Assembly (NCBI RefSeq): GCF_902506165.1 | Contig: NZ_LR733817.1 | Span: 1,348,255-1,412,254, forward strand | Direction of reading: 5' to 3' | Length of the DNA: 64,000 bases | Origin: Bosea sp. 29B | GTDB lineage: Bacteria; Pseudomonadota; Alphaproteobacteria; Rhizobiales; Beijerinckiaceae | Shown here: one piece after another, positions 1-64,000 of the stretch | Numbering within the stretch: position 1 is the stretch's first letter | How the letters are laid out: each line of letters opens with the position of its first letter | Position numbers and translations under genes: made by a program | The notes under the pieces: model-generated | Database searches by the model: none | Seen by the model: the letters and a program-made list of their open reading frames with translations, nothing else | What the model was told of the DNA's origin: nothing

Positions 1-1648
1 GCTTGGCCGCGTCGAGCAGGGCGGCCTCGGTCTCGTTGCGCGGCGGCTCCTGCTCGCCGCTCGCGGCCGGCGCCGTCAACGGCGCGGCCTTCAGCATCTT
101 GCGGTCGACCTTGCCGGAGATCATGCGCGGCAGCGAGCCGACCGGCTCGAAATGCGCCGGGATCATATAGGGCGGCAGCTTCTCGCGCAGCGACGCCCGC
201 AGCACCGAGCCCTCGATCTGCACGCCTGGCTCGCCGACCAGGAAGGCGACAAGCCGCTCGATGCCGTCGTCAGTGCGCAACACCACGGCGGCCTGGCTGA
301 TACCGGCCTCGTCCGACAGCGCCGTCTCGATCTCGCCGAGCTCGACGCGGAAGCCGCGGATCTTGACCTGGTCGTCGATGCGGCCGTGGAAGACGATGTT
401 GCCGTTCTCGTCGAGGCTGACGGCGTCGCCGGAGCGATAGAGGATCGGATCGCTGCCGCTTCCGCCGAACGGATTGGCGATGAACTTCTCGGCCGTGAGC
501 TCGGGGCGCAGATGATAGCCCTTGGCGACGCCGGGACCGCCGATCAGCAGTTCGCCCTGCTGGCCGACGCCAGTCAGCTTCATCTCGTCGTCGACGATAT
601 AGGCGGTGTAGTTCGGGATCGGCCGGCCGATCGTCACCGTCTCGCCCGGCTCGACCGGGGCGGCTGTCGCCACCACCGTCGCTTCCGTCGGCCCGTAGGT
701 GTTGAAGATGCGCCGGCCGGGCTTCGACCATTTCTGCACGATCGAGGGCGGCAACGCCTCGCCGCCAAGCAGGATCAATGTCAGCGAGGGCACGTCGGAG
801 GGCAGGATGCCGAGCAGGGTCGGCACAGTGTCGATCACGGTGACGCCGGCATCGTTCAGGATCAACGGCAGCTTCTCGGCATCGCCCATCATCTGCGGCG
901 TCGCGACGAACAGGGTCGCGCCGACGAGATAGGGCGTCCAGATCTCTTCCATCGACAGGTCGAAGGCGACCGAGGCGCCCTGGAAGACGACGTCCTCCGG
1001 ACCCATCCCGTAGAGCGCATTCCCCGAGCGCAGGAAATGGCAGATGTTGCGTTGGCTGATGACGATCGCCTTGGGCACGCCGGTCGAGCCAGAGGTGTAG
1101 ATCAGATAGGCCGGGTGATCCGCCGTCAGCCCGGCAGGGCGGGTCGGCATCGGCTTGCCATCGCTCGCCTGGGCCAGTTGCTGCGGGCACCAGACCGTGC
1201 GTTCAGTCGCTGCGGCGCGCGCCTTCCAGTCGGTCTGCGTCACCAGCCCCTTGGCGCTGGCATCGTTGAGGCAGATGGCGATGCGCTCGACCGGCGCTTC
1301 CGCGTCGAAGGGCAGCCAGGCGGCGCCCGACAGCGTGATGGCGATCTGCGCCACCAGGAGCTCGATGCCGCGGGGCATCCACAGGCCGACCATGTCGCCG
1401 GGCCCAACACCAGCGAGCGCGAGGCCACGGGCCTGGGCCTGGGCCTGCTCCCAGACCTGCACATAGCTCAGCCGGCGATCACCACAGATCATCGCCGGGT
1501 GATCGGGACGTGCAGCGACGCTCGCTGCGAAGATCTCGGCGAGCACTTCGTCGCGCAGCAAATCGGGCCGCTTCTCGCCGGCCAGCATCGCGAGCGCCGT
1601 CACGCCCGAGCCGGCTGTACCGGCCGAAACTGTGGTGATGTCGTTCAT
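1..1648 (-). CDS. NRPS-like amino-acid adenylation protein (5' part, truncated by window edge)
   Basis: The visible 549 codons form one complete AMP-binding adenylation domain. In order I see the A3 core YTSGSTG near residue 184, an NTYGPTEAT motif (A5), YRSGD (A7), GRIDDQVKIRGFRVELGEIE (A8) and the SGKVDRK lysine motif (A10). The family activates a carboxylic acid as its adenylate and loads it on a carrier protein. The last visible residues (NETEAALLDA) look like the start of a carrier domain, but the rest lies outside the window. It starts at ATG 1648-1646. It could belong to the Pls/PosA group of NRPS-like proteins; the C-terminal part needed to decide is missing. The substrate cannot be read. 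Confidence 0.85.
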   Translation of the reverse strand, partial: MNDITTVSAGTAGSGVTALAMLAGEKRPDLLRDEVLAEIFAASVAARPDHPAMICGDRRLSYVQVWEQAQAQARGLALAGVGPGDMVGLWMPRGIELLVAQIAITLSGAAWLPFDAEAPVERIAICLNDASAKGLVTQTDWKARAAATERTVWCPQQLAQASDGKPMPTRPAGLTADHPAYLIYTSGSTGVPKAIVISQRNICHFLRSGNALYGMGPEDVVFQGASVAFDLSMEEIWTPYLVGATLFVATPQMMGDAEKLPLILNDAGVTVIDTVPTLLGILPSDVPSLTLILLGGEALPPSIVQKWSKPGRRIFNTYGPTEATVVATAAPVEPGETVTIGRPIPNYTAYIVDDEMKLTGVGQQGELLIGGPGVAKGYHLRPELTAEKFIANPFGGSGSDPILYRSGDAVSLDENGNIVFHGRIDDQVKIRGFRVELGEIETALSDEAGISQAAVVLRTDDGIERLVAFLVGEPGVQIEGSVLRASLREKLPPYMIPAHFEPVGSLPRMISGKVDRKMLKAAPLTAPAASGEQEPPRNETEAALLDAAK

Positions 1649-1870
1649 CCTGCTCCGCCGCAGGTCCCGGCCGACGCCTGGACTGCACCTCATGCCGGGC
1701 GGCCGCCACCCCATGACGACACGTCCATCAAACCTAGGCCGGACACCCCGCAGCCGCGCGGAAGCTCGCTTGCCGGCCGTATAGGAGCAGATGTGGCTTA
1801 ACCGCGGCTGAACGGCAAGCCTGAAGACCCGGGTGCGATCACGTGACCGTCCGCTTTTGGCGGCCGAACG

Positions 1871-2467
1871 TCACATCCAGGTCGCCTTGCCGCCTTCGAC
1901 CACGAGGATCTTGCCCTGCCAGATCTCGACGCGCGCCGCATCGGCCGTGCCGACGGCGCCGATCAGCGCCAGCACCGCCCGCGCCACACCGCCATGGCTG
2001 ACCATCACCGTGTCCGGCGCCAGCCCCTCGAGCACCGGCCGGATACGCTCCGCCAGCATGCGGTAGCTCTCGCCACCGGGCGGCACGAAGCCCCATTTGT
2101 CGCTTTCGCGGGCCTGTGCGAGCTCGCGCTCGCTCTTGCGGATCTCGCGCCAGGTGAAGCCTTCCCAGTCGCCGAAGGTTAGTTCGCGCAAGCGCTCGTC
2201 GATGCGGAAACCGTCTGATGGCAGATCGAGTTCGCGGCGCAGGATCGTCATCGTCTCGCGCGCCCGCTCCATCGGCGAGCAGAGATAGTCCACGCTGGCG
2301 TAGTTCGGCGTCAGCGCCTTGAGCCGGCGCGCCGCCTCCTCAGCCTGCATCCGGCCGAGCGAGTTGAGCGGAATGTCCTTCCCGCCCTGCAACCGGCCCT
2401 CGCGATTCCAGTCGGTTTCACCGTGGCGAACGAGGAAGAGGCGGCCGGGAATCGTCAGCGGAGTCAT
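1871..2467 (-). CDS. Histidine phosphatase family protein (phosphoglycerate mutase-like)
   Basis: A 198-residue protein with the phosphohistidine motif RHGETDWN at residues 14-21 and later the paired EREL/FGDWEG and VSHGG motifs of the branch-1 histidine phosphatase fold. These enzymes transfer or remove phosphate through the N-terminal catalytic His. The substrate is not predictable; alternatives are a cofactor-dependent mutase or an alpha-ribazole phosphatase-like enzyme. I chose ATG 2467 because GAGG lies about ten bases upstream and the motif then sits at the usual distance from the N terminus. Upstream in-frame ATGs at 2479 and 2503 would add 4 or 12 residues. Divergent from folP. Confidence 0.8.
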   Translation of the reverse strand: MTPLTIPGRLFLVRHGETDWNREGRLQGGKDIPLNSLGRMQAEEAARRLKALTPNYASVDYLCSPMERARETMTILRRELDLPSDGFRIDERLRELTFGDWEGFTWREIRKSERELAQARESDKWGFVPPGGESYRMLAERIRPVLEGLAPDTVMVSHGGVARAVLALIGAVGTADAARVEIWQGKILVVEGGKATWM

Positions 2468-2611
2468 GCTTCGCCTCATGCACGCTAGCGACAGCAACGT
2501 CAAAGCGGCGAAAGCGCCGCAGGGGCCGCCCTCACTGCCTCGTGAGCTTTGTGGTGGCCGCGCCTCGCTACCCTGTGTAAGAGGCAGGCTCTCGCATCGC
2601 TCGACAGTCGC

Positions 2612-3445
2612 ATGAACGCCACGCTGACATTACCGGATGGCCGCAGGCTCGACCTCGGCCACAGGCCCCTGCTGATGGGCGTGGTCAACGTCACCCCGGA
2701 TTCCTTTTCCGATGGCGGCCTCTTCGCCGACCCCGCCGTGGCGGTCGCGCATGGGCTGACGCTGGTGCGGCAGGGTGCCGATATCGTCGATGTCGGCGGC
2801 GAGTCGACACGGCCCGACCATATCCGCCTCGATGCGGCAAGCGAGCTTGCCCGTGTCCTGCCGGTGATCACCGGCATCGCCGCCCAGAGCGACATCCCGA
2901 TCTCGATCGACACCTACAAGGCCGAAGTCGCCGAGGCCGCGCTGAAAGCCGGCGCCGCGATCGTCAACGATGTCTGGGGCGCGCAACGCGAGCCCGCCAT
3001 TGCCGGCGTCGCCGCCCGCCATGGCGCACCGATCGTCCTGATGCACAACCGCGAGGAGGTCGATCCCGGGCTCGATATCCTCACCGACGTCATGCGCTTC
3101 CTCGAACGCTCGATCGAAATCGCCATCGAAGCCGGCGTGCCACGCAGCCAGATCGTCGTCGATCCCGGCATCGGCCGCTTCGGCAAGACCGCCGAGCAGT
3201 CGCTTCTGCTGATGAAGGAGCTTCGCCGCCTCGGCGAGCTCGGCTGCCCGGTCCTGCTCGGCGCTTCCCGCAAATCGGTGCTCGGCCATGTCATCGGCAA
3301 GGCGGTGCCGGCCGAGCGCGTCGCCGCCAGCATCGCCGCGCATCTTTACGGCGTCACCCAAGGCGCCGCCATCATCCGTGCCCATGACGTCGACGAGCAT
3401 GTCGACGCCTTGAAAATCTGGGCGGCGATCGGAGCAGCACAATGA
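2612..3445 (+). CDS. folP: Dihydropteroate synthase
   Basis: Condenses 6-hydroxymethyl-7,8-dihydropterin pyrophosphate with p-aminobenzoate to give dihydropteroate in folate synthesis. The 277-residue protein shows the N-terminal pterin-binding signature GVVNVTPDSFSDGG (Asn26, Asp30), GGESTRP at 62-68 and a C-terminal GASRKS phosphate-binding segment, all in family order and at normal length. ATG 2612 places the signature about 20 residues from the start, as usual. An upstream in-frame ATG at 2549 would only add a poorly supported extension. Its stop overlaps the start of folB by four bases, so the three fol genes read as one operon. Confidence 0.96.
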   Translation: MNATLTLPDGRRLDLGHRPLLMGVVNVTPDSFSDGGLFADPAVAVAHGLTLVRQGADIVDVGGESTRPDHIRLDAASELARVLPVITGIAAQSDIPISIDTYKAEVAEAALKAGAAIVNDVWGAQREPAIAGVAARHGAPIVLMHNREEVDPGLDILTDVMRFLERSIEIAIEAGVPRSQIVVDPGIGRFGKTAEQSLLLMKELRRLGELGCPVLLGASRKSVLGHVIGKAVPAERVAASIAAHLYGVTQGAAIIRAHDVDEHVDALKIWAAIGAAQ

Positions 3446-3810
3446 GCGCGACCGGGCAGATCTTCATCGAGGCGCTCGACCTCTACGCCTATCACGGCCA
3501 TTTCGCCGAGGAAGGCCGGCTCGGCCAGCGCTTCTCGATGGACCTGGTGCTGGACTGCGACCTGCGGGTATCCTCGCTCAGCGACGACATCGCCGACACC
3601 GTCGACTATGGCGAGGTCGTCGGCCTGGTGACACGCACCTTCTCGGGCAAGCGCTTCAAACTGCTCGAGGCGGCGGCGCGGGCACTGGCCGAGGCGATCC
3701 TGGCGGGATACCCCGCCGTGACCAAGGTCGCGGTCACGCTGCGCAAGCCCGCCCCGCCCATTCCCGGCCGCATGGATTCGGTCGGGATCAAGCTGGACTT
3801 CACGCGGTGA
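3442..3810 (+). CDS. folB: Dihydroneopterin aldolase
   Basis: Cleaves 7,8-dihydroneopterin to 6-hydroxymethyl-7,8-dihydropterin and glycolaldehyde. At 122 residues it has the usual FolB length. It has the family pattern of a short N-terminal strand (IFIEALDLYAYHG) with the conserved YHG, EE and GQRF residues, a central DTVDYGEV segment, and a C-terminal KPAPPIPG motif. Its ATG overlaps the folP stop (ATGA) and its own stop overlaps the GTG of folK (GTGA), which implies translational coupling through the pterin branch of folate synthesis. Confidence 0.94.
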   Translation: MSATGQIFIEALDLYAYHGHFAEEGRLGQRFSMDLVLDCDLRVSSLSDDIADTVDYGEVVGLVTRTFSGKRFKLLEAAARALAEAILAGYPAVTKVAVTLRKPAPPIPGRMDSVGIKLDFTR

Positions 3811-4331
3811 GCGTCAAGGCGACGCTCGGCCTCGGCGGCAATCTCGGCGATCCCGTGGCGGCCTTCGCGGCGGCGCTGGCGCGGCTGCGTGCTCATGCTG
3901 CAGCCGAGCTCAAGGCCGTCTCCTCGGTCTGGCGCACGGCGCCCTGGGGCAAGCTCGACCAGCCGGAATTCCGCAACATGGCGGTGCTGATCGAGACCTC
4001 GCTCACCGCCGACGACCTGCTTGCGCTCTGCCTCGACATCGAGCGCGAGAGCGGCCGCGAGCGGCGCGAGCGCTGGGGGCCACGTACGCTCGACATCGAC
4101 ATCCTGACCTATGGCGCGGAGACGATCGACCGGCCAGGCCTCCAGGTCCCGCATCCGCGCATCGCCGAGCGCGCCTTCGTGCTGGCGCCGCTGGCGGAGA
4201 TCGCGCCGGCGGTCATGATCGGAGAGCGGAGCGTCACCGATCTGCTGATGGCAATCGCGAGCCAGGATGTCAGTCTGGATGAGGACGGAACGCATCGGCT
4301 GCGCGCCGCCTCACCGGCTCAATCCGCGTAG
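3807..4331 (+). CDS. folK: 2-amino-4-hydroxy-6-hydroxymethyldihydropteridine pyrophosphokinase (HPPK)
   Basis: Transfers pyrophosphate from ATP to 6-hydroxymethyl-7,8-dihydropterin, making the FolP substrate. The 174-residue protein shows GLGGNLGDP at 8-16, VWRTAPWG, and the signature RWGPRTLDIDIL at 89-100, whose two Asp residues bind magnesium. The start is GTG, nested four bases into folB; no better start lies downstream of the Gly-rich loop. The last 13 bases overlap the 3' end of the convergent toxin gene at 4319-4331. Confidence 0.94.
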   Translation: MSVKATLGLGGNLGDPVAAFAAALARLRAHAAAELKAVSSVWRTAPWGKLDQPEFRNMAVLIETSLTADDLLALCLDIERESGRERRERWGPRTLDIDILTYGAETIDRPGLQVPHPRIAERAFVLAPLAEIAPAVMIGERSVTDLLMAIASQDVSLDEDGTHRLRAASPAQSA

Positions 4332-4639
4332 AGCTCCCGCAGGGTCTTCAGTACCTGTCCGAGGGTCGCGTCGGAAACGCTGCCGAGCTTCTTCCGAAGT
4401 CTTTGCTTGTCGAGCGCACGACTCTGCTCGAGCAGGATCAAGCCATCGATGCCCTGAAACTGCACCGGCACACGGAAGCCGGCAGGCCGACTGCCGGACG
4501 TCATCGGTGCGACGATGACGGTCCGCAGATAATCGTGGATTTCCGGCGGCGAGATGATGAGACAGGGGCATGTCTTCTGGATTTCGCCGCCGACTGTCGG
4601 GTCGAGCGCGGCCAGCCAGATCTCGCCGCGCTTCACCAT
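4319..4639 (-). CDS. mazF: MazF/PemK-family toxin with altered catalytic residue
   Basis: A 106-residue protein of MazF/PemK length and order: MVKRGEIWLAALDPTVGGE, then IVAPMTSG and a C-terminal QSRALDKQRL segment. The family cuts mRNA at short sequence motifs, and the antitoxin blocks it. The Thr of the catalytic pair is present (T47 in PMTSG). However, the position aligned to E. coli MazF Arg29, normally in an RP dipeptide, is Cys24 (KTCPCL, codon TGC). A single C-to-T change from CGC would give this, so activity may be reduced or lost. Its ATG overlaps the antitoxin gene by seven bases; the promoter should lie upstream of mazE. Confidence 0.85.
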   Translation of the reverse strand: MVKRGEIWLAALDPTVGGEIQKTCPCLIISPPEIHDYLRTVIVAPMTSGSRPAGFRVPVQFQGIDGLILLEQSRALDKQRLRKKLGSVSDATLGQVLKTLRELYAD

Positions 4640-4887
4640 GCCAAGGCCGCGTCTTCGCTATTGCCGAATTCCGGCCAGACGAGTTCGTCGTCCTGTTCCC
4701 GTGCGAGACGCTGCGAATCTTCGGCCCAGCCAGCGCGCGCCGGGCGGATGACCGGCTCGATCACGATGCGTCCGCCTTCGACCCTGAGCTCGACGCTGTC
4801 GCCGGCTTTGGCGCCGATCTCGGCCAGCAAAGGCTTGGGGATCAGCACGCCGGCCGAGTTCCCGAATTTCTTGACTGCGCTCAGCAT
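4633..4887 (-). CDS. mazE: AbrB/MazE-family antitoxin
   Basis: An 84-residue protein with an N-terminal swapped-hairpin AbrB domain: KKFGNSAGVLIPKPLLAEIG, then DSVELRVEGGRIVIEPV. The acidic, probably flexible C-terminal tail (residues 55-84) is the usual toxin-binding region. The family binds its own promoter as a dimer and neutralises the MazF toxin encoded just downstream with a seven-base overlap. GGGAG lies upstream of ATG 4887, which supports this start. The pair sits between folK and fabI and has no other mobile-element signs. Confidence 0.9.
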   Translation of the reverse strand: MLSAVKKFGNSAGVLIPKPLLAEIGAKAGDSVELRVEGGRIVIEPVIRPARAGWAEDSQRLAREQDDELVWPEFGNSEDAALAW

Positions 4888-4995
4888 GGCCCTCTCCCAC
4901 TCTCGCGAGCAAGATAGGCGACGCGTCGCCTCGTTACAACAAAGTAGCTACAGAAACGTCGTCTGCAGCGCGCCGTTGCGGGCGGGCCTCAGCCC

Positions 4996-5835
4996 TCACT
5001 CGCCCTTGTCGAGCGAGATGTCCGGCGCGGTCGGCACCTTCATGCCGACGACATGATAGCCGGCATCGACATGCATCACCTCGCCGGTGATGCCGCGCGA
5101 CATGTCGGAGACCAGGAAGACCGCAGTCTCGCCGACCTCCTCGATCGTGACGGTGCGGCGCAGCGGCGAATTGTATTCGTTCCAGCGCAGGATATAGCGG
5201 AAATCGCCGATGCCCGAGGCCGCCAATGTCTTGATCGGCCCGGCTGAAATCGCGTTGACGCGAATCTTCGACGGGCCAAGATCGGCGGCGAGATACTGCA
5301 CGCTCGATTCCAGCGCCGCCTTGGCGACGCCCATGACGTTGTAGTGCGGCATCCATTTCTCGGCGCCGTAATAGGTCAGCGTCAGCAGCGAGCCGCCATC
5401 CGGCATCAGCTTCTCGGCGCGCTGTGTGATCGCCGTGAACGAATAGCAGGAGATCAGCAGCGACTTCGAGAAATTGGCCTCGGTCGTGTCGACATACCGG
5501 CCGGTCAACTCGTCCTTGTCGGAGAAGGCGATGCAGTGGACGACGAAGTCGAGCTTGCCCCAGAGCTTCTCGATCTCGGCGAAGACCGCATCGATCGTCG
5601 CCCCGTCGGTGACGTCGCAATGGCCGACGACATGGCCGCCAAGCTGCTGCGCCAACGGCTCGACCCGCTTCTTCAAGGCATCGCCCTGATAAGTGAAGGC
5701 GAGCTCGGCGCCGGCATCCGCCGCAGCCTTGGCGATGCCCCAGGCGATCGAGCGGTTGTTGGCGACGCCCATGACGAGACCGCGCTTGCCCCGCAGGAGG
5801 TTGGCGGTCGGGGCGGCGCTGCTGGATTCAGGCAT
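4996..5835 (-). CDS. fabI: Enoyl-[acyl-carrier-protein] reductase [NADH]
   Basis: Catalyses the last reduction of each fatty-acid elongation cycle. The 279-residue protein has the FabI glycine-rich nucleotide site GLVMGVANNRSIAWGIA (residues 19-35) and the catalytic pair spaced Tyr-x6-Lys (YNVMGVAK, Tyr165 and Lys172), preceded by LTYYGAEK. This spacing separates FabI from ordinary short-chain dehydrogenases. ATG 5835 is preceded by AAGG at six bases. An in-frame ATG at 5886 would add 17 residues without a good ribosome-binding site. Transcribed alone or with the downstream mazEF genes 108 bases away. Confidence 0.95.
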   Translation of the reverse strand: MPESSSAAPTANLLRGKRGLVMGVANNRSIAWGIAKAAADAGAELAFTYQGDALKKRVEPLAQQLGGHVVGHCDVTDGATIDAVFAEIEKLWGKLDFVVHCIAFSDKDELTGRYVDTTEANFSKSLLISCYSFTAITQRAEKLMPDGGSLLTLTYYGAEKWMPHYNVMGVAKAALESSVQYLAADLGPSKIRVNAISAGPIKTLAASGIGDFRYILRWNEYNSPLRRTVTIEEVGETAVFLVSDMSRGITGEVMHVDAGYHVVGMKVPTAPDISLDKGE

Positions 5836-5941
5836 CTGAGACCTTCGAACTGGACGAACCGGCAAAAGGGAACCGGACGGTCTCATAACCGAGGCGGCCG
5901 AAGGGTGGAAGCGCCCTGTGCCGAAATCCTGTTCAGGCGTC

Positions 5942-6859
5942 TCAGCCAGCCCGCGCCTTCATCAGCGCGGTCAGCTCGGCATCCTCGCTGGGCATCTCGA
6001 TGTCGATCGAGACGAAGAGGTCGCCATGCTCGCCCTTCTTGGCGCCGGGCAGGCCCTTGCCGCGCAGGCGGAACTGGCGCGCCGTGCCGGTCAGCGGCGG
6101 CACTTTCATCTCGACGGCGCCCGACAGCGTCGGCACATGGATCGGCCCGCCCAGCACCGCCGTCGCCAGCGGCACCGCAACGCGCGCACGCAGGTCGATG
6201 CCGTCGACGGTGAAGCGGGAATCGGGCTTCACCTTGATCGTCATCAGCACGTCGCCGGCCTCGCCGGTGAGCGGATGCGTTTGGCCGAGACCGCGCAGGC
6301 GCATGACCTTGCCGTCGGCGACGCCCTCGGGGATCGTCACCTCGACCTCGCGCCCGCCGGGCAGCTTCACCCGGCGCGTGCCGCCATTGACCGCCTCGGC
6401 CAGGCCGACCTCGAGGCTGAAGCTCTGCTCCGGCGGCTTCTGCGGCTGGCTCTGCCGGCCACGCCCGCCACCGCGCCTGGCAGCCTCGCCGAAGAGCGAG
6501 CCGAAGATGTCGGCGGGATCGAAGCCGGGATCGCCGCCGCGGCCGGGGCCTCCGCCGCCGTCGAAATGGAAATCGAAGCCGCCATGCTGCGCGCCGCGAC
6601 GCCCGGCCCCCATGCCCTCGAAGCCGGAAAAGCGCGGCTTGCCCTCGGCGTCGATCTCGCCACGATCGAACTGCTTGCGCTTGTCGGCGTCGCCGAGAAC
6701 CTCATAGGCGGTGTTCAGCTCGGAGAATTTCTCCTGCGCCTTCGGGTCACCCTGGTTGCGGTCGGGGTGCAGGTCCTTGGCGCGGCGGCGATAAGCCTTC
6801 TTGATCTCGGCCTCATCGGCCGATTTCGCCACGCCCAGAACCTGATACGGATCACGCAT
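5942..6859 (-). CDS. DnaJ-like co-chaperone (CbpA type)
   Basis: The 305-residue protein has an N-terminal J domain with the HPD motif at 31-33 (KDLHPDRN), which stimulates the ATPase of Hsp70. A Gly/Phe-rich linker follows (residues about 75-140, with [12 protein letters not shown]), then a DnaJ C-terminal substrate-binding domain ([19 protein letters not shown]-like loop replaced by [19 protein letters not shown]). No CxxCxGxG zinc-finger repeats are present, so it is CbpA-type and not the main DnaJ. Confidence 0.92.
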
Positions 6860-6943
6860 TCAAACACACCCCCGGAGGCTTCGTATTCCGGCGTAGCGGA
6901 ACCGCATCCTAGATGGGAAGACTGTGGCGCAGTTGCAACAGGC

Positions 6944-7483
6944 TTAAACCGTGCCTTTCCACGGCTTGGCGTCGGTCACCGCCCATTCACCGCCGGACGG
7001 CCGGCAGGCGGTGCCCTGCAGTTTCACGGGGCCGGTCTGCAGGCTCATCGAGGCCAGGAAGGCGCGGCAGATCTCGTCCGATTTCAGGAACGGCCCGCCG
7101 ACCGGCGTGAACGTGCCCTTCATGCCGCTCTGGGTGTTGTCCCAGGAGACCGGCGCGCCATTGCCCTGCGGATCGAGCGCCAGCGCCATGGCGCCTTCCG
7201 CCCGGCGCCAGTCCTCGGGACCGAGATCGGGCGCGAGCCCGACGAGCGGGCTCTTGCCCTCGACGGCGCGGGCCGGCAGCACCGAGGCGGTGGTCATCGC
7301 GACCTCGTCCTCGGCCTTGCTGGAGAGGCCGATGATCGGAAAGGAGATCGAGCAGCCGGCCGAGGCCAGTCCGAGCAGGAGCGCGCCGACGAGGGATGCC
7401 CCCGATGCAAGGGGCCTGCGCTCATGCGGCCTCTGGCTCCGCTGCGCGCGGGGCTTATATATGACTACCAAATCAAACCGCAT
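6944..7483 (-). CDS. 17-kDa surface antigen-like lipoprotein (RT0821/Lpp0805-type)
   Basis: About 179 residues. A hydrophobic stretch ending [10 protein letters not shown] is followed by Ser-Ile-Ser, which looks like a lipobox, so the mature protein is probably a lipoprotein anchored at the Cys. The C-terminal half has the pattern [31 protein letters not shown] and CRAFLA...GTACR, which I recognise from the alphaproteobacterial 17-kDa surface-antigen-like family. Function is unknown. The start is uncertain: ATG 7483 gives a long, Arg-rich leader before the hydrophobic segment. The divergent pdxH gene starts only about 50 bases away. Confidence 0.72.
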
Positions 7484-7532
7484 TGCGGATCGCGCTCGCC
7501 CAACGCTTCCTGAAACTCCGAGGATTAAGCAC

Positions 7533-8147
7533 GTGAATGCGTTAATGAGCGGTGACTTCACCGAAGCGAGCGAGCCTTTCGCCCTGTTCGAGAGCTGGCT
7601 GGAGGAGGCCAAGGCCTCCGAACCGAACGATCCGAACGGCATGGCGCTCTCGACAGTCGACGCCGACGGCATGCCCAATTCCCGCATGGTCCTGCTCAAT
7701 GGCCGCAGCCCCGAGGGCTTCGTCTTCTACACCAACACCCAGAGCCAGAAGGGCGAGGAACTCGCCGGCCAGCCCAAGGCGGCTGCGCTGTTCCACTGGA
7801 AGAGCCTGCGTCGGCAGGTCCGCATCCGCGGCCCGGTCAGCCGCGTCAGCGACGCCGAGGCCGATGCCTATTTCCAGTCGCGTCCGCGCGACAGCCGGAT
7901 CGGCGCCTGGGCCTCGCAGCAGTCGCGGCCGCTGGAGAGCCGGTTCGCGCTTGAAAAAGCGGTGGCGAGCTATGCGCTGAAGTTCGGCGTCAGCGAGGTG
8001 CCGCGCCCGCCGCACTGGACCGGCTTCCGCATCGCCCCGGTCTACATGGAGTTCTGGCGCGACGGCGCCTTCCGCCTGCATGACCGCATCGTCTTCCGCC
8101 GTGCCACGCCGGGCGACGCCTGGACGAAGGCGCGGCTCTACCCCTGA
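7533..8147 (+). CDS. pdxH: Pyridoxamine 5'-phosphate oxidase
   Basis: FMN enzyme that oxidises pyridoxine or pyridoxamine 5'-phosphate to pyridoxal 5'-phosphate. With the start chosen here it has 204 residues. Diagnostic segments are PNAMALSTVD-like [20 protein letters not shown], the FMN-binding [22 protein letters not shown], and the C-terminal HDRIVFRR...W...RLYP. GTG 7533 is preceded by AGGA at eight bases. ATG 7545 is in frame but sits too far from that ribosome-binding site. Confidence 0.94.
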
Positions 8148-8164
8148 GGGAAAGTCACAAGCAC

Positions 8165-8941
8165 ATGGCCATGCCCAAGTTCGACTTCCCGAAGACGGAG
8201 CCCGGCAAGCGCCCGGTGATGCTGCTGACCGGGGCCAGCCGCGGCATCGGCCATGCCACGGTGATGCAGTTCGCCATGGCCGGCTGGCGCATCCTGTCCT
8301 GCTCACGCCAGGCCTTCTCCGACAAATGCCCCTGGCCGTCCGGCGCGGACGACCATGTCCAGATCGACCTCGGCGATCCCGAGGACACAATGCGCGGCAT
8401 CGCCGAGATCAAGAAGCGCCTCGCCGCCGAAGGCGGCAAGCTCAATGCGCTGGTCAACAATGCCGGCATCTCGCCGAAGGGACCGAAGGGCGGCCGGCTC
8501 GGTGCGGCCACGACCTCGTTCAACGACTGGCACCAGGTCTTCCAGGTCAACTTCTTCGCGCCGATCATGCTGGCGCGCGGCCTGCTCGACGAACTGACCA
8601 CAGCGAGGGGCGCGATCGTCAACGTCACCTCGATCGCCGGCTCGCGCGTCCACCCCTTCGCCGGGGCGGCCTATGCGACCTCGAAGGCGGCGCTCGCCAG
8701 CCTGACCCGCGAGATGGCCGCCGATTTCGGCCCGCTCGGCATCCGCGTCAATGCGATCTCTCCGGGCGAGATCGACACCGCCATCCTCTCCCCCGGCACC
8801 GAGAAGATCGTCGCGACCTTGCCGCTCGGGCGGCTCGGCAAGACCGAGGAGGTCGCCAAGGCGATCCATTTCCTCTGCACAGATGCCTCGAGCTACGTCA
8901 CCGGCGCCGAACTCCACATCAATGGCGGGCAGCACGTGTGA
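8165..8941 (+). CDS. Short-chain dehydrogenase/reductase (SDR)
   Basis: A 258-residue classical SDR with the cofactor motif TGASRGIG (22-29), NNAG (98-101) and the catalytic Ser156, Tyr170 and Lys174 (YATSK). Arg-containing SCSRQ after the second strand suggests NADP(H), but this is inference. The substrate is unknown. The gene overlaps the next one by GTGA, and the three genes SDR, Nudix hydrolase and TIGR02301-like protein form a tightly packed unit downstream of pdxH. Confidence 0.9.
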   Translation: MAMPKFDFPKTEPGKRPVMLLTGASRGIGHATVMQFAMAGWRILSCSRQAFSDKCPWPSGADDHVQIDLGDPEDTMRGIAEIKKRLAAEGGKLNALVNNAGISPKGPKGGRLGAATTSFNDWHQVFQVNFFAPIMLARGLLDELTTARGAIVNVTSIAGSRVHPFAGAAYATSKAALASLTREMAADFGPLGIRVNAISPGEIDTAILSPGTEKIVATLPLGRLGKTEEVAKAIHFLCTDASSYVTGAELHINGGQHV

Positions 8942-9432
8942 GCGGGCAGGACAACGGCCAGGACAACAATCGAGTCATCCGCTTCCCCAATCCCGCCCGC
9001 GCCGCGGCGCGTCCGGTGCTCGCCGCCTCGATCGCCGTCTTCCGCCACGGCAAGGTCCTGCTGGCGACGCGGACCAAGCCGCCGGCCGACCAGCTCTGGT
9101 CTCTGCCCGGCGGCAAGGTCGAGGCCGGCGAGAGCCTGGAGGAGGCGGCGCTGCGCGAATTGGAGGAGGAGGTCGGCGTCAGCGCGCGGATCGTCGGCTT
9201 CAACCGCCATGTCGAGATCGTCGGCCGCGATCCCAAAGGCGCGGTGACCCATCATTTCGTCATCGCCTCCTTCGTCGGAGAATGGCTCTCCGGCGAGCCG
9301 CGGCCGGGTCCCGAAGCCGGTGCCGTGATGTGGGCAGATCCGCTCAAGCTCGGCGGCCTGCCGACGACACGCGAACTCGGCGACGTGCTGCGCCGCGCTG
9401 CCGCCATTGTCGCTGGCGACGCTGGCTTATGA
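8938..9432 (+). CDS. Nudix hydrolase
   Basis: A 164-residue protein with a full Nudix box at about 58-81: GGKVEAGESLEEAALRELEE followed by EVGV. The Glu residues of the REL-EE core bind the metal. The family hydrolyses nucleoside diphosphates linked to other moieties. The fold resembles MutT/ADP-ribose-type enzymes, but specificity is not readable. The GTG start lies inside the SDR stop codon region (GTGA). The first 20 residues are Asn/Gln-rich and probably flexible. The stop overlaps the next ATG (ATGA). Confidence 0.88.
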   Translation: MSGQDNGQDNNRVIRFPNPARAAARPVLAASIAVFRHGKVLLATRTKPPADQLWSLPGGKVEAGESLEEAALRELEEEVGVSARIVGFNRHVEIVGRDPKGAVTHHFVIASFVGEWLSGEPRPGPEAGAVMWADPLKLGGLPTTRELGDVLRRAAAIVAGDAGL

Positions 9433-9878
9433 CGAAAAGCGCGCTCGCAGCCCTGATGCTCGCCGGACTGACCGCGAGCCCGCAGGCGCTGCTGGCGCAG
9501 ACGCGGCGGCCCGCCCCGCCTCAACAGCAGCAGCAACGCCCCGCCGAGCCGGCTCCGCCGGAACCCGAATCGCCCGCCCCGCCCTATGAGCCGCAATTGC
9601 TGCAGCTCGCCGAGATCATCGGCTCGCTCGCCTATCTGCGCACGCTCTGCGAAGCCCGGGAGGCCCAGGACTGGCGCGAACGCATGGCGACGCTGCTCGA
9701 GTCGGAAGGCCGCTCGCCGCAGCGGCGCGAGCGGCTGGCCAGCGCCTATAACCGCGGCTACCGCGCCTATTCGGCGACGCACCGCACCTGTAGCGACGGC
9801 ACGCAGGAGGCCTCCGCCCGCCTCGCCCAGGAGGGCGAAAAACTCGCCAAGTCGCTGGCGAGCCGCTTCGGCGGCTAG
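9429..9878 (+). CDS. Secreted TIGR02301-like protein of unknown function
   Basis: A 149-residue protein with a likely signal peptide (LAALMLAGLTASPQALLAQ), a Pro/Gln-rich linker (residues about 25-58) and a helical C-terminal domain with two Cys residues (RTLCEAR and HRTCSDG). I recognise the pattern as the alphaproteobacterial TIGR02301 family, which has no known function. It is probably periplasmic and cysteine-paired. It overlaps the Nudix gene by four bases. Confidence 0.75.
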   Translation: MTKSALAALMLAGLTASPQALLAQTRRPAPPQQQQQRPAEPAPPEPESPAPPYEPQLLQLAEIIGSLAYLRTLCEAREAQDWRERMATLLESEGRSPQRRERLASAYNRGYRAYSATHRTCSDGTQEASARLAQEGEKLAKSLASRFGG

Positions 9879-10153
9879 AGCAGGATGCCCGTTTTCGGGA
9901 CAATCAGAGATTTTGGCACAGGGTGAAATCCCCGTTTTGCATCCTCCAGGAGGCTTGGCGACGCGGTTTCGGCACGGGCTTGCGCCATTCTTAAGCAGAA
10001 TTGTCCCCCGAGAATTAACCTTTCTTAAAGACCGTGATGGCGCCCGCTGTCGACGGATCGTATCCTTACCGGGCAAATCACTGGAACAGTCGCGGCTCAT
10101 GCGCGCCTGCTCCGTCCGACAGGTTCCTTTCGACGCCGGATACCGCTGCCTTC
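9879..10153. other. Intergenic region, no gene seen
   Basis: The gap after the TIGR02301-like gene holds only a weak CCCG-TTTT-CGGG hairpin (9888-9899). No promoter or RNA was recognised with confidence. Confidence 0.4.
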
Positions 10154-10423
10154 ATGTCCGCTCTCTCCGACGACCTGCCGCTCGACCCGACCCTCGCCGA
10201 GGACGTCAAGGACGCCCGCCGCGTGGCCTACTGCTATGTCGAGGACGCCTTCATCGAGGCGCGCCAGGACGGGCTCGACTCCGACTCGCTCGCCCATGCC
10301 GCCCTGTTCGCGGCGATGCGCACGCTGGTCGAGACCTATGGCGAGGAGGCGACCGCTGTCTTCGCCGAGGCCCTGCCGGAGAAGATCCGCTGCGGCAACT
10401 TCACCACCGGCACGCGCCACTGA
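10154..10423 (+). CDS. Small conserved-looking acidic protein, unknown function
   Basis: An 89-residue acidic, mostly helical protein (MSALSDDLPLDPTLAEDV...). ATG 10154 is the first Met that gives a protein-like N terminus; in-frame upstream codons from 10034 look non-coding. Codon use is typical of the region, with a strong G/C third-position bias. I do not recognise a family. It ends one base before the convergent HxlR gene. The 275 bases upstream contain no other gene. Confidence 0.6.
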   Translation: MSALSDDLPLDPTLAEDVKDARRVAYCYVEDAFIEARQDGLDSDSLAHAALFAAMRTLVETYGEEATAVFAEALPEKIRCGNFTTGTRH

Positions 10424-10771
10424 TCATTCGGCGGCGACCGGGAGTTCGCCGCGGCCGGCATGAGCGAGCCCCCATAGCGCCAGAGTATGCGCGGCGTCGT
10501 TGAGCGCCGCCCCGGCTGGCGTCAGCGAATACTCGACCCGCAGCACTGCTTCCTCGAAAGCTTCGCGCCTGACGACGCCGTCGCGCTCCATCTCGCGCAA
10601 TTGCTCGTAGAGCACCTTCTCGCTGATCCCCGGCAGGCGCCGGCGCAATTCGCCGAAGCGCAGCGCCCGTTCGTGCAGCTCCCACAGGATCACTGATTTC
10701 CAGCGCCCGCCGATCACCGACAGCGCCTGGCCGAGACCGCATTCGTCCGGCAAATTGACCCTGACTGGCAT
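10424..10771 (-). CDS. HxlR-family winged-helix transcriptional regulator
   Basis: A 115-residue MarR-like winged-helix regulator of the HxlR family. Features are LSVIGGRWKSVILWEL, the recognition helix FGELRRRLPGISEKVLYEQL, and the wing RVEYSLTPAG. ATG 10771 is preceded by GGAGAAGG. An in-frame ATG at 10801 would fall inside a perfect palindrome, which argues that it is non-coding. The gene is divergent from an NAD(P)-binding reductase with that palindrome between them, so it probably controls itself and the reductase. Confidence 0.88.
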   Translation of the reverse strand: MPVRVNLPDECGLGQALSVIGGRWKSVILWELHERALRFGELRRRLPGISEKVLYEQLREMERDGVVRREAFEEAVLRVEYSLTPAGAALNDAAHTLALWGLAHAGRGELPVAAE

Positions 10772-10788
10772 AGCCTTCTCCAACCGAC

Positions 10789-10808
10789 TACTTACCTTCA
10801 TGTAAGTA
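10789..10808. promoter_or_regulatory. Perfect inverted repeat, likely HxlR operator
   Basis: TACTTAC, six bases, then GTAAGTA form a perfect 7-bp palindrome in the AT-rich gap between the divergent HxlR and reductase genes. HxlR proteins commonly bind such sites next to their own gene. Binding is inferred. Confidence 0.6.
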
Positions 10809-10957
10809 ATTGAAATAAAAAATAAAACTGAGAAATCTCCTGCGCAGCCGCCGGCATGGGCCGGCGTCCGCCAAACCCCAGAGCGAGCGCGACGCTGCGC
10901 GGTCGAAGGCCTGCCTTCTATCGCAGTCGTGCTCCCACCCTGTCAGGAGAGCCATCG

Positions 10958-11833
10958 ATGAGTGCCATTGTTTCCGTCATCGGCCTCGGCCGCATGGGCG
11001 CCGCCCTCGCCCAGGCCTTTTTGAAGGCCGGCATCCCCACCCATGTCTGGAATCGCTCGCCCGGCAAGGCTTCAGCTCTTGCAGACCAGGGCGCGAGTGT
11101 CGCGCCGTCGGTCGCTGCCGCCGCAGCGGCAGTCGACATCATCGTCGTCTGCGTCAGCACCTATGCCGATTCGGACAGGCTGTTTCGGGTGCCGGAGACT
11201 GCGGCCGCCCTGCGCGGCAAGCTGATCATTCAGGTCTCTTCCGGCTCGCCGAACCAGGCGCGCGAACAGGCGCAGTGGGCAGCCGGCAACGGCACCTGCT
11301 ATCTCGACGGCGCGATCATGGCGACGCCGAACTTCATCGGCGAGCCCGGCGGCACCATCCTCTATTCCGGACCTCGGGCCCTGTTCGACACAAACCAGGC
11401 CGTCCTCCTGGCGCTCGGCGGCAATCCGCAATTCGTCGGCGAGGATGTCGGCCACGCCTCGGCGCTCGACCTTTCCCTGCTCGGGCAGATGTGGGGCGCG
11501 CTCTTCGGCCAGTTCCAGGCGGCCGCGATCTGTCAGGCCGAGGGCATCGCGCTCGACCTGTTCGAGGAACATCGGCAGGCCTTCCTGCCCGTCGTCGAGG
11601 GCGCTGTGGTCGATCTGGTCGCCCGCATCCGCGATCGCCGCTTTGCCGCCGACGCGGAGACCCTCGCCTCACTCGACGTCCATTACGGCGCCTTCGGCCT
11701 GCTCTTGCAGCTCTGCGCCGAACGCGGCCTGAATGATCTCGTCCCCAAGGCGCAGGACGACCTTTTCCGCAGAGCGATCGCCGCGGGCCATCGCCAGGAC
11801 GATTTTGCCGCCATCTCGCAGTTCATGCGCTGA
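10958..11833 (+). CDS. NAD(P)-dependent oxidoreductase, beta-hydroxyacid dehydrogenase/imine reductase-like
   Basis: A 291-residue protein with an N-terminal Rossmann fold (VIGLGRMGAALAQAFLKAG, GLGRMG at 9-14; NRSPGKA after the second strand suggests NADP). The all-helical C-terminal dimer domain is typical of 6-phosphogluconate dehydrogenase-like enzymes. The middle segment GAIMATPNFIGEPGGTILYSG resembles imine reductases more than true hydroxyacid dehydrogenases, where a catalytic Lys is expected. The substrate is unknown. CAGGAG precedes ATG 10958. Divergent HxlR regulation is likely. Confidence 0.85.
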   Translation: MSAIVSVIGLGRMGAALAQAFLKAGIPTHVWNRSPGKASALADQGASVAPSVAAAAAAVDIIVVCVSTYADSDRLFRVPETAAALRGKLIIQVSSGSPNQAREQAQWAAGNGTCYLDGAIMATPNFIGEPGGTILYSGPRALFDTNQAVLLALGGNPQFVGEDVGHASALDLSLLGQMWGALFGQFQAAAICQAEGIALDLFEEHRQAFLPVVEGAVVDLVARIRDRRFAADAETLASLDVHYGAFGLLLQLCAERGLNDLVPKAQDDLFRRAIAAGHRQDDFAAISQFMR

Positions 11834-11864
11834 AGAACGGCCCGCCAGACGGCTGCGCTCGGTT

Positions 11865-13133
11865 TCAGCCGGCCGCCTTTCGCGCCGTCTCCGCCCGGCC
11901 GAGCAGCAAATCGCGCTCGCGCCGGTTCCGGGTCATGCCGGCGGCGCGGGTGAATTCGGCCTCAGCCTCGCCATGCCGGCCGAGCTTGACCAGGAAATCG
12001 GCGCGCACGCTCGGCAGCAGGTGGTAATTCTTCAATGCCGGTGCGGAAGCGAGCGCATCGACCAGCACCAGCCCCGCTGCCGGCCCCTCCGCCATCGAGA
12101 TCGCCACCGCCCGGTTGAGCTCGATCACCGGCGAGGGCGTCAGCTCGCCGAGGGCGCCGTAGAGGGCCGCGATCCTGCGCCAGTCGGTCTCCCCGGCGGT
12201 GTTGGCGCGGGCATGGCAGGCCGCGAGCTCGGCCTGCAGGACGTAAGAGCTGGGCCCTGCCGAAAGCCTACGCGCCGTTTCCAGCGCCTTGAGGCCGTGA
12301 TTGATCAGCAACCGGTCCCAGCGTGCCCGGTTCTGGTCGAGCAGCAGTACCGGCTCGCCATCCGGCCCGATCCGGGCGCGCAGGCGCGAGGCCTGCAACT
12401 CCATCAGCGCGACGAGGCCGTGCACCTCCGGCTCCTGCGGCGCGAGGCCGGCGAGAATGCGCCCGAGCCGCATCGCCTCCTGGCAGAGCGCCGGGCGCAC
12501 CCAGTCTTCGCCCCCGGTCGCGGCATAGCCCTCATTGAAGATCAGATAGACCACCTCGAGCACTGAGGCGAGGCGGTTCGCCAGCTCGGGGCCATGTGGC
12601 ACTTCATAGGGCACCTTGGCCTCGGCCAGTGCCTTCTTCGCCCGGACCAGGCGCTGGGCCATCGTCGGCTCCGGCACCAGGAAGGCGCGGGCGATCTCTT
12701 CGGTGGTGAGGCCGCCGATCAGGCGCAGCGTCAGCGCCAATCGCGCCTCGACCGCGAGAACCGGGTGACAGGCGGTGAAGATCAGCCGCAGCAGGTCGTC
12801 GCCGAGCTCGTCGTCGAGCGCTTCCTCGATCCCGGCGATCGGATCGTCCTCTTCGTCGAGGTCGCGGCCGATCTCCTCATGCTTGCGCTGCAGCATCCTG
12901 GCGCGTCGGAGGCCGTCGAGCGCGCGGTGCTTCGCCGCTTGCATCAGCCAGGCGCCGGGATTGCGCGGCACACCCTCATCAGGCCATTGCTGGAGCGCAG
13001 CAACGAGCGCGTCCTGCGCCAGCTCCTCGGCCCGGCCGACATCGCGGGTGACGCGAGCGAGGCCCGCGATCAGCCTGGGAGCCTCGATCCGGAAGACCGC
13101 CTCGATGGCGCGGTGTGCATCGCTTGCCGTCAT
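11865..13133 (-). CDS. ECF sigma factor with long C-terminal extension (ECF42-like)
   Basis: A 422-residue sigma factor. Region 2 is seen in the N terminus (AEELAQDALVAALQQWP, HRALDGLRRARM) and region 4 in LRLIGGLTTEEIARAF...TMAQRLVRAKK (about 135-170). A helical, TPR-like extension of about 240 residues follows (DWVRPALCQEAMRLG, SPVIELNRAVA). This architecture and the two YciI/DGPF genes directly upstream match group ECF42. The extension is thought to replace an anti-sigma factor. The gene lies 42 bases behind the first YciI gene and is probably transcribed from the promoter at about 14174-14202, so the locus would be autoregulated. Confidence 0.9.
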   Translation of the reverse strand: MTASDAHRAIEAVFRIEAPRLIAGLARVTRDVGRAEELAQDALVAALQQWPDEGVPRNPGAWLMQAAKHRALDGLRRARMLQRKHEEIGRDLDEEDDPIAGIEEALDDELGDDLLRLIFTACHPVLAVEARLALTLRLIGGLTTEEIARAFLVPEPTMAQRLVRAKKALAEAKVPYEVPHGPELANRLASVLEVVYLIFNEGYAATGGEDWVRPALCQEAMRLGRILAGLAPQEPEVHGLVALMELQASRLRARIGPDGEPVLLLDQNRARWDRLLINHGLKALETARRLSAGPSSYVLQAELAACHARANTAGETDWRRIAALYGALGELTPSPVIELNRAVAISMAEGPAAGLVLVDALASAPALKNYHLLPSVRADFLVKLGRHGEAEAEFTRAAGMTRNRRERDLLLGRAETARKAAG

Positions 13134-13175
13134 GGCTTGCGATACACACCATCAACATCGGGGCTGGCAAGCGGC

Positions 13176-13598
13176 TCAGCCGTTGCCGACCTCGTTCTTG
13201 AGGCGGTCCCAGGTCGCGGCAGCTTCCGGCGAGACCATTTCGCCGAAATCGGCGATGTCGACGACCGGGCGGATCTCGATCTCGGACGGGCCGGGCATCG
13301 GGTTGGGGCAGCGCTTGACCCAGGCAACCGCCTCGTCGAGCGACTTGCACTCCCAGAGCCAGTAGCCGGCGACCAGCTCCTTGGTCTCGGCGAACGGCCC
13401 GTCGACGACGGACCGCTTCTCGCCGTCAAACTGCACGCGTGCGCCCTTCGCGCTCGGCTGCAGGCCGTCACCGCCCTTCATGATGCCGGCTTTCACCAGC
13501 TCTTCATTGTAGGCCATCATCGCGTCGACCAGTTCCCGGGTCGGCGGCGCACCAGCTTCGCTGTCCTTGGTCGCCTTGACCATCACCATGAAGCGCAT
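13176..13598 (-). CDS. YciI/DGPF family protein, copy 1
   Basis: A 140-residue YCII-related protein with the diagnostic VDGPFAETKELVAGYW (DGPF) and the N-terminal MRFMVMVKATKDSE. These small alpha/beta proteins sit beside ECF42 sigma genes; their biochemical role is not established. It is a tandem paralogue of the next gene upstream (13680-14102) with the same length and even the same sequence around the ribosome-binding site (GAGAAGACCG before ATG). No promoter of the TGTCGA type lies in the 81-base gap, so it is co-transcribed. Confidence 0.88.
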   Translation of the reverse strand: MRFMVMVKATKDSEAGAPPTRELVDAMMAYNEELVKAGIMKGGDGLQPSAKGARVQFDGEKRSVVDGPFAETKELVAGYWLWECKSLDEAVAWVKRCPNPMPGPSEIEIRPVVDIADFGEMVSPEAAATWDRLKNEVGNG

Positions 13599-13679
13599 CG
13601 GTCTTCTCCGCTTGGTTGGAGGGGTGCAGGCCTCGCCTCGCACCCTCCGGGTTGAATGGAATTGAAAGCCTTGGTCCGG

Positions 13680-14102
13680 TCAGCCGGCGAGCTTCGCCGA
13701 CTCCGCCCGCACGCGCTCTTCCTGCTCGCGCAGTTCCGGCGTGATCGCCTCGCCGAAATCCTCCATCTCGAAGATCGGGCGCAGCTCTATCTCGGTGTCG
13801 CCATCGAAGGGCGCACGCTTCAGCCACTCGACTGCCTCGTCGAAGGAGCGGACCTGCCAGATCCAGAAGCCAGCGAGCAGCTCCTTGGTCTCGGCGAAGG
13901 GGCCGTCGGTGAGCGTCCGCTGCGCGCCCGAAAAGCGCATGCGCAGCCCCTTCGCGCTCGGATGGAGCCCGTCCATCGCCAGCAGCACACCGGCCTTCAC
14001 CAGCTCCTCATTGTAGGCGCCCATCTTGGTGAGGAGGGCCTCGTCCGGCATCACGCCGGCTTCGCTGTCCTTGTTGGCCTTGACCAGAACCATGACACGC
14101 AT
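13680..14102 (-). CDS. YciI/DGPF family protein, copy 2 (first gene of sigma operon)
   Basis: A 140-residue paralogue of copy 1, with MRVMVLVKANKDSEAG, NEELVKAGVLLAMDGLHPSA and the DGPF motif TDGPFAETKELLAGFW. It is first in the three-gene unit YciI-YciI-sigma. Its 5' region carries a TGTCGA-N17-CGACGTG promoter about 70-100 bases upstream. A substrate or partner is not known for this family. Confidence 0.9.
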   Translation of the reverse strand: MRVMVLVKANKDSEAGVMPDEALLTKMGAYNEELVKAGVLLAMDGLHPSAKGLRMRFSGAQRTLTDGPFAETKELLAGFWIWQVRSFDEAVEWLKRAPFDGDTEIELRPIFEMEDFGEAITPELREQEERVRAESAKLAG

Positions 14103-14173
14103 CGGTCTTCTCCCATCTCTACGCGTTGATTTTGCTTCGGTATGGAGCGGGAGAATTCCCGCCCTCTGTCTTC

Positions 14174-14202
14174 ACGTCGAACGAAGCGCGCCCCGATCGA
14201 CA
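14174..14202 (-). promoter_or_regulatory. ECF42-type promoter of the YciI-YciI-sigma operon
   Basis: Reading the minus strand: TGTCGA at 14202-14197, exactly 17 bases, then CGACGTG at 14179-14173. The same pair with the same spacing precedes the DHFR-like gene. From memory the ECF42 consensus is TGTCGA at -35 and CGA/TC at -10, which fits. Expected start of transcription is near 14166. Confidence 0.7.
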
Positions 14203-14218
14203 AGGTCCGAAAGTTTTT

Positions 14219-14881
14219 TCAGCCCTTGGCTGCATATTTTTCGCGGCGGGCGATTTCAGCAGCGCTCGGTTCGGCGAACTCAAACGAACCGGTCGTGACC
14301 TCGCCCTCGCGGCGATAGGTCGCCATCATGACGCCGGTGCTGGACGCGCTGCTTTCGACCAGCTTGAAGGCGGCGGGCATGGCGCCCGAGCCGAACAGCC
14401 GCTTGCCCTTGCCGAGCACGACAGGGAAGGTCAGCAGCGTGATCTCGTCGATCAGGTCCTTGGCCAACAGCGCCTGGATCAGTTCGCTCGAGCCCTGCAG
14501 CAGGAGCTTGCGCCCATCCTGGCGCTTCAGCGCTGCGACCTCAGCGGCAGGATCGCCACGCAGCGCGACGCTGTTCTGCCAGGCCAGGGTCTGCGGCTCC
14601 GAGGTCGCGACATATTTGGTAATGGCGTTGAACTTGACCGCGATCGGATCGTCGCCGGCATAGGGCCAGTGCGCCGCGAAGATGTCATAGGTCCGGCGCC
14701 CGAGCAGCAGGTCGAACTCGTCGGACAGGGCCTTGTCCATGACCTTGCCCATCGCCTCGTCCCAGTACTGGAAGGTCCAGCCGCCATGGCTGAAGCCGCC
14801 CTGCGGATCCTCCTGCGGGCCGCCCGGCGCCTGCATGACGCCGTCGAGGGACACGAAAGTGGCGGCAACGACTTGTCTCAT
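14219..14881 (-). CDS. Dihydrofolate reductase-like (RibD C-terminal fold) protein
   Basis: A 220-residue protein of the DHFR/RibD-C superfamily: VAATFVSLDGVMQAPGGP at the N terminus, LLLGRRTYDIFAAHWP (about 60-75), LQGSSELIQALLAKDLIDE and PVVLGKGKRLF. This group is usually annotated as dihydrofolate reductase family but is distinct from FolA; the reaction is unknown. It often sits with YciI/DGPF proteins. Here it carries its own copy of the ECF42-like promoter about 100 bases upstream, so it is probably a member of the sigma factor's regulon. Confidence 0.85.
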   Translation of the reverse strand: MRQVVAATFVSLDGVMQAPGGPQEDPQGGFSHGGWTFQYWDEAMGKVMDKALSDEFDLLLGRRTYDIFAAHWPYAGDDPIAVKFNAITKYVATSEPQTLAWQNSVALRGDPAAEVAALKRQDGRKLLLQGSSELIQALLAKDLIDEITLLTFPVVLGKGKRLFGSGAMPAAFKLVESSASSTGVMMATYRREGEVTTGSFEFAEPSAAEIARREKYAAKG

Positions 14882-14981
14882 CTGATCTCTCCCGAACTCG
14901 CGGGAGCCTGGTCCCGCATCGCGTCTTTCGAAGCTCGGGCGAAGGCGGCAACGACCTGCGACCTCCGCTGCTTCTTGCTGA

Positions 14982-15011
14982 CACGTCGAATGGGAAAACG
15001 CCGGATCGACA
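14982..15011 (-). promoter_or_regulatory. ECF42-type promoter of the DHFR-like gene
   Basis: On the minus strand TGTCGA (15011-15006), 17 bases, CGACGTG (14988-14982). Both hexamers and the spacing match the promoter at 14174-14202, while the spacer differs. A run of A/T lies just upstream of the -35 (15017-15027), as at the other site. Confidence 0.7.
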
Positions 15012-15166
15012 GGTCCTCAAAAAAAATTCACCGGGACGGCCGCGCGGCATACGGCACCCATTTCCTGGGTCCATCGCCGCATTGGTTGAGCCTTTGGCCG
15101 AAGCACCCTAACTATCGGGGCGAACGGCGCCCGCGCCGAAACAGCGATCGCTCAGAGAGCCCCACC

Positions 15167-16054
15167 ATGCCGGCAACCAGATTGGTCGACCGCGGCGTCA
15201 TCCGCGTCAGCGGCGGCGACGCCCGCGATTTCCTCGACAACATCGTCACCAACGCAATGGAGACCGTGACGGTCGAACGCGCCGGATACGGCGGGCTGCT
15301 GACACCGCAAGGCAAGATCATCGGCGATTTTCTGATCGTCGCCGTGCCGGACGCGGAAGGCGGCGGCTTCCTGCTCGACACGCCCCTGCTCCAGATCTCC
15401 GACCTGATGAAGAAGCTGAAGCTCTACAAGCTGCGCGCCAAGGTCACGCTCGACGATCTCAGCGAGAGCGCGGCGGTGATCGCGGCGACCGATGGCGGCA
15501 GGCTGCCGGCCGAAGCCGGGCTGGTCTATGCCGATCCGCGCCTGCCAGAGCTCGGCGAACGCGCCATCGTCGACCGCGATGGTGCCGACGAGCTCGTCGA
15601 TGCTTCGATGGACGACTATCACGCCCGCCGCATCGGCCTCGGCATTCCCGATGGCGGGCGCGACTTCCTCTATGGCGACGCCTTTCCGCATGAGGCGCTG
15701 TTCGACCAGCTCGGCGGCGTCTCCTTCAGGAAGGGCTGCTATATCGGCCAGGAGGTCGTCTCGCGCATGCAGCACCGCGGCACCGCCCGCTCGCGGATCG
15801 TGCCGATCGTCTTCAGCGAGGGCATCAACCCGGATGACGGCGTCGAGGCCAGCGCCGGCGGCAAGACGCTCGGCCGTGTCGGCTCCTGCGCCAATGGCCG
15901 CGGCCTTGCCTTGCTCCGGCTCGACCGAGTGGCGGACGCGCTCGCCGCCGGCCACAGGCTCGATGCCGGCGGCCTCGCCTTCACGCTGGCGCCGAAGCCG
16001 TCCTTCATTCGCTTCCCCTTTCCGGGCGAGCCAGAATTCGGAGCAGCGGCATGA
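15167..16054 (+). CDS. ygfZ: Folate-binding protein YgfZ (iron-sulfur cluster assembly/repair factor)
   Basis: A 295-residue GcvT-like folate-binding protein. The family signature K-x-C-Y-x-G-Q-E is present as KGCYIGQEVV near residue 190. YgfZ uses tetrahydrofolate and this Cys to support maturation or repair of certain Fe-S enzymes. ATG 15167 gives the typical short N terminus (MPATRLVDRGVIRVSG). Its stop overlaps the start of tag (ATGA), giving the compact unit ygfZ-tag-HD. Confidence 0.92.
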   Translation: MPATRLVDRGVIRVSGGDARDFLDNIVTNAMETVTVERAGYGGLLTPQGKIIGDFLIVAVPDAEGGGFLLDTPLLQISDLMKKLKLYKLRAKVTLDDLSESAAVIAATDGGRLPAEAGLVYADPRLPELGERAIVDRDGADELVDASMDDYHARRIGLGIPDGGRDFLYGDAFPHEALFDQLGGVSFRKGCYIGQEVVSRMQHRGTARSRIVPIVFSEGINPDDGVEASAGGKTLGRVGSCANGRGLALLRLDRVADALAAGHRLDAGGLAFTLAPKPSFIRFPFPGEPEFGAAA

Positions 16055-16686
16055 GTGACGTCACCGGCGGGCGCGCGGCGGTCGAGGGTCCCGACGGCAA
16101 ATATCGCTGCATCTGGCCGGGGAGCGATCCGCTCTATCTCGCCTATCACGACACCGAATGGGGCGTGCCGGAATACGATTCCCGCACGCTCTGGGAAAAG
16201 CTGATGCTCGACGGCTTCCAGGCCGGCCTGTCCTGGATCACCATCCTCCGAAAACGCGACGCCTTCCGCACCGGCTTTTCCGGCTTCGAGCCCGAGACCG
16301 TCGCCCGCTTCGGCGAGCCCGATGTCCAGCGGCTCCTGGCCGATGCCGGCATCGTGCGCCATCGCGGCAAGATCGAGGGCACCATCCGCAATGCCCAGGC
16401 CTATCTCAGGCTGAGCGAAAAAGGCCCCTTCAATGACTTCCTCTGGAAGCATCTCGACGGGCGCGTGATCCAGAACAGCTTCCGCACCCACGAGCAGGTT
16501 CCGGCCGAGACCGCCGTCTCCAAGGCGATCTCAAGGGAGCTCAAGGCCGCCGGCTTCACCTTCTGCGGCCCGACCATCGTCTATGCGGTGATGCAGGCCT
16601 GCGGCATGGTCAACGACCACCTCACCGGCTGTTTCCGGCGAGAGGAATGCGCGGCGCTCGCCCGCGACACGCGCCCCGCCGCCTGA
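16051..16686 (+). CDS. tag: DNA-3-methyladenine glycosylase I
   Basis: Excises 3-methyladenine from alkylated DNA. The 211-residue protein has the family's zinc-site pattern: Cys near the N terminus (YRCIWPG), His in YHDTEWG, and the C-terminal H-x3-C in NDHLTGC. It also shows the substrate-pocket segments KLMLDGFQAGLSWITILRK and GFTFCGPTIVYAVMQACG. It overlaps ygfZ by four bases and the following HD gene by one base. Confidence 0.95.
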   Translation: MSDVTGGRAAVEGPDGKYRCIWPGSDPLYLAYHDTEWGVPEYDSRTLWEKLMLDGFQAGLSWITILRKRDAFRTGFSGFEPETVARFGEPDVQRLLADAGIVRHRGKIEGTIRNAQAYLRLSEKGPFNDFLWKHLDGRVIQNSFRTHEQVPAETAVSKAISRELKAAGFTFCGPTIVYAVMQACGMVNDHLTGCFRREECAALARDTRPAA

Positions 16687-17288
16687 TGGTGAAGCCGCCC
16701 GCTCCGCCGCGCGCCTGGCAGCGCATGCTGTCGGGCCGGCGGCTCGATCTGCTCGACCCCTCGCCGCTCGATGTCGAGATCGAGGACATCGCCCATGGTC
16801 TTTCCCGCGTCGCACGCTGGAACGGCCAGACCCGCGGCGCGCATTCCTTCTCGGTGGCGCAGCACTCTCTGCTGGTCGAGGCGATCGCTGGCCATCTCAA
16901 TCCCGACTGGTCGCGGGAATGGCGGCTGATGGCGCTGCTGCACGATGCGCCGGAATACGTCATCGGCGACATGATCTCGCCGTTCAAGGCGGTGATGGGC
17001 GATGCCTATAAGGGCGTCGAGTTGCGCCTGCTCGCGGCGATCCATCTGCGCTTCGGGCTGCCGGCTGCGACGCCCGCCATCGTCAAGCGCAAGACCAAGG
17101 ACGCCGACAAGATCTCGGCCTTCCTCGAGGCGACCGAGCTCGCCGGCTTCGAGCGCGAGGAAGCACTGCGCTTCTTCGGCCGCCCGCAAGCCTTGCCGCG
17201 CGAGGTGCTGGCGCTGCTCGAGCCGCAGGCGACGGAGCAGGCGCAGGGGGCGTTTTTGAAGCGGTTTACGGAGCTAACAGGGCAGTAA
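16686..17288 (+). CDS. HD-domain phosphohydrolase (YfbR-like)
   Basis: A 200-residue HD-superfamily protein. The metal ligands are visible as H in SVAQHSLLVEA, HD in ALLHDAPEYVIGDM, and a later Asp in KTKDADKIS. The motif order fits the YfbR 5'-deoxynucleotidase-like group, but nucleotide specificity is inferred only. Its ATG shares one base with the tag stop codon (TGATG). Confidence 0.85.
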   Translation: MVKPPAPPRAWQRMLSGRRLDLLDPSPLDVEIEDIAHGLSRVARWNGQTRGAHSFSVAQHSLLVEAIAGHLNPDWSREWRLMALLHDAPEYVIGDMISPFKAVMGDAYKGVELRLLAAIHLRFGLPAATPAIVKRKTKDADKISAFLEATELAGFEREEALRFFGRPQALPREVLALLEPQATEQAQGAFLKRFTELTGQ

Positions 17289-17299
17289 TCCCATGCGTC

Positions 17300-17333
17300 A
17301 TTCTCGGCCGGAGCGCAGCGAAGGGCCGAGAAT
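17300..17333. repeat. Palindromic repeat with 10-bp arms
   Basis: ATTCTCGGCC and GGCCGAGAAT flank a 14-base loop, just after the HD gene. The form (GTCATTCTCGG start, Arg-Ser-like GC loop) resembles interspersed palindromic elements of Hyphomicrobiales genomes. It could also act as a transcription end for the upstream operon. Confidence 0.6.
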
Positions 17334-17362
17334 CTCAGGACGAGAAGGCACTGGTTTTCGAG

Positions 17363-17385
17363 ATGCTCGGGTCAAGCCCGAGCAT
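17363..17385. repeat. Second palindromic repeat with 9-bp arms
   Basis: ATGCTCGGG, five bases, CCCGAGCAT. It lies 30 bases after the first palindrome, between the convergent HD and SH3 genes. Together they look like a composite REP-type element and may serve as a two-way terminator. Confidence 0.6.
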
Positions 17386-17396
17386 GACGCCCTTGC

Positions 17397-17684
17397 TCAA
17401 TAACAGGACACGAATTCCCGATAGACCCAGCCGACCACATGGTTGCGGCCGCGCGGGCTGATCAGCGCCCAGGCCCGGCCGCGCTCGTCGGAGCTGGTGT
17501 TGATCACGCGGATGCCGGCGCCGTTGGTGACGCGGCCGATGATCTCGCCATTCGGCGTCTCGCGGATGTTGAGCGGCGTGCCGGTCGGGTCGGTGACGGC
17601 GCAGCGGTTCTGGGCGAAGGCCGGCGTCGTCACGAGGCCGGCGGCGAAAGCGGCAGCGAGCAGGCCGAGGCGGGTGGCGGTCAT
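17397..17684 (-). CDS. Secreted SH3-like domain protein
   Basis: A 95-residue protein with a signal peptide (LGLLAAAFAAGLVTTPAFA) and a single bacterial SH3-like domain: CAVTDPTGTPLNIRETPNGE, IGRVTNG, then WVYREFVSCY. Two Cys (start and end of the domain) may form a disulfide. Such domains often bind cell-wall peptides, but the ligand here is unknown. ATG 17684 has AGGGGA upstream. Confidence 0.82.
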   Translation of the reverse strand: MTATRLGLLAAAFAAGLVTTPAFAQNRCAVTDPTGTPLNIRETPNGEIIGRVTNGAGIRVINTSSDERGRAWALISPRGRNHVVGWVYREFVSCY

Positions 17685-17801
17685 GAACAAGTCCCCTGAT
17701 CGTCAACCGGCACGCCCCGCGCCGTGACACGCAGTTGCAATGGCAGCATCAGGGTCGGTTTCGCCTCCACCGGGGATTATTTCCATTCCTGATCAGATCA
17801 T

Positions 17802-17830
17802 CTGACATTCTCTGCGGTTCCGGCCATAAT
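17802..17830 (+). promoter_or_regulatory. Sigma-70-type promoter of aceB
   Basis: CTGACA (17802-17807), 17 bases, CATAAT (17825-17830). Each box matches the housekeeping consensus in five of six bases with ideal spacing. Predicted transcription start about 17837, giving a leader of roughly 46 bases. Confidence 0.6.
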
Positions 17831-17882
17831 CATGAAGCCCCATAATGCAGCCATCTGATCGCTGCCTTGGGAGATGACAGCC

Positions 17883-19490
<1,608 letters not shown>

Positions 19491-19496
19491 TCCGAA

Positions 19497-19528
19497 GACC
19501 CGCGCCGCTCATATGGGCGGCGCGGGTC
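19497..19528 (+). terminator. Hairpin terminator after aceB
   Basis: Perfect 12-bp stem: GACCCGCGCCGC (19497-19508), eight-base loop, GCGGCGCGGGTC (19517-19528), seven bases after the aceB stop. No long T-run follows, so it may be a stabilising 3' structure as much as an intrinsic terminator. Confidence 0.7.
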
Positions 19529-19587
19529 TGCTCTCTGACGCTCGGCCGTAAATTTCAGCTTTTGCCCGCTTTGGGTCGGAAGCGGAC

Positions 19588-19878
19588 CTAATGGCTCTCG
19601 CCTGCAGGTATACCGGCAGCCACCTTTGCGCGTCGCCAAGTCGCCGACCATGTCATGAGGCCAAGCGACCAGCCGCACAGAAATCCAATGGCTCCGACTA
19701 CGAGCACAGCCACACCGCGAGCGGCCTGCGGCCCTGCGGCTTCCTCGGGCATAAGAGGCCAATATAGCGTAGCGAATAGGCCATACCCGTAACCAAATGC
19801 CATTGCGCCAATCCAGCCCAGTACGGCAGCGATGAAAAACGTGAGCAGCACGGAACAGGTGATGGCTACAGCTTTCAT
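19588..19878 (-). CDS. Small two-helix membrane protein, unknown
   Basis: A 96-residue protein with an N-terminal hydrophobic helix (ITCSVLLTFFIAAVLGWIGAM) and a second around residues 55-77 (GVAVLVVGAIGFLCGWSLGL). No family recognised. The DNA here is visibly AT-richer than the flanking aceB and argC genes and uses less biased codons, suggesting a recently acquired or relaxed islet. Confidence 0.5.
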   Translation of the reverse strand: MKAVAITCSVLLTFFIAAVLGWIGAMAFGYGYGLFATLYWPLMPEEAAGPQAARGVAVLVVGAIGFLCGWSLGLMTWSATWRRAKVAAGIPAGESH

Positions 19879-19908
19879 TATTCGAAAATATCCTGGGCAG
19901 GCAGTAGA

Positions 19909-20103
19909 TTAACGAGATCGGAAGCCCCTCAACCCGATGATAACAAGCGTGATGCCTGAAGCAATAGGAAGAACTACATTAGGGATGGCCCAAGCCCAAC
20001 CAAGTCCGGCTTGACCCAGCGGCAGAACGACGTGTGCCGCTCCATGCAAAAACTGGATCAGACCGATCAAGAAGCACCAGATTCGGGTAACTGCCAAACT
20101 CAT
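19909..20103 (-). CDS. Small membrane protein, unknown
   Basis: A 64-residue hydrophobic protein with two predicted helices (TRIWCFLIGLIQFLHGAAHV and a C-terminal VVLPIASGITLVIIGLRG). ATG 20103 was taken; a TTG one codon earlier is possible. Not recognised. It lies in the AT-rich patch, 30 bases from the next small gene on the same strand. Confidence 0.4.
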   Translation of the reverse strand: MSLAVTRIWCFLIGLIQFLHGAAHVVLPLGQAGLGWAWAIPNVVLPIASGITLVIIGLRGFRSR

Positions 20104-20225
20104 CAAATCGCCGCCATTTGTTTAAAAGAGCTACTGGGCATTGAGCCATGCCTACAACGGGTCGGTAAAGGACATTGTAGAAGGCTGCCTTTGAGACCAG
20201 ATTGTTCGCTTCATATCTGGCTGCC

Positions 20226-20825
20226 ATGGAGCCTGAGTTGAGCCGTCATCTGTGGGTAAATCTACGAGCAGCACTCGTCGGCGCGGTGGCGCTCGCGCTT
20301 GCAGGCGATGCGCAATGCGTCGAAGCGATCCATAGAATCGACTTGCCGCTCCCCACGGAATTTCGCGAGCGAGCGGCAACCATATTGAGCGAGCTTCGGC
20401 CAGCCGACTTTCAGAACGCGCTGCAAAATACAAAAGCTCGCTGGTTGCAGGGGCCGGTTGAAGGCGAAACTTTAATTATCTTGCGCATCGAACAGGCCTG
20501 TTTCAATTCGGGCTGCATGACAATTCTCGGCCGCATGACGGCTGCTGGAATAAAGCCCGATTTGGTCATGGAGGCAGGCAAATCGTTCCGCGTTTTAGAT
20601 ACGTCGATCGCCAGCTTTTGGGGGCAGACCGCATCCCCGCTGTTGGTATTTCAGACGGATGCTGGTCCCGGCCTCGCCGTCGCCGTTCGAGCAAACGGCT
20701 CGGTGGTGACTGCCTGCAACTGCGCCAACTGGGCGGAAGCGCCCCAAGCACCACCACCGCCCGCCGACTTACCCAAACTAAGCTTCGAAGATTTCACGCG
20801 TGCTCTGGAGCGCATCCATAAGTGA
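20226..20825 (+). CDS. Hypothetical protein, probably exported
   Basis: A 199-residue protein with an N-terminal hydrophobic stretch (AALVGAVALALAGDAQC) that could be a signal peptide or anchor, several Cys residues (EQACFNSGCM, ACNCANW), and a Pro-rich C-terminal segment (APQAPPPPADLP). No family recognised. ATG 20226 is the first Met; an upstream TTG at 20202 is in frame. Base composition is lower in G+C than the core genes. Confidence 0.45.
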   Translation: MEPELSRHLWVNLRAALVGAVALALAGDAQCVEAIHRIDLPLPTEFRERAATILSELRPADFQNALQNTKARWLQGPVEGETLIILRIEQACFNSGCMTILGRMTAAGIKPDLVMEAGKSFRVLDTSIASFWGQTASPLLVFQTDAGPGLAVAVRANGSVVTACNCANWAEAPQAPPPPADLPKLSFEDFTRALERIHK

Positions 20826-20914
20826 ATGCAAGAGGCGCGGGAGCGCGCCTATGCACTGTCGCAAGTTCCGCAACGGGTCGCGAGCGGACTTAGCTTGGGA
20901 GATATGACGGTCGA

Positions 20915-21433
20915 TCAGCGACGCTCAGTCCGTGTGATCCCGCACTTGGTGATCGACCGCTGCTGCAAAACATTGACCGCTACGTTCGGCCGCAACTCGT
21001 AGAACGACAGCGTCCGATAGCTCCAAGCGTAAGGCACGCAGTTCTTAAGCGCCACCGTGTGCAAGAAAAATTGAAACTCCGCAGGAGCCTCTCGAATGGA
21101 CGCGAAGAAGCTATGTTCTTCGACCTCCTCTGCACCAAATGCGAGAACAGAACGATGCCTGACGCTGTCGGCATAAACCCCTACAATTGCGGTTGGCAGG
21201 AGCACCGCCAAGATTGTGAAGACAGGCAGCCGCAGTACTGGGCTGATCCTAGTTCTCAGCGGGGTAGCGAAGATCAGAGCCGAGGCTGCCATGCAGAGGA
21301 GGGCAATCATCCTCCAATAGGGAAGTCCTAGCCGATCAGACCAGATTGTCGCCAAGGCAAGCGCGTGCGATGGGTCGCCGAAAAGGATCGCTGTCGCCGC
21401 GCAAAAAGCGACGGCGCTGAGGAACAGCTTCAT
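20915..21433 (-). CDS. Hypothetical membrane protein
   Basis: A 172-residue protein with three likely transmembrane helices in the first 95 residues (LFLSAVAFCAATAILFG; WRMIALLCMAASALIFA; LPVFTILAVLLPTAIVGVY) and a soluble C-terminal domain. No family recognised. ATG 21433 has no strong ribosome-binding site; a TTG three codons upstream is the alternative. Divergent from the argC leader. Confidence 0.45.
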   Translation of the reverse strand: MKLFLSAVAFCAATAILFGDPSHALALATIWSDRLGLPYWRMIALLCMAASALIFATPLRTRISPVLRLPVFTILAVLLPTAIVGVYADSVRHRSVLAFGAEEVEEHSFFASIREAPAEFQFFLHTVALKNCVPYAWSYRTLSFYELRPNVAVNVLQQRSITKCGITRTERR

Positions 21434-21546
21434 TGCAAGCAACAGGGTGCCTCGCTGTGTGGATTTTTAGGGAGTGATGTCTAGCAAGGAGCGCTATGGA
21501 GTTCACTAGCCCCGCGTCCGCTAAGGGCCGGTAGCAGACATTACGC

Positions 21547-21552
21547 TTGACG
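21547..21552 (+). promoter_or_regulatory. Possible -35 element of the argC leader transcript
   Basis: TTGACG matches the -35 consensus in five of six bases. No convincing -10 follows at 16-18 bases (best is CAGTGT), so this is a weak call. Confidence 0.25.
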
Positions 21553-21583
21553 ACGACTATCGGTGCCGACAGTGTCGCAGGGC

Positions 21584-21679
21584 ATGCTCAGGAACCGGAC
21601 CATTTGCGACCGACGCCGACGCCGCTTCATCCGAGCGGCGGCTTCTTGGCTGCGCGTCGATCAGCGTCCTTCCGCGTGA
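21584..21679 (+). CDS. Candidate arginine-rich leader peptide upstream of argC
   Basis: A 31-codon reading frame with ATG at 21584 and TGA at 21677. Ten codons are Arg, five of them consecutive (codons 10-14, CGA CGC CGA CGC CGC, 21611-21625). It is followed by a strong intrinsic terminator and then argC. A hairpin (CGCCGCT 21620-21626 with AGCGGCG 21634-21640) lies within the Arg run. This is the layout expected for ribosome-mediated attenuation of an arginine biosynthesis gene. The ribosome-binding site is weak (AGGG very close to the ATG); GTG 21572 is an alternative start in frame. Not proven to be translated. Confidence 0.45.
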   Translation: MLRNRTICDRRRRRFIRAAASWLRVDQRPSA

Positions 21680-21727
21680 AGGCCTCACCATAGGCCACAG
21701 CCGAAGCGACTTCGACCCGCGTTCCTG

Positions 21728-21763
21728 AACCCCCGCAGCCCTCGGCTCCGGGGGTTTTCTTTT
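21728..21763 (+). terminator. Intrinsic terminator in the argC leader (candidate attenuator)
   Basis: AACCCCCG (21728-21735) pairs with CGGGGGTT (21749-21756). An inner AGCC/GGCT stem and a CTC loop extend it, and TTCTTTT follows. It reads toward argC, whose ATG is 28 bases on. No other plus-strand gene lies upstream for it to end, which supports a regulatory role. Its 5' arm includes CGCAGCC (21734-21740), which is complementary to GGCTGCG at 21648-21654 in the leader frame, a possible antiterminator. Confidence 0.65.
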
Positions 21764-21790
21764 GCCCGCCCCCCCAAAGAGGACACCATC

Positions 21791-22765
21791 ATGAGCATTC
21801 GCGTCGGCATTGTCGGCATCAGCGGTTTTGGCGGCGGCGAGGCGCTGCGCCTGATCGCGAGCCACCCGTCTTTCGAGCTGGTCTACGCCGCCGGCGAGAG
21901 CAGCGCCGGCAGCCGTCTGGTCGACCGCTTCCCCGGTGTGCCGGCCAAGCTGGCCGAACTGGTCATCGAGAAATGGGACCCTGCGGCCCTGCCGAAGCTC
22001 GACCTGCTGTTCGCGTCGCTGCCCACGGGCGCCTCGGCCGAAGCGCTGGCTCGCGTTCCCAGGCACGTGAAGATCGTCGATATCGGCGGCGACCACCGCT
22101 ATGTCGACGGCTGGGCCTATGGCCTCGCCGATATCTGGCCGGCCCAGATCGAAGGTCAGACCCGCATCGCCAATCCCGGCTGCTTCCCGGCCGCGACGCT
22201 GACCGCACTGGCGCCCCTGCTGGCCGGCAAGCTGATCGAGCCCGGCAACATCGTGATCGACGTCAAGACCGGCATCTCCGGTGCCGGCCGCGGCGGCGAC
22301 AGCAAGTTCGGCTATGCCGAGAGCAACGAGAACCTGGTGCCCTACGGCCTGCTCAGGCACACCCACATGCCCGAGATCGCCAGCACGATCGAGCGGCTGA
22401 GCGGCGGCAGCGCGGCCGGGCTGGTGTTCACGCCGCATCTGGTGCCGATGACCCGCGGCATCCTCGCCACCATCTATTGCCGCGGGCGCGCCACCACGGA
22501 GCAGTGCCTTGACGCAGCACGGCGCTTCTACGCCGGGCGCTCCTTCGTCCGCGTGACCGACAGGCCGCCGCAGACCAAATGGGCGACCGGCTCGAACCTC
22601 GCCTTCGTCAGCTATGCGGCCGATCCGGAGCGCAACCTGGTGATCGCGATGGGCGTGGTCGACAATCTCGGCAAGGGGGCGGCAGGCCAGGCGGTGCAGA
22701 ACGCGAACCTGATCTGCGGCCTGCCGGAAACCGCGGGGTTGGACGGCGCACCCATCTGGCCGTGA
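21791..22765 (+). CDS. argC: N-acetyl-gamma-glutamyl-phosphate reductase
   Basis: NADPH-dependent reduction of N-acetyl-glutamyl phosphate, third step of arginine synthesis. The 324-residue protein has the N-terminal nucleotide-binding GIVGISGFGGGEALRL and the catalytic Cys131 in ANPGCFPAAT. Further on come the HTHMPEI and FTPHLVPMTRGI segments with active-site His residues, and a C-terminal DNLGKGAAGQAVQN. AAAGAGGA lies upstream of ATG 21791. It stands alone, not next to rpsI as in many relatives. Its upstream region carries an apparent Arg attenuator. Confidence 0.95.
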   Translation: MSIRVGIVGISGFGGGEALRLIASHPSFELVYAAGESSAGSRLVDRFPGVPAKLAELVIEKWDPAALPKLDLLFASLPTGASAEALARVPRHVKIVDIGGDHRYVDGWAYGLADIWPAQIEGQTRIANPGCFPAATLTALAPLLAGKLIEPGNIVIDVKTGISGAGRGGDSKFGYAESNENLVPYGLLRHTHMPEIASTIERLSGGSAAGLVFTPHLVPMTRGILATIYCRGRATTEQCLDAARRFYAGRSFVRVTDRPPQTKWATGSNLAFVSYAADPERNLVIAMGVVDNLGKGAAGQAVQNANLICGLPETAGLDGAPIWP

Positions 22766-22770
22766 TGAAG

Positions 22771-22812
22771 GCGGACCTCCGGGCAGCTCTTCAATCTGCT
22801 GCGGAGGTCCGC
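22771..22812 (+). terminator. Strong hairpin after argC
   Basis: Perfect 11-bp arms GCGGACCTCCG (22771-22781) and CGGAGGTCCGC (22802-22812), with GCAG/CTGC pairing inside the loop, five bases after the argC stop. No T-run follows. It lies between two convergent genes and may serve both. Confidence 0.65.
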
Positions 22813-22844
22813 TCATGCGCGCAAGCGGCGCAGGGCGTCGCGAC

Positions 22845-23348
22845 TCAAAAACCGTACATCGCGATCATGATCGCAAAGGCGAGAGTGAACAGGACGCCGG
22901 CTGCGGTCGGCGCAGTCACGATGAAGGCGGCCAGGATCGGATGGCGGTTCCGCCACGCCAACGCCGCCGCCGAGACCGCGATTACGAGCAACGCGATGAA
23001 ATAGACCAATGTGCGCCGCGCTTCGGCGTCGAGGTCGAGCCCGTTGCGGATGACGGACGGCAGCATCCCGAGCCATCCAAGCATCCAGCACGCGGCCACG
23101 GCGAGGGTCGCGCCGCGCAAGTCGCGACGCCCGATAAGCACGAAGGCCACCGCAGCGGCCATGAGCTGGAGCGCGCCTGCTGCCGGAACGATCCAGCGCT
23201 CGATTCCCGTGTAGAGGTTCGGCGCCCCGACAAACGGCAGCAGCAGCGAAGACAGCCCGAAATAGGCCGCAAGCCCGGCCGACAGGATGAGAAGTAGCCA
23301 GGCCGCCTTGCCGAAGGGCGAGCTGCCGCCGGGCTCGACATTCACCAC
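22845..23348 (-). CDS. Hypothetical integral membrane protein
   Basis: A 167-residue protein with about five transmembrane helices: AAWLLLILSAGLAAYFGLSS, a helix around residues 53-72, LAVAACWMLGWLGMLPSV, TLVYFIALLVIAVSAAALAW and the C-terminal AAGVLFTLAFAIMIAMYGF. The charged loop RNGLDLDAEARR separates helices 3 and 4. Not assigned to a family. GTG start at 23348 with AGG upstream. Confidence 0.6.
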   Translation of the reverse strand: MVNVEPGGSSPFGKAAWLLLILSAGLAAYFGLSSLLLPFVGAPNLYTGIERWIVPAAGALQLMAAAVAFVLIGRRDLRGATLAVAACWMLGWLGMLPSVIRNGLDLDAEARRTLVYFIALLVIAVSAAALAWRNRHPILAAFIVTAPTAAGVLFTLAFAIMIAMYGF

Positions 23349-23511
23349 CGCTACCTCGCTCGATCACAAGCGCGCGGAACCTCGGGAAGGTCGCGGCTCG
23401 ATTGCCTTCACCTGACCGCCCCCGTACGACCATTCCCGAAGATAACGACCAAGGCACGCGCCCGCCAAGCCTCGCCTCACAGCGTTCCGCTGCCATTTAC
23501 TTGCAACAACG

Positions 23512-23586
23512 TCAGCGACTGGACCGGAATGCGCAGCAGAACACGATCGAGTTGACCGGTCGAATTTCGATGATGTGTCGCATCAT
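23512..23586 (-). pseudogene. Broken 5' remnant of a third immunity-like paralogue
   Basis: After a good ribosome-binding site (GGAGAAA) and ATGATG, the frame reads MMRHIIEIRPVNSIVF, matching TATIQPVNSIVF of the paralogue at 24027-24401. It then stops at TGA 23512. In another frame the DNA continues with a segment like IPVQSLTLLQVNG, which resembles VPVDKLERNGNLV of the intact copy, so a frameshift has broken the gene. The rest of the gene is not recognisable. Confidence 0.5.
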
Positions 23587-23611
23587 TTTCTCCGCAAGAA
23601 GCGACACATGA

Positions 23612-23983
23612 TCAGTCGATACCGATCGCCACCTTTTCCGGCCACCGCGGATGGCTGAACCAGATCCGAATCTGTGTAACGAGCGCGCGAACCGGCTGAT
23701 CCAAAACAATCTCATCGTCGATCGTCTCGACAAGGATATGCAGCCTTGGTGTTTCGAGTTGACCAACGAACCCCGGAGCATAGCCGGGGTCGACGTCAGC
23801 TGCCGTGCCTATCGTCAACTCGGTATCGCCATCCACCTCCGGCATGCAAGCCACCAAAAGACAGCTCGGCGACGCGGCGACCGGCGCGATCGGCTGATCC
23901 GAAGGCACGTCGACAGGACGGCCGCCCGAGACGATGACCATCGAGTTGCTCGGGCAAATCGTTGCTGTCCTGACCATCGTCAC
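23612..23983 (-). CDS. Immunity-like protein, paralogue B (unknown family)
   Basis: A 123-residue, strand-rich, acidic protein. Its C terminus IRIWFSHPRWPEKVAIGID is almost identical to that of the gene just upstream, and the middle shares ADVDPGYAPGFVGQLETP. GTG 23983 has AGGGG at a good distance; ATG 23977 would align exactly with the start of the paralogue. Small duplicated acidic genes behind a nuclease-like gene are typical of immunity genes in polymorphic toxin loci. That role is inferred from context only. Confidence 0.6.
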   Translation of the reverse strand: MTMVRTATICPSNSMVIVSGGRPVDVPSDQPIAPVAASPSCLLVACMPEVDGDTELTIGTAADVDPGYAPGFVGQLETPRLHILVETIDDEIVLDQPVRALVTQIRIWFSHPRWPEKVAIGID

Positions 23984-24026
23984 GCTATCCCCTTCAAGGG
24001 ACCCACCCCGGCATAAGGGCGCGCGA

Positions 24027-24401
24027 TCAATCGATCCCGATCACGACCTTCTCCGGCCAGCGTGGATGGCTAAACCAGATGCGGATGGTCGTCAGCGTCG
24101 ACGGCACCGCTTGCGTAAACACGACGACGTCGTCGACTTGATCGATGAAGAGCGTCTTTTGCGGCGTCTCCAACTCACCAATGAAGGAAGGAGTCGAGCC
24201 TGGGTCGACATCGGCGGACCGTCCCAGCGTCATATGGGTCGGTCCGTCGATCTCAGGATACACACAAACGATCAGGCAATTCGAGCTCGCGGCGACCAGG
24301 TTGCCGTTCCGCTCCAGCTTGTCAACGGGAACGTCATAGTCACCACCGCCATGGACGAAAACGATCGAATTCACGGGTTGGATAGTGGCAGTTTGGGTCA
24401 T
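24027..24401 (-). CDS. Immunity-like protein, paralogue A (unknown family)
   Basis: A 124-residue protein starting MTQTATIQPVNSIVFVHGGG, with LVAASSNCLIVCVYPEIDGP in the middle and the C-terminal IRIWFSHPRWPEKVVIGID shared with paralogue B. It begins one base after the stop of the HNH-like gene (TAG-G-ATG), with GGAG inside that gene's end, so the two are translationally coupled. This placement makes it the best candidate antidote for the nuclease-like protein. No known fold or signal peptide recognised; probably cytoplasmic. Confidence 0.65.
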   Translation of the reverse strand: MTQTATIQPVNSIVFVHGGGDYDVPVDKLERNGNLVAASSNCLIVCVYPEIDGPTHMTLGRSADVDPGSTPSFIGELETPQKTLFIDQVDDVVVFTQAVPSTLTTIRIWFSHPRWPEKVVIGID

Positions 24402-24402
24402 C

Positions 24403-25200
24403 CTACCGTCTCCTCTGGATCGCCCGAATGTTCCCGCCTTGCGCATCGCTGCATGATCGACAATGAGGGTAAAGCCTCTGTCCACTTCCTTTCGGGCTCA
24501 GCGCGTTTGGAATTTGGTGGTCAGGGATAAAGTTCCGACTAGGTAAACCCGGCTCGGTCGTGCCGCATGTATGGCACCCATATGTATAGCCCAGCCGATT
24601 GATTTCCTGTCGTTCCTCAGCTGTGAATCGTCGGGATGGGCCGCGGGATGGTATCGATTCTTCCGCAAATGGCCCCGGCCCGATTCCCATCCCTTGCAGC
24701 TCGCGCAGCCGCGCCTCGGCTTGCCTAACCGCAGCCTGGTTCGTCGCAATTGCGCCTTCGATGCCCTCCGAGATGCTAGCTGGCGGCTTCCAACGCGCAT
24801 CGATTTCCTGCACCCGACGGATCGCCGCCTGCGCCTGCAACTCGGACGCGACGAGCCGAGCCTGCTGGGCAGGCGTCGCGTTCGGCCAGGCACCGGCACC
24901 TCCACGCGACCTACCCGTTGCCCAGTCGAGAGAGTCCTTGTCCAGGCCATCGAGGGCTCTCTCGAGGTCCGAGCTTAGACTGTCCTCACCGGCGCTGCCC
25001 TCACCTCCACCGCTCGTCCACTGGCCGCCATCGGGATTTCCTGCCGGGACGCGCGGTTGATCGGGGTTGTATTTGGACGCGACCGGGGTCCGAGACCCTC
25101 TGGCGAGCAGATCACGTCTCAGCTCCAGCAGTGCCAGGGCGATCCGCTCGACGCCGAGCCGCATGTCGAACAATGCAGTTGCGAAATCCGCTTGCGCCAC
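24403..25200 (-). CDS. HNH/zinc-finger nuclease-like protein, candidate toxin
   Basis: A 265-residue protein in three parts. Residues 1-45 are helical. Residues 48-62 carry the motif QPRVPAGNPDGGQW, known to me from alphaproteobacterial toxin and phage-associated proteins. After a variable helical linker comes a C-terminal domain (about 195-265) with C209-x2-C212, PDHQIP (Asp227, His228), and HCRSC (His246, Cys247, Cys250), ending in a Gln-Gly-Gly and a basic tail. This Cys2/DH/Cys2 layout fits a metal-bound HNH-type nuclease. No signal peptide is seen; how it would be exported is unclear. GTG 25200 has GGGAG upstream. Two related small genes follow at once. Confidence 0.65.
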   Translation of the reverse strand: MAQADFATALFDMRLGVERIALALLELRRDLLARGSRTPVASKYNPDQPRVPAGNPDGGQWTSGGGEGSAGEDSLSSDLERALDGLDKDSLDWATGRSRGGAGAWPNATPAQQARLVASELQAQAAIRRVQEIDARWKPPASISEGIEGAIATNQAAVRQAEARLRELQGMGIGPGPFAEESIPSRGPSRRFTAEERQEINRLGYTYGCHTCGTTEPGLPSRNFIPDHQIPNALSPKGSGQRLYPHCRSCSDAQGGNIRAIQRRR

Positions 25201-25356
25201 GGCCTACTCCCTCGCCCGAAGCGCATTATCGGGCCGGCTAGGACACCGGTGATAAGATCTCCCATTATCCCCGCGGGCAGGCGCATTCGGCTTCATGGGC
25301 CTTTGCAACCACCACCACGCCCCCTATGTCCGCTCTTTCCGTCGGAGCATGACCAG

Positions 25357-26388
25357 ATGCGGCTCGCGATCCTCTCCGCCCTCGCGCTCAGCCTTCTCGC
25401 AACGAATGCCGTCCGCGCCGAGACGCTGAAACCCGAGCGCAGGATCGAAGCGACCTCCGACTTCACCGGCAAGAAGCCACGCAAACCCGCCAAGGACATC
25501 AGCGGCATCGCCTGCCGCCCGCCCGCCGGTGGCGACTATCGCTGCCTCGTGATCAACGACGAGAACAAGGCCGCCCAGTTCGCGACGCTGAGGCAGGGCG
25601 CGATCATCCCCGGCCCCAGCCTGCCGCTGGTCAAGGACAGCGCCCCCGCCGCCGCGAGCGGACGCCAGCCGGCGATCAGCTGCCCCAAGCATGGCGGCTT
25701 CGAGGATTTCGACGGCGAGGGCGTCGCCTTTGCCGATCGCCATTACTACGTCGTCGGCTCGCATGGCTGCTCGCGGCGCAGCGGCGAATATCGGCCCTCC
25801 TCCTTCCTGCTGGCCCGGATCGTGGCCGGCAATGGCGAGGCCGGCACCCCCGAATTGAGCTGGCGCGTCGCCGATCTGCTCGGCGCGGCCGGCGAGGTCG
25901 CGCCCTTTGTCGGCAAGGCGCTCGACGAGACGAGCAACGGGCTCAATATCGAGGGCCTCGCGGTGGTCGGCGACCGGCTCTGGCTCGGCCTGCGCGCACC
26001 AGCACTTGGCGGCCGCGCCTTCCTCGTCGGTGGCAGCGTTGCCGAACTGTTCAAGCCGGGCAGCGAGCCGGCAGCGAGCAAGCCGCAGCTCCTCGCCTTT
26101 GCCGCCGGAGCTCAGCGCGGCGTGCGCGATCTTACTCCGCTCGCCGATGGCCGCCTGCTCGTCCTCGTCGGTCCGGCGCAGGAGCAGGACGTGCCATATG
26201 CGATCCTGCTGCTCGACACCGCCGACCCCGCCGCCATCCGTGAGCTCGGCGAGCTGCCCCGACGCAAGGACGCCAAGGCGGAGGCGCTCGCCGTGCTGGC
26301 ACAGGAGCGTGGCGAACTGCGCGTCCTCATCGGCTATGACAGCGTGAAGAATGGCGGCTTCGAGGAATACCGGCTGAAGCTGCCCTGA
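25357..26388 (+). CDS. Exported DUF3616-like protein
   Basis: A 343-residue protein with a signal peptide (LAILSALALSLLATNAVRAE). The rest is a beta-propeller-like pattern: DISGIACR, GVAFADRHYYVVGSHG, NIEGLAVVGDRLWLGLRAP, LTPLADGRLLVLVGP. These match the DUF3616 family of unknown function. Probably periplasmic. ATG 25357 places the signal peptide at the start; the longer upstream frame is not protein-like. Convergent or divergent operon partners are absent. Confidence 0.72.
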   Translation: MRLAILSALALSLLATNAVRAETLKPERRIEATSDFTGKKPRKPAKDISGIACRPPAGGDYRCLVINDENKAAQFATLRQGAIIPGPSLPLVKDSAPAAASGRQPAISCPKHGGFEDFDGEGVAFADRHYYVVGSHGCSRRSGEYRPSSFLLARIVAGNGEAGTPELSWRVADLLGAAGEVAPFVGKALDETSNGLNIEGLAVVGDRLWLGLRAPALGGRAFLVGGSVAELFKPGSEPAASKPQLLAFAAGAQRGVRDLTPLADGRLLVLVGPAQEQDVPYAILLLDTADPAAIRELGELPRRKDAKAEALAVLAQERGELRVLIGYDSVKNGGFEEYRLKLP

Positions 26389-26425
26389 TCGGAAGGCGGC
26401 CTTCCCGGCTGGCGCCGGACATGCG

Positions 26426-27001
26426 ATGCGCGTGGCCATGAGCTTCCTTGCGCGCCTCGATTCGACTGTCTCCCGCTATCTCGCCGAGGTTGCAGGCCTG
26501 CGCGAGCGGCTCGCTCTGCTGCGCTGGCAGATGGCAGAGCGCCATGCGCTCGACCGGCGCGAGACCATGCCGGGCCATGTCACCACCAGCGCCTTCGTGC
26601 TCTCGCCCGACCATGCGCAGATCCTGTTGATCGACCATGTCGTGATCGGCCGCTGGCTCCAGCCCGGCGGCCATTACGAGCCGGCAGCGAGCTTCCATGC
26701 CTCGGCCTTGCGCGAGGCGGTGGAGGAGACCGGCGTCGCCGCTCCTATCCTGCATCCCTGGCATCGCGGCGGCGATCTGCCCTTCGCGATCGACAGCCAT
26801 GAGGTGCCGGGCAATCCACGCCGCAGCGAGCCGCCACACATCCATCATGACCTGCAATATCTCTTCATCGCCGATCCGGCGCTGCCGCTGATCGCCCAGG
26901 AAGAGGAGGTCCACGCGGCCGCCTGGAAGCCCATCGCAGCTCTGGCGGAGATCGCGCCGGTCGCGTTCGCACGCTTGCATGCGTTGAACGCCCGGGACTG
27001 A
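26426..27001 (+). CDS. Nudix hydrolase, second in window
   Basis: A 191-residue protein with an N-terminal helical extension (about 1-50) followed by a Nudix domain. The box is GGHYEPAASFHASALREAVE then ETGV. His in place of the usual Lys/Arg after GG, and the long DLPFAIDSHEVP loop, resemble NUDIX proteins annotated only as hydrolases. Substrate unknown. Confidence 0.82.
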   Translation: MRVAMSFLARLDSTVSRYLAEVAGLRERLALLRWQMAERHALDRRETMPGHVTTSAFVLSPDHAQILLIDHVVIGRWLQPGGHYEPAASFHASALREAVEETGVAAPILHPWHRGGDLPFAIDSHEVPGNPRRSEPPHIHHDLQYLFIADPALPLIAQEEEVHAAAWKPIAALAEIAPVAFARLHALNARD

Positions 27002-27117
27002 GCGGCTCGCTGTTGCTAGATCGCAACAATGTAACATTATGATCCCGCGATCGATCATCCAATGTTGCAACTCATTTGCATTTACGTAGAGTCGATTCGC
27101 CAACAGGATCGCCAGCT

Positions 27118-28014
27118 ATGCTCAGGCCCGCCGCCTTCGCCCTTGCCGTCTCGGGCCTGCTCTCGCCCGCCTTCGCCGCCGACCTGCCCTCACGCAAGGG
27201 CGCCCCGGCCGCGCCGCCGGTGCTTTCGGCCTGCAGCGAGAGCGAGGGCATTCCGACCGACGCCTTCGGCTTCACCACCGGCTCGGATGTCGCCGATCCC
27301 GGCTCCTTCGGCGCCAGCCTGACCTATAATGGCGGCTTCGGCGTCCGCGACGGCCGCCAGGCCGCGCATGGCCTGCAGTTGCAGGGCTCCTATGGGCTCT
27401 TCCCCTGCTTCGAGGTCGGCCCCTACCTCCTCGGCGGCTACACCGACGCCACCATCGGCGGCAGCAAGGCGGACAATCGCAGTGCCGGTGCCGGCGTCGA
27501 GATGAAGTACCGCTTGCTCGGCCGCGACCTGCACGGCATCGGCCTCACCGTCATCGTCGATCCCAGCTTCAACCGCACCGATCCGACCGGTGCCAGCAAC
27601 TTCACCACCTACAACACCGGCTTGCGCATTTTCGCCGACAAGACGCTCGTCCCCGGCAAGCTCTACGCCGCGCTCAACTTCTCGCATGACCTGACCTGGA
27701 CGGGCCCGAGCTCCTATCTGCGTTCCTCGACCTTCACGGTCGGCGGCTCGCTCGCCTGGCAAGTGCTCGACGGGCTCTATCTCAGCGGCGAAGTGCGCCA
27801 TCAGCGCCGCCACAACGAGCTCGGCTTCGGCAAGGAAGCGGGCTACGCCACTTTCGCCGGCCCCGGCATCTTCTGGCAGGCGAGCAAGCAGCTCGCCATC
27901 TCGGCCGCCTACAACGTCCAGATCGCTGGCAAGGCCAAGGGCGTACCGGGCGATCTCGACATCACCAATTTCAGCCAGCACCTGCTGAAGGTGAAGGCGG
28001 CCTACAGCTTCTGA
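27118..28014 (+). CDS. Outer-membrane beta-barrel protein
   Basis: A 298-residue protein with a signal peptide (FALAVSGLLSPAFAADLPSR). It continues with alternating polar/hydrophobic strands separated by short turns, ending in an aromatic residue (KVKAAYSF), a typical last barrel strand with C-terminal Phe. The Cys pair in ACSES and FPCFEV may form a disulfide. Its role (porin-like, adhesin or structural) cannot be decided. ATG 27118 begins the signal peptide directly. Confidence 0.75.
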   Translation: MLRPAAFALAVSGLLSPAFAADLPSRKGAPAAPPVLSACSESEGIPTDAFGFTTGSDVADPGSFGASLTYNGGFGVRDGRQAAHGLQLQGSYGLFPCFEVGPYLLGGYTDATIGGSKADNRSAGAGVEMKYRLLGRDLHGIGLTVIVDPSFNRTDPTGASNFTTYNTGLRIFADKTLVPGKLYAALNFSHDLTWTGPSSYLRSSTFTVGGSLAWQVLDGLYLSGEVRHQRRHNELGFGKEAGYATFAGPGIFWQASKQLAISAAYNVQIAGKAKGVPGDLDITNFSQHLLKVKAAYSF

Positions 28015-28015
28015 G

Positions 28016-28063
28016 AGCATCAGACCCAAAAGTGGAATCCACTTTTGGGACCAATCTGATGCT
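28016..28063. repeat. Interspersed palindromic element
   Basis: Outer arms AGCATCAGA / TCTGATGCT and inner arms CCCAAAAGTGG / CCACTTTTGGG around AAT. It starts two bases after the barrel gene stop and lies before the convergent PLP enzyme. It has the form of the intergenic palindromes common in Hyphomicrobiales and may end transcription of both genes. Confidence 0.75.
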
Positions 28064-28083
28064 TCGACAAAAGACGGTTCACC

Positions 28084-29199
28084 TCACGCCTCTTCGAGCG
28101 GGCACTCCAGCCGCTCGCCGGCAAGGACAGCCTCGATCCGACGCTCGTAAGGGGCGGGCTCGAGCCCGCGTTCGGCCAACCAGCCGGCATCGTAATAGGT
28201 CCGGAGATAGCGCTCGCCGGAATCGCAGATCAGCGTGACCAGCGAACCCTGTTCGCCCTTTGCCCGCATCGCATCGGCGAGCCAGCACAAGGCGAAGAAA
28301 TTGGTCCCGGTCGAGCCGCCGACGCGGCGACCGAGCCGGCGCGAGAGCACGTTCATCGCCGCGATCGAAGCGGCATCCGGCACCCGCACCATACGATCGA
28401 TCACCCCGCAGACGAAGGAGGGCTCGACCCGCGGCCGCCCGATGCCTTCGATCAGCGACGGCCGCTCGCAGCAGCAATCGGCATCGGCGGTGCGATAGCC
28501 GTCGAAGAAGGCCGAGTGCTCGACATCGGCGACGCAGAGCCGGGTGGCATGGCGCTTGTAGCGCAGATAGCGCCCGAGCGTCGCCGAGGTGCCGCCCGTG
28601 CCGGCGCTCATCACCATCCAGGCCGGCACAGGATGGGGCTCCTTGCCCATCTGCTGGAAGATCGATTCGGCGATGTTGTTGTTGCCACGCCAGTCGGTCG
28701 CCCGTTCGGCATAGGTGAACTGGTCCATGTAGTGGCCGCCGAGCTGGTGGGCGAGCGCCTCGGCCTGCGCATAGAGCGTGCGTCCGTCGTCGATGAAATG
28801 GCAGGTGCCGCCATGGTGCTCGATGGCGGCGACCTTCTCGGCCGAGGTCGAGCGCGGCATCACCGCATAGAAGGGCACGCCGATCATCCGGGCGAAATAG
28901 GCCTCAGACACCGCCGTCGAGCCGGATGAGGCCTCGATCACCGGCGTGTCCTGGCGGATATGGCCATTGCACAGCGCATAGAGGAAGAGCGAGCGCGCCA
29001 GCCGGTGCTTCAGGCTCCCGGTCGGATGGGTCGATTCATCCTTGAGATAGATGTCGATGCCTGCAAGCGCCGGGCAGTCGAGCTTGAAGAGATGAGTGTC
29101 AGCCGAGCGGTGCTGGTCGGCTTCGAGCGCAGCGATGGCACGGTCGGTCCAGTCACGGGAGCAGGGTTTCCGGACTGAAGGAGAAAGCTCGGCATCCAT
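28084..29199 (-). CDS. PLP-dependent L-cysteine desulfhydrase-like enzyme (Cds1 type)
   Basis: A 371-residue fold-type II PLP enzyme. The Schiff-base lysine is Lys64 in [11 protein letters not shown], with [10 protein letters not shown] at 91-100 and a phosphate loop [10 protein letters not shown]. Arrangement and length match the Cds1 group, which releases sulfide, ammonia and pyruvate from cysteine; it differs from true cysteine synthase (CysK) in its longer N terminus and the triple Cys (DCCCERP, near residue 250). A cysteine synthase activity cannot be excluded. 97 bases separate it from the AI-2E-type gene upstream. Confidence 0.82.
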
Positions 29200-29296
29200 C
29201 GCGAAGACCTGTGCGCAAGGGCGGATAGGCCATTATGCGCAAGCCCGCCTCCGGGGCCAGCGTCGAACCGTCCTTGCGATGGCTGGCCATCCGATC

Positions 29297-31684
29297 TTAC
29301 TCCGGCACCGGCTGGCCGACCGTTGCGCTCGCTTCGGATTCCGCCTCGGCCGGCGGCTGTCGCGAGCCGTCGGCACTGGTCCGGCTGATCGTCTCGACGA
29401 CATCGGCCGCGAGCTTCTCCAGCAGCTCGCGCTCGCGCGGATCGAGATTGCGCGCTTCCGCATCGAGGATGCAGAGCGCTCCCAGCACATGGCCGGCGGA
29501 GGAGCGCAGCGGCGCCCCGGCATAGAAGCGCAGGCCCCAGGTCTTGGCGACGGGATTGTCTGTAAAACGCGCATCGCGCTCGGTATCGGAGACGACCAGC
29601 GTCTCGCCACTGGCCACGACATGCTCGCAGATCGCCGCCCGGCGTGGCAGGATCGGCCGCCCGGCCGCGTCCCGGCCGAAACCAGATAGTTCCTTGCTGC
29701 CGCCGATGACGATCTCCTGCTCGGCATCGATCGCCGAGATCATCGCCACGTCGACATCGAAGGCATCGGCCGCGCGCTTGGCGATCGCATCGAGATCGTC
29801 ACGCAGCGCCTCGTCGAGGAAGCCCGTACCGTGGAGCGCCGCCAAGCGCTCGGCATCGTCGGCCGGCATCGCTACCACAGCCGGTTCGCTCGCCGTCTCG
29901 GGCAACAGGCGCTGGACCCGGCCGATCGTCTCCTGGATCGAGGCGGCGATCTCGTCGGCACCGATCTCCTTGCTCGCCTCGCCCGCCAGCCTCTCGGGCG
30001 GCACCGTCCAGAGAACCACGATGACCGTCAGCTCCGGCCAGCGCTGCCGCAGGCGCCGGCAGAACTGCCGGGCGGCGTTGTCGGGCTCGCCGCTGAAATA
30101 GTTGAGGCAGACGATCGGCACCCCGTCGAGATCGAGCCTGGCGACCGAGCCCGTCGTGACATGAGCGATCCTGCGCACCTGCGCGGGGACGCCTTCGAGG
30201 TCGAGCGCATGGGCCAGCATCTGCGCGGCGATCCCGTCGATCTCCCATTTGCCGCCGATGCAGACCACCTTCGGAGGCAAGCCCTCCGCAGCCGCGACCG
30301 GGTGCTCCTCGCGCAGCTCCTCCAGCAGCGCCTCCATTCCCTCCGCGATGCGCAGCCGGTGCGCCGCAGTCGCCTGGCGACCATAATCGTCGCTGGCGAG
30401 GCGCAGCACCGCGACGCCGACGGTGTCATAGAAGGGCACCACGGAGAGCGTCTCGATCTCGCTTTCGGCGATCTCGATGGCTTCGTCGACATCGCCCGCT
30501 AGCAGGCGCTGGTAGATGCGTTCGGTCGGACTGAGCACCGGCACCGAGCCGAGCAGCGTGTCGAGAAACTGCAATTGCGGCAGCGTCTTGCCGAGGACCA
30601 GCAGGCAGACCGTCAGCGGCGTCGACAGGATCAGGCCGACCGGGCCCCAGAGCGCGGTCCAGAACGTCGCGGCGGCGATCAGCGAGATCGCCGAGAGCCC
30701 GGTGCTGGTGCCATACAGCATAGGTTCGACGATGTTGTTGCTGATGAGCTCAAGCCCCGCGATCAGCGCCAATGTCCACAGCACCATGTGCCAGCCGGGG
30801 TCGACCGCGAAGGCGAGCGCCAGCGGGAAGACCGCGGAAATCAGCGCGCCGACATAAGGCACGAAGCGCAAGACAGCCGCGACCACGCCCCAGAGCAAAG
30901 CGCCGGGCACGCCGATCAGCCACAGGCCGAGCGCCAGTGGGATGGCAAAGGTGGTGTTCACCACGAGCTGCATCAGAAGGTAGCGGCTGATCCGCCTGCC
31001 GGCATCCTCGATCGCATCGGTCGAGCGGTGCAGGTTACCGCCGAGGATGCGCAACAACCGGTCGCGCAGGTCGGTCCGGTCGAGCAGCGCCAGCACCACG
31101 AAGACGAGAATGATGCCGGCCGTCGCCAGCGGCTCGAGTGCCCGCCCGAGCCAGACCAGAGCCACCTGCAATTGCGTGCCCGGCGCCGGCACGATCTCGA
31201 CGCGCTGTGCCCCGGCGCCCTGCACTGACTCCACTTCCTTCTGGAGGGAGGCGATCGCGTTCAGCGCACCATCGAGCATCCCCGGCGCCCTGAACTGCGC
31301 CTTGAGATCGTTGAGCTTGTTATGGATCGTCGACTGATAGCTCGGCAGTTGCTCGCCGAGCGAACGCAGCTGCGTGCCGAGCACGAGGAAGAGCCCGGCC
31401 AGCAGCACCAGCACCACCGTCATCACTGCCGCGATCGCGACCAGCTTCGGCACGCCGCGCCGCCGCAGCCACATCACCGGGGGATTGAGCGCGAAACCGA
31501 TCAGGAAGGCGAAGGCGAGCGGGATCAGGATGTCCTGGCCGTAATAGAGCGCTGCGATGATCACTGCCGCCGAGACGAGCGTCGCCGCCACCTTGACGAT
31601 GTCGGCGCCACCCAGATCGCCCGCGCCGATGCCACCCACCTCCGGCTGGACCGCTCTTCGGCTCGGAGCCGGTGTCGTTGCCAT
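29297..31684 (-). CDS. AI-2E family membrane protein fused to a B12-binding-like region and GAF domain
   Basis: A 795-residue fusion. Residues about 30-385 form the eight-helix AI-2E/PerM-type transporter, with the characteristic RFVPYVGALISAVFPLALA and SNNIVEPMLYG. Residues about 390-620 are soluble and include VVCIGGKWEIDGIAAQMLAH...VPIVCLNYFSGEP, a Rossmann-like pattern resembling cobalamin-binding regulators but without a clear DxHxxG. Residues about 640-785 are a GAF domain (FDVDVAMISAID, LPRRAAICEHVVASGE, GLRFYAGAPLRSSAG). GAF domains bind small ligands, so transport could be gated by a cytosolic signal. What it exports is unknown. Confidence 0.82.
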   Translation of the reverse strand: MATTPAPSRRAVQPEVGGIGAGDLGGADIVKVAATLVSAAVIIAALYYGQDILIPLAFAFLIGFALNPPVMWLRRRGVPKLVAIAAVMTVVLVLLAGLFLVLGTQLRSLGEQLPSYQSTIHNKLNDLKAQFRAPGMLDGALNAIASLQKEVESVQGAGAQRVEIVPAPGTQLQVALVWLGRALEPLATAGIILVFVVLALLDRTDLRDRLLRILGGNLHRSTDAIEDAGRRISRYLLMQLVVNTTFAIPLALGLWLIGVPGALLWGVVAAVLRFVPYVGALISAVFPLALAFAVDPGWHMVLWTLALIAGLELISNNIVEPMLYGTSTGLSAISLIAAATFWTALWGPVGLILSTPLTVCLLVLGKTLPQLQFLDTLLGSVPVLSPTERIYQRLLAGDVDEAIEIAESEIETLSVVPFYDTVGVAVLRLASDDYGRQATAAHRLRIAEGMEALLEELREEHPVAAAEGLPPKVVCIGGKWEIDGIAAQMLAHALDLEGVPAQVRRIAHVTTGSVARLDLDGVPIVCLNYFSGEPDNAARQFCRRLRQRWPELTVIVVLWTVPPERLAGEASKEIGADEIAASIQETIGRVQRLLPETASEPAVVAMPADDAERLAALHGTGFLDEALRDDLDAIAKRAADAFDVDVAMISAIDAEQEIVIGGSKELSGFGRDAAGRPILPRRAAICEHVVASGETLVVSDTERDARFTDNPVAKTWGLRFYAGAPLRSSAGHVLGALCILDAEARNLDPRERELLEKLAADVVETISRTSADGSRQPPAEAESEASATVGQPVPE

Positions 31685-31825
31685 GCGCGAAGCCCCCCGG
31701 CCCCCTATTGGGTCGCCTTAAGAACGTGGGACGGACCACCCGGTTCCGCCTGCGCCCCACGCCGCATTGCGAACTGCAAGCTCCAGGCGCTAAGACGAAA
31801 CGATCTTCAACCATTGGTGTCGGCG

Positions 31826-32581
31826 ATGGCGCGGGAAGAGGCCGGAAACGGCGCATCGGACAAGGCTGGGATGATCTGCCGGGCGCTACGCCGCGCGATC
31901 ATCGAGCGCGCGCTCGAACCCGGGGCGGCCTTGCCTGAGGACGCGCTCGGCGAACGCTTCGGCGTCAGCCGTACCCTGGCACGCCATGCGCTTGCCCAGC
32001 TCGCCGCCGAAGGTCTGGTCGAACTACGCCGCAACCGCACTGCCGTGGTGGCAACACCGAGCTGGCAGGAGGCGCGCGACACCTTCGACATCCGCATCGA
32101 GCTGGAGCGCCTCGTCGTGCGCCAGCTCGCCGGCCGGCTGAGCAAGGCGCAGCTTGCGGCCCTGCGCGCCCATGTCGACTCGGAGGATGCGGCGCGTGGC
32201 GGCCCGGACGCGATATCGATCCGGCTCGCGACCGAGTTCCACATCCTGCTCGCTGAGATGACGGAGAGCCCGATCCTGATCCGCTATGTCAGTGAGCTCG
32301 CCTATCGCTGCTGCCTGATCCTGTCGCTCTACAGCCGGCCGCATTCCTCGGAATGCGGCATCAACGAGCACCGCCTGCTGATCGACGCGCTCGCAAGCGG
32401 CGACGTCGGAAAAGTCACGAGCCTGATGCACCACCATCTCGATTCGGTGGCGGAGCGCGCTCTGGTGGCGGAAGCCAAGCCGCGCGGGCGCGACATCATG
32501 GCGATCCTGGCGCCCTATGCGGAGGCGCCGGCGGAGCCCGCCAGGACCGCACGCAAGCGCTCGCTCAAGGCCGCGGAATAG
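31826..32581 (+). CDS. GntR-family (FadR/FCD) transcriptional regulator
   Basis: A 251-residue regulator. An N-terminal winged helix (ALRRAIIERALEPGAALPED, RFGVSRTLARHALAQLAAEG) is followed by an all-helical FCD ligand domain (DTFDIRIELERLVVRQLAG, EFHILLAEMTESPILIRYV, INEHRLLIDAL). The His/Asp/Asn positions typical of the metal-binding FCD site are present. The effector is unknown. It is divergent from the AI-2E fusion gene, with 141 bases between them, so it may control that gene. Confidence 0.88.
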   Translation: MAREEAGNGASDKAGMICRALRRAIIERALEPGAALPEDALGERFGVSRTLARHALAQLAAEGLVELRRNRTAVVATPSWQEARDTFDIRIELERLVVRQLAGRLSKAQLAALRAHVDSEDAARGGPDAISIRLATEFHILLAEMTESPILIRYVSELAYRCCLILSLYSRPHSSECGINEHRLLIDALASGDVGKVTSLMHHHLDSVAERALVAEAKPRGRDIMAILAPYAEAPAEPARTARKRSLKAAE

Positions 32582-32643
32582 CCGCTCGCGAGGGTGAACG
32601 GGCGAATTGACGCTGCCGCATTTCCGCCCTACTCGTGAACGCG

Positions 32644-32812
32644 ACGGTTCCCTCACGGGATCAAAAGGGAACGCAGTGCGGATGGCTCGGCCATCTCATG
32701 CTGCGGCTGCCCCCGCAACTGTAAGCGGCGAGCCTTTCGCCATACGCCACTGGGACCTCGGCCCTGGGAAGGCGGCGAAGGGCAGCGACCCGCGAGCCAG
32801 GAGACCTGCCGT
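32644..32812 (+). ncRNA. Cobalamin (AdoCbl) riboswitch
   Basis: Conserved blocks occur in the known order: AAAAGGGAACGCAGTGCGG, GCTGCCCCCGCAACTGTAAG, GCCACTGGGA, and the B12 box AGCCAGGAGACCTGCC (32795-32810). With cobalamin bound it is expected to block expression of the btu operon. It lies about 135 bases upstream of btuB. The 366 bases between the GntR gene and btuB hold only this element. Confidence 0.95.
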
Positions 32813-32947
32813 CAGCCGTGGTCACACGCGAACACATCGGCCGGGGTGCGCTGATGGGTGGTAGAACTGCGCGCGCCCGGTTTCGGGAGTGGGTGGGGAC
32901 ATCTCGTTCGCGGTGACGTGCCACTGACGTTACCGCCGAGGTTTCCC

Positions 32948-34891
32948 GTGTTCCGTTTGCCAAAGCCCGCCAAGAGCGGGCATTCGCCCCTTGCCCTCTC
33001 CCTGCTCGCCGCCTCGACCATGTTGATATCGCTCTCTGCACTGGCGCAATCGGGCGAGAAGCCGATCGCGCTCGACGAGATCGTCATCAGCCCGACCGGC
33101 GTTCCGACCCCGGCCAGGGAGATCGCCAGCTCTGTCACCGTCGTCACCGCCAAGGAGATCGAGCGCCAGCAGCGCCGTACCTTGCCGCAGGCGCTCGCCG
33201 CCGTGCCCGGCCTCAACCTCGTCCAGACTGGCGGCCCGGGCGGGCTGACCTCGGTCTTCATGCGCGGCACCAACTCGAACCACGTCAAGGTGCTGATCGA
33301 CGGCATAGAGGTGAACGACCCCTCGACGCCGAACCGTTCCTTCGATTTCGGCCAGATGCTCACCACCGACATCGAGCGGATCGAGGTGCTGCGCGGCCCG
33401 CAGAGCGGCCTCTATGGCGCCAACGCGCTCGGCGGCGTCATCTCGATCACCAGCAAGCGCGGCGAGGGCCCGCCCAAGGTGACGGGCTCGGTCGAGGCGG
33501 GCTCCTACGGCACCTTCAACCAGAGCGTCGGGCTGAGCGGCGGCAATGACCGCTTCGACTACGCCTTCAACGTCAGCCATTTCCGCTCGGATTCGACCCC
33601 GGTGACGCCGCCGAACTTGGTTCCCGCCGGCCGCCGGCGTAACCCGAGCTCCTACGACAACTGGAGCTATTCCGCCCGCCTCGGCGCCAGGCTGACCGAC
33701 ACGCTGAGCGTCAACTGGGTCGGCCGCTATATCGACGGGCAATTGCTGTTCACCGGCGATTCCGGCTTTCCGAGCCTGCCGAACAGCTTCCGCTCGAGCC
33801 AGAACTACCGCCAGGCCTTCACCCGCGGCGAGATCGTCTGGGATCCCTTCGAGGGCCGTTTCGTCAACCGCTTCGGCGTCTCCTACAGCAATCAGGACCG
33901 CTCGAACCGCACAGCCAACGCGGCAGGCATCCTCGGCCTGCCGACCGAGAACCTCGGCGAACGCACCAAATACGACTGGCGCGGCGACCTGAAGCTCACC
34001 CAGAGCCAGACGCTGGTGATGGGCCTGCAATATGAGAACGAGCGCTTCGACACCTCCGCCAAGACCGTTTCGAACGGCAATAGAGGCGCCTTCGTCGAAT
34101 TGCAGTCGAACTGGACCGACCGCTTCTTCACCGTCGCCAATATCCGCTACGATGACGACGACAAGTTCGGCGGCCACACCACCTATCGCATCGCACCGGT
34201 CTTCATCGTGCCAGGCACCGACACCAAGCTGAAGGCGAGCTACGGCACCGGCTTCAAGGCGCCGACGCTGAGCGAGCGCTTCAGCGATTCACGCCCGGCC
34301 TTCAACTTCTACGGCAACCCCGATCTGAAGCCAGAGGAAAGCCGCGGCTGGGATGTCGGCTTCGAGCAGCCGCTGCTGAACGGGCAAGTCAATTTCGGCG
34401 CGACCTGGTTCCACAACGACATCGACAACCTGATCCTGACCAACGCCACGCGCACCTCCTATACGAACATCGGCCGCGCCACGACCAAGGGCGTCGAGGC
34501 CTTTGCGGCGCTCGAACTGACGCCGCAGTTCAAGGTCCGGGCCGACTATACCTTCACCCTCGCCAAGGACGAGACTGCGCGCCAGGAGCTGCTGCGCCGG
34601 CCGCGCCACAAAGCGAGCGTCACTGCGAGCTGGATGCCGATCGAGAAGCTGACGCTGTCGGCGACGCTGGTCTATGTCGGCGCTCGCATGGACGGGAACC
34701 GCGACTTCTCGATCTCCAGGATGCGAGCGCCAGGCGCCGCGATCATCAACCTCGCCGCAGACTACAAGGTCGACGAGAGACTCACCGTGTTCGGCCGCGT
34801 CGATAACCTGTTCGACAAGCGCTACGAGAACCCTGTCGGCTTCCTGGTGCCGGGCCTCAGCGCCTTCGGCGGGATCAGGGTGAGCCTGTGA
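32948..34891 (+). CDS. btuB: TonB-dependent vitamin B12 receptor
   Basis: A 647-residue outer-membrane receptor. A signal peptide (LALSLLAASTMLISLSALA) is followed by a TonB-box-like DEIVISPTG and a plug domain (SSVTVVTAKEIERQQRRTLP, RIEVLRGPQSGLYGANALGG). A long beta barrel ends in GGIRVSL. Riboswitch control and the following B12 ABC transporter genes identify it as BtuB. GTG 32948 with GAGG six bases upstream was chosen; the longer frame from 32858 would put residues before a normal signal peptide. It overlaps btuF by four bases. Confidence 0.92.
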   Translation: MFRLPKPAKSGHSPLALSLLAASTMLISLSALAQSGEKPIALDEIVISPTGVPTPAREIASSVTVVTAKEIERQQRRTLPQALAAVPGLNLVQTGGPGGLTSVFMRGTNSNHVKVLIDGIEVNDPSTPNRSFDFGQMLTTDIERIEVLRGPQSGLYGANALGGVISITSKRGEGPPKVTGSVEAGSYGTFNQSVGLSGGNDRFDYAFNVSHFRSDSTPVTPPNLVPAGRRRNPSSYDNWSYSARLGARLTDTLSVNWVGRYIDGQLLFTGDSGFPSLPNSFRSSQNYRQAFTRGEIVWDPFEGRFVNRFGVSYSNQDRSNRTANAAGILGLPTENLGERTKYDWRGDLKLTQSQTLVMGLQYENERFDTSAKTVSNGNRGAFVELQSNWTDRFFTVANIRYDDDDKFGGHTTYRIAPVFIVPGTDTKLKASYGTGFKAPTLSERFSDSRPAFNFYGNPDLKPEESRGWDVGFEQPLLNGQVNFGATWFHNDIDNLILTNATRTSYTNIGRATTKGVEAFAALELTPQFKVRADYTFTLAKDETARQELLRRPRHKASVTASWMPIEKLTLSATLVYVGARMDGNRDFSISRMRAPGAAIINLAADYKVDERLTVFGRVDNLFDKRYENPVGFLVPGLSAFGGIRVSL

Positions 34892-35748
34892 GGCGACTGG
34901 CTGCCCTCGCGCTCGGCCTCTGGCTGGCGGCGTTCGGCGGCCCCACCCATGCGGACGATGCGCCAGGGAAGCCGAAGCGCATCGTCTCGCTCAACATGTG
35001 CACCGACGAGCTGGTGCTGCGGCTGGCGTCACCGAAGCACGTCGCCTCGGTGACCTGGCTGTCGCAGGACCCGCGCAACGCTAACATGGCTCCGCGCGCC
35101 CTGACGATCCCGGCCAATCACGGTCTGGTCGAGGAAGTACTGGCGCAAAAGCCCGACCTCGTCGTCGCCGGCGCCTATACGACGCGCTCGACCGTCGCGC
35201 TGCTGAAGCGCGTCGGCGTGCCGGTCCGCGAGTTCGGCGTGCCGGGTAACCTCGCCGAGATGCGCGCCCAGATCCGCGATATGGCGAGGCTGCTCGGCGA
35301 GCAGCAGAACGGCGAAGCCCTGATCGCGGAGATCGACAAGCGCCTCGCCGCGCTGGCGGACCGCCCTCGCCCGGCGCATCCGCGTGCGATCGTGCTGCGT
35401 CCGAACGGCTTCACCACCGGGCGCGGCTCGCTCGTTGACGAGATCCTGACGGCAGCGGGGCTGACCAACCTCGCCGCCGAGCTCGGCATCGACAATTACG
35501 GCCAGATCGCGCTCGAGACCGTCGCGCTCGGCAAGGCCGATATCCTGATCCTCAACACCACGCCGAACGGCCCGCCCTCGCTAGCCCATGAGATCCTGCA
35601 TCACCCCGTCCTCGCCCGACTCGGCGACCGGCTGAAGCTCGTCGCCTTGCCGTCGAAGCTCTGGACCTGCGCCGGTCCGGCGGTGATCGACGCGATCGAA
35701 TTGCTGCTCGACGCGACCGCGCCGACGCCAGCCGGAAAAAGCCCATGA
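34888..35748 (+). CDS. btuF: Periplasmic cobalamin-binding protein of ABC transporter
   Basis: A 286-residue class III binding protein. A signal peptide (LAALALGLWLAAFGGPTHA) is followed by PKRIVSLNMCTDELVLRLA, KPDLVVAGAYT and KADILILNTT, the split-lobe pattern with a single connecting helix. It delivers the corrinoid from BtuB to BtuCD. GTG start inside the btuB stop (GTGA); stop overlaps btuC ATG. Specificity for B12 rests on operon and riboswitch context. Confidence 0.9.
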   Translation: MRRLAALALGLWLAAFGGPTHADDAPGKPKRIVSLNMCTDELVLRLASPKHVASVTWLSQDPRNANMAPRALTIPANHGLVEEVLAQKPDLVVAGAYTTRSTVALLKRVGVPVREFGVPGNLAEMRAQIRDMARLLGEQQNGEALIAEIDKRLAALADRPRPAHPRAIVLRPNGFTTGRGSLVDEILTAAGLTNLAAELGIDNYGQIALETVALGKADILILNTTPNGPPSLAHEILHHPVLARLGDRLKLVALPSKLWTCAGPAVIDAIELLLDATAPTPAGKSP

Positions 35749-36770
35749 GCGTTACGGCCATGCCCTCCTCCGCATCCGACCGGATGTCCTATTGGCGGCT
35801 CGTCGCCCTCCTGGCCGCCGCGGCGCTCGTCATGGCCGCGCTGTCGCTCGCCGTCGGTTATGCCCGGCTCGACCTCTTCGCCGCGCTTAGCGACTGGCTC
35901 GCCGGCCGGCAGAGCCTGCCGGCGCTGGTACTCGTCGAACTGCGCCTGCCGCGCGCCATCCTCGGCGCGATCGTCGGCTTCAGCCTCGGGCTGGCCGGCG
36001 CGGCGATGCAGGGTCTCCTGCGCAATCCGCTGGCCGAACCCGGCATCGTCGGCATCTCCAGCGCCGCCGCCTTCGGCGCCGTCACCGTATTCTATTCCGG
36101 TTTCGCCGGCGCCTTCGCGCTCGCTTTGCCGCTCGGCGGCATCGCCGGCGCATTGCTCGCCGTGCTGCTGCTCTTCGCCCTCAATGGCCGCGGCGCCGGC
36201 ACGATGACGCTGATCCTCGCCGGCGTCGCGATCAACAGCTTCGCCGGGGCGATGACCTCGCTGGCGCTCAACCTGGCGCCCAACCCCTATGCCGCGCTGG
36301 AGATCGTATTCTGGCTGATGGGCTCGCTCGCCGATCGCAGCCTGATCCATGTCTGGCTTGTGCTGCCGCTGATGCTAGCGGGTTGGATCCTGCTTCTCTC
36401 CAGCGCGCCGGCGCTCGACGGCCTCACGCTCGGCGAGGACACGGCGCGCAGCCTCGGCTTCGACCTGACCTGGCTGCGAGTGCGACTGATCGGCGGCGCT
36501 GCGCTCGCCGTCGGCAGCGCCGTCGCGGTCACCGGTGCGATCGGTTTCGTCGGCCTCGTCGTGCCGCACCTCCTGCGCCCGCTGGTCGGCCACAAGCCCG
36601 GCCGGCTGCTGCTGGTCAGCGGCTTCGGTGGCGCCATCCTGCTGCTCGCAGCCGATACGATGCTGCGGCTGCTGCCGATCCGGCCCGAACTCAAGCTCGG
36701 CGTCGTCACCGCCCTGATCGGCGCGCCCTTCCTGTTCAGCCTGATCCAGCGCCTGCGGCGGGAGGCGTGA
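35745..36770 (+). CDS. btuC: FecCD-family ABC permease for cobalamin
   Basis: A 341-residue permease with about ten helices. It shows LVELRLPRAILGAIVGFSLG, the GAAMQGLLRNPLAEPGIVGI signature of the BtuC/FecCD family, and the coupling segment IGFVGLVVPHLLRPLVG near the C terminus. Moves the substrate across the inner membrane with BtuD. Overlaps btuF by four bases and btuD by one. Confidence 0.93.
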   Translation: MSVTAMPSSASDRMSYWRLVALLAAAALVMAALSLAVGYARLDLFAALSDWLAGRQSLPALVLVELRLPRAILGAIVGFSLGLAGAAMQGLLRNPLAEPGIVGISSAAAFGAVTVFYSGFAGAFALALPLGGIAGALLAVLLLFALNGRGAGTMTLILAGVAINSFAGAMTSLALNLAPNPYAALEIVFWLMGSLADRSLIHVWLVLPLMLAGWILLLSSAPALDGLTLGEDTARSLGFDLTWLRVRLIGGAALAVGSAVAVTGAIGFVGLVVPHLLRPLVGHKPGRLLLVSGFGGAILLLAADTMLRLLPIRPELKLGVVTALIGAPFLFSLIQRLRREA

Positions 36771-37561
36771 TGCGTATCGAAGCGAACGGCATCGCGATCG
36801 CCTTCGACGGCAAGCCGATCCTCGCCGGCATCGATCTTGCCCTGCAACCGGGCGAACTCGTCGGCCTGATCGGCGCCAACGGCGCCGGCAAGACCACCTT
36901 GCTGCGCATCCTCGCCGACCTGCTGCCGCCGGCAGCAGGTAAAGTTCTCTATGATGGCAAGCCCGCAAAAGCGCTGGGACGCCGCGCGCTCGCGCAGCGG
37001 CTCGCCTTCCTCGCCCAGGGCGGCGGCGTGCAATGGCAGATGCGGGCGGAGGCCGTCGTCGCGCTCGGCCGCCTGCCGCATCGGCGCCCCTTCGCCGACC
37101 TGACCGAGGCCGATCGCACCGCGATCAACAAGGCTTTCGCCGCGACCGATGCCTGCGCCTTCCGCAAGCGCAGTCTCGACAGTCTGTCGGGCGGCGAACG
37201 CGTGCGCGTGCTGCTGGCGCGGGCACTGGCGGTCGAAGCGGAGATGCTGCTCGCCGATGAGCCGCTGGTCGGGCTCGATCCACGCCACCAGCTCGAAGCG
37301 ATGGCGCTGTTCAGGCGCATCGCGGCCGCCGGCACCGGCGTCGTCGTCGTGCTGCACGACCTCTCGCTCGCCGGGCGCTTCTGCGACCGGCTGGTCCTGC
37401 TCGATCAAGGCCGAATTCTCGCCGACGGCCAGCCAGCCGCCGTGCTCGACGATGCCAACCTCGCAAGCGCCTTCGGCATCGCGGTCGCGCGCGGCGAGCG
37501 CGGCGGCGAACAATTCGTCCTGCCCTGGCAGGCTCTGACTAACGAGGAAGCCAGCCGATGA
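36770..37561 (+). CDS. btuD: ABC transporter ATPase for cobalamin
   Basis: A 263-residue ATPase with Walker A GANGAGKT (35-42), signature LSGGE, Walker B EMLLADEP and the switch His in VVLHDLS. Powers BtuC. ATG 36770 shares its first base with the btuC stop. Its own stop overlaps the ATG of the following gene, so that gene belongs to the same operon. Confidence 0.93.
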   Translation: MRIEANGIAIAFDGKPILAGIDLALQPGELVGLIGANGAGKTTLLRILADLLPPAAGKVLYDGKPAKALGRRALAQRLAFLAQGGGVQWQMRAEAVVALGRLPHRRPFADLTEADRTAINKAFAATDACAFRKRSLDSLSGGERVRVLLARALAVEAEMLLADEPLVGLDPRHQLEAMALFRRIAAAGTGVVVVLHDLSLAGRFCDRLVLLDQGRILADGQPAAVLDDANLASAFGIAVARGERGGEQFVLPWQALTNEEASR

Positions 37562-38565
37562 CGGCAGACGACGTGACCAGCCTGATCCATCAGGAACTCG
37601 CCACCGAGACGACGCAGTGGAATCTCGGCACATTCGGCGCGATCGCCGAATTCCTGCGCGATCCCAGCGAGCCTGTCGAACTCGGCAACGGTCCGGGCCG
37701 GCTCTTCGCCGTCACGAATCGCGGCGGCATCGGCTTCGACGATCTCTCGCGGGTCAGGCTCTTCGCCTCCGAAACCGCGGTCGGCCAAGGCTGGAGCCAT
37801 CGCGTCGCGCTCTGCCTGCCGGAGGCGGCCTGCGCGATGAACCGGCGCACGGCCCTGACCGAGCTCGGTCCCGACGCAGCGGCGCTGCGACTCCAGGACC
37901 GCGGCGGCATCCTCTTCGACATGGGCCTCGGCACGCTGCCGGTCGATATCTGCATCCGCACTGGCGATCCCGAGCTGATCGCGAGCTTGCGCACCGTCGC
38001 CGGCCGGAGCCTGTTCGAGGCCGGTAATCCGGCGATGGGGGCGATCATCGCGAAGGGCCCGCATCGCGTCTTCGTCACGCGCGCCGGCCGCTGCGAGGTC
38101 TACCAGCCGATCCCGCCGGCCGACGGCAAGAGCCCGGAAGGGCCGCACACCCATGTCCTGCCGCAATTGCTGCGCAACGGCCGCACTCATGCGGCGACCG
38201 AACCGGTGCCGAACGGCTGGGTGCCTTTCGCCCATCTCATCCCGACCCACCCGCTGAAGGACGCGATGGCCCGGCCGCGGCCCTGGGACGGCGCGGCACA
38301 TGAGCACTTCCAGGCACTCCTTGCCGTCACGGGCGACCCTGAACTCATGGCGTTGAAGCAGGGGGTTCTGGAAGCGATCCGCTCCGGCTCCGATCCCGCC
38401 GGCTTCCGCGAGCCGGCGAACAAATTCGCGCGCCACACCTTGCGTGTCACGCTGCGGCAATTGCGGGCCGGCCCTCCTCTGCCCGGCCTGTCGCGCTGGC
38501 TCGAAACCTTCGACCGGCAGGAGCCGGCGAGTGAAGACGGCGCCGACGCCTATGGCCATGCCTAG
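37558..38565 (+). CDS. Conserved-looking protein of unknown function, last gene of the B12 operon
   Basis: A 335-residue soluble protein without signal peptide or membrane helices. Visible features are a Gly-rich N-terminal half (VTNRGGIGFDDLSRVRLFAS), a RGGILFDMGLG segment, and GPHTHVLPQLL, whose His pair could bind metal. I do not recognise a family with certainty. It overlaps btuD by four bases and therefore falls under the same cobalamin riboswitch, which suggests a role in corrinoid use, salvage or handling. Confidence 0.7.
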   Translation: MTADDVTSLIHQELATETTQWNLGTFGAIAEFLRDPSEPVELGNGPGRLFAVTNRGGIGFDDLSRVRLFASETAVGQGWSHRVALCLPEAACAMNRRTALTELGPDAAALRLQDRGGILFDMGLGTLPVDICIRTGDPELIASLRTVAGRSLFEAGNPAMGAIIAKGPHRVFVTRAGRCEVYQPIPPADGKSPEGPHTHVLPQLLRNGRTHAATEPVPNGWVPFAHLIPTHPLKDAMARPRPWDGAAHEHFQALLAVTGDPELMALKQGVLEAIRSGSDPAGFREPANKFARHTLRVTLRQLRAGPPLPGLSRWLETFDRQEPASEDGADAYGHA

Positions 38566-38653
38566 CCGGCAAGGCCGTCCGCTCATCTGGTCGATCGTCT
38601 TTCGAATCTGTCAAAGCTAGAAGGAAAGGATCTCGTTCGGACAGGTATCGGAT

Positions 38654-40261
38654 ATGACGTTGCGACTGAGCCGCTTCACCACGCTGATCGTCTGCATTCT
38701 GGTCGCGCTCATCACGGTTCCGCTGGCCTTCCGTTACAGCTGGTTCTGGCTGCCCGGCCTGCTGGCGACCGGGTTGGCGCTGCTCGGGCTCTGGGACCTC
38801 GCTCAGACCGAGCATGCGATCCGGCGCAACTACCCGGTAATCGGCCATATCCGCTGGTTCGCCGAGCTGGTCCGGCCCGAACTGCGCCAATATCTGTTCG
38901 AGGCGGACGAGGAAGCAGCGCCGTTCTCGCGCTCGCAGCGCTCGCTGGTCTATCGCCGCGCCAAGAACCTCGCCGGCGATCACCCGTTCGGCACGTTGCT
39001 CGACGTCTATCGCGAGGGCTACGAGTTCATCGGCCATTCGACCCGGCCGGCGCCGGTCTCCGACCCCGAGAGCTTCCGCATCATCATCGGCAACGACCAG
39101 TGCCGCCAGCCCTATTCGGCTTCCGTCTTCAACATCTCGGCAATGAGCTTCGGCTCGCTCTCCGCCAATGCGATCCGGGCGCTCAATACCGGCGCGCGCC
39201 TCGGCCGCTTCAGTCATGACACCGGCGAGGGCAACATCAGCCCCTATCATCGCGAAGGCGGCGGCGACATCGTCTGGGAGGTCGCCAGCGGCTATTTCGG
39301 CTGCCGCGACGACAAGGGTCGCTTCGATCCCGAGCGCTTCGCCCGGCAGGCGACCGAGCTCCAGGTCAAGATGATCGAGATCAAGCTGAGCCAGGGTGCC
39401 AAGCCCGGTCATGGCGGCATCCTGCCAGCGCCGAAGGTCACGCCCGAGATCGCCGCGACCCGCGGTGTCCCAGTCGGGCAGGACTGCATCTCGCCGCCGA
39501 GCCACAGCGCCTTCTCGACGCCGCTGGAGATGATGGCGTTCATCGCCCAATTGCGCGAGCTCTCGGGCGGCAAGCCCGTCGGATTCAAGCTCTGCCTAGG
39601 CCATCCCTGGGAGTTCATGGGCATGGTCAAGGCGATGCTGGAGAGCGGCGTCGTGCCAGACTTCATCGTCGTCGACGGCGCCGAGGGCGGCACCGGTGCC
39701 GCCCCGGTCGAGTTCAGCGACCATATCGGCCTGCCGATGCGCGAGGGCCTGCTCTTCGTCCACAATGTGCTGGTCGGAGCCGGCTTGCGCGATAAGGTCA
39801 AGATCGGCGTCGCCGGTCGCATCGTCAGCGCCTTCGACATCGCCAGCGTGCTTGCGATCGGCGCCGACTGGGCCAATGCCGCCCGCGGCTTCATGTTCGC
39901 GCTCGGCTGCGTCCAGTCCTTGTCCTGCAACACCAATCGCTGCCCGACCGGCGTCGCGACGCAGGATGCCGTCCGTCAGCGGGCGCTGGTGGTGCCGGAC
40001 AAGGCGCAGCGCGTCCACCGCTTCCACGCCAACACGCTGCAGGCGCTGGCCGACATGCTGGCGGCGGCCGGCCTCACCCATCCCGAAGAGCTAGGCCCGC
40101 ACCATCTCGTGCGCCGCGTCAGCGCCACCGAAATCCGCCTGTTCTCCGATCTGCACGTCTTCCTGCAGCCGGGCGAATTGCTGACCGGGCTCTGCGAGCA
40201 CGCCTTCTATCGCCGCAACTGGGATCTCGCCCGCACCGACAGCTTCGACAGATTGTCGTGA
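38654..40261 (+). CDS. Membrane-anchored FMN-binding glutamate synthase-like protein
   Basis: A 535-residue protein with two N-terminal helices (LIVCILVALITVPLAFRY; FWLPGLLATGLALLGLWDLA) and the FMN/Fe-S synthase domain of glutamate synthase: SAMSFGSLSANAIRALN, KLSQGAKPGHGGILP, DGAEGGTGAAP, and the Cys cluster CVQSLSCNTNRCPTG for a 3Fe-4S centre. It lacks the glutaminase domain and the FAD subunit is absent, so it is unlikely to make glutamate by itself. Its true acceptor and substrate are unknown. Confidence 0.85.
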   Translation: MTLRLSRFTTLIVCILVALITVPLAFRYSWFWLPGLLATGLALLGLWDLAQTEHAIRRNYPVIGHIRWFAELVRPELRQYLFEADEEAAPFSRSQRSLVYRRAKNLAGDHPFGTLLDVYREGYEFIGHSTRPAPVSDPESFRIIIGNDQCRQPYSASVFNISAMSFGSLSANAIRALNTGARLGRFSHDTGEGNISPYHREGGGDIVWEVASGYFGCRDDKGRFDPERFARQATELQVKMIEIKLSQGAKPGHGGILPAPKVTPEIAATRGVPVGQDCISPPSHSAFSTPLEMMAFIAQLRELSGGKPVGFKLCLGHPWEFMGMVKAMLESGVVPDFIVVDGAEGGTGAAPVEFSDHIGLPMREGLLFVHNVLVGAGLRDKVKIGVAGRIVSAFDIASVLAIGADWANAARGFMFALGCVQSLSCNTNRCPTGVATQDAVRQRALVVPDKAQRVHRFHANTLQALADMLAAAGLTHPEELGPHHLVRRVSATEIRLFSDLHVFLQPGELLTGLCEHAFYRRNWDLARTDSFDRLS

Positions 40262-40425
40262 GCGCATTCACGCCAGGACAATGATGAAAACCGGGCACGC
40301 AACGCAGGCGCGTAACAAGACCGTAGCGTTTTCGGAGGAATGTGCCCAGTATCGACGCAGGATATGGATAGCTCGCTCCGTGCCTGTCGATTGGGCCGAG
40401 CGAACAATGGCTAAGGGGTTAACGA

Positions 40426-41583
40426 ATGTCTGAGCGGTCTCGGATGGCGCATGCGCAGCGCTCCACGGCCTTGCGCCTTTCCTCCACGACGCTCGCGGTG
40501 TTCCTCATCTTCGGCCTCGGCGCGGGCGCCCTCGCCCAGCAGCCGGCGCCTACCGCCGTTCCCGTCGGCACCGTGATCGCCGAGAAGCGCGCCATCACCC
40601 AGACCGCCGATTTCGTCGGGCGGATCGAGGCGGTGAACCGTGTCGACATCCGTGCCCGCGTCACCGGCTATCTCGAAGAGGTCCTGTTCAAGGACGGCGC
40701 GAGCGTCGCCGAGGGGGCTCCGCTCTTCCGCATCGAGCGCAGTCCGTTCGAGGCGGCGGTCGAGCAGGCGCAAGGCGCGCTCGAGAAGGCCCAGGGCGCC
40801 CTCCAGAACGCCACGGTGCAGCGCCAGCGTGCCGAGGATCTGCTGAAGACCAATGCCGGCTCGGTCGCCATCCGCGACCAGCGTGTCGCCGAGGAGAAGG
40901 GCGCGCAGGGCGACGAGACCACGGCCGCCGCCAATCTGAAGACCGCCCAGATCAATCTCGGCTACACCGAGATCAAGGCGCCGATCGCCGGCCGCATCGG
41001 CCGCACCAAGGTGACCAAGGGCAATGTCGTCAGCCCCGATAGCGGTGTGCTGGCCCAGATCGTCAGCGACGACCCGATGTATGTCACCTTCCCGGTCAGC
41101 CAGCGCGAATTCCTGGCGCTGAAGACGAACCGCCTGCCAGCCGATGGTTCCGCCCCGCTCGTCAACCTGAAATTCTCGGACGGCTCCACCTACGACCAGA
41201 AGGGCCGGGTCGATTTCGTCGACGTCTCCGTCGAGCGCTCCACCGACACAGTGCTGGTCCGCGCCACTCTGCCCAATCCGGGCGGCAAGCTCCTCGACGG
41301 CACCCTCGTTCGCGTCGGCGTCCAGGCCGACAAGAGCGAAGAGAAGGTGCTGGTCCCGCAATCGGCGCTGATCGCCGACCAGCAGGGCTCCTATGTCTTC
41401 GCCGTCGAGGACGGCAAGGCGGTGGTGAAGCGGGTCAAGGTCGGGGCCGAGGCCGGCTCCTATGTCGCGATCGACCAGGGCCTTTCCGGCAACGAGCAGA
41501 TCGTCATCCAGGGCCTGCAGAATCTCCGGCCCGGCGTGCCGGTGCTGGCCTCGCCGGTGACCCTGACGACCGGCCGGAGCTGA
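40426..41583 (+). CDS. RND efflux periplasmic adaptor subunit
   Basis: A 385-residue membrane-fusion protein. A signal peptide ([16 protein letters not shown]) is followed by a lipoyl half ([20 protein letters not shown]), a helical hairpin (about 105-165), the second lipoyl half ([13 protein letters not shown]), and beta-barrel and membrane-proximal domains (VLVPQSALI). It links the inner-membrane pump to an outer-membrane channel, which is not encoded here. AAGGGG precedes ATG 40426. Five bases separate it from the permease gene. No local regulator gene is seen. Confidence 0.93.
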
Positions 41584-41587
41584 CATC

Positions 41588-44500
41588 ATGCTGAGCTCCG
41601 TCTTCGTCGACCGGCCTCGGCTGGCGATCGTCATCGCGCTCGTCACCACGATCGCGGGCCTGATCTCGCTGTTCGCGATTCCCGTCGCGCAATATCCCGA
41701 CATCGTGCCACCGCAGATCTCGGTGCGTGCTTCCTATCCCGGCGCTTCGGCCGCGGTGGTCGAGCAGACCGTCGCCCAGCCGATCGAGGCCCAGATCGTC
41801 GGCACCGACAAGATGCTCTACATGAAGAGCGTCAGCGGCAATGACGGCAGCTACTCGCTGCAGGTCTCCTTCGAGCTCGGCACCAATCCCGACATCAACA
41901 ACGTCAACGTCAACAACCGCGTCCAGCTCGCTCTGTCGAAGCTGCCGCAGGAGGTCCAGCGCAGCGGCGTCGTCGTCAAGAAACAGTCTTCGGCGTTGCT
42001 CGGCGTCATCGCCGTCTATGCACCGAAGGGCAATTACGACACGCTCTTCGTCTCGAACTACGTCACCATCAACCTGCTCGATGCGATCAAGTCCACGGCC
42101 GGCGTCGGCGACGCCTCGCTCTTCGGCGCGCAGGACTACGCCATCCGCGCCTGGGTCCGCACCGACGCCCTGACCGGCCTCAACATCACCACCGGCGACA
42201 TCATCGCCGCCATCCAGGGCCAGAACGCGCAGGCCGCGGTCGGCCGCATCGGCGCCCGGCCGATCTCCGACGACCAGCAGCTTCAGCTCAACATCCAGAC
42301 CAAGGGCCGCCTGACCTCGCCGGAAGAGTTCGGCAAGATCGTGCTGCGCACCAATGCCGACGGCTCGATCCTGCGGCTCTCGGATGTCGCGCGCCTCGAG
42401 CTCGGCGCCGCCAATCTCGACCGCGACACCCGCCTGAACGGCGGCCCGGCCGTGCTGATCGGCGTCTACCAGGCACCCGGCGCCAACGCTCTCACAGCCC
42501 TCGAATCCGTCAAGAAGACGATCGGCGACCTCGAAAAGTCCTTCCCCGACGGCCTCGCCTGGAAGGTCACCTACGACCCGACCGCCTTCGTCACAGCCAC
42601 GATCCACGAGGTCCAGAAGACGCTGATCGAGGCTTTCGTCCTCGTCGTGCTCGTCGTCTACATCTTCCTCGGCAATCTCAGGGCGACGCTGATCCCGACC
42701 ATCGCCGTGCCGGTGAGCCTGGTCGGCGCCTTCATCGTGCTCAATGCCATCGGCTACTCCGCCAACACCGTCTCGCTGCTCGCGGTGGTCCTCGCCATCG
42801 GCATCGTCGTCGACGACGCGATCGTCGTTATCGAGAACGTCGAGCGCGTGATGGAGGAGCATCCGGAGCTCTCGCCGGCCGAGGCGACCAAGCGCGCCAT
42901 GGGCGAGATCGTCGCCCCGATCATCGCGATCACGCTGGTACTGCTCTCGGTCTTCGTGCCGGTCGCCTTCATCCCCGGCATCTCCGGCGAGCTCTTCCGT
43001 CAGTTCGCCGTCACCGTCGCGGTCGCGATGGTGCTCTCGGCGATCAACGCGCTGACCCTGTCGCCGGCGCTCTGCGCCATCCTGCTGAGGCCGCATCACG
43101 GACCGCGGCGCGGGCCGATCGGCCATATCATGCGCGGCATCGACTGGACGCGCGACCGTTACGGCAACGGCGTGGCGCGTCTCGTGCGCGTCTCGGCCAT
43201 CAGCCTTGCCCTGACCGCGGCCTTCGGCGCCGGCATCTACGCCATGAGCCGGGTCACGCCGACCGGCTTCCTGCCGGAGGACGACCAGGGCGCCTTCTTC
43301 GTCGTCGCGCAATTGCCCGATGGCGCCTCGATCGGCCGCACATCGACGCTCGCCGCCGAGGTCGAGGGCATCCTGAAGACCGAGAAGGCGATCGCGGATT
43401 ATTCCACGGTCATCGGCCTAAACTTCATCGACAATTACTCCCAGCCCAATGCCGGCTTCTTCGTCGTGACCCTGAAGCCGTTCGACCAGCGCACCAGCCC
43501 GGAGGATTCGGCCTCGGCCGTCATCGCCCGGCTCGCCCAGAAGTTCCGCAGCGTGCGCGACGGCAATGTCGTCCCGGTCGCGCCGCCGCCGATCATCGGC
43601 CTCGGTAGCGGCGGCGGCTTCAGCTACGTGCTGATGGACATGGGCTCCTCCGACGCCAAGGCGCTCGGTCAGGCGCTCCGCGGCCTGACGGTGGCCGCCA
43701 ATCAGGACCCGCAATTGCGACGGGTGTTCTCGACCTTCTCGGATTCGGCGCCGTCGATCTATCTCGACATCGACCGCGACAAGGTCCAGATCCTCGGCGT
43801 CTCCTTGAGCGACGTCTTCCAGGCCCTCCAGGCCTCGCTCGGCGGCTATTACGTCAACGACATGAACCTGTTCGGCCGCACCTGGCAGGTCCAGGTCCAG
43901 GCCGAGGGCACCGACCGCGCCTCGGTCAACGACATCTACCGCATCAATGTCCGCAGCAAGTCCGGCGACATGGTGCCGCTGCGCTCCTTCGTCGAGGCCA
44001 AGGTCGTGGTCGGCCCGCAGGCGCTGATCCGCTACAACAACCGCCTGGCGGTGACGCTGCAGGGCTCGCCCGCCCCCGGCGTCTCCTCCGGCCAGGCGCT
44101 GAAGGCGATGGAGGCGGTCGCGGCCAAGACCCTGTCGCCGGGCTATCGCGGCGAATGGACCGACGTCTCCTTCCAGGAGAAACGGGCCGAGGGGCAGACG
44201 GCGATCATCCTCGCCTTCGCGCTGCTCTTCGCCTATCTCTTCCTGGTCGCGCTCTACGAGAGCTGGACGATCCCCGTGCCGGTGCTGCTCTCGGTCGCGG
44301 TCGGCGTCCTCGGCGCCTTTATCGCAATCGTCCTGGCGAAGCTGACGCTCGATCTCTACGCCCAGATCGGCATCGTCGTGCTGATCGGCCTCGCCGCCAA
44401 GAACGGCATCCTGATCGTCGAGTTCGCCAAGGAATTGCGCGAGAAGGGCCACCCGCTCCTGCACGCGGCGACCGAAGGCGCGCGCCTGCGCTTCCGTCCG

Positions 44501-44722
44501 GTGATGATGACCTCCTTCGCCTTCATCCTCGGCCTGCTGCCGCTGGTGATCGCGGAAGGGCCGTCCAAGCTCGCCCGGCGCGATGTCGGCACGCCCGTCT
44601 TCGGCGGCATGCTCGCGGCATCCTTCATCGGCATCTTCGTGATCCCGGCGCTCTATGTCGTCTTCCAAGGGCTGCGCGAGCGCCTGCGGCCATCGACGCG
44701 CCCGAAGGAGGAGCAGGCCTGA
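41588..44722 (+). CDS. RND multidrug efflux permease (HAE1 type)
   Basis: A 1044-residue inner-membrane pump of the AcrB/MexF type with twelve helices and two large periplasmic loops. Proton-relay acids are visible in helix 4 as [16 protein letters not shown], followed by [19 protein letters not shown]. The second half repeats the fold and ends with [20 protein letters not shown]. The N terminus [15 protein letters not shown] is typical. Works with the adaptor gene upstream to export hydrophobic compounds; substrates are not predictable. Confidence 0.95.
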
Positions 44723-44747
44723 GCCGGCCCCGGGCGCCGACGGGCCG

Positions 44748-45258
44748 TCACGCCGGCCCGTCAATGACGACGCAATCCTGTCCCGCGGCCGCCATAACCT
44801 TCAGCTGAGCCAGCGCGGTCGGAAGCAGCTCGGGACGAGTGCCGAAGCGGAACCGGACGAGGCGCGGCAGCTGCAGCAGCCGCGCGCCTTCTTCGCTCAG
44901 CACGAGCTCGACATGGTCGAGACGCGCCGCCAGCCGGATCACCTCGCAGCCGTCGCAGGCCAGACCCTGGTCGGTGCGTTCGAGGTAGAGCAGGCCTTCG
45001 ACCCGCGGCGGCTGGCGGCCGCCGCGCTGCCGGCCACATGCGACATGCGACATGCAGGATATCAAGCGAATCGCCCGCCGACACGAAGCCCAGCGAGAGC
45101 ACGAGGAGGTCGCCGTCCTCGGGGAAGACCTCCTCGATGTCGAAGCCGTCCACTCCGTTCTTCAAATCGGCGGGTCTCCCGTGCTGTCGTCCTAAATGAG
45201 GGAGTCTGGTGCGGGACCGGTCTCGCAGCGTGAACCGCATCATCGCAAATTCCCGCAT
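44748..45258 (-). pseudogene. Gene broken by a 7-bp tandem duplication
   Basis: The N-terminal frame (from ATG 45258, or MMRF at 45243/45240) reads well through GDLLVLSLGFVSAGDSLDIL and then turns Arg/Ala-rich. The C-terminal frame reads well from HVACGRQRGG through LDHVELVLSEEGARLLQLP to a stop at 44748. The break lies at three copies of a 7-mer (45035-45055). Removing one copy joins both frames into one protein of about 165 residues. This is either a slippage (phase-variable) site, a decayed gene or a sequencing error. No family recognised. Confidence 0.6.
45035..45055. repeat. Three-copy 7-bp tandem repeat
   Basis: CACATGC, GACATGC, GACATGC on the plus strand (the first differs by one base). 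It sits at the frame break of the gene at 44748-45258. Loss of one unit restores the frame. Confidence 0.8.
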
Positions 45259-45299
45259 TGCCGAAGCAGCGGGGATCGGCTATCCAGCCTCCACGGAAA

Positions 45300-45376
45300 G
45301 CGCCCGTAGCTCAGCTGGATAGAGCGTTGCCCTCCGAAGGCAAAGGTCACACGTTCGAATCGTGTCGGGCGCGCCA
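45300..45376 (+). tRNA. tRNA-Arg (anticodon CCG)
   Basis: A 77-base cloverleaf. Acceptor GCGCCCG pairs with CGGGCGC; the D arm contains GCTCAGCTGGATAGAGC; the anticodon stem TTGCC/GGCAA encloses CTCCGAA with anticodon CCG (codon CGG); the T arm holds TTCGAATC; CCA is encoded at 45374-45376. Confidence 0.96.
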
Positions 45377-45410
45377 TTTCAAACTCCTTTCCCCAATCAC
45401 CACGCACCTG

Positions 45411-45447
45411 CTGCGCCGGCCTGCGCCGGCCTGCGCCGGCCTGCGCC
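45411..45447. repeat. 10-bp tandem repeat downstream of tRNA-Arg
   Basis: CTGCGCCGGC occurs at 45411, 45421 and 45431, followed by a partial CTGCGCC, giving 3.7 perfect units. The rest of the 234-base gap between the tRNA and the nuclease gene shows no gene. The unit length is not a multiple of three. Confidence 0.85.
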
Positions 45448-45610
45448 CAGCGGCCGGGGAAGACAGCGTAGCGCAAGGTCCATGACGTTGAGCAGGCGCG
45501 GAGCGCGATCTCGATGATCGACCTCCCGGTTTCATCGATCGACCCGGTCCAGCGCGAGGCGGGCGGCCAGCATCTGGTCACGGCCGGAAGCGGCAGGTAG
45601 ACCACGTCAG

Positions 45611-46732
45611 ATGTTCCGCTTCCTTCACAGCGCCGACCTGCATCTCGGCAAGCCCTTCGGCTCGATGCCGGACGAACTGCGCGGGCGGCTGCGCGAGGCC
45701 CGCCATACCGTGCTCGACCGGCTGGCGGCCCAAGCCCGCGCCGCGGGTGCGCAGACGATCCTGCTCGCCGGCGACGTGTTCGATACGGAAACGCCGAGCC
45801 CGGCCGTGCTTCGCCAGGCACTGGCCGCCATGGCGGGGCATGACGGCCTTCGCTGGATCCTGCTACCCGGCAACCACGATTCGCTCGCCGCCGAGGCGCT
45901 CTGGGCAGGCCTTGCGACGTCGCGGCCCGGCAATGTCGTCCTCGCGACCGAGCCGGCCCCTCTCCGGCTCACCGACGACGTCGTCCTCCTGCCGGCGCCG
46001 TGCACAACGCGCCGGCCGGGCCGCGACCTCACCGAATGGCTGGACGGATCGGCGACCCCGCCGGGTGCGATCCGGATCGGGTTCGCCCATGGTGCCGTAC
46101 AGAGCTTTTCGGAAGATGGCGGCGCCGGCGACGTCATCGCCCCCGACCGGGCGACCCGCGCCGGCCTCGATTATCTTGCCCTCGGGGATTGGCACGGCCA
46201 GATGCGGATCGGACCGCGCACCTGGTATAGCGGCGCGCCGGAGCCGGACCGGTTCAAGCACGACGCCTCGGGCCGCGCCTTGCTAGTCACGATTCCCGCA
46301 GCGGCGGCCGAGCCCGTGGTCGAACCCATCGAGACCGGATCGTTCGACTGGCGCACGCTCGCGCTCGACTGCCTGGCGGGCGACGACCCTGGCGCGCATC
46401 TGGCAGCGCTGCTGCCGGCGGGTCCTGCGCGGCGCCAGACACTTCTTCGCATCCTCGCGACCGGTCGGACGCGGCCGCCGGCGCGGGCTCGGTTGGAAGC
46501 CGATATCAAGGCGATCGCGCCTGAATTTGCCCTGCTGCAGCTGGAAGCGCAGGAACTGGTCACGGAATGCGAGAGCGAGGATCTTGACCAGATCGACCAT
46601 GCTGGCGCCTTGCGGCAGGCCGCCGACATGCTGCTCGCCGAGAGCCGGGACGACGGCCGCTCCTCCGGTGAGCGCGAGGTGGCACGCGAGGCGCTGATGC
46701 GCCTGTTCTCGTATTGCGCGGCGGCGTCCTGA
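45611..46732 (+). CDS. DNA repair exonuclease, SbcD/YhaO-like metallophosphoesterase
   Basis: A 373-residue calcineurin-like phosphoesterase. All metal motifs are in place: D9-x-H11 in SADLHLG, LLAGDVFD, LLPGNHD, GFAHGA and LGDWHGQ. It continues into an SbcD/Mre11-like capping domain. Such enzymes cut DNA ends together with an SMC-like ATPase, here encoded by the next gene, which shares one base with its stop. The short total length is nearer B. subtilis YhaO than E. coli SbcD (about 400). Confidence 0.88.
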   Translation: MFRFLHSADLHLGKPFGSMPDELRGRLREARHTVLDRLAAQARAAGAQTILLAGDVFDTETPSPAVLRQALAAMAGHDGLRWILLPGNHDSLAAEALWAGLATSRPGNVVLATEPAPLRLTDDVVLLPAPCTTRRPGRDLTEWLDGSATPPGAIRIGFAHGAVQSFSEDGGAGDVIAPDRATRAGLDYLALGDWHGQMRIGPRTWYSGAPEPDRFKHDASGRALLVTIPAAAAEPVVEPIETGSFDWRTLALDCLAGDDPGAHLAALLPAGPARRQTLLRILATGRTRPPARARLEADIKAIAPEFALLQLEAQELVTECESEDLDQIDHAGALRQAADMLLAESRDDGRSSGEREVAREALMRLFSYCAAAS

Positions 46733-49362
46733 TGAAGCTGACCGCCCTGCGCCTGCACAATGTTCGCCGCTTCGCCAGCACCGGCGTGCGCATCGAGAAC
46801 ATCGGCGACGGCATCAACGTGCTCTGCGCAGCCAACGAGCATGGCAAGTCGACCTGCTTCGACGCCCTGCACGCGCTGTTCTTCCAGCCGCATACCGGCA
46901 CGCCCGGCTCTGTCCAGGCGCTGCGGCCCTATAGCGGCGGCAATCCGCTGGTCGAGGCGGACCTCACCACCGCCGACGGCGCCTTCCGGCTGACCAAGCA
47001 GTTCTATGGCGGCCGCCGCGCCCAGGTCCGCGAGCGCGACAGCGGCCGCCTGATCGCGCAGGCAGACGAAGCCGAACGCTTCATCTCCGGACTGGTGAAG
47101 GGCGGCATCAGCGGGCCGGCCGGCCTGCTCTGGGTCCGACAGGGCGTGACCGGCATCGAGCGGCGCGCCAAGGCGGACGACGAGACGGAGCGGCGCGCGC
47201 GGGAAACCGTGCTGACCTCGGTCCAGGGCGAGGTCGAGGCGCTAACCGGCGGGCGGCGCATGACCGAGGCGCTCATCGCCTGCGAGGAGGAACTGTTGCG
47301 GCTGGTGACGGCGACCGGCAGGCCCAAGACGGGCGGTCCCTACGCCATCGCCATCGACGAGAGCGAGCAATTGGCGGAACAGGAGCGCCGCCTTGGCGCC
47401 GAGGTCGCAGATCTGCGCGCGGCGCTCGACCGACGCCGGGCGATCCGGGGGCGGCTCGCCGAGATCGATACGCCGGAGACGGCGCGGGAACGCCAGGCCG
47501 CTCTGGCAGAAGCCGAGGCGGAATTAGCAACCGCCAAGGCACAGACCGAATCCCTCAAGGCGGCGGAGAGCAAGGCGGCCCTGGCGCTGAACCGGCGCAT
47601 CTCGGCGGATCAGGCCCTGACCGGCTTCCGGCAGGCGCTCGCCCGATTTGCCGGCCTGCGCGACATCGAGACCGGCGCCGCAAAGGAGCGGGACGCCGCC
47701 CGCGCCCGCCACCAGGGCGCCGCCGGCGTCGTGCGGGAGGCCGCGACCGCGGTTGAGAGCGCCGAACGCGAGGAACGCGAGCAGCGTGACCTCCTCGCCC
47801 GCCTGGAACGGGCCTTGCGCGCGCAGGAGGCGGCGAATCGGCTGGCCACCGCTCGGGACAGCGAGCGGGAAGCGCAGGCCGCCCGCGAGCAGATCGAGCG
47901 CATGGAGGCGACCCTCAAGAGCCTTGTCCTGCCAGCCGGCAAGATCGCCGAGCTCGAGCAGGTCGACGGTCAGTTGCTGCAATTGCAGGCCAGGGCCGAA
48001 GCGCGGGCGCCGCACTTGCGCATCGATTACGCGGACGGCGCGGAAGGCGGGATCTCGATCGCGGGCGTGACGCTTGCACAAGCCGAGGAGCGCTCGCTCG
48101 CCGGCACGACGCAGATCGAGATCGCTGCGATCGGCCGCCTGACCATCACGGCGCCGCAGGCCGAGGAGGACGACCGGAACATCGCCCGGACACGGGCGAA
48201 GCGGCAGGCGCTGCTCGACGAGCTTCAGGTCGACAGTCTCGCCGCGGCGCGCCTGCGCGAGGTGCAGGCGCGCGACCTCAAGGCCGATCTCGACCTGGCG
48301 CGCCGGCGCCTCCTGCTGCTGGCGCCCGGCGGGCTCGCAGCCTTGCAGGAACAGATCGCGCGCCTGGAGACCGAAGCAGCCGGCGCCAACGAAGCGCCCG
48401 CTGATCTGGATGCGGCACGCCGACAGCTTGGGACCGTCGAGGCGCGCGTAGGCGCCATGCGCGAAGCGGCCCGAGCGGCGCAGGCCCGGACCGAGACCTC
48501 AGCCTCCGCTCTGGTCGAGGCGGAACGCCACGCCGCCGGATTATCCTCCGCACTCGCCGCACTCGCCGAGAGTCTGGGTCCCGAGGGGGAATGGCACGGG
48601 CGCGAGGAGCGCCTCTCGGTGGAGCATGACGAGACGAACCGGGCCTGGCGGGCGGCGCAGCAGCAGGTCGAAGAGCTCGCGGCGCGCACCATCGACCTTG
48701 CGGCGGCAGAAGCCCGCCAGTTGCGCCTGCGCTCGGTCATGGACGCAGCGCGCGAGGAGATCACCCGCCTGCGCGAGGAGGCTGCGGGCCTCGATGGCCG
48801 CATCCAGACCCGCACTGAGACAGCGATCGAAGAAGCCTGGCAGGAAACTCGCGACAAGCTCACGCAGGCGCAGCAACGCTCCGCTGCGCTCGCCCGCGAG
48901 GTCGCTATCCTGACCCGGCTGCGCGGTGCGCTCGAAGCCGCGCGCTCGCAGGCGCGCGACCATTATTTCGCGCCGGTGCTGCAGGAGCTGCGCCCGCTCC
49001 TCGGCTTGCTGTTCGACGATGCCAGCGTCACCTTCGACGAGGATACGCTGCTGCCGCGCTCGGTGCAGCGCAATGGCCTCGACGAACAGGTCGGCGTCCT
49101 CAGCGGCGGCATGCGCGAGCAGCTCGCGATCCTGACACGACTGGCCTTCGCCCGGCTGCTCGCCAAGGGCGGCCAGCCCACCCCCGTCATCCTCGACGAT
49201 GCGCTGGTCTATTCCGACGACGATCGCATCGAAAAAATGTTCGACGCGCTGCATCGCCAGGCCAGCGCCCAGCAGGTCATCGTCTTCTCCTGCCGCCAGC
49301 GCGCCTTCGCCCGGCTGGGCGGCCATGTCCTGCGCACGGAGCCGTGGCAACCCGATCCGTAG
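46732..49362 (+). CDS. SMC-like ATPase, SbcC/YhaN type
   Basis: An 876-residue Rad50-like protein. The N-terminal Walker A is AANEHGKST (about 36-44), with Ala where Gly is usual. Long coiled coils run through the middle (about 170-430 and 480-730), and the C terminus has signature LSGGMREQ and Walker B TPVILDDALVYSDDD. I do not see a CxxC zinc hook at the coil apex; a short beta-rich insert (about 420-475) lies there instead. This matches YhaN more than SbcC. It should form a DNA-end-processing complex with the nuclease encoded just upstream. Confidence 0.87.
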   Translation: MKLTALRLHNVRRFASTGVRIENIGDGINVLCAANEHGKSTCFDALHALFFQPHTGTPGSVQALRPYSGGNPLVEADLTTADGAFRLTKQFYGGRRAQVRERDSGRLIAQADEAERFISGLVKGGISGPAGLLWVRQGVTGIERRAKADDETERRARETVLTSVQGEVEALTGGRRMTEALIACEEELLRLVTATGRPKTGGPYAIAIDESEQLAEQERRLGAEVADLRAALDRRRAIRGRLAEIDTPETARERQAALAEAEAELATAKAQTESLKAAESKAALALNRRISADQALTGFRQALARFAGLRDIETGAAKERDAARARHQGAAGVVREAATAVESAEREEREQRDLLARLERALRAQEAANRLATARDSEREAQAAREQIERMEATLKSLVLPAGKIAELEQVDGQLLQLQARAEARAPHLRIDYADGAEGGISIAGVTLAQAEERSLAGTTQIEIAAIGRLTITAPQAEEDDRNIARTRAKRQALLDELQVDSLAAARLREVQARDLKADLDLARRRLLLLAPGGLAALQEQIARLETEAAGANEAPADLDAARRQLGTVEARVGAMREAARAAQARTETSASALVEAERHAAGLSSALAALAESLGPEGEWHGREERLSVEHDETNRAWRAAQQQVEELAARTIDLAAAEARQLRLRSVMDAAREEITRLREEAAGLDGRIQTRTETAIEEAWQETRDKLTQAQQRSAALAREVAILTRLRGALEAARSQARDHYFAPVLQELRPLLGLLFDDASVTFDEDTLLPRSVQRNGLDEQVGVLSGGMREQLAILTRLAFARLLAKGGQPTPVILDDALVYSDDDRIEKMFDALHRQASAQQVIVFSCRQRAFARLGGHVLRTEPWQPDP

Positions 49363-49380
49363 GGAGCGGCGGCAGGAGCC

Positions 49381-52300
49381 TCAAAACCGCATCTCGACGC
49401 GTCCCTTGAGGGCGTGGTCTCTGGAGCGCTCGCCGATTGTCGCAGAGTAGGTCAGGCCGAGCGCGGTGGCCTGCGAAATGCGCCAGTCGAGGCCGGCCTC
49501 GGCGACGAGGGCGTCGCGATCGATCCTGGCAGCGAAGACCGTGGCCGGCGTGGTTCCGGCGACGAAGGCGGTCCTGGCCTGCGGCGTGAGCTCGCCGAAG
49601 CCATGGCGCCAGCCGAGCATGGCGCGGGCGAACAGCGGCATCGCCCCGATCTGCGCCTCGGCCCGCAGGCCCAGCCTGGTGAAGCCGAGCGTCTGGTCGC
49701 TGCCGAAGACGCGCAAGGCCGCCGCCCCGCCACGCTCGGTGCCGGCGTCGGTCGAGACCCGGATCAAGGCGAGCTGCGCGAAGGGCTCGAGCGCGATGCC
49801 ATCGAACGCGAAGCCATAGCCGAGTTCGGCAAACCCTTGCGTCACCGAGCCCGGACGCTGCAGCCGCAGCAGATCGCCGAAGCCGCGGATCTGGACCTGG
49901 CGGCGGATGTCGCTTTCCGACCATGTGTAGGCCGCGCCAGCATCGAAGCGCAGGCTGCCGAAGCGCGCCCCGGCATAGAGCGCGGCATGGCCGCTCTCGA
50001 GCTTGCCCGTGGAGAGCCTGGCATCGAGATCGAAGCGCGACTGGCTGTAGCCGCCGGCGACGCCGACCTTCAGCGAGGACCCCGGCGCATCGTAGAGCAC
50101 CAGGTCGGCGCCGAGCAGGGCGCCACCGCTGCGGCGGCTCAGGCTCGCGGCATTGCCGTCGGCGTCCGTATTGCCGGTGCTGCCGAAGGCCGTGCCCCAG
50201 AGCGCGTAGCGCGGCTGCGGCACCGGGGCCGGCATCACGATCGCGCTCTTGCGGCCGGGGAGATCGGCGGTAAAGGCGCCTGCAATCTGCTGGCCAGGCT
50301 GCGTCAGCAGCGGCCCGCGCAGGTGGCCCAGAATGGTGTCGCGCACCAGCCGGCTCTCGTCGATCATCACCGAGACGGCCTGGGCATGCGCCTCGCCCGA
50401 GAGCAGGTCGAAGCCGGCGCGGGCTTCAGCCGCCGTCGCCGAGACCAGCGCGTCATAGACGGGATTGCCGACCCCGAGCCGCTCGGCCGCAATCGCGATG
50501 AAGCCCTGGTTGCGCGTCGCGGCGATGGAGGCCCGCTGCGCACCACCGCCATCAGGACCGAAGCTGGCGTCGTTGCGTATCATCGTCAGCGTGACGTTGT
50601 TGTTGTCGTAGGCCAGCGATGGCGTCAGAAAGGCGAGGTTCGAGGTCACCGTCGAGAACTGGCCCGAGACCCCGCCGGAGGCGGTCAGGATGGTGTAGTT
50701 CGTCGAGGCCGCGTAGTTGCCGTTCTCGGCGAGAACCTGGACGGTACCGCCGCTGATGCTGGCCGAGCCGGAGGCCACGATCTTGTCGCCCTGACCGGCG
50801 GCATTGATCTCGACCTGATAGGTCGAGCCCGAGGCGAAGGCGACATTGCCGGAGACCGTCAGCGTCCCGATCGAGTTGCCCGGCGCCACCGTCGCGCCGC
50901 TGGCGACGCTCACGCCGGCGATCGTGCCCGAGCCGCCGAGCGTGCCGCCGTCGAGCGTGACAGTGCTCGCCAGCGAGCCGTTCACGACGAGCTTGCCGGA
51001 CGAGACCTTGGTCGAACCGGTATAGGTGTTGGCTCCCGACAGCGTCAGCGTGCCGGTGCCGGCCTTGGTCACCCCGCCCGTGCCGGTGATCGTGCCTGAA
51101 AAGATCGTCGAGCTGTTGTCCGAGCCAGCGGTCAGCGTGCCCGAGCCGAGCGTGACCATGCCGGCACCGGCGAGCGAGGCGATGCTCTGGTTAAAGTTAG
51201 CGAGGTCGAGCGTCGCGCCTGATGCCACCGTGAAGGCCGAGGCCGACGAGAATGCGCCGGCGACGCCCGCCCGCAAGGTGCCGCCGGACACGGTCGTCGC
51301 GCCGGAATAGCTGTTCGTGCCCTTCAGCACGAGCGTACCGGCGCCGGCCTTCGAGAGCGCGCCCGTGCCGGAGAAGGACTGCGAGACCGAGAAGGTGTTG
51401 CCGGCCTCGACGATGTCGAAGCCGCCGCCATTGCTGCCGAGGATGATGTTGCGGGTGAGCTCGTGCAGCAGCGTATCGGTCACCTGCAGCACGCCGCCAT
51501 CCAGCGTCAGCGCCCCCGAGGTCGCGCCGAGCCTGCTCTCCTTGGAGATGCTGATCGCACCGCCGGCGATCGTGGTGCCGCCGGTATAGGTGTTGCCTTC
51601 GGTCAGCGTCAGCGTGCCCGTGCCGACCTTGCGCAGGCCGCCATCGCCAGAGATCAGGCCGCTGAAGGTGGTCGAGGCGTTGGTCGCGCCGGTTTCCAGC
51701 GTCGAGCCGCTCTCGATCCGGATCTGCCCGGCGCCGGCGATCGAGCCGGCCGTCACCGTGCCGAGCCCATTGTTCACATTGAGCGAGGCGCCCGCCGCGA
51801 CAGTGTAATCGGACGCAGCCGACATGGCCTGCGCGCCGTCAATGAGGAGCTCGCCAGCCGACACCGTGGTCGCGCCCGAATAGGTGCTGGTGCCGGACAG
51901 AGCCAGCTGGCCATCCCCGCTCTTGGTCAGCCCGCCGGCGCCCGAGATCGTGCCGGACAGCGCCAAGGTATAGCCGCTATCGACCTCGATGCCGCCGCCG
52001 GCGCTACCCAGCGTCACCGTGCGTGCGGAGGAGAAGCTGTTTGTCACCAAGAGCGTGCCGCCGTCCAGCGTCAGCCCGCCCGAGGCGTCGCCGAGATTGA
52101 AGTCCGCCCCGACGACGAGCCAGCCAGCGGATATCGTCGTCCCGCCGGCATAGGTATTGTTCCCGGTCAGAACCAGCGTGCCGCTGCCGAGCTTGGTCAA
52201 TCCGCCCGTGCCGCCGAGAGTGGCCGAGACGGCGATATAATGGCCACCGCTGTCGATGAAGGCGCCGTTGGCGCCGATGGTCACCACGCCGACACTGTCG

Positions 52301-54726
52301 ATGAACGAGGACTGGTTCGTGCGCGCGCGCAGGATGCCGCCGTCCAGATTGAGCGTGCCTCCGGGGTTGACGATGACGTAGTTGGCCTCGACCACGCCAC
52401 GGCCACTGCTGGCATCACCGACCAGGTTCAGCGTGCCGCCATAAAGATTCAGCCAAGTCGTTCCGACATGGCCGCCCTTTTCGACGGTCACCGTTCCGTT
52501 GCCGCCAATTTCGATGCCGTTTCCGCTCTGCCAGATAGAGCCGGCGCCCGTGACTGTCACGGCACCGGTACCGGTGCCGTTTTTTCCGATCTGGCTGAGG
52601 ACGGCCTGGACTATTCCGCCATTGGCGATGGTCAGCGTGCCGGCGCCGTCATGGCCGACATCGAGGATGCCGTCGACGGTCCAGCGCGAGCCGGCGCCCG
52701 TCACCGTCGCGGTGCCGCTGCTGCCGGAGGCAAAGCCGATATAGCCGGAGGTATTCCGGACCGCGCCGCCATCTTCGACGATCAGCGTGCCGGTGCCGGC
52801 CGAGCCGACATAGAGCTCGCCGGTCATGGCCGAGACGTTGTTGATGGTCCAGGTCGAGCCCGCGCCGGTCACCTTCACAGTGCCGGTCGAACCGGCCTGC
52901 GTGCCGATGGAGCCGCCCGCCCCGGCGGTGGTGACCGTGCCGCCATCGGCGATGGTCAGCGTGCCGGTGCCCTGATAGCCGACATAGAGTTCGGCGCTGT
53001 TGGTCCAGCGCGAGCCGGCGCCGGTCACAGTCACCGTGCCCGTGCTGCCGGCGTTTCTGCCGACAGAGCCAATGGTATTCGAAACCTTGCCGCCATTCTC
53101 GACGGCCAGCGTGCCGGTGCCGGAGTAGCCGACAAGAAGCTCGGCGCTGTTGGTCCAGGTCGAGCCGGCGCCCGTCACCGTCACCGTGCCAATGCCGCCG
53201 CTCGAAGTACCGACATAACCAAAGAGCGTGTTGCTGACCCTGCCGCCATTCTCGATGGTCAGCGTGCCGGTGCCGGAGTGGCCGACATAGAGGTCGCCGC
53301 TGTTGCTCCAGCGCGAGCCGGAACCACTCACCGTCACCGCGCCAGTGCTGCCCAGGTCTCTGCCGACATAGCCCGTGGTGTTCGAGACCGTCCCACCATC
53401 CGCGACAGTCAGCGTGCCAGTGCCGAGGTAGCCGACAGTGAGCTCACCGCTGTTGGTCCAGCTCGAACCGGCGCCCGTCACCGCCACCGTGCCAATGCCG
53501 CCGGGGTTGAAGCCGACATAGCCCGTGGTGTTCGAGACCGTTCCGCCGGCTGCGACGGTCAGCGTGCCCGTGCCGGCGTTGCCGACAAGGAGCGCGTCGC
53601 TGTTGCTCCAGCGCGAACCGGAACCGCTCACCGTCACCGCGCCGACGCTGCCGGAGTTTCTGGCGATATTGCTGTAGGTGTTCGAAACCGTGCCGCCATT
53701 CTCGATGGTCAACGTGCCGGTGCCGGAATCGCCGACATAGAGGTAGCCGCTGTTGGTCCAGGTCGAGCCCGTGCCCGTCACCGTCACCGTGCCGGTTGAG
53801 CCGGCGTTGCTGCCGATCGTGCCATTGGTGTTAGAAACCTGGCCGCCATTCTCGATCGTCAGCGTGCCGGTGCCGGCGAGGCCGACGATCAGCTGGCCGC
53901 TGTTCGTCCACGTCGAGCCGGTGCCGGTCACCGTCACCGTGCCATTGCTACCGGCGCCAGCGCCGAGCCGGCCATCGAGGCTCTCGACGACACCACCATT
54001 CTCGACCCTCAGAGTGCCGGTGCCGAAGACGGCGACCCTGAAGGTGCCGGCATTAATCCAGCGCGAGCCCGCGCCGGTCACCGTCACCGTGCCATTGCTG
54101 CTGGCGGAGGCGCCGACAGTGCTGCCGTCGGCGCTGCCCCCGCCACCGGAGACCGTGGCGCCATCCGCGACGGTCAATGAGCCGGCGCCGTGGAAGCCAA
54201 CGGAGATAAAAGTCGATGCGGTCAGATTGGAGCCGGCGCCGGTCACGGTCACCGTGCCGTTGCCGGCGGCGGCATAGCCGATATGAAGGTAGCCGGTCGA
54301 GACGGCGCCGCCATCCTCGACCGTCAACGTGCCGGTGCCGGCAAGGCCGACATAGATATAGCCCGGATCGCTGCTCCAGCTCGAGCCGGCGCCGGTCACC
54401 GTCAGCGCGCCGGTGCTGCCCGCCCGGCCGCCGATAGAGCCGAAACGGACATCGGAAACGGTCCCGCCACCGGCTATGGTCAAGGTGCCGGCGCCGGTGT
54501 CGCCGATGGTGAGATTGCCCCCTCCCAGATTCCAGTTCGGGAGCGGCGCCGCCGGGATGGCGGGAGTCAGCTCGCCGGTGCCGGTCACCGACTGGGCGAT
54601 GGCGGCGGGCGCGGCGGCGAGCAGCGCAAGGCCGAGTGCGAGCATCGAAACGGACTGACATAGCTGCGCCGGCCACCGGCCACGCGCCGGCAGCATCCGC
54701 GCAAGCTTCAGATCGTTCGGCATCAA
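49381..54726 (-). CDS. Large autotransporter with tandem T5SS-type repeats
   Basis: A 1781-residue type Va secreted protein. An extended signal peptide ends near AAIAQ (residue 45). Residues about 104-755 hold some 13 repeats of about 50 residues of the pattern G-TVTVTGAGS-W-NS-LYVG-GTGTLTI-NGGTVSNT, like the T5SS/PEP-CTERM-associated repeat. Residues about 840-1260 hold five autotransporter beta-strand repeats (GGLTKLGSGTLVLTGNNTY). The last 280 residues form the outer-membrane barrel, ending in VEMRF. It probably displays a beta-helical surface adhesin. The SbcC-like gene converges on it with 18 bases between. Confidence 0.93.
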   Translation of the reverse strand: MMPNDLKLARMLPARGRWPAQLCQSVSMLALGLALLAAAPAAIAQSVTGTGELTPAIPAAPLPNWNLGGGNLTIGDTGAGTLTIAGGGTVSDVRFGSIGGRAGSTGALTVTGAGSSWSSDPGYIYVGLAGTGTLTVEDGGAVSTGYLHIGYAAAGNGTVTVTGAGSNLTASTFISVGFHGAGSLTVADGATVSGGGGSADGSTVGASASSNGTVTVTGAGSRWINAGTFRVAVFGTGTLRVENGGVVESLDGRLGAGAGSNGTVTVTGTGSTWTNSGQLIVGLAGTGTLTIENGGQVSNTNGTIGSNAGSTGTVTVTGTGSTWTNSGYLYVGDSGTGTLTIENGGTVSNTYSNIARNSGSVGAVTVSGSGSRWSNSDALLVGNAGTGTLTVAAGGTVSNTTGYVGFNPGGIGTVAVTGAGSSWTNSGELTVGYLGTGTLTVADGGTVSNTTGYVGRDLGSTGAVTVSGSGSRWSNSGDLYVGHSGTGTLTIENGGRVSNTLFGYVGTSSGGIGTVTVTGAGSTWTNSAELLVGYSGTGTLAVENGGKVSNTIGSVGRNAGSTGTVTVTGAGSRWTNSAELYVGYQGTGTLTIADGGTVTTAGAGGSIGTQAGSTGTVKVTGAGSTWTINNVSAMTGELYVGSAGTGTLIVEDGGAVRNTSGYIGFASGSSGTATVTGAGSRWTVDGILDVGHDGAGTLTIANGGIVQAVLSQIGKNGTGTGAVTVTGAGSIWQSGNGIEIGGNGTVTVEKGGHVGTTWLNLYGGTLNLVGDASSGRGVVEANYVIVNPGGTLNLDGGILRARTNQSSFIDSVGVVTIGANGAFIDSGGHYIAVSATLGGTGGLTKLGSGTLVLTGNNTYAGGTTISAGWLVVGADFNLGDASGGLTLDGGTLLVTNSFSSARTVTLGSAGGGIEVDSGYTLALSGTISGAGGLTKSGDGQLALSGTSTYSGATTVSAGELLIDGAQAMSAASDYTVAAGASLNVNNGLGTVTAGSIAGAGQIRIESGSTLETGATNASTTFSGLISGDGGLRKVGTGTLTLTEGNTYTGGTTIAGGAISISKESRLGATSGALTLDGGVLQVTDTLLHELTRNIILGSNGGGFDIVEAGNTFSVSQSFSGTGALSKAGAGTLVLKGTNSYSGATTVSGGTLRAGVAGAFSSASAFTVASGATLDLANFNQSIASLAGAGMVTLGSGTLTAGSDNSSTIFSGTITGTGGVTKAGTGTLTLSGANTYTGSTKVSSGKLVVNGSLASTVTLDGGTLGGSGTIAGVSVASGATVAPGNSIGTLTVSGNVAFASGSTYQVEINAAGQGDKIVASGSASISGGTVQVLAENGNYAASTNYTILTASGGVSGQFSTVTSNLAFLTPSLAYDNNNVTLTMIRNDASFGPDGGGAQRASIAATRNQGFIAIAAERLGVGNPVYDALVSATAAEARAGFDLLSGEAHAQAVSVMIDESRLVRDTILGHLRGPLLTQPGQQIAGAFTADLPGRKSAIVMPAPVPQPRYALWGTAFGSTGNTDADGNAASLSRRSGGALLGADLVLYDAPGSSLKVGVAGGYSQSRFDLDARLSTGKLESGHAALYAGARFGSLRFDAGAAYTWSESDIRRQVQIRGFGDLLRLQRPGSVTQGFAELGYGFAFDGIALEPFAQLALIRVSTDAGTERGGAAALRVFGSDQTLGFTRLGLRAEAQIGAMPLFARAMLGWRHGFGELTPQARTAFVAGTTPATVFAARIDRDALVAEAGLDWRISQATALGLTYSATIGERSRDHALKGRVEMRF
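52460..54420. repeat. Tandem ~150-bp coding repeats in the autotransporter
   Basis: About 13 imperfect units of 49-55 codons. Recurrent DNA blocks include GGTGACGGTGACGGGCGC-like segments on the coding strand. Units 4-10 are most alike, marking the youngest part of the array. Such arrays change copy number by recombination. Confidence 0.8.
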
Positions 54727-54993
54727 TAGTCAGGCCCCAACCGCACAAGCAGACTCAGGCAGCGTCGCGCGCGAGGCAATGAACAGCCGTTCACATCCTG
54801 CCAAATCGATGGGGTGTGGCGGATTTGCTCCAACCTGCCCGGTCGCGCGACTATCCGGCCTTCGACGGCGACCATTTGCCGGAGCTGGAGAGCGTAACGG
54901 GAATGTGAGCCCTTACTCGTCGCAGGGCCGTTGGAAAGCGCCGGACGGTGACTAGCTCATGTCATGGGCGACTCGACCACACAGGAGATTGCC
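54727..54993. other. Intergenic region between divergent autotransporter and small secreted gene
   Basis: No gene seen. A short palindrome TGAAC-AGCC-GTTCA lies at 54780-54793, about 55 bases upstream of the autotransporter start, and could be a regulator site. No convincing promoter boxes were recognised. Confidence 0.4.
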
Positions 54994-55218
54994 ATGCTTT
55001 CGCGCAAGATTGTCGCCCTCGCGGCGGCGCTTCTGCTTTCGGGAGCGAGCTCCATGGCCTATGCCACCGAGCTCGGGGCCGAGAGCATCGTGCATGAGCA
55101 GGTCCAGAACCAGCGAGCCCTCGCCGAGCAGGCGCAGTACCTCGCCTATCACGAGCACTTCAAGGACGTGGAAAGCCGGCCGGGCCGTGATGCCGGCGTA
55201 TTGCCGCATCACAACTGA
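54994..55218 (+). CDS. Small secreted protein, unknown
   Basis: A 74-residue protein with a clear signal peptide (IVALAAALLLSGASSMAYA) and a short, charged mature part of about 50 residues rich in Gln, Glu and His (VHEQVQNQRALAEQAQYLAY). AGGAGATTGCC precedes ATG 54994, a strong ribosome-binding site. An in-frame ATG at 54964 is less likely. Not assigned to a family; likely periplasmic. Confidence 0.65.
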   Translation: MLSRKIVALAAALLLSGASSMAYATELGAESIVHEQVQNQRALAEQAQYLAYHEHFKDVESRPGRDAGVLPHHN

Positions 55219-55378
55219 GCGCCGGCACAAGCTTTGGGACGGGGTCGCGGCAGCGGCCCCTTTTCGTCGTGCCTATCGGAAATCTCTGGAATCTGGGAAG
55301 ACTGCTCGCGGCGCGCCGCATGGAGTGGGAGTCGAACCGGAGCCAGCGCCGTTCGACGGGGATGCCTGAGATGCGGCC

Positions 55379-56293
55379 ATGATCATTCGCCAGCTCGTCT
55401 ATCTCGACGCGCTCGCTCGCGAAAAGCATTTCCGCAAGGCGGCCGAGGCCTGCCATGTCTCGCAGCCGACGCTCTCGGCCGCGATCGTCCAGCTCGAGGA
55501 AGAGCTCGGCGTGCTGATCGTCGAGCGCGGCCGGCGCTTCCAGGGCCTGACCAAGGAGGGCGAGGCGGTGCTCGCCCATGCCAGGCGCATCCTCGCCGAG
55601 GCCGACCTGATGAAGGAATCGATCGCGGAACTGCGCGAGGGCATCAGCGGCCGCATCCGGCTCGGCGCGATCCCGACCGCCCTGCCGATGATCGCGCACA
55701 TCACCGCGCCCTTCTCCTCGCGCTATCCCGAGGTGTCGCTGACGGTGCTGTCGCTGACTTCGGCTGAGATCCAGCAGCGCATCGACGATTTCGAGCTCGA
55801 TGTCGGCCTGACCTATCTCGACAACGAGCCGCTCGACCGGGTGATCTCCAAGCCGATCTATCTGGAATCCTATGTGCTGCTGACGCGCGAGGATGGAGAG
55901 TTCGGCGAGCGCGACACCATCACCTGGGCGGAAGCCGCCGAGCTCAAGCTCTGCCTGCTCACCTCCGACATGCAGAACCGGCGCATCATCGACGGCATCT
56001 TCCGCTCGGTCGGGGCGGCGCCGCGGCCGGCGATCGAGACCAATTCGATCTTCAATCTCTGCTCCCATGCCGGCATCCAGGGCGTCGCCAGCATCGTCTC
56101 GATCCAGCTGCTCGAATTCTTCGGCGTGCCGATCGGCACCAAGGCGCTGCCTCTGGTCGAGCCGGCCGCGCAACGCACCATCGGCCTGATCGTCGCCGAC
56201 CGGCAACCCTTCGCGCCACTGGCGCGCAACCTCCTGATGATGACGCGCCCGGTCGCCGAGGCCGCGCTCCCGAGGCGCCCGATCGTACGATAG
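55379..56293 (+). CDS. LysR-family regulator, probable regulator of the formate dehydrogenase operon
   Basis: A 304-residue LysR protein. The N-terminal winged helix (FRKAAEACHVSQPTLSAAIV) is followed by the effector domain (GRIRLGAIPTALPMIAHIT). It lies directly upstream of fdsG on the same strand, whereas LysR genes are often divergent from their targets. FdsR-type regulators control fds operons in related bacteria, so formate-linked control is a fair inference. The 227-base gap after it contains a perfect 7-bp palindrome suited to LysR binding. Confidence 0.85.
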   Translation: MIIRQLVYLDALAREKHFRKAAEACHVSQPTLSAAIVQLEEELGVLIVERGRRFQGLTKEGEAVLAHARRILAEADLMKESIAELREGISGRIRLGAIPTALPMIAHITAPFSSRYPEVSLTVLSLTSAEIQQRIDDFELDVGLTYLDNEPLDRVISKPIYLESYVLLTREDGEFGERDTITWAEAAELKLCLLTSDMQNRRIIDGIFRSVGAAPRPAIETNSIFNLCSHAGIQGVASIVSIQLLEFFGVPIGTKALPLVEPAAQRTIGLIVADRQPFAPLARNLLMMTRPVAEAALPRRPIVR

Positions 56294-56413
56294 CCTTGCC
56301 CTATCGCGTCGCAGCGCAGATTTTTTGTGCATCGCAAAAATACGCGATAATCGATGCTTATCGGCCAGATCGTGCTATGCTCATCCGGTCCCATCCGCGC
56401 TTCGGTTATTTTT

Positions 56414-56430
56414 GATAGGTTTTACCTATC
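56414..56430. promoter_or_regulatory. Perfect palindrome upstream of fdsG, likely LysR site
   Basis: GATAGGT, TTT, ACCTATC, about 90 bases upstream of the fdsG start in an AT-rich region. It contains the T-N11-A core expected of LysR boxes. Binding is inferred from position. Confidence 0.6.
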
Positions 56431-56520
56431 GTACAGTTGGAACAAACGATTTGAACCTGTTCCAAGCTTAAGGTCCAATTCCTCCAATCGAGAGCCGAAC
56501 CGGCTGGGGACGGAGGAGAC

Positions 56521-56991
56521 ATGGCGGCATACCCGGCCTGGGACGAAGACGGCGCTCGCCTGATCATCGCGGGGCTTTCGCATCTCGAAGGAGCGGCCTT
56601 GCCGATCCTGCATGCGCTGCAGGACGAGTTCGGCTATGTCGATCCCAAGGCCGTGCCGCTGATCGCCGACGCGCTCAACCTGTCGCGGGCCGATGTGCAC
56701 GGCACCATCTCCTTCTATCACGACTTCCGCACTGCCCCGCCGCCGCGCCGCATCGTCAAGCTCTGCCGGGCCGAAGCCTGCCAGGCGCTCGGCTGCGAAA
56801 CGCTGGTGCAGGACCTGGCGCGCGAGCATGGCATCATCGTCGACGCTCACGCCGGCAGCCATGATGCGGTGGTCGAGACCGTCTATTGCCTCGGCAACTG
56901 CGCGCTCGGCCCCTCGGCTCTGGTCGAGGGCGAATTGCTCGGCCGGGTCGATGCCGACCGCGTCGCGGCGCTGTGCGGAGCACGGCAATGA
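56521..56991 (+). CDS. fdsG: NAD-dependent formate dehydrogenase gamma subunit
   Basis: A 156-residue NuoE-like protein. Four Cys for a 2Fe-2S cluster are visible in LCRAEACQALGC and YCLGNCALGP, and the N-terminal helical part (LPILHALQDEFGYVDPKAVP) is typical. It passes electrons within the soluble formate dehydrogenase. GGAGGAGAC precedes ATG 56521. Overlaps fdsB by four bases. Confidence 0.93.
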   Translation: MAAYPAWDEDGARLIIAGLSHLEGAALPILHALQDEFGYVDPKAVPLIADALNLSRADVHGTISFYHDFRTAPPPRRIVKLCRAEACQALGCETLVQDLAREHGIIVDAHAGSHDAVVETVYCLGNCALGPSALVEGELLGRVDADRVAALCGARQ

Positions 56992-58559
56992 GCGACATCA
57001 TTCGCATCTTCGTCCCGATCGATGCCGCCGCCCTCTCGGTCGGCGCGGACGGCGTGGCGCAGACCATCGCCAGGGAAGCGCAGGCTCGCGGCGTCGTCGT
57101 CGAGATCGTCCGTAACGGCTCGCGCGGCATGCTCTGGCTCGAGCCGATGGTCGAGGTCGAGACGTCGGAGGGGCGGATCGCCTATGGCCCGGTCGCGGCC
57201 AAGGACGTCACCGGCCTGTTCGAGGCCGGCTTCCAGAGCGGCGGCGCGCACGCCTTGCGGCTCGGCCCGGTCGAGGAACTCGACTGGCTGAAGCGCCAGC
57301 AGCGCCTGACCTTCGCACGCGTCGGCCTCACCGATCCGCTCTCGCTGGCCGATTATCGCGCTCATGACGGGCTGAAGGGCCTGGAGAAGGCGCTCTCGCT
57401 CACCGGCGGAGAGATCGTCGAGGAAGTCAAGGAATCCGGCCTGCGCGGCCGCGGCGGCGCCGGCTTCCCGACCGGGATCAAGTGGAAGACCGTCCACGAC
57501 GCCAGGGCGACACAGAAATACATCGTCTGCAACGCCGACGAAGGCGACAGCGGCACCTTTGCCGACCGGATGCTGATGGAAGGCGACCCCTTCCTGTTGA
57601 TCGAGGGCATGACGATCGCCGCGATCGCCGTCGGCGCGACCAAAGGCTACATCTATCTGCGCTCGGAATATCCGCATGCCCACAAGGCGCTGCAGCGCGC
57701 GATCCTGAAGGCGCGCAATGCCGGCCTGCTCGGCCCATCCGTGCTCGGCTCGGGCAAGGCCTTCGAGCTCGAGGCCCGGTTGGGTGCCGGCGCCTATATC
57801 TGCGGCGAGGAGACCTCGCTGCTGGAGAGCCTGGAAGGCAAGCGCGCCATCGTCCGGGCCAAACCGCCGATCCCGGCCTTGCAGGGCCTGTTCGGCAAGC
57901 CGACCATCGTCAACAACGTGCTCTCCTTCGCCGCTGTGCCCTGGATCCTGACCCACGGCGCCAAGGCTTACGCCGATTATGGCATGGGCCGCTCGCGCGG
58001 CACGCTGCCGGTGCAGCTCGGCGGCAACGTCAGGCGCGGCGGGCTGATCGAGCTCGCCTTCGGCATCTCGCTGCGCGAGATCATCGAGGATCTGGGCGGC
58101 GGCACGCTCTCGGGCCGGCCGATCCGGGCCGTGCAGGTCGGCGGTCCGCTCGGTGCCTATCTCACCGCCAAGCAGCTCGACACCCCGATGGACTACGAAG
58201 CGCTGGCCGGCATCAAGGCGATGCTCGGCCATGGCGGCATCGTCGTCTTCGACGACAGCGTCGATATGGCCAGGCAAGCCCGCTTCGCCTTCGAGTTCTG
58301 CGCCAAGGAAAGCTGCGGCAAGTGCACGCCCTGCCGCATCGGCGCGACGCGCGGCGTCGAGCTGGTCGACAGGATCATCGCTGGTACCGAGCGGCCGAAG
58401 AACCTCGCCGTGCTGCGCGATCTCAACAAGCTGATGACCGATGCTTCGCTCTGCGCCATGGGTGGCCTCACGCCAATGCCGGTGACGAGCGCGCTCAACC
58501 ATTTCTTCGAGGATTTCGACCGCCCGCCGGCGCCGAAGCTGCCGCTGGCGGCCGAGTGA
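56988..58559 (+). CDS. fdsB: NAD-dependent formate dehydrogenase beta subunit
   Basis: A 523-residue NuoF-like flavoprotein. An N-terminal thioredoxin-like part (about 1-110) precedes the NADH/FMN domain (GLRGRGGAGFPTGIKW, NADEGDSGTFADRML, GAYICGEETSLLES). A 4Fe-4S site follows in ESCGKCTPCRIG (Cys443, 446, 449) with a later Cys in SLCAMGG. It reduces NAD with electrons from the alpha subunit. ATG 56988 overlaps the fdsG stop. Confidence 0.95.
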   Translation: MSDIIRIFVPIDAAALSVGADGVAQTIAREAQARGVVVEIVRNGSRGMLWLEPMVEVETSEGRIAYGPVAAKDVTGLFEAGFQSGGAHALRLGPVEELDWLKRQQRLTFARVGLTDPLSLADYRAHDGLKGLEKALSLTGGEIVEEVKESGLRGRGGAGFPTGIKWKTVHDARATQKYIVCNADEGDSGTFADRMLMEGDPFLLIEGMTIAAIAVGATKGYIYLRSEYPHAHKALQRAILKARNAGLLGPSVLGSGKAFELEARLGAGAYICGEETSLLESLEGKRAIVRAKPPIPALQGLFGKPTIVNNVLSFAAVPWILTHGAKAYADYGMGRSRGTLPVQLGGNVRRGGLIELAFGISLREIIEDLGGGTLSGRPIRAVQVGGPLGAYLTAKQLDTPMDYEALAGIKAMLGHGGIVVFDDSVDMARQARFAFEFCAKESCGKCTPCRIGATRGVELVDRIIAGTERPKNLAVLRDLNKLMTDASLCAMGGLTPMPVTSALNHFFEDFDRPPAPKLPLAAE

Positions 58560-58569
58560 GGAGACATCG

Positions 58570-61452
58570 ATGAGCCTGATCAAGGAGATCGATTTCGGAA
58601 CCCCGATCCGGGTCGCCGAGAAGACGGTGACGCTGACGATCGACGGCGAGAGCGTCACCGTCCCGGCCGGCACCTCGGTGATGGCGGCGGCGATGAGCCT
58701 GGGCACCAAGATCCCCAAGCTCTGCGCCACGGATTCACTCGAACCTTTCGGCTCCTGCCGGCTCTGCCTGGTCGAGATCGAGGGACGACGCGGCACGCCC
58801 TCATCCTGCACGACCCCGGCCGAGGACGGCATGGTCGTGCGCACCCAGACGGAGAACCTGTCTTCCCTGCGCAAGGGCGTGATGGAGCTCTACATCTCCG
58901 ACCATCCGCTCGACTGCCTGACCTGCTCGGCCAATGGCGATTGCGAACTGCAGGACATGGCAGGGGCGGTCGGCCTGCGCGAGGTCCGCTACGGCTATGA
59001 CGGCGAGAACCACGTCAAGCCGGCGGTGATGGACGGCTATGCCAACGAGAACTGGCTGCCGAAAGACACCTCGAACCCCTATTTCACCTATGACCCCAGC
59101 AAGTGCATCGTCTGCAATCGCTGCGTGCGCGCCTGTGCCGAAGTGCAGGGTACCTTTGCGCTGACGATCACCGGCCGCGGTTTCGATTCACGCGTCGCCG
59201 CGGGTCCGACCGATTTCCTCGGCTCCGAATGCGTCTCCTGCGGCGCTTGCGTCCAGGCCTGCCCGACGGCGACGCTGATGGAGAACAAGGTGATCGAGCT
59301 CGGCCAGCCCGAGCATTCCAAGGTAACGACCTGCGCTTATTGCGGGGTCGGCTGCTCGTTCAAGGCCGAGATGCAGGGCGACCGCGTCGTGCGCATGGTG
59401 CCCTATAAAGGCGGCCAGGCGAACGAAGGCCATTCCTGCGTCAAGGGCCGTTTCGCCTGGGGTTATGCGACCCACAAGGACCGCATGACCAAGCCGATGA
59501 TCCGCGAAAAGATCACCGACCCCTGGCGCGAAGTGTCCTGGGATGAGGCGATCGGCTACGCCGCCAGCGAGTTCAAGCGCATCCAGGCCAAGTACGGCCG
59601 CGAGTCGGTCGGCGCCATCACCTCCTCGCGCTGCACCAATGAGGAGGTCTTCCTCGTCCAGAAGCTGGTGCGCGCCGCCTTCCGCAACAACAATGTCGAT
59701 ACCTGTGCCCGCGTCTGCCATTCGCCGACCGGCTACGGACTGAAGACCACGCTTGGGACCTCAGCCGGAACGCAGGACTTCAAGTCGGTCGCCAAGTCCG
59801 ACGTCATCATCGTCATCGGCGCCAATCCCACCGACGGCCATCCGGTCTTCGCCTCGCGTATGAAGAAGCGCCTGCGTCAGGGGGCCCGGCTCATCGTCGC
59901 CGATCCGCGCCGCATCGATCTCGTCAAGTCGCCGCACATCAAGGCGGACCACCACCTGCAATTGAAGCCCGGCACCAATGTCGCCCTGCTCAACGCGATC
60001 TCGCATGTCGTGGTGACCGAGGGACTGATCGCCGAGACTTACGTCCGCGAGCGCTGCGACCTCGCCGATTTCGAGCTCTGGGCCCGCTTCGTCGCGCAGG
60101 AGCGCAATTCGCCCGAGGCCACGGAGGAGTTCACCGGCGTGCCGGCGGCCGATGTCCGCGCCGCGGCGCGGCTCTACGCAACCGGCGGCAATGGCGCGAT
60201 CTATTATGGGCTCGGCGTCACCGAGCACAGCCAGGGTTCGACCACGGTGATGGCGATGGCGAACCTTGCCATGGCGACCGGCAATATCGGCCGCGACGGC
60301 GTCGGCATCAATCCTCTACGCGGGCAGAACAATGTCCAGGGTTCCTGCGACATGGGCTCGTTCCCGCACGAATTCTCCGGCTATCGCCATGTCGCCGACG
60401 ATGCGACCCGGCAGGTCTTCGAGATGATGTGGGGCGTGCCGCTCGACGCCGAGCAGGGCCTGCGCATCCCGAACATGCTGGATGAGGCCGTCGGCGGCAG
60501 CTTCAAGGGCCTCTATGTCCAGGGCGAGGACATCGCCCAGTCCGATCCGAACACCCAGCACGTCACTGCGGGTCTCGCCGCGATGGAATGCGTCGTCATC
60601 CAGGACCTCTTCCTGAACGAGACGGCGAAATACGCCCATGTCTTCCTGCCAGGCTCCTCTTTCCTGGAGAAGGACGGCACCTTCACCAATGCCGAGCGCC
60701 GCATCAACCGCGTCCGCCAGGTGATGGCGCCGCTGTCGGGCAAATCGGAATGGCAGGCGACGATCGATCTCTCGCAGGCGCTCGGCTACGACATGGCCTA
60801 TGGCCATCCCAGCGAGATCATGGACGAGATCGCCCGCCTGACGCCGAGCTTCGCCGGTGTCAGCTACGACAAGCTCGAGAAGCTCGGCTCGGTGCAGTGG
60901 CCTTGCAACGACAAGGCGCCGGCGGGCACGCCCCTGATGCATGTCGACCGCTTCGTGCGCGGCAAGGGCAAGTTCATGATCACCGAATACGTGCCGACGC
61001 AGGAGCGCACCGGCCCGCGCTATCCGCTGATCCTGACCACCGGGCGCATCCTCTCGCAATACAATGTCGGCGCGCAGACCAGGCGGACCGAAAACCAGGC
61101 CTGGCACGACGAGGACATGCTGGAGATCCACCCCTTCGACGCCGAGAGCCGCGGCATCAAGGACGGCGATCTCGTCGCGCTCGCCAGCCGCTCCGGCGAC
61201 ATCTCGCTGCGCGCCGAGATCACCGAGCGGGTGCAGCCGGGCGTGGTCTACACCACATTCCACCATGCTGAGACAGGCGCGAATGTCATCACCACCGACT
61301 ATTCCGACTGGGCGACCAACTGCCCGGAATACAAGGTCACGGCGGTCGAGGTCCGCAGGACGAACTATTATTCCGAATGGCAGGAGCGCAATCGCGAGCA
61401 GGATGTCTCGCTGCGCCTGATCGCGGGGCGCTTGCCCGATGCCGCGGAATAG
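58570..61452 (+). CDS. fdsA: NAD-dependent formate dehydrogenase alpha (molybdenum) subunit
   Basis: Catalytic subunit that oxidises formate to CO2 at a bis-molybdopterin guanine dinucleotide centre. The 960 residues begin with a 2Fe-2S ferredoxin domain (GSCRLCLVEIEG) and a His-Cys3 cluster (HPLDCLTCSANGDC). Two 4Fe-4S sites follow (KCIVCNRCVRAC; CVSCGACVQACP), then the molybdopterin part with its own cluster (CAYCGVGCSFKAE). The active-site ligand is Cys383 in ARVCHSPT, so it is a Cys, not selenocysteine, enzyme. fdhD overlaps its end by 14 bases. Confidence 0.96.
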   Translation: MSLIKEIDFGTPIRVAEKTVTLTIDGESVTVPAGTSVMAAAMSLGTKIPKLCATDSLEPFGSCRLCLVEIEGRRGTPSSCTTPAEDGMVVRTQTENLSSLRKGVMELYISDHPLDCLTCSANGDCELQDMAGAVGLREVRYGYDGENHVKPAVMDGYANENWLPKDTSNPYFTYDPSKCIVCNRCVRACAEVQGTFALTITGRGFDSRVAAGPTDFLGSECVSCGACVQACPTATLMENKVIELGQPEHSKVTTCAYCGVGCSFKAEMQGDRVVRMVPYKGGQANEGHSCVKGRFAWGYATHKDRMTKPMIREKITDPWREVSWDEAIGYAASEFKRIQAKYGRESVGAITSSRCTNEEVFLVQKLVRAAFRNNNVDTCARVCHSPTGYGLKTTLGTSAGTQDFKSVAKSDVIIVIGANPTDGHPVFASRMKKRLRQGARLIVADPRRIDLVKSPHIKADHHLQLKPGTNVALLNAISHVVVTEGLIAETYVRERCDLADFELWARFVAQERNSPEATEEFTGVPAADVRAAARLYATGGNGAIYYGLGVTEHSQGSTTVMAMANLAMATGNIGRDGVGINPLRGQNNVQGSCDMGSFPHEFSGYRHVADDATRQVFEMMWGVPLDAEQGLRIPNMLDEAVGGSFKGLYVQGEDIAQSDPNTQHVTAGLAAMECVVIQDLFLNETAKYAHVFLPGSSFLEKDGTFTNAERRINRVRQVMAPLSGKSEWQATIDLSQALGYDMAYGHPSEIMDEIARLTPSFAGVSYDKLEKLGSVQWPCNDKAPAGTPLMHVDRFVRGKGKFMITEYVPTQERTGPRYPLILTTGRILSQYNVGAQTRRTENQAWHDEDMLEIHPFDAESRGIKDGDLVALASRSGDISLRAEITERVQPGVVYTTFHHAETGANVITTDYSDWATNCPEYKVTAVEVRRTNYYSEWQERNREQDVSLRLIAGRLPDAAE

Positions 61453-62284
61453 CCCGCCCGCCCAGCCCCCGGCGAGCCACGCGGTTCAGGTCCGGACCAT
61501 CAGCTTCGGCGCGACCAGTGACGCGGCTCCCGTGAGCGCCGAAGTCGCGGTCGAAGCGCCCGTCAACATCGTCTACGGCACCATGCCCTATGCGGTGATG
61601 ATGGCGACGCCGTCCGACCTCGAGGATTTCGTCGCCGGCTTCAGCCTGACCGAGGGCATCGTCCGCAGCGTCGAGGAGATCAGGGGGATCACGGCGACCC
61701 CGCAGCAGGACGGCATCGTCGTCAGCGTCGAGCTGGCGCCCGGCCGCTTTCGCGAGCACCTCGCCCGCCGCCGCAACCTCTCGGGTCGCACCTCCTGTGG
61801 CCTCTGCGGTGTCGAGGCGCTCGCTGACCTGCCGACGGCGGAAGCGCGCGCCGCCACGGCGACGCCAGTTTCGCCTGCAGCGATCGGCGCGGCGCTCGGC
61901 ACACTCGAACGCCAGCAGCCGCTGCACCGCCTGACCCGCTCGGTCCATGCCGCAGCCTGGTGCGACCGCGATGGCGCGATCCTGGCCGTGCGCGAGGATG
62001 TCGGCCGGCACAACGCCCTGGACAAGCTGATCGGCGCCCGCCTGCGCGCCGGCCATGATGCGAGCGACGGCTTCGTGCTGGTCACCAGCCGGGCTTCCTT
62101 CGAGATGGTCGAGAAGGCAGCGATCTTCGGGGCCGGCACGCTGGTCTCGATCTCGGCGCCGACCTCGCTGGCGATCGAACGGGCGAACGCGCTCGGCCTG
62201 ACCCTGGTCTGCATCGCCCGAGCCGATTCCGCGACGGTCTTCGCCGGGCGCCTCGCCGACACCGTGGAGAGTGTCGCGAGATGA
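61439..62284 (+). CDS. fdhD: Formate dehydrogenase sulfurtransferase FdhD (FdsC)
   Basis: A 281-residue protein that transfers sulfur to the molybdenum cofactor of formate dehydrogenase, a step needed for activity. The catalytic CGLCG motif is present (Cys120 and Cys123 in RTSCGLCG), as are REDVGRHNALDKLIG and the C-terminal GAGTLVSISAPTSLAIE. The start overlaps fdsA by 14 bases and the stop overlaps fdsD by four, matching fds operons where this gene is called fdsC. Confidence 0.94.
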   Translation: MPRNSPPAQPPASHAVQVRTISFGATSDAAPVSAEVAVEAPVNIVYGTMPYAVMMATPSDLEDFVAGFSLTEGIVRSVEEIRGITATPQQDGIVVSVELAPGRFREHLARRRNLSGRTSCGLCGVEALADLPTAEARAATATPVSPAAIGAALGTLERQQPLHRLTRSVHAAAWCDRDGAILAVREDVGRHNALDKLIGARLRAGHDASDGFVLVTSRASFEMVEKAAIFGAGTLVSISAPTSLAIERANALGLTLVCIARADSATVFAGRLADTVESVAR

Positions 62285-62550
62285 TCGAGGCGAAGAGCAA
62301 CGAGGCGATGACCCAAGATCACGCCAGCGAGAATCTCGCCAAGCTCGCCTTCATGGCGAACCAGATCGGCGACTTCTTCAAGTCCTATCCCGAGGCCGAG
62401 GCCGTCGCTTCGATCGCCGACCACATCAACCAGTTCTGGACGAAGCGCATGCGGGAGGATTTCCGCGTCGGCTTCGAAAAGGATGCGTCAGCACTGTCGC
62501 CGCTTGTGTGGCAGGCGCGCGCCAAGATAAGGCCCGCGCCAAGCGGGTGA
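62281..62550 (+). CDS. fdsD: Formate dehydrogenase delta subunit
   Basis: An 89-residue helical protein. NLAKLAFMANQIGDFFKSYP and IADHINQFWTKRMREDF are characteristic of the FdsD family. It is a small accessory subunit that stabilises or helps mature the FdsABG complex. It ends the operon; an independent start at ATG 62281 (in ATGA) is clear, and an ATG nine codons on is possible. Confidence 0.9.
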   Translation: MIEAKSNEAMTQDHASENLAKLAFMANQIGDFFKSYPEAEAVASIADHINQFWTKRMREDFRVGFEKDASALSPLVWQARAKIRPAPSG

Positions 62551-62646
62551 ATGGCCGCGACGGCCGATCAAGCGTCGCGATTGGCAGTTGCAACGAGCCG
62601 GGCAGCCCCGGCGCGGACGGCAGTGCTTTGGGGAAAGGGACGAGGG

Positions 62647-64000
62647 ATGAGCATCGCACAAGGAATCGGCGAGACGGCCCCCGGCATAGGGTTGCTCGAC
62701 CGCGAAAGGATCATCGCCAGGGCCGGCTTCAACCGCTGGCTCGTGCCGCCGGCCGCGCTCTGCATCCATCTGTGCATCGGCATGGCCTATGGCTTCTCGG
62801 TGTTCTGGCTGCCGCTCAGCCAGGCGATCGGCGTGACCAAGCCCGTCGCCTGCGCCGCCGATGTCGGCCTCATCGCCTCGCTGTTCACCACCGCCTGCGA
62901 CTGGAAGGTCGCCGATCTCGGCTGGATGTACACGCTGTTCTTCGTGCTGCTCGGCTCGTCCGCGGCGATCTGGGGTGGCTGGCTCGAGCGCGTCGGCCCG
63001 CGCAAGGCCGCCTTCGTCTCGACCCTGTGCTGGTGCGGCGGCCTGCTGATCTCGGCCTTCGGCATCTACACTCACCAGCTCTGGCTGATGTGGCTCGGCT
63101 CCGGCGTGATCGGCGGCATCGGCCTCGGCCTCGGCTACATCTCGCCGGTCTCCACGCTAGTGAAGTGGTTCCCGGACCGGCGCGGCATGGCCACCGGCAT
63201 GGCGATCATGGGCTTCGGCGGCGGCGCCATGATCGGCTCGCCGCTCGCCGACATCCTGATGAACACCTTCAAGACGCCGACCTCGGTCGGCGTCTGGCAA
63301 ACCTTCGTCGTGATGGCCGGCATCTACTTCGTCTTCATGATGGCCGGCACTTTCGGCTACCGCATCCCGCCCTCGGGCTGGCGCCCCGACGGCTGGACCC
63401 CGCCGGCGAACCAGAACGCGATGATCACCTCCGGCCATGTCCATCTCAAGGATGCGCACAAGACGCCGCAGTTCTGGCTGATCTGGGCAGCGCTCTGCCT
63501 CAACGTCTCGGCCGGTATCGGCGTCATCGGCATGGCCTCGCCGATGCTGCAGGAGATCTTCGCGGGCTCGCTGATCGGCAAGCCCGAGATCGGCTTCGCC
63601 ACCCTCGACGCCGAGCAGAAGAAGCAGATCGCCACGATCGCAGCCGCCTTCGTCGGCCTGCTCTCGCTGTTCAACATCATGGGCCGCTTCTTCTGGGCCT
63701 CGCTCTCGGACAAGCTCGGCCGCAAGCTGACCTACGCCACCTTCTTCGGGCTCGGCATCCTGATGTACGGGCTCTCGCCCTGGGCAGCGCATGCCGGCTC
63801 GCTGGCGCTCTTCGTCGCCTTCTTCTGCATCATCCTGTCGATGTATGGCGGCGGCTTCGCCACCGTTCCGGCCTATCTCGCCGACATGTTCGGCACCCAG
63901 TTCGTCGGCGCGATCCATGGCCGGCTGCTCACGGCCTGGTCGACCGCCGGCATCATCGGCCCGGTGGTGGTGAACTATATCCGCGAGGCGCAGATCAATG
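62647..64000 (+). CDS. OFA-family (oxalate/formate) MFS transporter, 3' end outside window
   Basis: The visible 451 codons form a major facilitator protein with about eleven helices. The N-terminal IHLCIGMAYGFSVFWLPLSQ and GIGLGLGYISPVSTLVKWFP are typical of the oxalate:formate antiporter family, as is the second-half SLFNIMGRFFWASLSDKLGR. A long loop (about 245-290) separates the halves. Following the formate dehydrogenase operon, it probably brings in formate or oxalate, or exchanges them. No terminator is obvious in the 96-base gap after fdsD, so it may be co-transcribed. Confidence 0.88.
   Translation, partial: MSIAQGIGETAPGIGLLDRERIIARAGFNRWLVPPAALCIHLCIGMAYGFSVFWLPLSQAIGVTKPVACAADVGLIASLFTTACDWKVADLGWMYTLFFVLLGSSAAIWGGWLERVGPRKAAFVSTLCWCGGLLISAFGIYTHQLWLMWLGSGVIGGIGLGLGYISPVSTLVKWFPDRRGMATGMAIMGFGGGAMIGSPLADILMNTFKTPTSVGVWQTFVVMAGIYFVFMMAGTFGYRIPPSGWRPDGWTPPANQNAMITSGHVHLKDAHKTPQFWLIWAALCLNVSAGIGVIGMASPMLQEIFAGSLIGKPEIGFATLDAEQKKQIATIAAAFVGLLSLFNIMGRFFWASLSDKLGRKLTYATFFGLGILMYGLSPWAAHAGSLALFVAFFCIILSMYGGGFATVPAYLADMFGTQFVGAIHGRLLTAWSTAGIIGPVVVNYIREAQIN

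Follow-up and report, generated by a model that had tools for sequence, protein, structure and literature searches.

Why does a short reading frame crowded with arginine codons, followed by a transcription terminator, stand directly in front of a gene for arginine biosynthesis? This arrangement is found on the plus strand of Bosea sp. 29B, in a 64,000-nucleotide stretch of its genome (hereafter, the window). The locus is very probably a ribosome-mediated transcription attenuator, which would sense charged arginyl-tRNA and thereby control an accessory argC gene.

The leader frame (21584–21679) comprises 31 codons from the ATG at 21584 to the TGA at 21677–21679, and its predicted product is MLRNRTICDRRRRRFIRAAASWLRVDQRPSA. 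Ten of the codons specify arginine, and five of these follow one another at 21611–21625 (CGA CGC CGA CGC CGC), a run referred to below as segment 1. Further downstream, both the sequence and a terminator scan reveal an intrinsic terminator (21727–21763) with the arms GAACCCCCG (21727–21735) and CGGGGGTTT (21749–21757), separated by a loop and followed by a T-rich tract up to 21763. Its stem is paired in 100% of the cells of an alignment of 59 leaders, all of which were selected for possessing a terminator. A gap of 27 bases separates it from the argC start codon at 21791. The sequence-only reading of this DNA had already described the ten arginine codons, five of them consecutive, and had placed the terminator at 21728–21763; both observations are borne out, the latter to within about one base.

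The terminator might instead belong to a transcript from further upstream or to a small RNA, with the arginine run being a by-product of a GC-rich CGACGC repeat kept for RNA pairing. This explanation is improbable. An upstream transcript could come from the closest plus-strand ORF of gene size (20202–20825, 207 aa), as listed mechanically, and, as a hint of a small RNA, a counter-transcribed RNA family of Rfam matches over the terminator at 20.6 bits, below its gathering score of 50 (E 0.05). The ORF, however, ends about 900 bases before the locus, and a minus-strand ORF (20915–21442) intervenes between it and the leader, in line with the earlier view that no other plus-strand gene could own the terminator. 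The idea that the terminator is a leftover of an upstream gene was dropped, as the ORF layout and the borders of the conserved block described below speak against it.

The argC gene of the window (21791–22765, plus strand) encodes a full-length N-acetyl-gamma-glutamyl-phosphate reductase, which matches TIGR01850 at 289.2 bits (cut-off 233.6). It is a second genomic copy; the main argC, a TIGR01851-type gene, is encoded on the same contig. Within the genus, argC of the window type is present in 10 of 25 genomes (including that of Bosea sp. 29B), and the leader occurs in those 10 and in none of the 15 others. A covariance model of the leader (R1) finds 28 copies in 27 of 67 genomes of the genus, and the same 27 genomes carry the accessory argC among the matches listed. 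The best 80 of 222 places with a relative, at 87–97% identity, are mostly in Alphaproteobacteria and some in Betaproteobacteria. For 35 of these 80 loci the genomes were compared, and 34 contain a second argC-like match. Plasmids of Methylobacterium, Agrobacterium, Roseomonas, Paracoccus and Paraburkholderia also carry the accessory gene, and the DNA similarity to a Methylobacterium aquaticum plasmid spans 21537–22765, which is a conserved block of promoter, leader and gene. Together, these three elements look like a horizontally moving cassette. One genome (G472) harbours two leader-argC copies (L043 and L076). Another (G398) holds one such copy (L127) and, in addition, a leader fused to a short piece of the argC 3' end in a different frame (L141), a deletion relic.

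How far the leader accompanies this gene was followed in 90 upstream regions, namely the window, 79 named loci, three plasmid loci and seven further loci of the genus, with some genomes represented twice. The terminator core is present in 65 of them; the other 25 are all named loci and include those of Betaproteobacteria (L051, L058, L061, L063, L086). In 64 of the 65 terminator-bearing loci, an ATG frame with adjacent arginine codons is found, and 63 have three or more such codons; the exceptions are L068, which lacks the ATG, and L032, which has just two arginine codons. The combination of leader and terminator thus exceeds chance. The plasmid copies of Paracoccus and Paraburkholderia have no leader, and the Agrobacterium copy has lost ten bases, with two arginine codons remaining. 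In several of the leader-less loci (among them L044, L050, L051, L052 and L061), the mobile argC is preceded by another conserved sequence, with variants of TTCGCTCACTCCAGCAGTAGGACACCACC immediately in front of the ATG.

An accessory cassette present in 27 of 67 genomes of the genus, the 25 copies out of 90 without a leader and the genome in which the leader is joined to an argC remnant (L141) would all be compatible with a decaying relic that travels on a mobile argC and has lost its regulatory role in this genome. That such a relic lies in the window is nevertheless unlikely, as every part is intact there and the ArgC protein is full length and above its family cut-off.

The alignment of 59 distinct leaders, trimmed to start at the ATG, distinguishes two types. 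Type A, with the consensus MLRNxxLCDRRRRR, occurs in Bosea, Methylobacterium, Reyranella, Vineibacter and others, while type B, with the consensus ...TANRRRRC, occurs in Roseomonas-like bacteria, one Asaia MAG and unclassified MAGs. Among the 46 distinct type A leaders, codons 10–12 specify arginine in all 46, codon 13 in 44 and codon 14 in 32. All ten distinct type B leaders have four arginine codons. Two leaders (L038 and L089) have six-base in-frame losses within the arginine run, and at codons 8 and 9 the third position varies by 39%, as against 2–20% at the first and second positions. The comparison of argC upstream regions, proposed with the sequence-only reading, thus finds both the arginine codons and the terminator conserved across Bosea, Methylobacterium, Reyranella, Vineibacter, Roseomonas-like bacteria and others; the lack of conservation that would have spoken against an attenuator was not observed.

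Could these codons nevertheless be a by-product of an RNA constraint? They overlap the paired segment 1, where such a constraint alone would preserve many of the bases, and the CGA CGC at codons 10–11 is invariant in type A (46/46). Yet both types retain arginine although their majority codons in the four shared positions of the run (CGC CGA CGC/CGT CGC in type A, CGA CGC CGT CGC in type B) differ solely at synonymous third positions. The ATG column is also kept in 64 of 65 alignment rows, as judged by eye, with a promoter element at a nearly fixed distance, and the main argC of the same genome shows the same predicted logic in an unrelated sequence. These observations speak against a mere by-product of RNA pairing.

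In the C-terminal half of the leader, the reading frame differs among relatives (the window, L037 and L039 as against L053 and L056), as would be expected if the arginine run were the leader's sole job. It may be asked whether the terminated leader RNA or the arginine-rich peptide works in trans, as is reported for rnTrpL and peTrpL of Sinorhizobium, with attenuation in cis being secondary or additional. A leaderless attenuator leader with trans products has a precedent (PMC10117765), and the N-terminal half MLRNxxLCDRRRRR is fairly conserved in type A. However, the shifting frame of the C-terminal half speaks against a functional peptide, and every strong full-length match to the leader model that could be placed precedes argC. 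A role in trans is very unlikely. The model R1 gives one strong match in the genome of Bosea sp. 29B. Across 385 genomes of the class, full-length strong matches occur in three (Bosea sp. 29B, G320 and G398), and G398 adds a match at its argC remnant (L141). Among weaker matches, inspection of L128–L132, L134, L135, L117 and L119 showed no such leader; L133, L136–L140, L118 and L120–L125 lie outside the inspected set.

The leader appears to have its own promoter. A −35-like TTGACG is located at 21547–21552, and 57 of 59 leaders have a TTGAC 35–38 nt upstream of their ATG, the distance being 37 nt in 46; L067 and L114 are the two without it. A weak −10-like CAGTGT (21570–21575) was recognised by eye from the sequence and the alignment; it is a poor −10, which a consensus promoter scan did not pick up. 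If used, it would set the transcript start at the ATG or a few bases before it. A Shine-Dalgarno-like word at the usual distance is found in 0 of 59 leaders, although in 10 such a word sits 8 nt or less from the ATG; the codon pattern is in keeping with putative translation of the leader. The distance of TTGAC from the ATG and the missing normal ribosome-binding sites imply that the leader is probably leaderless, with transcription starting at about the ATG. Such a start would also account for the poor ribosome-binding site that had been considered the weak point of the attenuator.

The proposed attenuator would operate as follows. Transcription would begin at the leader ATG or a few bases away from it, and ribosomes would translate the leader behind the RNA polymerase. 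With ample arginine, the ribosome would clear the arginine run, which could then pair with segment 2 to form hairpin 1:2. This would leave the 5' arm of the terminator free, so that the terminator forms and argC stays off. When arginine is short, the ribosome would stall on CGA CGC CGA CGC CGC and cover segment 1. Segment 2 (GCGGCGG) would then nucleate a long imperfect stem that sequesters the terminator arm and permits read-through into argC. As the leader stop codon is located beyond segment 2, hairpin 1:2, and not the terminating ribosome, would be expected to blank segment 2. In the tabulated leaders, the run consists of CGA, CGC and CGT only, and one tRNA with the anticodon ICG is expected to read all three. 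This restriction would make a sharp prediction of which tRNA is sensed.

The alternative pairings were computed for single sequences of the 59 distinct leaders, with the RNA cut before the 3' arm of the terminator is synthesised. Of the 59 free leaders, 48 have a minimum-energy fold in which at least four pairs join the arginine run to segment 2. In the window, this hairpin 1:2 joins CGCCGCT (21620–21626) to AGCGGCG (21634–21640), which is the hairpin over the arginine run noted previously (21620–21640); an alternative register, three columns away, could also form, with pairs in 95.7% of cells. The terminator arm is bound by segment 2 in just 1 of 59 free leaders, as against 49 of 59 when the arginine run is covered, and by a looser criterion the arm is taken up in 56 of 59 covered-run leaders. 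When the linker is shuffled, this uptake drops to 28% on average. The stalled fold is barely more stable than its shuffled-linker controls (mean z −0.64).

In the covered-run folds, the antiterminator is a single long imperfect stem, GCGGCGG...:...CCCCCGC plus an extension. Its 5' strand at 21635–21660 includes segment 2, and the end bases of its 3' strand at 21712–21736 are most of the 5' arm of the terminator. Applied to the alignment, the long stem is paired in 89.4% of cells, compared with 44–56% for slid versions, a figure favoured by the derivation of the structure from one member of the set (L076). Changes on both sides of a pair occur in 44 cells, whereas shuffles give 16.2, and none of 500 shuffles is as high. 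Covariation is weaker by two other counts, with 11 double-change pairs against 8.3 (46/500) and 44 pair types against 40.2 (26/500). Both sides have changed in all four pairs of columns 96–99:134–137, while the outer arms, which sequester the terminator, are for the most part unchanged or altered on one side. Hairpin 1:2 and the terminator hardly vary (98.3% of cells), and no covariation is seen in them. When strands are permuted between leaders, cognate combinations beat permuted ones across all leaders (14/20000), but within types this advantage is absent (type A, 1401/20000; type B, 16803/20000).

The sequence-only reading had suggested another antiterminator, formed by GGCTGCG (21648–21654) and CGCAGCC (21734–21740). 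Their complementarity is real and conserved (columns 66–72:183–189 of the consensus fold), and the consensus fold with the run covered prefers this pairing to the long stem. In the free RNA, the consensus fold shows it alongside hairpin 1:2, where it would already disturb the terminator. Single folds, by contrast, favour the longer stem. Among 56 leaders, GGCTGCG:CGCAGCC reaches 3 expected pairs in 11% when free, in 7–14% with a ribosome on codons 2–5 of the run and in 36% with a ribosome on codon 1; masking segment 2 raises this to 91%. On these percentages the pairing was demoted from main antiterminator to conserved alternative, and the folds suggest that the long stem probably acts as the antiterminator instead.

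The folds do not all agree. In full-length folds with the run covered, the terminator persists, in some cases together with a 2:3 hairpin, which implies that antitermination would have to be kinetic and depend on the order of folding. Attenuators generally depend on folding order. The consensus fold of the whole leader also contains a local 2:3 hairpin, which would reverse the logic of the switch. This hairpin was set aside, since it hardly forms in single folds of the cut RNA with the run covered, though it does appear in the full-length ones. The disagreement of the consensus and full-length folds with the single folds slightly lowers the confidence placed in the attenuator.

Other modes of control were sought as well. 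The arginine repressor family Arg_repressor (PF01316) was found in none of 41 genomes, including that of Bosea sp. 29B, compared with 9 of 14 control genomes (8 above the cut-off). A similar leader is absent before argG, argJ and carA of the Bosea genome, the genes covered by this check, which left out argB, argD, argF and argH. At the locus, neither a T-box nor any other Rfam family reaches its gathering score, with one sub-threshold match at E up to 1. Elsewhere in the window, a cobalamin riboswitch (RF00174, 124.5 bits) lies at 32630–32827, before an ORF resembling a TonB receptor (32858–34891); by eye, the ORFs that follow suggest an ABC transporter for a metal or for cobalamin.

The main argC of the same genome (ATG at C1:4824305) has an arginine-codon leader of its own. 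The frame MTTNPTRRRSEQAAPARPR begins at 4824091, directly after a TTGACA...ATAT promoter, and precedes a terminator CCGCGCC...GCGCGGTTTTTTT that ends at 4824203. Leaders of this form (M..RRR..AAPARPR; C1:4824091–4824203, L147 and L194; genus loci L168–L197) are carried by 27 of the 30 genus loci examined, and the remaining three have diverged leaders with two adjacent arginine codons. Folds of the 23 distinct leaders that match a strict pattern have the terminator arm paired to RNA upstream of it in 23 of 23 with a ribosome on the arginine run, in 0 of 23 with a ribosome at the stop codon and in 20 of 23 without a ribosome. The main argC would thus possess a second arginine attenuator, unrelated in sequence to the accessory one but with the same predicted logic.

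Beyond the genus, main argC leaders are of several kinds. Among 30 loci of the order, 28 of them readable, none has a leader of the genus type; L226, from another family, is alone in having an arginine-rich frame (MMTICAIRRDTCRRLRGAR) before a similar terminator at argC. The RRR frames in L199, L207 and L209 had the appearance of chance occurrences. Five of 20 further main argC upstream regions, from Enhydrobacter and four Reyranella (L148, L153, L155, L156, L164), share an arginine-rich ORF (..RSRRRR....) with a hairpin that, by eye, is without a T-run; it may act on translation or together with Rho. A related form, containing RR, occurs in L157. Taken together, the main argC leaders and the lack of an ArgR match in the 41 genomes speak for more than one origin of arginine attenuation at argC.

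Ribosome-mediated attenuators are known for the trp, his, leu, ilv, phe and thr leaders. The argC leader resembles them in its run of end-product codons within a short ORF, its mutually exclusive pairings and its intrinsic terminator before the gene. It differs in its presumed signal, arginine, in a long antiterminator spanning about 100 nt, in a stop codon past segment 2 and in its association with a mobile accessory gene. The fungal arginine attenuator peptide (CPA1/arg-2) shares its name and signal with the argC leader, but there, in a eukaryote, the peptide itself stalls translation when arginine is abundant, and transcription attenuation is absent.

Other bacterial parallels have been described. 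The trpL of Sinorhizobium meliloti is an alphaproteobacterial attenuator with a leaderless ORF, as predicted here, and trans roles of rnTrpL and peTrpL are reported (PMC10117765); it is, however, a tryptophan leader of trpE. In Salmonella, consecutive arginine codons in the speF leader orf34 sense arginine and control ornithine decarboxylase via Rho, an RNase G-sensitive structure and access to the ribosome-binding site (PMC6386406). Both leaders contain consecutive arginine codons, but the argC leader has an intrinsic terminator, which is not part of the mechanism reported for speF. The carA leader of Pseudomonas likewise combines a leader peptide with attenuation at an arginine-pathway gene, but the signal differs, as attenuation is ascribed to pyrimidines and arginine acts at the transcriptional level (PMC4997734). 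Searches of open-licence papers, with term look-ups in PMC2965389 and PMC1273637, showed no arginine attenuator at argC, which agrees with the earlier remark that no such case was known in Alphaproteobacteria. The kind of mechanism is familiar from other amino acids; within the scope of these searches, its putative use for arginine at argC appears to be new.

If the locus works as proposed, classical attenuation would also serve arginine, and it would have been built separately at two argC genes of one genome. The sensor would travel with the transferred argC, and a new host would need to supply only ribosomes and tRNA. To our knowledge, the control of arginine synthesis in Alphaproteobacteria without ArgR is not settled. 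It is reasonably likely that, in several such lineages, argC is placed under leader-peptide attenuators of multiple origin, with those at the two argC genes of this genus being unrelated, the mobile cassette carrying its sensor from host to host and the stop codon of the main argC leader parking the ribosome on the antiterminator.
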